Shown: positions 1 through 18,487 of the stretch, one piece after another
How positions within the stretch are numbered: position 1 is the first letter of the stretch
How the letters are laid out: each line of letters begins with the position of its first letter
Translations under genes and position numbers: made by a program
Source: Desulfobacterales bacterium
GTDB taxonomy: Bacteria > Desulfobacterota > Desulfobacteria > Desulfobacterales > Desulfosalsimonadaceae
Length of the DNA stretch: 18,487 nucleotides
Reading direction: 5' to 3'
Assembly: GCA_018224315.1 (NCBI GenBank)
Contig: JAGTVF010000319.1
Coordinates: 1-18,487 of the forward strand
The notes under the pieces: generated by a model
What the model was told of the DNA's origin: nothing
Databases searched by the model: none
What the model saw: only the letters and a program-made list of their open reading frames with translations

Positions 1-230
1 ATCAGGTAAAACACCTGGGTTTTATCAATATACCGGCTGTAGGCCAAAGAATGCAGGATACGGTCCACATCCACGGCAAAGGGCTGCCGGTAATCGGTTT
101 CCAGCTGTTTTTCCGGCCGTCTGCGAAGCCCCCTGGCGCTTTTGGCAGCCCCGGGTGAAAGGCTTTGCTGTTCCCGGTCGTCGAGCATCGCGGTCAACTC
201 TTGCAGGGCGGGAAGCTCAGATCTCTGCAT
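1..230 (-). CDS. dGTPase-like HD-domain protein, N-terminal fragment
   Basis: Partial gene running off the left edge; 76 residues are visible. The ATG at 230 lies inside the end of the ATP-grasp gene (14-nt overlap), with GGAGG about 12 nt upstream, which suggests translational coupling. Residues 48-76 read RQPFAVDVDRILHS, then YSRYIDKTQVFYLI. This matches the N-terminal signature of deoxyguanosine triphosphate triphosphohydrolase-like proteins (R-x-P-F-x-x-D-x-x-R-I-L-H-S followed by K-T-Q-V-F), which comes just before the first HD-domain metal ligand. These enzymes hydrolyse dNTPs to deoxynucleoside and triphosphate, or act on related nucleotides. The HD motif itself is outside the window, so substrate and activity cannot be judged. 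It is the last visible gene of the rpoH-led operon. Confidence 0.7.
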   Translation of the reverse strand, partial: MQRSELPALQELTAMLDDREQQSLSPGAAKSARGLRRRPEKQLETDYRQPFAVDVDRILHSLAYSRYIDKTQVFYL

Positions 231-1023
231 TGGCGATCTTTTCCTCCATGATCCTGTAATAATCCATGCCGGCTGCGGCAAAGCCGGCTTTGCCGTATTT
301 CATATTGGCTTCAAGGACATATAACCTGTTGTCTGTCATGCAAATATCAATGCCCACATCATCCCACCCGCAACAGCGGGCCGTATGCAGGGCCAGATCA
401 AGGGCGGATTCAGGCACGGGATCCAGGCTGATTTTGCCGCCACAGCCCAAATTGGTCCGAAATTCGCCCTGCGCGGCAATGCGCCAGTAAGCATGGGCAA
501 TTTTATCGCCGATGACCACCACCCGGATATCGCGGTCAATGGGCAGATATTCCTGGATATAAGCGGGGTTGGTCGACTCGCAGTAAGCATCCAGGTCATC
601 GCGGCCGGCAATCAGAAACACGCCCCGGCCCAGGGCCGAACCCCTGGGAATTTTGCCCACAAAGGGAAACCCGAAATACGACAGGATTTTTTCCTGCAGG
701 CGCCTGCCGTAAAATGTGCGGGTTCTGGGCCGGGGCAAATCAAGGATTTCAAACAGGGCGCTTTGCTTGATCTTGTCCTGAACAAACCGATAAGTATGCA
801 CGCTCGGGAAAATGGGTTTTCCGGCAGCTGCGAGCAAATCGGCATAAAAAGTGGAAGGGTAATATATTTTCGGGGCATCCCGGATCAGGTCCGCCTCATC
901 CGGGGGATAATCGGAAAAATTGGGCCGCACTCCCAGACAGGTCACGTTGGAACAGGACCGCAGGTGAAGTTCAAGGCAGACGGCCTTTGAAAAAGTCGCC
1001 ATGGATGCCCCGCCCCCGTGCAT
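217..1023 (-). CDS. RimK-like ATP-grasp protein
   Basis: A 268-residue ATP-grasp-fold protein, probably a carboxylate-amine ligase of unknown substrate. Visible motifs are the ATP-binding lysine in FPFVGKIPRG (K124) with the glycine-rich loop GSALGRG (128-134), the segment DRDIRVVVIG (163-172), RTNLGCGGK resembling the RimK R-x-N-x-x-x-G-G element, and the metal-binding end VGIDI...LEANMKYG (223-244) with D226, E238 and N240. The chosen start overlaps the upstream lolB-like stop as TGATG. An alternative ATG at 1002 gives MATFSKAV and has a G-rich stretch upstream; a longer frame to 1095 would run deep into lolB and is unlikely. RimK relatives add glutamate to proteins or build small peptides, but nothing here identifies the substrate. 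The neighbours are envelope lipoproteins and an HD phosphohydrolase. Confidence 0.8.
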   Translation of the reverse strand: MHGGGASMATFSKAVCLELHLRSCSNVTCLGVRPNFSDYPPDEADLIRDAPKIYYPSTFYADLLAAAGKPIFPSVHTYRFVQDKIKQSALFEILDLPRPRTRTFYGRRLQEKILSYFGFPFVGKIPRGSALGRGVFLIAGRDDLDAYCESTNPAYIQEYLPIDRDIRVVVIGDKIAHAYWRIAAQGEFRTNLGCGGKISLDPVPESALDLALHTARCCGWDDVGIDICMTDNRLYVLEANMKYGKAGFAAAGMDYYRIMEEKIANAEI

Positions 1024-1802
1024 CAAGGCTGGGCATCCGCATTTGCGGGCAATTCCGGGGAAAACGCCCGGGCCGGCACGGCTGCATCCGCCCACAGACG
1101 CTCCACGCTCAGCTGCAGGCGGTGGCCCTTTTCATCGGAAACTTCCAGTTCCAATGGCATATTCCGGCCCTTTTTTGACGACACGGCATGAATGACCACC
1201 CGGTAAGCAACTCCCTGCCAGTTCAGCATTTCCATTTCCCGGACCCTCACAGGCTTTGTTGAAAACCAGATGCGCTGCACTGTTCCGGAAAAGCGTTTTT
1301 TGAGCACCAGCATGGGTTCACCGGAAAGCGTTTGATAGGCGGCAGCCGTGTCATGATCCGACACAGGCACCCCGCCGCCAAGCAGCAGGGCAAGATCGGC
1401 CACGTCAATATCCACCCCGGCAAGCAGGTCCAGGCTTCGCCGCCCGGTATCCCTGCGCCGGATTTCCCCGTCTTCTGTAAAATGAAAGGAGCAAAGGTCC
1501 GGGCCGCAGATTACCTTGGCAAAGGGTGTGCCGGCAAGCCCCATGGCCTCCACCCGGAAACGCCCTCCCGGCGCGCCCATCCATGCCGCCCGCACGTTCC
1601 ATGAACCGCTGTCATCGGCCACCCGAATGCGGCCGATGGCCTTGTACGGGGTCATTGCCGCATTTGTTTTTTCAAGGCGGGCAAGCAGAGACTCGGCTTC
1701 TGCGCCTTCCATCCGGGAAACAGCAGACGGCGGCGGTTTTTCCACAGAAGCACAGGCCGAGATCAGCAGGATCAAAAACAGCGCAAGCAAACGGCCCTTC
1801 AA
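1023..1802 (-). CDS. LolB-like outer-membrane lipoprotein
   Basis: A 259-residue lipoprotein. It has a short basic and hydrophobic signal followed by the lipobox LISAC (Cys17), so it should be lipidated and exported. The body is beta-rich (IGRIRVADDSGSWNVRAAW, FRVEAMGLAGTPFAKVI), as expected for the LolB/LolA-like half-barrel or related DUF4292 lipoproteins that accept lipoproteins at the outer membrane. The start codon is TTG at 1802. It is supported by AGGAGG 7 nt upstream and by overlap with the stop of the TPR gene (TTGA). LolB assignment rests on fold-like features and genomic setting; sequence similarity to the E. coli protein cannot be scored here. The placement after a TPR lipoprotein gene is common for lolB homologues. 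Confidence 0.7.
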   Translation of the reverse strand: MKGRLLALFLILLISACASVEKPPPSAVSRMEGAEAESLLARLEKTNAAMTPYKAIGRIRVADDSGSWNVRAAWMGAPGGRFRVEAMGLAGTPFAKVICGPDLCSFHFTEDGEIRRRDTGRRSLDLLAGVDIDVADLALLLGGGVPVSDHDTAAAYQTLSGEPMLVLKKRFSGTVQRIWFSTKPVRVREMEMLNWQGVAYRVVIHAVSSKKGRNMPLELEVSDEKGHRLQLSVERLWADAAVPARAFSPELPANADAQP

Positions 1803-3613
1803 GGCGACACCTCCTGCTGCTGCCGGAGTGCATCGATTTTTTCCTTTACGGCACCCGCATCTTCAGAGCCGTTTTCCAAAGCCTTTTTATAATATTCCAG
1901 GGCTTGGCCGGGCTGATCGGTTTTGCGGTAGATATCGCCCAGGTGCTCGAAGATAATGGGATCATCGCCGATTTTTTCAACAGCTTCTTCCAGATACTTG
2001 CGGGCCTTTTGATAATCGCCCTGCCGGTAATAGACCCATCCCATGGAATCCAGAATGTGGCCGCTTTCCGGCTCCAGTTCCAGAGCCCGGCGGATCAGAG
2101 ACTCGGCCTCATCGAGATGGATGTTTTGATCGGCATAGGTGTATCCGAGATAGTTCAGGGCGTCTGCGTTTTCCGGATCCTTTTCGATGACTTGTTTCAT
2201 CTTTTCAATTGCAGCGTCAACATCGCCCATCTTTTCGTAGAGCACCCCGAGTTCATAGAGCAATTCAGTGCTCCCGGGATTAATGGAAAGCCCCTGCTGC
2301 AAAAGCGATTCAGCCTGCCGGTAATGCTTCTGCTCCTGATAAAATGCGCTCAGATACGGAATCAGAGTTGCCTTTCCGGCGGTGTCGCTTTTTTCCATGG
2401 CGGATTCCAGCAGCCCGACCGCCTTGCCGGTCTTGGACTCCCGGTTGTAAATAATGGCCTGGTGGATCATGGCATCAATGTAAAAATCGCTTTCAGTGGC
2501 CACCTGCTGAAAATGGTCCATGGCAGGACCTGTTTTGTCGGAGAGGTAAAGGGCTGCGCCGGCCAGATAATGCAGAGCGGAATTCTGCCGGTCATGTTCC
2601 AAAATGCCTGACAGGGCGATTATGGCGTCATCGTAGCGCTGCCGGCCCAGCATCCCGGTAACTACCTTGATCACATCCGAATCAGGCCCGGCGCTTCCTG
2701 CGAGATCTTCCCAGATTGCGCGGGCCTTATTCACCCGGCCCTGTTTTTTGTAAAAAACCCCGAGTTCAAGGGCTGCGGCCGCATTGCGCGGATCGCGTTC
2801 AAGGATGGCCTGATACTGGGAAACCACCTTGGCGTCTTTGCCCTGTCGCCTGTAGATATCAATGAGAGCGGCTCGCGGCTCCATTAGATCCGGTTCAATG
2901 GAAAGGCTCCGCTGATAAGCCTCTGCGGCATCCTCTGGCCGGGCCAGTTCGTTTAAGGCCTGGCCCAGATAATAAAACCCCATATAATTTCCCGGAAACC
3001 GCTCCACAAAATCCGCCATCAATTCTGCAGCCCTGTTAAACTGCTCCTGCTGCAGATAAAGCCGGGCCAGAATCAGGGCAATATTTTCCCGTTCCGGCGC
3101 ATTGTCGACAACCTTTTCATAAGCCTGCCGGGCTGCATCCAGTTCTCCGGCATTCTGCCACAGGGAACCGGCAACGATCAGAGCCTCTGTGTTGTCCGGC
3201 TCCTGACCCAGGGCCTCTTTGATCATTTCCAGGGCTTTATCTTTCCGGCCCTGCTTGATGTAGAGCATGGCAAGCTCTTTTTTGACAATCGCCTGATCCG
3301 GGACCTTGTCAACAGCGTCTTTCATAAAGGCCACAGCCTCTTCCAACCGGCCGGAGCGGGCCGCCAGCTGCGCCCGTAAAAAATCATAATAATGGCTGAC
3401 CGGCCGCTGCCGCCCGGCAGCAGGCGAAGTGATGTCATCAGCGGCTTGCGCAGCCGGAGCCAAAGGCCCGGGGTTTCTGCCCGCGCACCCGGCGGTGACG
3501 ACAGCAGCCAAAATCATTAATCCCCCAAACAAAGCAAACGTGCGGATCCCGAGGCGGGGCGCCGGGCTTGCATTCCCGGGCTTTTCATTTGTTATGGCGC
3601 CTGAAAGCCGCAT
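1799..3613 (-). CDS. Large TPR-repeat lipoprotein
   Basis: A 604-residue protein with an N-terminal hydrophobic segment and lipobox VTAGC (Cys43). The mature part is almost entirely tetratricopeptide repeats, from about residue 70 to the end, for example LEEAVAFMKDAVDKVPDQ, PEDAAEAYQRSLSIEPD and PGQALEYYKKALENGSED. TPR lipoproteins act as scaffolds in envelope assembly or secretion; no enzymatic domain is seen. The start is the ATG at 3613, only 4 nt after the sigma-factor stop. The open frame continues upstream to 3943 inside rpoH, but that extension is a shadow with no signal sequence. The end overlaps the TTG start of the LolB-like gene, so the two are translationally coupled. The role may be lipoprotein or outer-membrane assembly by association; this is inference. 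Confidence 0.85.
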   Translation of the reverse strand: MRLSGAITNEKPGNASPAPRLGIRTFALFGGLMILAAVVTAGCAGRNPGPLAPAAQAADDITSPAAGRQRPVSHYYDFLRAQLAARSGRLEEAVAFMKDAVDKVPDQAIVKKELAMLYIKQGRKDKALEMIKEALGQEPDNTEALIVAGSLWQNAGELDAARQAYEKVVDNAPERENIALILARLYLQQEQFNRAAELMADFVERFPGNYMGFYYLGQALNELARPEDAAEAYQRSLSIEPDLMEPRAALIDIYRRQGKDAKVVSQYQAILERDPRNAAAALELGVFYKKQGRVNKARAIWEDLAGSAGPDSDVIKVVTGMLGRQRYDDAIIALSGILEHDRQNSALHYLAGAALYLSDKTGPAMDHFQQVATESDFYIDAMIHQAIIYNRESKTGKAVGLLESAMEKSDTAGKATLIPYLSAFYQEQKHYRQAESLLQQGLSINPGSTELLYELGVLYEKMGDVDAAIEKMKQVIEKDPENADALNYLGYTYADQNIHLDEAESLIRRALELEPESGHILDSMGWVYYRQGDYQKARKYLEEAVEKIGDDPIIFEHLGDIYRKTDQPGQALEYYKKALENGSEDAGAVKEKIDALRQQQEVSP

Positions 3614-3617
3614 GATG

Positions 3618-4622
3618 TTACTCGTTTTCCTCGGGATGTTCATAGGCGGCGAAGTCCGGAATCTCCTTTTCGAAAAACACCCGCATTTTCTTGACAATAT
3701 TTTTTTCCAGCTGCCGCACCCGCTCCCGGGAAATCTGGTACTTGTCCCCGATGTCCTGAAGGGTATCGGGCGTATCGGTGAATATGCGCCGTTGAAAAAT
3801 ATCGAGTTCCCGCTCTGAAAGCTGCTTCTTAAAATCCCCAAGCTTTTCGCGCAGCAGGGACTCGACTTCCTTGCGGGCCACCTGGGATTCAACGGACTCG
3901 GTATCCGAACTGAAAAAATCACCCCGCTCGGTATCCGAGTCATCCTTTAAAGGCTCGTCCAAAGACACGTCCCAGCCGTCGAGGCGCAGATCCATGTCCC
4001 GCACTTCCTGCTCGGAGACGCCCAGCCGGCTGGAAAGCAGCTTTGTCTCCGGGGCAAAACCCTGCTCCACAAGTTTCTGTTTTTCCTTTTTGAGCTTAAA
4101 AAACAGCTTGCGCTGGCCCTGGGTGGTGCCGATTTTAACCAGGCGCCAGTTGTCCATGATGAATTTCAGAATATAGGCCTTGATCCAGAAGGCCGCGTAA
4201 TAGGAAAATTTGACATTCTTGTAGGGATCAAACTTCTGCACCGCATGCATCAGGCCGATATTGCCCTCCTGGATCAAATCCATCAGATTCTGCATCCAGG
4301 TGCGCTGAAACTCCATGGCAATCTTGACCACCAGCCGAAGATTGGATGTGGCCAGTATATAGGCCGCGTCCGGATCCCCTTCCTCCTGCAGGCGCCGGCC
4401 GAGTTCAACCTCCTGTTCCCGGGTCAGCAGGGGATACCGGCTGATCTCGGAGAGATACCGCTGGAGCGGGTCGTAGGGGACCAGCTGGCCCTGCTCGCCG
4501 GGCAAAGACACGGCCTGTTTCAGCTTCCGGGTGGTTGCTGAATCGCTGCTGCCGTCCGTGTCACTGCCAGCCGGGTCGTTTCCCGGATTTTCAATCGGAT
4601 CGGTTGGATTCTGTTTGCTCAT
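3618..4622 (-). CDS. rpoH: RNA polymerase sigma-32-type factor (RpoH-like)
   Basis: A 334-residue sigma-70 family protein. After an acidic, low-complexity N-terminus (1-45) come region 1.2 (DPLQRYLSEISRYPLLT, 51-67), region 2 (LRLVVKIAMEF, then DLIQEGNIGLMHAVQKFDP, 95-133, and KFSYYAAFWIKAYI), an RpoH-box-like QRKLFFKLKK (170-179), and region 4 with the helix-turn-helix LQDIGDKYQISRERVRQLE. The QRKLFF element marks heat-shock sigma-32 proteins, which direct RNA polymerase to chaperone and protease genes. Size is slightly above the usual 285-300 residues because of the N-terminal tail and an acidic insert (DDSDTERGDFFSSDTESVE) between regions 3 and 4. It is the first gene of the minus-strand operon. 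Assignment to RpoH rather than another alternative sigma is likely but not certain. Confidence 0.85.
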   Translation of the reverse strand: MSKQNPTDPIENPGNDPAGSDTDGSSDSATTRKLKQAVSLPGEQGQLVPYDPLQRYLSEISRYPLLTREQEVELGRRLQEEGDPDAAYILATSNLRLVVKIAMEFQRTWMQNLMDLIQEGNIGLMHAVQKFDPYKNVKFSYYAAFWIKAYILKFIMDNWRLVKIGTTQGQRKLFFKLKKEKQKLVEQGFAPETKLLSSRLGVSEQEVRDMDLRLDGWDVSLDEPLKDDSDTERGDFFSSDTESVESQVARKEVESLLREKLGDFKKQLSERELDIFQRRIFTDTPDTLQDIGDKYQISRERVRQLEKNIVKKMRVFFEKEIPDFAAYEHPEENE

Positions 4623-4697
4623 AGCCTTGGATTATCGTCTTTATTTTTGCCTGGCGCCGATGAATGCAGCAATTGTCGTTTTTTCCATTAAACCCAT

Positions 4698-4726
4698 AAA
4701 ATAAGTTCTTTTGCGCAATGTCTCAA
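4698..4726 (-). promoter_or_regulatory. Putative sigma-70 promoter of the rpoH operon
   Basis: On the minus strand, TTGAGA (4726-4721) and TATTTT (4703-4698) are separated by 17 nt, placing a transcription start near 4691, about 70 nt before the rpoH ATG. The match is 5/6 for the -35 box and 4/6 for the -10 box. This is a pattern match only. Confidence 0.45.
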
Positions 4727-4885
4727 CCTTGATGCTCTCACAAAGTCTGATCCTGGATGACGCCGGCGCAGAATTGCCCTTTTTATATGGACAAAAGCCT
4801 TGTTCAGTGGTAGAGAAAACTTTTTGGTCTTGGGGTTGTCTGCCTGCAAAACAAACAACAAAACAAAAAAGATCCAAGGGTATGC

Positions 4886-4962
4886 GCGCCTGTAGCTCAG
4901 CCGGACAGAGCAACGGACTTCTAATCCGTAGGCCGCAGGTTCGAATCCTGCCAGGCGCGCCA
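4886..4962 (+). tRNA. tRNA-Arg (anticodon UCU)
   Basis: A complete cloverleaf can be folded by eye. The acceptor stem is GCGCCTG (4886-4892) with CAGGCGC (4952-4958). The D stem is GCTC/GAGC (4895-4898, 4908-4911). The anticodon stem is ACGGA/TCCGT (4913-4917, 4925-4929) around loop CTTCTAA, giving anticodon TCT at 4920-4922. The T stem is GCAGG/CCTGC with loop TTCGAAT. Discriminator G4959 and an encoded CCA (4960-4962) follow. It reads AGA and AGG codons. It stands alone between the rpoH operon and a methyltransferase gene; I saw no convincing promoter or strong terminator of its own, only a short T run just after the CCA. Confidence 0.95.
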
Positions 4963-4990
4963 GTTTTTGCCAAGCCCTGCCCCTGTGTTT

Positions 4991-5608
4991 TCAGGATTCA
5001 TTTCGGGCGTGAATCAGGGTCCAGTATCCCAGCAGGTTAACCGGACAGGTTTCCACAACCTGGAGCGGGTTTTGTTCAAGAAACGCCTCCAGTGAAAACC
5101 GGGGACGGAATCCAAGCAGGCCTTTGAAGGGGAGCATAACCGTTTCCACCATCCTGGGAACCAGGTGATGGTTGCTGAAATGATTGACCACGAAAATATC
5201 GCCCCCGGGCTTGCATACCCGCCGGATTTCCTCCATCATTTTTCCGGGCTCGGGAACCACGGTCACCACGTACATCACAGCCACACTGTCAAAACTATTG
5301 TCGCCAAAACTCATGCACTGGGCGTCCATCAGAGACAGGTTGCAGCTGCCGCCGGAACCGCCGTTTGTGTAGTTTCTGGCCTGCCACAGCATATGCGGTG
5401 AAATATCAATGCCCACAACCGATACATCCCGGGGATAAAGGGGCAGGGAAAGCCCGGTGCCCACACCCACTTCCAAAATCCGCTGGCCCGGGGCAAAATC
5501 CATTTTTTCAATAAGCGCCCGGCGGCCGTGTTCAAAAACTTTTCCGAAAATCCGGTCATAACTTCCGGCATAGCGCTTATATGCCTTTATAATTGACTGA
5601 TCATCCAT
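4991..5608 (-). CDS. Class I SAM-dependent methyltransferase
   Basis: A 205-residue Rossmann-fold methyltransferase. Motif I is RILEVGVGTGLSLPL (43-57), followed by the acidic end of beta-2 in VVGIDIS, an aromatic/acidic motif around DNSFDSVAVMYVVTVVPEP, and the post-motif RVCKPGGDIFVVNHF. The N-terminal AYKRYAGSYDRIFGKVFEHGR resembles the start of PmtA-type phosphatidylethanolamine N-methyltransferases and UbiE-like enzymes, so a lipid or quinone substrate is possible but unproven. The start at 5608 is chosen because TGGAG lies 9 nt upstream; the frame extends to 5674 without a ribosome site. The gene is transcribed away from the crotonase gene. A GATAAT element at 5721-5716 on the minus strand could be part of its promoter, but its -35 box is poor. 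Confidence 0.8.
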   Translation of the reverse strand: MDDQSIIKAYKRYAGSYDRIFGKVFEHGRRALIEKMDFAPGQRILEVGVGTGLSLPLYPRDVSVVGIDISPHMLWQARNYTNGGSGGSCNLSLMDAQCMSFGDNSFDSVAVMYVVTVVPEPGKMMEEIRRVCKPGGDIFVVNHFSNHHLVPRMVETVMLPFKGLLGFRPRFSLEAFLEQNPLQVVETCPVNLLGYWTLIHARNES

Positions 5609-5663
5609 ATTGTTCAACTCCAGGGGCTTTCTTTTCCGGCAGCGCAGAGCACGGCTGCCGCAT

Positions 5664-5692
5664 TTGACAAACAAAACAAATTCATTTATTTA
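5664..5692 (+). promoter_or_regulatory. Putative promoter for the crotonase gene
   Basis: A perfect TTGACA (5664-5669) is followed after 17 nt by TATTTA (5687-5692), in an AT-rich stretch about 100 nt upstream of the crotonase ATG. The -10 box is weak, so the exact start is uncertain. Confidence 0.4.
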
Positions 5693-5791
5693 ACTTTGGA
5701 TATGAAGGTTATTTAATTATCAGAGATCCGCCCGGTTTGAAAGTGTTTTCTGCTTTCGCCCCCTTTAACCCGCTTACATATGGAGGCTGAC

Positions 5792-6583
5792 ATGTCATAT
5801 GAAACCATTGCGGTCGATGTTGCCGATTCCATCGCCACCATCACCATCAACCGCCCCAAATCCTTAAACGCACTCAACGCACAGGTGATCGCTGAAATGC
5901 ACGCAGCCGTTGATGAAATCGCGGCAAACGATGATATCCGTGCGCTTCTGATCACCGGCGCCGGGGACAAAGCCTTTGTGGCCGGCGCCGATATCAGCGA
6001 ACTGGCCAAACTCAACCCGGTCAGCGCCAAACATTTTGCCTCCCGGGGCCATGAACTCATGTTTAAAATCGAAGCCCTGCCCATTGCGGTTATCGCCGTG
6101 GTAAACGGTTTTGCATTGGGAGGCGGCCTGGAACTGGCCCTTTCCTGCGATTTTATTTATGCTGCGGACAACGCCAAAGTGGGACAGCCGGAAATCAATC
6201 TGGGCATTATCCCGGGATTCGGCGGCACCCAGCGTCTGGCCCGGATTGTGGGCAGAAACCTGGCACGGGAAATGATTCTCACGGGCATGATGCTTTCAGC
6301 TGAAGAGGCTGAGAAAAAAGGCATTGTCAACCGGGTTGTACCGGCTGCCGAGCTCATGGAAGCCGCCGGAAAAACAGCCAAAACCATTTCCCAAAAAGGC
6401 CGTTTGTCGGTGCAGGCAACCAAGCAGACCATTGCAAACGGTCTGGATGCGGACCTGGAAACCGGCTGTGAAATTGAAATCAACGCATTTGCATTGTGCC
6501 TGGCCAGCGAAGATGCAAAAGAGGGCACCAGCGCATTTCTGGAAAAGCGCAAGCCCGAATTCCGGGGCAAATTAACCCGGTAA
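5792..6583 (+). CDS. Enoyl-CoA hydratase / crotonase
   Basis: A 263-residue protein of usual length for short-chain enoyl-CoA hydratases, which add water to trans-2-enoyl-CoA in beta-oxidation or butyrate-type metabolism. The oxyanion-hole segments AFVAGADISEL and NGFALGGGLELALSCD are present. Both catalytic glutamates of true hydratases are kept, one in GGGLELA and one in VGQPEINLGIIPGFGGTQRL. This argues for hydration of crotonyl-CoA-like substrates rather than another crotonase-fold reaction. The start at 5792 (MSYETIAV) has GGAGG 5 nt upstream; an in-frame ATG at 5780 contains that ribosome site and is rejected. No other beta-oxidation gene is adjacent. The gene ends 12 bp before the promoter of the next operon. 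Confidence 0.92.
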   Translation: MSYETIAVDVADSIATITINRPKSLNALNAQVIAEMHAAVDEIAANDDIRALLITGAGDKAFVAGADISELAKLNPVSAKHFASRGHELMFKIEALPIAVIAVVNGFALGGGLELALSCDFIYAADNAKVGQPEINLGIIPGFGGTQRLARIVGRNLAREMILTGMMLSAEEAEKKGIVNRVVPAAELMEAAGKTAKTISQKGRLSVQATKQTIANGLDADLETGCEIEINAFALCLASEDAKEGTSAFLEKRKPEFRGKLTR

Positions 6584-6594
6584 CGGTTTTTTTC

Positions 6595-6622
6595 TTGACA
6601 GATCCAGCCGGGACTGTTTAAT
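6595..6622 (+). promoter_or_regulatory. Strong sigma-70-like promoter of the paaK-liv operon leader
   Basis: TTGACA (6595-6600, perfect) and TTTAAT (6617-6622, 5/6) are separated by 16 nt. The predicted transcription start near 6629 leaves a leader of about 305 nt before the PaaK start codon. It sits directly after the crotonase stop, so the operon can be transcribed independently. Confidence 0.6.
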
Positions 6623-6683
6623 GTACGGACATCTGTTTTTTTCGGGATCCATTTTTTCAAAATTTTACAAGGTCGGCCAGCGC

Positions 6684-6761
6684 ATGAGACGAGCACCTGA
6701 GAATGCCGGTTTCGGGAACTTTTTTTTCTTTAAAAAGTCTTCCCATGGACCGGCGCAGTAA
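6684..6761 (+). CDS. Candidate phenylalanine-rich leader peptide
   Basis: A 25-codon reading frame starts at ATG 6684 and stops at TAA 6759-6761. It contains five Phe codons: one at 6711 and four in a row at 6720-6731 (TTT TTT TTC TTT), i.e. the peptide segment GFGNFFFFKK. AAGG lies 11 nt upstream of the ATG, a weak ribosome site. The frame lies in the leader of the paaK-liv operon. The Phe run ends 5 nt before the first arm of the terminator/antiterminator system, and the stop codon is 11 nt after that arm. This is the geometry of pheA- or trp-type attenuation. The alternative is that the T-rich tract is coincidental and the frame is untranslated. Confidence 0.4.
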   Translation: MRRAPENAGFGNFFFFKKSSHGPAQ

Positions 6762-6784
6762 AAAGCCAACCCGACGACGCAAAC

Positions 6785-6826
6785 AAGGCCATGGGAAGAC
6801 GCAAGCAGGTACCCATGGCCTTTTTT
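6785..6826 (+). terminator. Rho-independent terminator 1 (B:C)
   Basis: AAGGCCATGGG (6785-6795) and CCCATGGCCTT (6812-6822) form a perfect 11-bp stem with a 16-nt loop, and a T run continues to 6826. It is the regulated stem in the attenuator model. Confidence 0.65.
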
Positions 6827-6833
6827 CATGCCA

Positions 6834-6865
6834 AAAGGCTGTGGGTTTTCCCGCAGCCTTTTTTT
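6834..6865 (+). terminator. Rho-independent terminator 2 (D:E)
   Basis: AAAGGCTGTGGG (6834-6845), tetraloop TTTT and CCCGCAGCCTTT (6850-6861) form a 12-bp stem with one G-U pair, followed by T to 6865. This is a canonical strong terminator about 70 nt upstream of the PaaK start codon. Leader transcripts must pass it to express the operon, unless there is an unseen promoter after it. Confidence 0.8.
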
Positions 6866-6933
6866 ATGGGCAGGCACTTCGGGCCGGCTCAGCGGCTTGA
6901 TGAAAGAGCACACCACGCACAAGGAGGACAACG

Positions 6934-8235
6934 ATGATATATGACATCGAGTATGAAACCATGCCCCGGGAAGCCCTGGAATCCATCCAGCTGCGGCGGC
7001 TGCAGGCAACGGTTTCCCGGGTGTATGCAACAGTTCCGCATTACCGGAAAAAATTCGACCAGGCCGGGATCAAGCCTGGTGACATTCAGCAAATAGAAGA
7101 CCTGCAGCGGCTGCCTTTCACCATTAAGCAGGATTTGCGGGAAAATTATCCCTTTGGCATGTTTGCCGTTCCCATGGACAACGTGGTGCGCATTCACGCC
7201 TCCTCGGGCACCACGGGCAAGCCCACGGTGGTGGGCTATACGTCCCGGGACATCAACACCTGGGCCGAACTCATGGCCCGGGCGCTTGCCGCAGGCGGGG
7301 CCACCCGGGGCGATATCATCCACAACGCCTACGGATACGGACTGTTTACCGGCGGGCTGGGTGTGCATTACGGGGCGGAAAAACTCGGGGCCTCTGTAAT
7401 TCCGGTATCCGGGGGCAACACCAAGCGGCAGGTGGTGATCATGCGCGATTTTGCCCCGACCATACTCACCGCCACCCCTTCCTACTCCCTGCACCTGGCC
7501 GAGGCCGCCGAGGACATGGGGGTATCATTTCAGGATCTGAGCTTTAAATTCGGCATTTTCGGCGCCGAGCCCTGGTCCGAGAATATGCGGAAAGAAATCG
7601 AGGAAAAGCTCAATCTCTCGGCCGTGGATATCTACGGGTTAAGCGAAGTGCTGGGTCCCGGGGTTTCCATAGAATGCCACGAGGCCAAAAACGGCCTGCA
7701 CATCGCAGAAGATCATTTCATCGCCGAAATCATCGACCCGGTCACTGAAGAGGTCCTGCCCCACGGCCAGACCGGCGAACTGGTACTGACCTCCATCACC
7801 AAGGAGGCCTTTCCGGTCATCCGCTACCGCACCCGCGACATTACCAGCTTAAATCCCGAGCCCTGCATCTGCGGGCGCACCATGGTGCGGATGGACAAAA
7901 TCAGCGGCAGAACCGATGACATGCTCATTATCCGGGGGGTGAACGTGTTTCCGTCCCAGATTGAAAGCGTGCTCATGGAAATCGATGGCGTGGAGCCCCA
8001 TTACCAGATGGAAGTCGACCGCAAAGACAACCTGGACACTGTCACGGTCCGGGTGGAAGTCAGCCAGCAGATGTTTTCCGACGAGGTCAAGGAGCTCCAG
8101 CGCTTTGAGCAGCGCATTGAAAACGATATCAAGGAGCTGCTGGGCATATCCGTGGATGTCAAGCTCGCAGAGCCCAAAAGCATTGCCAGAAGCGAGGGAA
8201 AGGCCGCCCGGGTCATTGACAGGCGAAAGATTTAG
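6934..8235 (+). CDS. paaK: Phenylacetate-CoA ligase (PaaK family)
   Basis: A 433-residue AMP-forming acyl-CoA ligase, the usual PaaK length; it would convert phenylacetate or a related aryl acid, ATP and CoA to aryl-acetyl-CoA in the cytoplasm. The adenylation loop [14 protein letters not shown] begins at residue 90. The acid/AMP site shows [16 protein letters not shown] and IRYRTRD. The hinge-side motif is [20 protein letters not shown]. The C-terminal domain ends with [16 protein letters not shown], supplying the catalytic lysine (K423). A PCICG cysteine motif typical of the family precedes the hinge. The start has a perfect AAGGAGG 6 nt upstream. It heads an operon with an ACT protein and a Liv transporter; the ACT gene begins 32 nt after its stop. 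Aryl preference is a family inference. Confidence 0.92.
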
Positions 8236-8267
8236 CATTCACCCCAAATGCACAAAAGGAGAAATCC

Positions 8268-8699
8268 ATGCAAGCCGAACAGATTTCGATTTTCCTGGAA
8301 AACAAAGCCGGCCGCCTATCGGAGGTAACCGGGATTCTCTGGCAGAATCAGGTCAACATCCGGGCGCTGGCCGTGGCCGACACAACCGATTTCGGCGTGC
8401 TGCGCCTGATTGTCGATGACAATGCAAAAGCCGAACAGGTTTTAAAAAATGCCGGGTTCACGGTGCGCAAAACCAAGGTGGTGGCCGTGGAAGTCGCAGA
8501 CCAGCCCGGCGGACTCCACAGCATCCTGGAAATGCTCTACAAATCCGGCATCAACGTGGAATACATGTATGCCTTTGTCCGCCAGAGCGGGGACAATGCT
8601 GTGATGATCTTCCGGTTTGACCAGCCGGAAGAAGCCATTGATGTACTTTCCCAAAACGGGGTGACCATCGTGGAAGGCGCGCGGCTCTATACCATGTAG
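8268..8699 (+). CDS. Tandem ACT-domain protein
   Basis: A 143-residue protein made of two ACT domains and nothing else: residues 5-66 ([18 protein letters not shown], then [10 protein letters not shown]) and 72-140 ([18 protein letters not shown], then [10 protein letters not shown]). ACT domains bind amino acids at dimer interfaces and usually control a partner enzyme. Stand-alone ACT proteins placed directly after paaK are a recurring arrangement, and the ligand is plausibly an aromatic or branched-chain amino acid. The D-x-P-G-G-L loop of domain 2 and E-N-K-A-G-R-L of domain 1 are the usual ligand-binding turns. AAAAGGAG lies 6 nt before the ATG. It may sense the transported amino acid and control PaaK or the pseudo-PaaK; this is inference. 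Confidence 0.88.
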
Positions 8700-8748
8700 C
8701 CGGCCGGCCCGGCGCCCCAAGACCATTTCACAGAAAAGGAATCCGATC

Positions 8749-9918
8749 ATGCGCTTTGTCAAAAAACACCGTCCCATTTTGCTGGCCGCAGCTTTGGTGA
8801 GCGCGGTTGTCTTTGCAGCCCATCCCGCTGCCAACGCCGATTCCGGAAAAAATCCGATAAAAATCGGCGGCATCTTTTCCGTTACCGGACCTGCGTCCTT
8901 TCTCGGCGACCCTGAGAAAAAATCCATGGAACTGGCCATTGAAGAAATCAATGCCGCAGGCGGCGTTGAGGGCCGGATGCTGGAGGCCGTTATCTATGAC
9001 ACCGAGGGTGATCCGTCCAAAACCGTAATGGCCGCAGGCAAACTCATCAACAAGGACCGGGTCACAGCGATTGTCGGTCCCAGCAGAACACCCACAACAC
9101 TGGCCGCAGTTCCCATGGTCGAGCGGGCGCAGCTGCCCTTTGTCAGCTGTGCGGCGGGCAACAAGATCGTCGAACCCATCAAGCCCTGGGTCTTTAAAAC
9201 CGCCCAGAGCGACATCCAGGCGGTTGCTACCATTTATTCCCACATTGAAAAACAGGGGATTGACAAGGTCGGCATCATCACCGTGGCCAATTCATTTGGT
9301 GAAAGCGGAAAAGAGCAATTGCTGCAGCAGGCCGGTGATTTCGGCATAACCGTGGTGCGCAGCGAAAGCTACGGCGCCAATGACACGGACATGACCTCCC
9401 AGCTCACCAAAATCCGTAAGGAAAAACCCGGGGCCATTGTCTGCTGGGGAACCAATCCGGGCCCGGCCGTGGTGGCCAAAAACATCGAGCAGCTCGGTAT
9501 TGAAATCCCGCTGTACCAAAGCCACGGCGTGGCTTCCCCGAAATTTATCGATCTGGCCGGAGATTCCGCCGAAGGCATACTGCTGCCGACCGGCAAAATC
9601 CTTGTGGCCGATCTGCTGCCGGATGACGATCCCCAGAAGCCGGTGCTGGCCGATTACATTGACGCCTATGAAAAAAAGTATGACGAAACGGTTTCCGGAT
9701 TCGGCGGATATGCCTATGATGCGGTTTACCTGCTGGCCCGTGCCATGGAAGGCACCGGGGGGGACAAAGAAAAAATCCGGGAAAACCTTGAAAACATCAA
9801 AAATCATGTGGGCGTCAGCGGGGTGTTTTCCTTTAGTCAAACCGATCACAACGGCCTGGATCCTTCGGCTTTTGTAATGGTGCGCATCACCGGCGGCAAA
9901 TGGCAGCTGGTGGAATAA
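8749..9918 (+). CDS. Periplasmic substrate-binding protein, Liv-type ABC transporter
   Basis: A 389-residue type I periplasmic binding protein of the LivJ/LivK family. A Sec signal peptide (basic MRFVKKHR, hydrophobic core, cut predicted after NA at residue 30) precedes mature IKIGGIFSVTGPASFLGDPEKKSMELAIEEINAAGGVEG, the hallmark opening of this family. IVGPSRTPTTLAAVPMVER contains the small-residue loop that binds the amino-acid backbone. There is no lipobox, so it is a free periplasmic protein. Family members bind branched-chain or aromatic amino acids, amides or aromatic acids; the specificity cannot be read here, but the paaK neighbours favour an aromatic ligand. It starts the transporter part of the operon (livH starts 24 nt later). 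Confidence 0.93.
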   Translation: MRFVKKHRPILLAAALVSAVVFAAHPAANADSGKNPIKIGGIFSVTGPASFLGDPEKKSMELAIEEINAAGGVEGRMLEAVIYDTEGDPSKTVMAAGKLINKDRVTAIVGPSRTPTTLAAVPMVERAQLPFVSCAAGNKIVEPIKPWVFKTAQSDIQAVATIYSHIEKQGIDKVGIITVANSFGESGKEQLLQQAGDFGITVVRSESYGANDTDMTSQLTKIRKEKPGAIVCWGTNPGPAVVAKNIEQLGIEIPLYQSHGVASPKFIDLAGDSAEGILLPTGKILVADLLPDDDPQKPVLADYIDAYEKKYDETVSGFGGYAYDAVYLLARAMEGTGGDKEKIRENLENIKNHVGVSGVFSFSQTDHNGLDPSAFVMVRITGGKWQLVE

Positions 9919-9942
9919 TCCGCCAATTCCGGGAAAAAACCC

Positions 9943-10818
9943 ATGCAGGAACTTTTGCAATACCTGTTTTCCGGCATGACCAACGGGGCTGTCTACGCGG
10001 TGATTGCCCTGGGGTTTTCCATGCTGTACAACTCCACGGACCTGATCAATTTCGCCCACGGGGAATTTGTCATGCTCGGCGCCCTGTGCATGGTCAGCCT
10101 GACAGCAGGTGCGGGCATTGCCCTGGTGCCTGCGTTTTTTGTCACCGTAGCGGTGGTGGCCGCAGCAGGGATGCTTTTCGAACGCCTGGCCATCCGGCCG
10201 GTACGGAATCCCCAACCCGTTGTGCTGATTATCATCACCGTGGGGGCCTCGATTTTTCTGCGGGGCACGGGCATGCTCATCTGGGGCAAAGATGCCCACA
10301 GCATCCCCCCGTTTCTCGATATTGCCCCCATTGACATCGCAGGCGCCCGGCTGCTGGCCCAAAGCGTATGGATTCTGGTGATTGTCACCGCCCTGACCGC
10401 CGGCCTTCACCTGTTTTACAAAAAAACACTCACCGGAAAGGCCATGACCGCCTGTGCGGTGAATAAAAAAGGGGCATGGATCGTGGGAATCCCCTTTAAA
10501 TGGATGGTGCTGCTGGCATTCGGTCTTTCCACCGGCCTGGGGGCCGTGGCCGGGGCCAGCATCGCACCGATTACCATGTCGAGCTACGACATGGGCACCA
10601 TCCTGGGGCTAAAGGGGTTCTGCGGGGCCATGCTCGGCGGGCTGGGCAGTCTCTGGGGGGCCATTCTGGGCGGCTTTCTGCTGGGAATCCTTGAGGCCAT
10701 GGGCGTGGGGTTTGTCTCTTCGGGATTTAAAGATGCAACCGCCTTTCTGCTGCTTTTGCTGGTCCTCTATGTCCGGCCGCAGGGCATCTTGGGCACAGCC
10801 GAGGTCAAACGGTTTTAA
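9943..10818 (+). CDS. livH: LivH-type ABC transporter permease
   Basis: A 291-residue inner-membrane permease with about eight hydrophobic segments. The N-terminal YLFSGMTNGAVYAVIALGFSMLYNSTDLINFAHGEFVMLGA is the strongly conserved LivH opening. The cytoplasmic coupling-loop region GKAMTACAVNKKGAWIVGI contacts the ATPases, and the terminal LGGLGSLWGAILGGFLLGILE is also typical. Its length is normal for the family. It forms a heterodimeric channel with LivM. The stop is followed one base later by the livM ATG. The ribosome site is weak, which fits coupling to the upstream binding-protein gene. Confidence 0.93.
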   Translation: MQELLQYLFSGMTNGAVYAVIALGFSMLYNSTDLINFAHGEFVMLGALCMVSLTAGAGIALVPAFFVTVAVVAAAGMLFERLAIRPVRNPQPVVLIIITVGASIFLRGTGMLIWGKDAHSIPPFLDIAPIDIAGARLLAQSVWILVIVTALTAGLHLFYKKTLTGKAMTACAVNKKGAWIVGIPFKWMVLLAFGLSTGLGAVAGASIAPITMSSYDMGTILGLKGFCGAMLGGLGSLWGAILGGFLLGILEAMGVGFVSSGFKDATAFLLLLLVLYVRPQGILGTAEVKRF

Positions 10819-10819
10819 C

Positions 10820-11776
10820 ATGAACGACAAATATCTGCCTGCAATCTATACAGCATTTGCCCTGGGCATTGCTTTTCTGGGATGGCGCATTGACAATGCC
10901 TATTATCTGCAGCTGCTGATTTTCATCGGCTTAAACACCCTGCTGGCCCTTTCCTTAAACATGCTCATGGGCTATGCCGGCCAGATATCGCTTGGACATG
11001 CGGCCTTTTACGGTATTGGCGCCTATGTGACCGCAATACTGACAACCACTTATCAGATACCGCCCGTACTGGCCCTTCCGGCGGCTGTTGGTGCGGCCAT
11101 GGTAATCGCCTGGATCGTTGGCATGCCCACGCTGCGGCTTTCCGGCTATTACCTGGGCATGGGGACTTTGGGATTTGGCATGATTGTCCATATCGTGCTG
11201 CGGGAATGGAGCAGTGTGACCGGCGGGGCATCCGGGCTTGTGGGAATCCCGCCTCTGTCGGTGGGCCCGGTTGAATTTGCCTCCAACAAATCCTACTTCT
11301 TTCTGGTATGGGCGGTGGTGCTGGCCGTGATCATCTTCTGCCGGCGCATCATCGACTCCCGGGTGGGCCGGGCCCTTTGCGCCATCCATGACGGGGAGAA
11401 AGCCGCGGCCGCCGTGGGGGTCAACACCCGGCGCTTAAAGCTGCAGGTGTTTGTTTTAAGCGCGGGCATTGCCGCTCTGGCCGGATTTCTCTACGCCCAC
11501 CTGGTGTTTTTTATCAGTCCGGGCAGCTTTGGTTTCATGGCTTCAATCAAAATTGTGACCATGGTGGTCATCGGCGGTATGGCCAGCATCTGGGGAGCGC
11601 TTTTCGGCGCATCCCTTCTCACCCTTCTGCCGGAATGGCTCCATGCCTTTTCGGAATTTGAGATGGTGGTATACGGACTGGTGCTCATGGTCGTGATGAT
11701 ATTCATGCCCCGGGGACTGACCCGGGGAGTGGTGGACATTTATGAACGGTACCGCAAAACCCATGACCGGCAGTGA
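10820..11776 (+). CDS. livM: LivM-type ABC transporter permease
   Basis: A 318-residue permease. LLALSLNMLMGYAGQISLGHAAFYGIGAYVTAIL is the diagnostic LivM segment; GRALCAIHDGEKAAAAVGVN is the ATPase-coupling loop; VVIGGMASIWGALFGASLL is the conserved C-terminal helix pair. The start at 10820 is one nucleotide after the livH stop; the frame is open further upstream inside livH, but that part lacks a plausible start. The gene ends 35 nt inside livG. No strong ribosome site is seen, so translation probably depends on coupling to livH. Confidence 0.92.
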   Translation: MNDKYLPAIYTAFALGIAFLGWRIDNAYYLQLLIFIGLNTLLALSLNMLMGYAGQISLGHAAFYGIGAYVTAILTTTYQIPPVLALPAAVGAAMVIAWIVGMPTLRLSGYYLGMGTLGFGMIVHIVLREWSSVTGGASGLVGIPPLSVGPVEFASNKSYFFLVWAVVLAVIIFCRRIIDSRVGRALCAIHDGEKAAAAVGVNTRRLKLQVFVLSAGIAALAGFLYAHLVFFISPGSFGFMASIKIVTMVVIGGMASIWGALFGASLLTLLPEWLHAFSEFEMVVYGLVLMVVMIFMPRGLTRGVVDIYERYRKTHDRQ

Positions 11777-12551
11777 CCCCATACTGGAGATCCGGGACGT
11801 GAACAAGGCCTTTGGCGGCGTCCAGGCCCTGGACCGGATCGGATTTAACCTGGAAAATGCCTCGATCACCGGATTGATCGGCCCAAACGGCGCGGGCAAG
11901 ACCACCCTGTTTAATGTGATCACGGGCATGTTGGCCCCGGATACAGGCGACATCCGCTTTGCCGGCCGATCCATTGAAAAACTGGAAGTCCACCAGCGGG
12001 TCGCCCTCGGCATTGCCCGCACATTTCAAAATGTGGAGCTTTTTGAAAGCATGACCGTGCTCGACAACATTCTGGTGGGCCTCTTTACCCGGACCCGGGC
12101 GGGTATGATTGCAAGCATGCTGCGCCTGCCCCGCACCCGGAAGGAAGAAACCCTGGCCCGGGACCAGGCCATGGAACTGTTAAACTTTGTGGGGCTTCAG
12201 GACTATGCCCATCGCAAAAGCGGGGACCTGCCCTTTGGGTGGCAGCGAATGCTGGAAGTGGCCCGGGCCATGGCAGCACAACCTCGCCTGCTGCTGCTCG
12301 ATGAGCCGGCAGCCGGCCTAAACATGGCCGAAACCGGCCATCTCGGAGAACTGATCAAAGAAATCCGCAGCCGGGGCATCACGATTCTGCTGGTGGAGCA
12401 CGACATGAGCCTGACCATGTCCATTTCCGATCATATCGTGGTGCTCGACCAGGGCGGAAAAATCGCCGAAGGCCCCCCGAGAGCGGTTCAGGCAGATGAG
12501 GCGGTCATGGCGGCCTACCTGGGCAAAAAAGCAACCCCGACAAAGGATTGA
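11742..12551 (+). CDS. livG: LivG-type ABC transporter ATPase
   Basis: A 269-residue ATPase. Walker A is GPNGAGKT (47-54), the Q-loop region includes ARTFQNVELFESMTV, the signature is LPFGWQRMLEVARAM, Walker B is LLLLDEPAAGLN, and the H-loop is LLVEHDM. LivG proteins often deviate from LSGGQ, and LPFGWQ falls in that range. The start at 11742 has GGTGG 6 nt upstream and overlaps livM by 35 nt; an ATG at 11763 lacks a ribosome site. It pairs with LivF to drive LivHM. Confidence 0.92.
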   Translation: MNGTAKPMTGSDPILEIRDVNKAFGGVQALDRIGFNLENASITGLIGPNGAGKTTLFNVITGMLAPDTGDIRFAGRSIEKLEVHQRVALGIARTFQNVELFESMTVLDNILVGLFTRTRAGMIASMLRLPRTRKEETLARDQAMELLNFVGLQDYAHRKSGDLPFGWQRMLEVARAMAAQPRLLLLDEPAAGLNMAETGHLGELIKEIRSRGITILLVEHDMSLTMSISDHIVVLDQGGKIAEGPPRAVQADEAVMAAYLGKKATPTKD

Positions 12552-12561
12552 CAAATCCCTT

Positions 12562-13302
12562 ATGCTGCGCATTCGCAATCTCAAATGTTTCTACGGCCGC
12601 ATCATGGCGGTCAAAGGCGTGAGCCTGTCGGTCAATGCCGGGGAAATCATCTGCCTGATCGGTGCCAACGGCGCGGGCAAGACCACGCTGCTTTCCGCCG
12701 TGTGCGGTCTGCTGGCCGACTGGACCGGGCAGATCGATTTTGAAAAAAAAAGCGTAAAAGGCATGGAACCCCCGGCCCTCGTGCGCGCCGGCATCAGCCT
12801 GGTCCCGGAGGGCCGGCAGATTTTTGCACCGCTTTCCGTGTTCGACAATTTAAAACTCGGGGCCTATACCATGTATAAGAAAAAGGCCCATGCAGCCGTG
12901 GAAGAAGACATGGAATCGGTAATGGAACTGTTTCCGATTCTGCGGCAGCGGCGGCGGCAGCTGGCAGGCACGCTTTCAGGAGGCGAGCAGCAGATGCTGG
13001 CCATTGCAAGAGCACTTATGGCCAGGCCCAGGCTGCTTTTGCTCGATGAGCCCTCCATGGGGCTGGCCCCCATGGTGGTGGAAAAAATCCTGGAAGTGAT
13101 TTCCCTGCTGCGCTCCCGGGGCCTGACCATCGTGCTGGTAGAACAAAACGCCCTGGCAGCCCTGGACGTCTCGGACCGGGGGTATGTATTTGAGACCGGG
13201 GCCGTGGTGCTCCAGGGGGAGGCCGGTGAGCTGCTGGCGGACAAGGATGTCAAACGCGCCTATCTGGGCAAGGATTATGGAGATTTTTACGATGCCGGAT
13301 GA
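12562..13302 (+). CDS. livF: LivF-type ABC transporter ATPase
   Basis: A 246-residue ATPase of normal LivF length. Walker A is GANGAGKTT, the signature is LSGGEQQMLAIARAL, Walker B is LLLLDEPSMGLAP, and the H-loop equivalent reads VLVEQNA with Q in place of H, as is usual in LivF. The start is the ATG at 12562, 11 nt after the livG stop, with AAAGGA about 14 nt upstream. The last 11 nt overlap the second paaK-like gene, so that gene is translationally coupled to the transporter. Confidence 0.93.
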   Translation: MLRIRNLKCFYGRIMAVKGVSLSVNAGEIICLIGANGAGKTTLLSAVCGLLADWTGQIDFEKKSVKGMEPPALVRAGISLVPEGRQIFAPLSVFDNLKLGAYTMYKKKAHAAVEEDMESVMELFPILRQRRRQLAGTLSGGEQQMLAIARALMARPRLLLLDEPSMGLAPMVVEKILEVISLLRSRGLTIVLVEQNALAALDVSDRGYVFETGAVVLQGEAGELLADKDVKRAYLGKDYGDFYDAG

Positions 13303-14539
13303 CCCCTTTTTTCATCTCTTAGCCGAAGAAAAGCAGCAGCTGCAGTTAGAACGGCTGCAAAGCACATTAAACCGGGCCTGCCGCCATGTGCCCTTTCATG
13401 CCAACCGCCTGGGCGTACTGGGCATCGAGCCCTCGGATATCTCCGCCCTGGCCGACATTGCCCGCCTGCCCTTCATGGAGCGGGCGGATTTCAGCGAGCA
13501 CTACCCCTATGATCTGTTTGCCGTGCCGTTGCGAGACATTGTCCGCATCCACACGGCCCCGGGCACAACGCGCAATCCCACGGTCAGCGGCTATACGGCA
13601 CAGGACCTGGGGCACTGGCGGCAGATTCTGGGCCGGGCCCTTCGTACCGCCGGCATCGGGACAAACGACATTCTCCAAATCGCCCTGAATCCGGGCCTGG
13701 CCAACTGGGGACGGGATTACAAGGACGGGGCCGAAGCCATCGGGGCCAGCGTAATTCCCAACACGCAGCTTTCAGTGGAAAAACAGTTGATGGTGCTTCG
13801 CGACTACAAGACCACAGTGTTGATCACCACCCCGGCCATGGCCGGCCACCTGGCCGATTACACGGCGGAAAAAGGCATGGGGCCGGCATCGCTTTCCCTG
13901 CACACCCTGGTTTTATGCGGAGAGTCCATTGACCCGGAATTCCGAAGCAGCATTGAAACCCGGCTGCATGTGCGCACATGGCTGCACTACGGGTTAAGCG
14001 AAATCCCCGGACCCGCCGTTGCCTTTGAATGCAGCGACCATGAAGGGCTCCACATCAATGAGGATCATTTTCTGGCCGAAATCATTGACCCGGAAACCCG
14101 GGAGGTCCTTTCGCCGGGCAGCACCGGAGAACTGGTGCTCACCACCCTCACCACCCGGGCCTTTCCCCTGATCCGTTTTAAGACCGGCGACCGTGCCCGG
14201 CTCCTCAAAGATCCCTGTTCGTGCGGCAGCACGCTTGTGCGCATGAAATGGGATTCAGAGCGCACAGACGATATCATGAACATCGACGGGGTCAATGTCC
14301 ACGGCAACCAGGCGGGATTTCATCTCAAAGAAATGATGGGAATGGATCCCCGGCGGGTTTCATACCGGGTAGCGCACCACCAGGGCCGCAAAGTGCTGGA
14401 AGTGCTCATGGAAATGAACGATGCCATATTTTCCGATGAAATCAAGGAGCTGGAAAAGCTGCTGCGCCGGTGTGAAAACCGGCTCCGGGAGAATCTGGGC
14501 GTGCCCGTGGCCATCCGCCTGGTGGAATCAAAGGGATAA
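13292..14539 (+). CDS. Degenerate PaaK-like protein (probable pseudoenzyme)
   Basis: A 415-residue PaaK homologue that aligns along nearly its whole length with the product at 6934-8235. The core is kept: HYGLSEIPGPAVAFEC, HINEDHFLAEIIDP, TGELVLTTLTTRAFPLIRFKTGD and PCSCGSTLVRM. Key adenylation features are lost. The loop SSGTTGKPT has become APGTTRNPT, GLFTGG of the acyl site has become GLANWG, and [11 protein letters not shown] has become ERTDDIMNIDG. The protein stops at IRLVESKG, before the S-E-G-K segment that carries the catalytic lysine in the first copy. No frameshift remnant of that segment follows. ATG 13292 overlaps livF and has GGAG 9 nt upstream. Likely roles are binding an aryl acid or acyl-AMP as a regulator, or partnering PaaK; this is inference. 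Confidence 0.8.
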   Translation: MPDDPFFHLLAEEKQQLQLERLQSTLNRACRHVPFHANRLGVLGIEPSDISALADIARLPFMERADFSEHYPYDLFAVPLRDIVRIHTAPGTTRNPTVSGYTAQDLGHWRQILGRALRTAGIGTNDILQIALNPGLANWGRDYKDGAEAIGASVIPNTQLSVEKQLMVLRDYKTTVLITTPAMAGHLADYTAEKGMGPASLSLHTLVLCGESIDPEFRSSIETRLHVRTWLHYGLSEIPGPAVAFECSDHEGLHINEDHFLAEIIDPETREVLSPGSTGELVLTTLTTRAFPLIRFKTGDRARLLKDPCSCGSTLVRMKWDSERTDDIMNIDGVNVHGNQAGFHLKEMMGMDPRRVSYRVAHHQGRKVLEVLMEMNDAIFSDEIKELEKLLRRCENRLRENLGVPVAIRLVESKG

Positions 14540-14544
14540 ACCAA

Positions 14545-14569
14545 GGGGGCAAAAAAGGCCTTTGCCCCC
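14545..14569. terminator. Stem-loop between convergent genes
   Basis: GGGGGCAAA (14545-14553) and TTTGCCCCC (14561-14569) form a perfect 9-bp stem with a 7-nt loop between the convergent paaK-like and lipoprotein genes. Neither strand has a clean T run right after the stem, so it may be a weak or bidirectional terminator. Confidence 0.5.
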
Positions 14570-14585
14570 CTCCTGAAAAATTGTT

Positions 14586-15032
14586 TTATTCCACGATTTC
14601 ATGGGATTGAATCACCACTTTCAACCCGTCGGGAAGACCTTCGGGGACTTCAGAGCCGGTTTGAGCCGAGTAGAAGGCCACTTCCTCAAATTCAAATTGT
14701 TCCTGGGCACCCGCCGCCAGATAATTGATCACGTCTATTTGATTGGGCATTTTGTCCACATCACTGACAAACCAGGTGGCGTTGATGATCTGATCGCCGC
14801 AGGATTCGCACCTGCCGGTGACTTTCACGTTTTTGACATCCACATCACCGGTGTTGGCAATGGTGCCGGTGGCATCAATTACATAGGAAAGGTCACTGTC
14901 TTTTCGGATTGAAAATTCAGAATCCACAATCTCAAGACTGGCCTGTTTTTCCTCCCTGGCGCATCCGAGCAGGCACAATCCCAGCAGAACCGATAAAACC
15001 AGTAACCCAGCGTATCGCACCCTTGTCCTCAT
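14586..15032 (-). CDS. Small lipoprotein with FxLYD-like domain
   Basis: A 148-residue predicted lipoprotein. The signal ends in the lipobox CLLGC (Cys24). The mature part is one beta-rich domain (LSYVIDATGTIANTGDVDVKNVKVTGRC), whose T-G-x-I-x-N-T-G-D pattern resembles FxLYD-type or similar immunoglobulin-like domains that measure nothing more specific than protein or wall contact. A CESC pair (C-x-x-C) sits in the middle and could form a disulfide or bind metal. Two adjacent ATGs occur at 15035 and 15032; the second is chosen because GGAGG then lies at a usable 5-nt distance. It is a single gene pointing toward the end of the liv operon. Function unknown. Confidence 0.75.
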   Translation of the reverse strand: MRTRVRYAGLLVLSVLLGLCLLGCAREEKQASLEIVDSEFSIRKDSDLSYVIDATGTIANTGDVDVKNVKVTGRCESCGDQIINATWFVSDVDKMPNQIDVINYLAAGAQEQFEFEEVAFYSAQTGSEVPEGLPDGLKVVIQSHEIVE

Positions 15033-15190
15033 CATATCCTCCCTGTTTGCTGAGTGAAAAAATTTCCCGACACACCTGAACTGTTTTTTCTACTATTGAA
15101 TCACTAAAACAAAATTCTTTTAAATCATCAAGCCCTTTTTGCCTGCAGGGCCAACCTTACTTGCCCCTGCTGCCGGTATACGGTTTTTCC

Positions 15191-15220
15191 TTGCAAGACA
15201 GACAAGTTATGAGTTATATT
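15191..15220 (+). promoter_or_regulatory. Putative promoter for the CBM-like gene
   Basis: TTGCAA (15191-15196) and TATATT (15215-15220) are separated by 18 nt; TTATAT one base earlier gives 17 nt. The gene's ATG is about 45 nt downstream. Pattern match only. Confidence 0.45.
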
Positions 15221-15267
15221 TTCACATGAACCCAGCGTTTCAATTTGCCCACCACAAGAGGGTTGCC

Positions 15268-15831
15268 ATGAAAAAATACCTAATCGCCGTGCTGGCATAT
15301 ATGACCATTGCAGGAATTTTTCCGGCCGCTGCAGCCGGGGCAAACATACTGTATAACGGCGGTTTTGAAGGCCCTGTGGACAACGGCTCCCCCGGAGGAT
15401 GGAAAATCACCGTCAACCGGGGTACAGAGGCTGAAATTGCCCTGGATTCCGGTGACACCCACAGCGGGGAAAACGCACTGAAAGTGGCCATCACTCCGCC
15501 GGGCGGCCGGGTCGTCGTATATCTGGATGAAGCCGGCGCCGCACCCATCACCCCGGGAGCGGCCTATGAAGCCTCCTGCTGGATCAGGACCCAAAACCTG
15601 GACTACAACCGTTTCCACGAGGCCCCGGCGTTCCGGTTCAATTTTCGCCCCCAGCGCATCCGGCCGGGCAAACTGGTGGATCTGATCAACAAACTCCAGG
15701 GCACTTCCGGCTGGGTACAGATCTCCCAAAAAGCCACGGCCCCGGAAAACAGCAGCCGGATCCACCTGGACTTTGTGCTCACCAGCGGCACTGTCTGGAT
15801 CGATGATGTGGAGGTCCGCCGGCTCCGGTAA
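15268..15831 (+). CDS. Secreted CBM-like (galactose-binding-fold) protein
   Basis: A 187-residue exported protein. MKKYLIAVLAYMTIAGIFPAAAAG is a clear signal peptide, cut probably after AAG. The mature part begins ANILYNGGFEGPVDNGSPGGW and continues with HSGENALKV, YEASCWIRT and VWIDDVEV. This is the order of landmarks in CBM4/9/22-type carbohydrate-binding or related jelly-roll domains (N-G-G-F-E near the start, W after a gap, H-S-G-x-x-A-L, and a closing I-D-D-V-E). It consists of this one domain only, with no catalytic partner. The start at 15268 has AGAGGG a few bases upstream. A glycan or other envelope ligand is a guess. It ends 16 nt from the convergent phosphatase gene. Confidence 0.75.
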   Translation: MKKYLIAVLAYMTIAGIFPAAAAGANILYNGGFEGPVDNGSPGGWKITVNRGTEAEIALDSGDTHSGENALKVAITPPGGRVVVYLDEAGAAPITPGAAYEASCWIRTQNLDYNRFHEAPAFRFNFRPQRIRPGKLVDLINKLQGTSGWVQISQKATAPENSSRIHLDFVLTSGTVWIDDVEVRRLR

Positions 15832-15847
15832 CCCCGGCCGGCGGGTT

Positions 15848-16855
15848 TCACTCCAGCAGGTTTTCGCGCATCTGATCAATGACCGCCGGCTGCAGCCCGG
15901 CTTTTTCGACCAGGTAATCCGCAGCTGTGCCGTATGTATCCATCAGGTAATCAATAACGGCCACAATGCAGTGCCGGGGGGCGGTCAGGTAGGGAAACAG
16001 CCGGTCCGGATCAATACCGGCCCGCTCCATTCGCCTGTAAAGACGGGGCAGCAGGTCTGCAATATAAATATTGGATAGCTGATGATCGTCAATCACCGTT
16101 TCCTCGGCCACGCCCAGGGCCAGCAGAATCAGGGCGGCACAGGTCCCGGTACGGTCCTTGCCGCCGGTACAGTGAAAGACCAGCGGGCCGTTTCGGCTTT
16201 CTGCCAGATCGCGTATCACAGCCGCCCAGCAATGGGCAAACTGCTCGAGATTTCCGATATAGCCGTTGATCATGAAATCCGGAGTGAGCCACGCATTGTC
16301 GCCCTTTTGCAAAAGCCGGACGGCCTCTGCAAAATCAAAATTGCCGTGGGTCACCGGCAAATGAATATGGCCGATTTGGCCGCCCTCCGGCAAACGGTCC
16401 GGAGCCTCGGCCATTTCCGAGGCGGTACGGAAATCATAGACGCGCCGGATACCCATCCAGACCAAAAAGTCCAGATCCCTGTCCGTTAGCCTTGACAGAC
16501 CGTCTGCCCGAAAAGCCCTGCCCCATTTCACCCGACGCCCATCCGCTGTTGCATAGCCCCCCATGTCCCGGAAATTGACCGTTCCATCCAACTGCACCCG
16601 CCTGGCTGCGGTGATCAAACGATGACCTCCGGCCTCAAGCCCGAAATAATGCCTTTGCCGGAAATTTAGCCCGTGGAGCTCAACACAGCCGTCTTTGGAG
16701 CGGGCAACCGGGGCGGACCGGTCAATGGCATCGGGATGCGGGCCTGCATAAACCCATACATCGGCATCACATGCGGTCTCCCAGCAAATGCGAACGCTGT
16801 TTTCATCCAGCTGCTGGACTGCGGCATCCAGCAGAATTCTGCCCGGTTGGCTCAT
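15848..16855 (-). CDS. Tyrosine-phosphatase-family protein
   Basis: A 335-residue protein with a dual-specificity/tyrosine phosphatase domain. NFRDMGGYATADGRRVKWG (94-112) is the hallmark entry of the bacterial LipA/Y_phosphatase3 group, and the catalytic loop is HCTGGKDRTG, with H228, C229 and R235 of the CX5R motif and the K-D of phosphoinositide-type loops. RRVYDFRTASEM carries the conserved D-x-R-x-x-x-E. The first 90 residues (RILLDAAVQQLDENSVRICWETACDADVWVYAG...) look like a beta-sandwich of fibronectin-III type. No signal peptide is seen, so it is probably cytoplasmic. Substrates could be phosphotyrosine proteins or phosphoinositides; not decided by sequence. Its start is preceded by a G-rich ribosome site. 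Confidence 0.85.
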   Translation of the reverse strand: MSQPGRILLDAAVQQLDENSVRICWETACDADVWVYAGPHPDAIDRSAPVARSKDGCVELHGLNFRQRHYFGLEAGGHRLITAARRVQLDGTVNFRDMGGYATADGRRVKWGRAFRADGLSRLTDRDLDFLVWMGIRRVYDFRTASEMAEAPDRLPEGGQIGHIHLPVTHGNFDFAEAVRLLQKGDNAWLTPDFMINGYIGNLEQFAHCWAAVIRDLAESRNGPLVFHCTGGKDRTGTCAALILLALGVAEETVIDDHQLSNIYIADLLPRLYRRMERAGIDPDRLFPYLTAPRHCIVAVIDYLMDTYGTAADYLVEKAGLQPAVIDQMRENLLE

Positions 16856-16991
16856 ACCCCCCTGCCTGCAAATCTTCGGCTGGCAAAAAAACAGCCGGAT
16901 TGTCTCATGTGTTTTCCATCAGAGGTCTTATTACCATAGCCTGCAAAAGCCCGGCAGACAAGGGCAAAAACCAATGCCGGCAACAATGAAG

Positions 16992-17009
16992 CCATGGATT
17001 TATCCATGG
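16992..17009. repeat. 18-bp palindrome upstream of the MFS gene
   Basis: CCATGGAT (16992-16999) and ATCCATGG (17002-17009) form a perfect inverted repeat with a 2-bp centre, 20 bp before the MFS start codon. It could be an operator for a dimeric regulator of this gene or of the divergent phosphatase gene. No strong -35/-10 pair was seen around it. Confidence 0.5.
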
Positions 17010-17029
17010 GGTTTTGTTATACAGGGGCC

Positions 17030-18220
17030 ATGCAAACTTCCACCAACAGCAAAGCCCTGCCCCCGCCTTTTTACCGGCCGGATACGCTTGTGCCCATATT
17101 GTTTATCACCCTGATTTTCTTTATGACCTTTCTGGCCCGGGTGATGTTTTCACCCCTTATGCCCAGCATTGAAACAGAAATGCACTTAAGCCATGCCCAG
17201 GCCGGATCCATGTTTCTGATCATGTCCATCGGCTATTTCATCGCTCTGGCCGGTTCGGGATTTATCTCTGCGCGGATTTATCACCGTTTCACCATTGTGG
17301 CCGCCGCCTGCGGGGCCGGGGTCAGTCTGATTCTGGCCGCTGCTTCTGATCAGTACTGGCAGCTGCAGGCTGCCATATTTCTTTTGGGCATGACGGCCGG
17401 GACATATCTGCCATCGGGAATCACCTCACTGACCAGCATGGTGGATGCCAGAAACTGGGGAAAAGCGGTGTCAATCCACGAAATGGCCCCCAATCTGGCT
17501 TTTGTGGCTGCCCCGGTCATCGCCCAGTTTTTCCTTCTCTATTTCACCTGGCGCAGCATGCCGGCGGCAGTGGGTGCGGCCTGCCTGCTGCTGGGGGCAT
17601 GCTTTGCCATTTGGGGCAAAGGCGGGGATTTCCCCGGAAAACCGCCAGGCGCCGAAGCCATCCGGGATCTGGCGGCCACCCGGGCATTCTGGTTCATGGT
17701 GCTGTTGTTTGCAGCGGCGGTCAGCAGCACCATGGGACTTTATACCATGCTGCCGCTTTACCTGGTAAAGGAACTTGAGGTTTCTCAAGGTTTTGCCAAC
17801 TCGCTGGTCGCTTTGTCCCGGCTGCCCGGGGTGGCAATGGCTTTGGCCGCAGGATGGGCCACAGACCGCTTCGGCCCCAGACGGACCATCACCCTGATGC
17901 TGGGCCTGACGGGCATGACCACTATCGGCATCGGGATCTGCAATGATCCCGGACTGGCCACAGGCCTGATTATTGCCCAGGCCGGACTTTCCACTGGATA
18001 TTTTCCAGCAGGCTTTGCCCTGCTGTCTGCCATTGCCCCTGCCAAACACCGCAATGTGGCCATATCCCTTGCCATTCCCCTGGCTTTCGTCTACGGCGGC
18101 GGCATTGCCCCGGCCATTATCGGCTTTAGCGGAGATGCCGGATCATTTGCCGCAGGCATCGTGCTTGTGGGCGCCCTGATCTGTCTTGGTGCCGTGCTGC
18201 CGGTTTTTATCAAAAATTAA
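17030..18220 (+). CDS. Major facilitator superfamily transporter
   Basis: A 396-residue inner-membrane transporter with about 12 hydrophobic segments. The first pair is LVPILFITLIFFMTFLARVMFSPLMPSIETEM; the loop between helices 2 and 3 is reduced (GSGFISARIYHRF) in place of the usual G-x-x-x-D-R-x-G-R-R; the equivalent loop in the second half, AGWATDRFGPRRT, keeps the motif. The family exports or imports small solutes by secondary transport; the substrate cannot be predicted. The start is set at ATG 17030 (MQTSTNSK); a frame opening at 16994 would add 12 residues and place the palindrome inside the gene, without a ribosome site. It is separated by about 170 bp from the divergent phosphatase gene. 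Confidence 0.88.
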   Translation: MQTSTNSKALPPPFYRPDTLVPILFITLIFFMTFLARVMFSPLMPSIETEMHLSHAQAGSMFLIMSIGYFIALAGSGFISARIYHRFTIVAAACGAGVSLILAAASDQYWQLQAAIFLLGMTAGTYLPSGITSLTSMVDARNWGKAVSIHEMAPNLAFVAAPVIAQFFLLYFTWRSMPAAVGAACLLLGACFAIWGKGGDFPGKPPGAEAIRDLAATRAFWFMVLLFAAAVSSTMGLYTMLPLYLVKELEVSQGFANSLVALSRLPGVAMALAAGWATDRFGPRRTITLMLGLTGMTTIGIGICNDPGLATGLIIAQAGLSTGYFPAGFALLSAIAPAKHRNVAISLAIPLAFVYGGGIAPAIIGFSGDAGSFAAGIVLVGALICLGAVLPVFIKN

Positions 18221-18275
18221 CCGGGCTTTGATGCGGTTTGGAAGGATCTCCGGAAAACAGTGCAGCAAATAGTGC

Positions 18276-18304
18276 TTGACCTAAAATTTGCTTTTTTTTA
18301 GCAT
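18276..18304 (+). promoter_or_regulatory. Possible promoter of the right-edge gene
   Basis: TTGACC (18276-18281) and TAGCAT (18299-18304) are separated by 17 nt in an AT-rich stretch. The better-looking CATAAT at 18302 would give a 20-nt spacer, so the -10 assignment is uncertain. Transcripts would carry a leader of about 120 nt. Confidence 0.35.
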
Positions 18305-18332
18305 AATGCTTTTATTAAAATCTGTTCCAGGC

Positions 18333-18369
18333 GCTTCCGCCTGACACATCCGGCTGAAGCCATTTTTTT
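18333..18369 (+). terminator. Possible terminator between MFS and the last gene
   Basis: GCTTCCGCC (18333-18341) pairs with GGCTGAAGC (18352-18360) with one mismatch, and seven T follow at 18363-18369. An overlapping 6-bp hairpin (CAGGCG/CGCCTG, 18328-18343) competes with it. It may end the MFS transcript; because a possible promoter lies upstream, it could also act in the next gene's leader. Confidence 0.4.
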
Positions 18370-18432
18370 AGCTCAGGCAAATTGGCCAGATCCGTTCAAC
18401 CACTTTAATCAAGCAAACCCAAGGCAGCCAAT

Positions 18433-18487
18433 ATGAAGATCAACAAATCCAGACAAATCGTTGAAGACGCGCTAAATCACGCCGACA
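18433..18487 (+). CDS. Start of an unidentified gene (partial)
   Basis: Eighteen codons (MKINKSRQIVEDALNHAD) reach the right edge. AAGG lies 8 nt before the ATG, and the possible promoter described at 18276 is upstream. The visible part is a basic, helical-looking N-terminus without a signal peptide. Not enough is present to name a family. Confidence 0.5.
   Translation, partial: MKINKSRQIVEDALNHAD

Follow-up and report, generated by a model that had tools for sequence, protein, structure and literature searches.

The paaK-ACT-liv operon of a Desulfobacterales bacterium (assembly GCA_018224315.1, contig JAGTVF010000319.1; the whole analyzed stretch of 18,487 nt is called the window below) is preceded by a leader that is, very probably, a ribosome-mediated transcription attenuator for phenylalanine. 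It is also likely that this attenuator has two terminators in series, both switched by one relay of six RNA arms. Leaders of the same design appear to precede numerous genes for aromatic amino acids in a large group of bacteria, most of them uncultured.

Leader anatomy and occurrence upstream of paaK

The leader is modelled as a chain of six arms, P and A to E, which are predicted to pair as P:A, A:B, B:C (terminator 1), C:D and D:E (terminator 2); positions are collected in Table 1. All 12 nucleotides of arm A (6737-6748) pair with 6789-6800 of arm B, and an 11-bp pairing of 6785-6795 with 6812-6822 is followed by a U-tract. The promoter, the 25-codon frame with Phe at codons 10 and 13-16, and the mutually exclusive A:B (12 bp) and B:C (11 bp) pairings, all claimed in a sequence-only reading of this DNA, were read in the letters as described, the promoter being conserved in relatives and both pairings covarying. 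The same reading placed the end of the Phe run 5 nt before arm A, which is correct, and the stop codon 11 nt behind this arm, where the distance is 10 nt; its predicted transcript ends, 6826 and 6865, agree with the two U-tracts. Upon folding, the region 6620-6870 is more stable than its own shuffles (z -3.3, matched by 0 of 200). A simple consensus scan of the window for promoters and terminators returned neither the leader promoter nor the two terminators. For the promoter, the scan rule asks for an A at position 2 of the -10 element, which is not present here; for terminator 1, the loop exceeds the limit of 8. The scan did report a terminator-like hairpin at 6696-6716, which overlaps arm P. 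Since the scan is blind to these elements, conservation was used as support.

Table 1. Features of the leader and of the downstream operon in the window
Feature	Positions	Strand	Description and basis
Promoter	6595..6622	+	TTGACA 6595-6600, N16, TTTAAT 6617-6622; direct reading of letters
Leader peptide ORF	6684..6761	+	MRRAPENAGFGNFFFFKKSSHGPAQ, 25 codons, stop TAA 6759-6761; direct reading
Regulatory Phe codons	6711..6731	+	Codon 10 (6711-6713), codons 13-16 (6720-6731)
Arm P	6705..6724	+	GCCGG (6705-6709) plus GGGAACTTTTT (6714-6724); MFE fold
Arm A	6737..6748	+	Alternative partners P / B
Arm B	6785..6800	+	Alternative partners A / C
Terminator 1	6785..6826	+	B:C hairpin 6785-6822, U-tract 6821-6826; -20.5 kcal/mol
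Arm C including first U's	6812..6824	+	Alternative partners B / D
Arm D	6833..6845	+	Alternative partners C (13 bp) / E
Terminator 2	6833..6865	+	13-bp D:E hairpin 6833-6862, U-tract 6859-6865; -21.7 kcal/mol
Phenylacetate-CoA ligase (paaK)	6934..8235	+	First gene after leader; Pfam; best NCBIfam match TIGR02155, 640.7 bits, cut-off 646.3
ACT-domain pair protein	8268..8699	+	Pfam ACT_8
Liv-type (HAAT) ABC transporter	8749..13302	+	Binding protein, two permeases, two ATPases; Pfam
Second PaaK-like ligase	13184..14539	+	Last gene of run; Pfam, under NCBIfam cut-offs

Among the proteins of 60 genomes (59 relatives plus the genome of the window), a search identified 45 paaK orthologs with at least 74% identity, and the upstream DNA was read for all of them, two regions (L007 and L020) being shortened by contig ends. 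The leader is present in 28 of the 45 upstream regions, the window included; no such leader was seen on reading the other 17. Of these 28 leaders, 27 (again including the window) carry an exact TTGACA 126-223 nt ahead of arm A, as compared to 1.4 expected from mononucleotide shuffles; the -10 elements are variable.

The second set comprised 80 named paaK orthologs (the best 80 of 271), which overlap the first set, and was searched using a covariance model built from 27 leaders. The leader was found in 44 of the 80, always on the coding strand and upstream of paaK, and the model had no other match at E 0.01 across 286 kb of named-ortholog DNA; 36 named orthologs gave no leader match to this model. 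The set is not independent, as 15 of the 44 leaders share a 40-mer with the model seed and 29 share none. Among the carriers are Desulfobacteraceae and Syntrophobacteraceae genomes, Desulfosarcina widdelii PP31 and Candidatus Desulfaltia; the genomes of Desulfosarcina cetonica JCM 12296, Desulfosudis oleivorans and Desulfocicer vacuolatum, also in the named set, have no leader match. The leader of Desulfosarcina widdelii PP31 (L254) contains just 3 Phe codons. The leader is confirmed as an observation beyond chance.

For the codon counts, the leader ORF was taken as the longest ORF, with ATG start first and GTG otherwise, and compared with shuffle controls. In the paaK class, 72 distinct leaders have an ORF, and the median number of Phe codons among them is 7 (range 1 to 12, the single one being in L092); at least three are present in 71 of the 72 and at least five in 60. 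Phe makes up 26.3% of these peptides versus 10.6% in shuffles. The peptides of distant families are very different and still Phe-rich (e.g. MKIRFFYFCFFRFFSGFYFKKSTHGRAI in L019), and a KKS-HG motif is conserved behind the Phe run in many leaders. With arm A at its fixed place in the model, 68 of 72 leaders have a gap of exactly 5 nt between the arm and the last Phe codon before it; when A was placed solely by its pairing with B, as was possible for 63, the gap is 5 nt in 47 and 5 to 7 nt in 57. The comparison of related leaders proposed in the sequence-only reading thus yielded arms with compensatory changes and Phe codons that are kept as the sequence varies, and none of the computable findings named there as speaking against an attenuator was made.

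Counted from the first base of arm A, the stop codon lies 22 nt downstream in 53 of the 72 paaK-class leaders and 28-44 nt downstream in 8. A subgroup (L010, L012-L015) has peptides ending 31-37 nt beyond the start of arm A; with such a late stop, a terminating ribosome should leave A uncovered.

Arm pairing and the proposed switch

Covariation was assessed by counting double-change cells in the aligned arms. The first 28 leaders contain 12 such cells for A:B, 11 for B:C and 17 for D:E, the 44 leaders of the second set contain 33, 17 and 33, and the 29 non-seed rows contain 22, 9 and 28, respectively; in every case, none of 500 shuffles reached the count. Paired cells in the 44 leaders amount to 95.6% (A:B), 95.8% (B:C) and 95.7% (D:E). 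The covariance model included A:B and 8 pairs of D:E; B:C and C:D are outside the model, and therefore their double-change counts are not fitted to it.

Pairing of C with D is kept in 95.2% of cells (28 leaders) and 93.4% (44 leaders), as compared to 36-52% in a slid control. Its covariation is weak: the double-change count was reached by 52 of 500 shuffles for 28 leaders, 1 of 500 for 44 leaders and 13 of 500 for the non-seed rows, and of the 7 double-change cells in the 44 leaders 5 are a single change in related rows, with C, D and E altered together. When C:D partners were exchanged between gene classes, the energy changed from -16.4 kcal/mol (native) to -14.8 (other class), with -7.9 for shuffled arms, a result that supports C:D in part; in every gene class, shuffled D arms equalled the native energy in 0-6% of trials. 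In the five loci of the DAHP synthase-prephenate dehydratase class, C:D is retained in a markedly different sequence (native -22.4 kcal/mol, -14.8 with a partner from another class).

With the arms as cut, native A:B has no advantage over shuffled arms in three classes, namely ADH synthase, 361-aa DAHP synthase and chorismate mutase-prephenate dehydratase (CM-PDT) (19 loci), perhaps because arm B was cut at the end of the terminator stem; this speaks against one switch shared by all classes. P:A gave no covariation signal in the analysis of 28 leaders, where 77% of its cells are paired. In 62 of 72 leaders, at least 8 of the 12 nucleotides of arm A find a partner upstream, the mean being 8.7 versus 4.5 for shuffled upstream sequence; shuffles reach the native value in about 21% of cases on average and in a third for the window. 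Arm B has a palindromic 6-nt core (6789-6794 in the window) in 105 of 145 leaders, as compared to 19.4 expected; it is mostly CCATGG and also CCCGGG or CCGCGG, and successive arms are nearly identical words; the excess is partly a bias, because the model was built on CCATGG leaders.

We folded the leader in three states, counting the RNA as free from 13 nt past the first base of the A-site codon; the fold model is partly built into the complementary arm chain, and the finished state omits A by construction. For the window, both terminators are in the fold with no ribosome and with a finished ribosome. A stall at Phe 10, 13 or 14 gives A:B and the 13-bp C:D with neither terminator, even at full length, and a stall at Phe 15 or 16 gives A:B and C:D until E is made, and both terminators thereafter. 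Across 142 loci, terminator 1 is in 111 and terminator 2 in 134 folds without a ribosome, and in 136 and 140 folds, respectively, with a finished ribosome. At least one stall codon yields A:B with C:D before E is made in 129 of the 142. By these computed folds and the spacing given above, the regulatory codons stand where a stalled ribosome would leave the antiterminator free. Full-length stalled folds for 1052 stall codons contain terminator 1 in 614 cases and terminator 2 in 939; since the terminators persist in most of them, the relay would have to act by timing.

The proposed switch is as follows. In an untranslated leader, P would hold A, leaving B:C and D:E free to form; transcription would then end at terminator 1, or at terminator 2 if RNA polymerase gets past the first. 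When Phe is plentiful, the ribosome would pass A to the stop codon and mask this arm during the emergence of B and C; both terminator hairpins, B:C and D:E, would then end transcription. When charged tRNA-Phe is scarce, the ribosome would stall on the Phe codons directly before A, with P inside the ribosome; free A would take B, the released C would take D in a 13-bp pairing that covers the U-tract of terminator 1, and E would be left without a partner, allowing RNA polymerase to read through into paaK-ACT-liv. Placing two terminators under one stalled ribosome would offer a simple means of reducing leakage. Translation of the peptide, the role of C:D and the response to Phe are the steps that we infer here. 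The three-arm scheme of the sequence-only reading stands with respect to A, B and C; arm P, the disarming of terminator 2 by C:D and the wider regulon were missing from it. Its interpretation as a Phe attenuator is supported, and the dependence on charged tRNA-Phe is one that we, too, infer.

Related leaders in front of aromatic amino acid genes

Searched with the leader model, 241 of 389 genomes from the order (E 0.001) and 105 of 395 from a phylum sample (E 0.0001) gave candidate matches, some of them at several places. A selection among the matches listed, 161 loci of which 160 are distinct, was inspected, and both hairpins with a U-rich tail (at least 3 and 4 T in 7, respectively) were placed in 147. 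Downstream genes were identified by NCBIfam and Pfam for representatives and by N-terminal motifs or BLAST for the others. The window's genome itself contains two further leaders, MHMADTYTGGTWFYYGYFYYFYATGLPVAR before an ADH synthase gene (L076, G000:C274:1260-1411, minus strand) and MQLHHCTGRQNNFFTRRFFFGFRSVHPAV before a DAHP synthase-prephenate dehydratase fusion (L077, G000:C266:2445-2584, minus strand).

The codon content of the leaders broadly matches the pathway of the gene behind. Shuffled leaders contain 6-13% Phe, 2-4% Tyr and 1-2% Trp. Phe predominates in the leaders of paaK (72 leaders; Phe 26%, Tyr 4%, Trp 0.6%) and of the DAHP-prephenate dehydratase fusion (5; Phe 23%, no Tyr or Trp), and is joined by Tyr in those of the Liv binding protein (7; Phe 27%, Tyr 10%) and aminotransferases (12; Phe 26%, Tyr 13%). 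Leaders of ADH synthase (10) have 19% Tyr, 14% Phe and 3% Trp, and those of type Ib DAHP synthase (22) have 16% Phe, 10% Tyr and 6% Trp. The CM-PDT leaders (3; Phe 22%, Tyr 13%) make an exception, their Tyr content not being predicted by a pure Phe rule. We take this match between codons and pathway as the best evidence for a translated peptide and for tRNA charging as the signal. Leader codon content also offers a cheap function prediction for poorly annotated operons; here it points to a part in Phe supply for a Liv-type transporter and a PaaK, which is testable.

BLAST assigned 8 of the 21 loci at first left without a class to DAHP synthase and 2 to the Liv binding protein; 5 more are trpE, LeuA, two metallo-beta-lactamase-fold genes and a TPR protein, and 6 are without class (L071, L141, L162, L177, L193, L197). 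Among the latter, the leader of L177 has no aromatic codons and is a misfit to the regulon.

Several individual leaders deserve mention. The sole trpE locus (L168:251-394) has a leader with WWW, perhaps a Trp version of the switch, and the DAHP synthase leaders L198 and L205 also contain WWW. The LLL-containing leader before LeuA in L202 may be a variant of the switch for Leu, or else an attenuator of separate origin. Both metallo-beta-lactamase-fold genes follow a Phe run, in L200 within the leader MMSLFHKSFFFFTFRRGSLMPL and in L187 within one of two competing frames, MKHGKFFFFFVFTRAHPCP. Phe/Tyr leaders precede a PLP aminotransferase in L126, L173, L194, L199, L204 and L208 (identified by NCBIfam PRK06836 in L126 and by N-terminal motif in the other five), and this leader content suggests that the enzyme may be an aromatic aminotransferase.

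Alternative readings, known attenuators and the role of the operon

A Phe attenuator could operate without the relay, with A:B governing terminator 1 alone, D:E being leaky or separately relieved, and C:D a by-product of look-alike arms. The weak covariation of C:D, the almost equal pairing of D arms from other classes and the presence of terminator 2 in the full-length stalled fold for most stall codons fit this view. We nevertheless regard it as unlikely: were terminator 2 constitutive, the operon would stay silent regardless of A:B, C:D is kept in nearly all cells at an energy that shuffled D arms seldom reach, and the DAHP-prephenate dehydratase class retains the pairing with different letters.

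Two readings dispense with an attenuator of this kind altogether. A TnaC-like arrest peptide, whose nascent FFFFKKSSHG would stall the ribosome in the presence of Phe or phenylacetate and so induce a catabolic paaK operon, would account for the KKS-HG motif, and paaK is usually catabolic. The conserved tail is, however, also the coding sequence of arm A, while the rest of the peptide varies, its Phe codons included, and a like design with other aromatic residues precedes biosynthetic genes, whose products would, under such an arrest, be made in greater amount just when already in excess; an arrest peptide therefore seems very improbable. It is harder still to credit that the hairpins are plain terminators serving the enoyl-CoA hydratase gene upstream, with a constitutive promoter next to them and no regulation. 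U-tailed hairpins do stand behind that gene, and T-rich DNA readily gives Phe codons, but the promoter is located upstream of the hairpins, A:B and B:C are mutually exclusive and both covary, and the spacing from Phe codons to A is near-constant.

Returning to the six-arm attenuator, we judge its topology to be of the his-leader type, except that the middle hairpin is itself a terminator. In the six-arm his leader of Escherichia coli and Salmonella, a stalled ribosome shifts three hairpins to two alternatives, and the arm chain and the shift from three to two hairpins are predicted to be the same here. Unlike in the his leader, the middle hairpin of the present leader has a U-tract (between hisL and hisG of E. 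coli K-12, the single U-run of at least five stands behind the last hairpin); codons, genes, sequence and phylum also differ. A Phe-rich leader peptide is shared with the enteric pheA and pheST attenuators, as would be the read-through at scarce charged tRNA-Phe; these have one terminator each and a biosynthetic or tRNA-synthetase target, unlike the two terminators and the paaK-ACT-liv target here. As in the E. coli trp leader, which has four arms and one terminator, ribosome position would select between mutually exclusive hairpins.

Excerpts of PMC1183508 describe an extra hairpin between the first hairpin and the terminator of the his leader and name pheA as an attenuator. Outside Gammaproteobacteria, as here, leader-peptide attenuators are described in excerpts of PMC1262725 (Actinobacteria) and PMC2965389 (Firmicutes); they belong to other lineages and amino acids, and these excerpts note no double terminator. 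PMC3766115 suggests a gammaproteobacterial origin of amino-acid attenuators and gives a Phe motif as absent from Rfam at that time. Within excerpts of PMC2965389 and PMC2864571 there is no mention of a Phe attenuator in such bacteria; those of PMC2864571 include a candidate RNA, 'Desulfotalea-1'. The Rfam search of the window gave a tRNA as the sole match at the gathering score, and only other families below their cut-offs were added at E ≤10; amino-acid leader families, T-box and riboswitches had no match in the window or in 12 related loci. The regulon is absent from Rfam. No attenuator for paaK or Liv genes, or for these bacteria, was found in open-licence PMC text, in line with the sequence-only reading, which knew of none described for a paaK/Liv operon.

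If the operon is turned on when charged tRNA-Phe is scarce, it should supply Phe and not serve degradation only. Uptake of Phe would fit the Liv-type transporter, as a speculation; the best NCBIfam matches of the transporter are LivH and LivG, both under their cut-offs. The second PaaK-like ligase probably has its true start within the ORF listed in Table 1. For PaaK, the regulation suggests, equally speculatively, an anabolic role in the conversion of phenylacetate to phenylpyruvate via an indolepyruvate-type oxidoreductase, an aryl-acid route known from methanogens. Tentatively, and with rather less confidence than in the relay itself, we propose that the supply of aromatic amino acids is controlled phylum-wide by one old homologous family of relays, each coupling two terminators, its arms A-E (often with a CCATGG core) being kept and its codons swapped per operon, and that this PaaK and the Liv-type transporter feed Phe synthesis or uptake (e.g. 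phenylacetate to phenylacetyl-CoA, phenylpyruvate and Phe) and not degradation.

Open-licence PMC text yielded nothing useful on aryl-acid Phe synthesis. A search for IorA as a sign of the aryl-acid route found none beside paaK in the window's genome, where the best match covers the model in part, scores below the cut-off and lies on a different contig; IorA matches are present in 60 of 60 genomes (45 above the cut-off).
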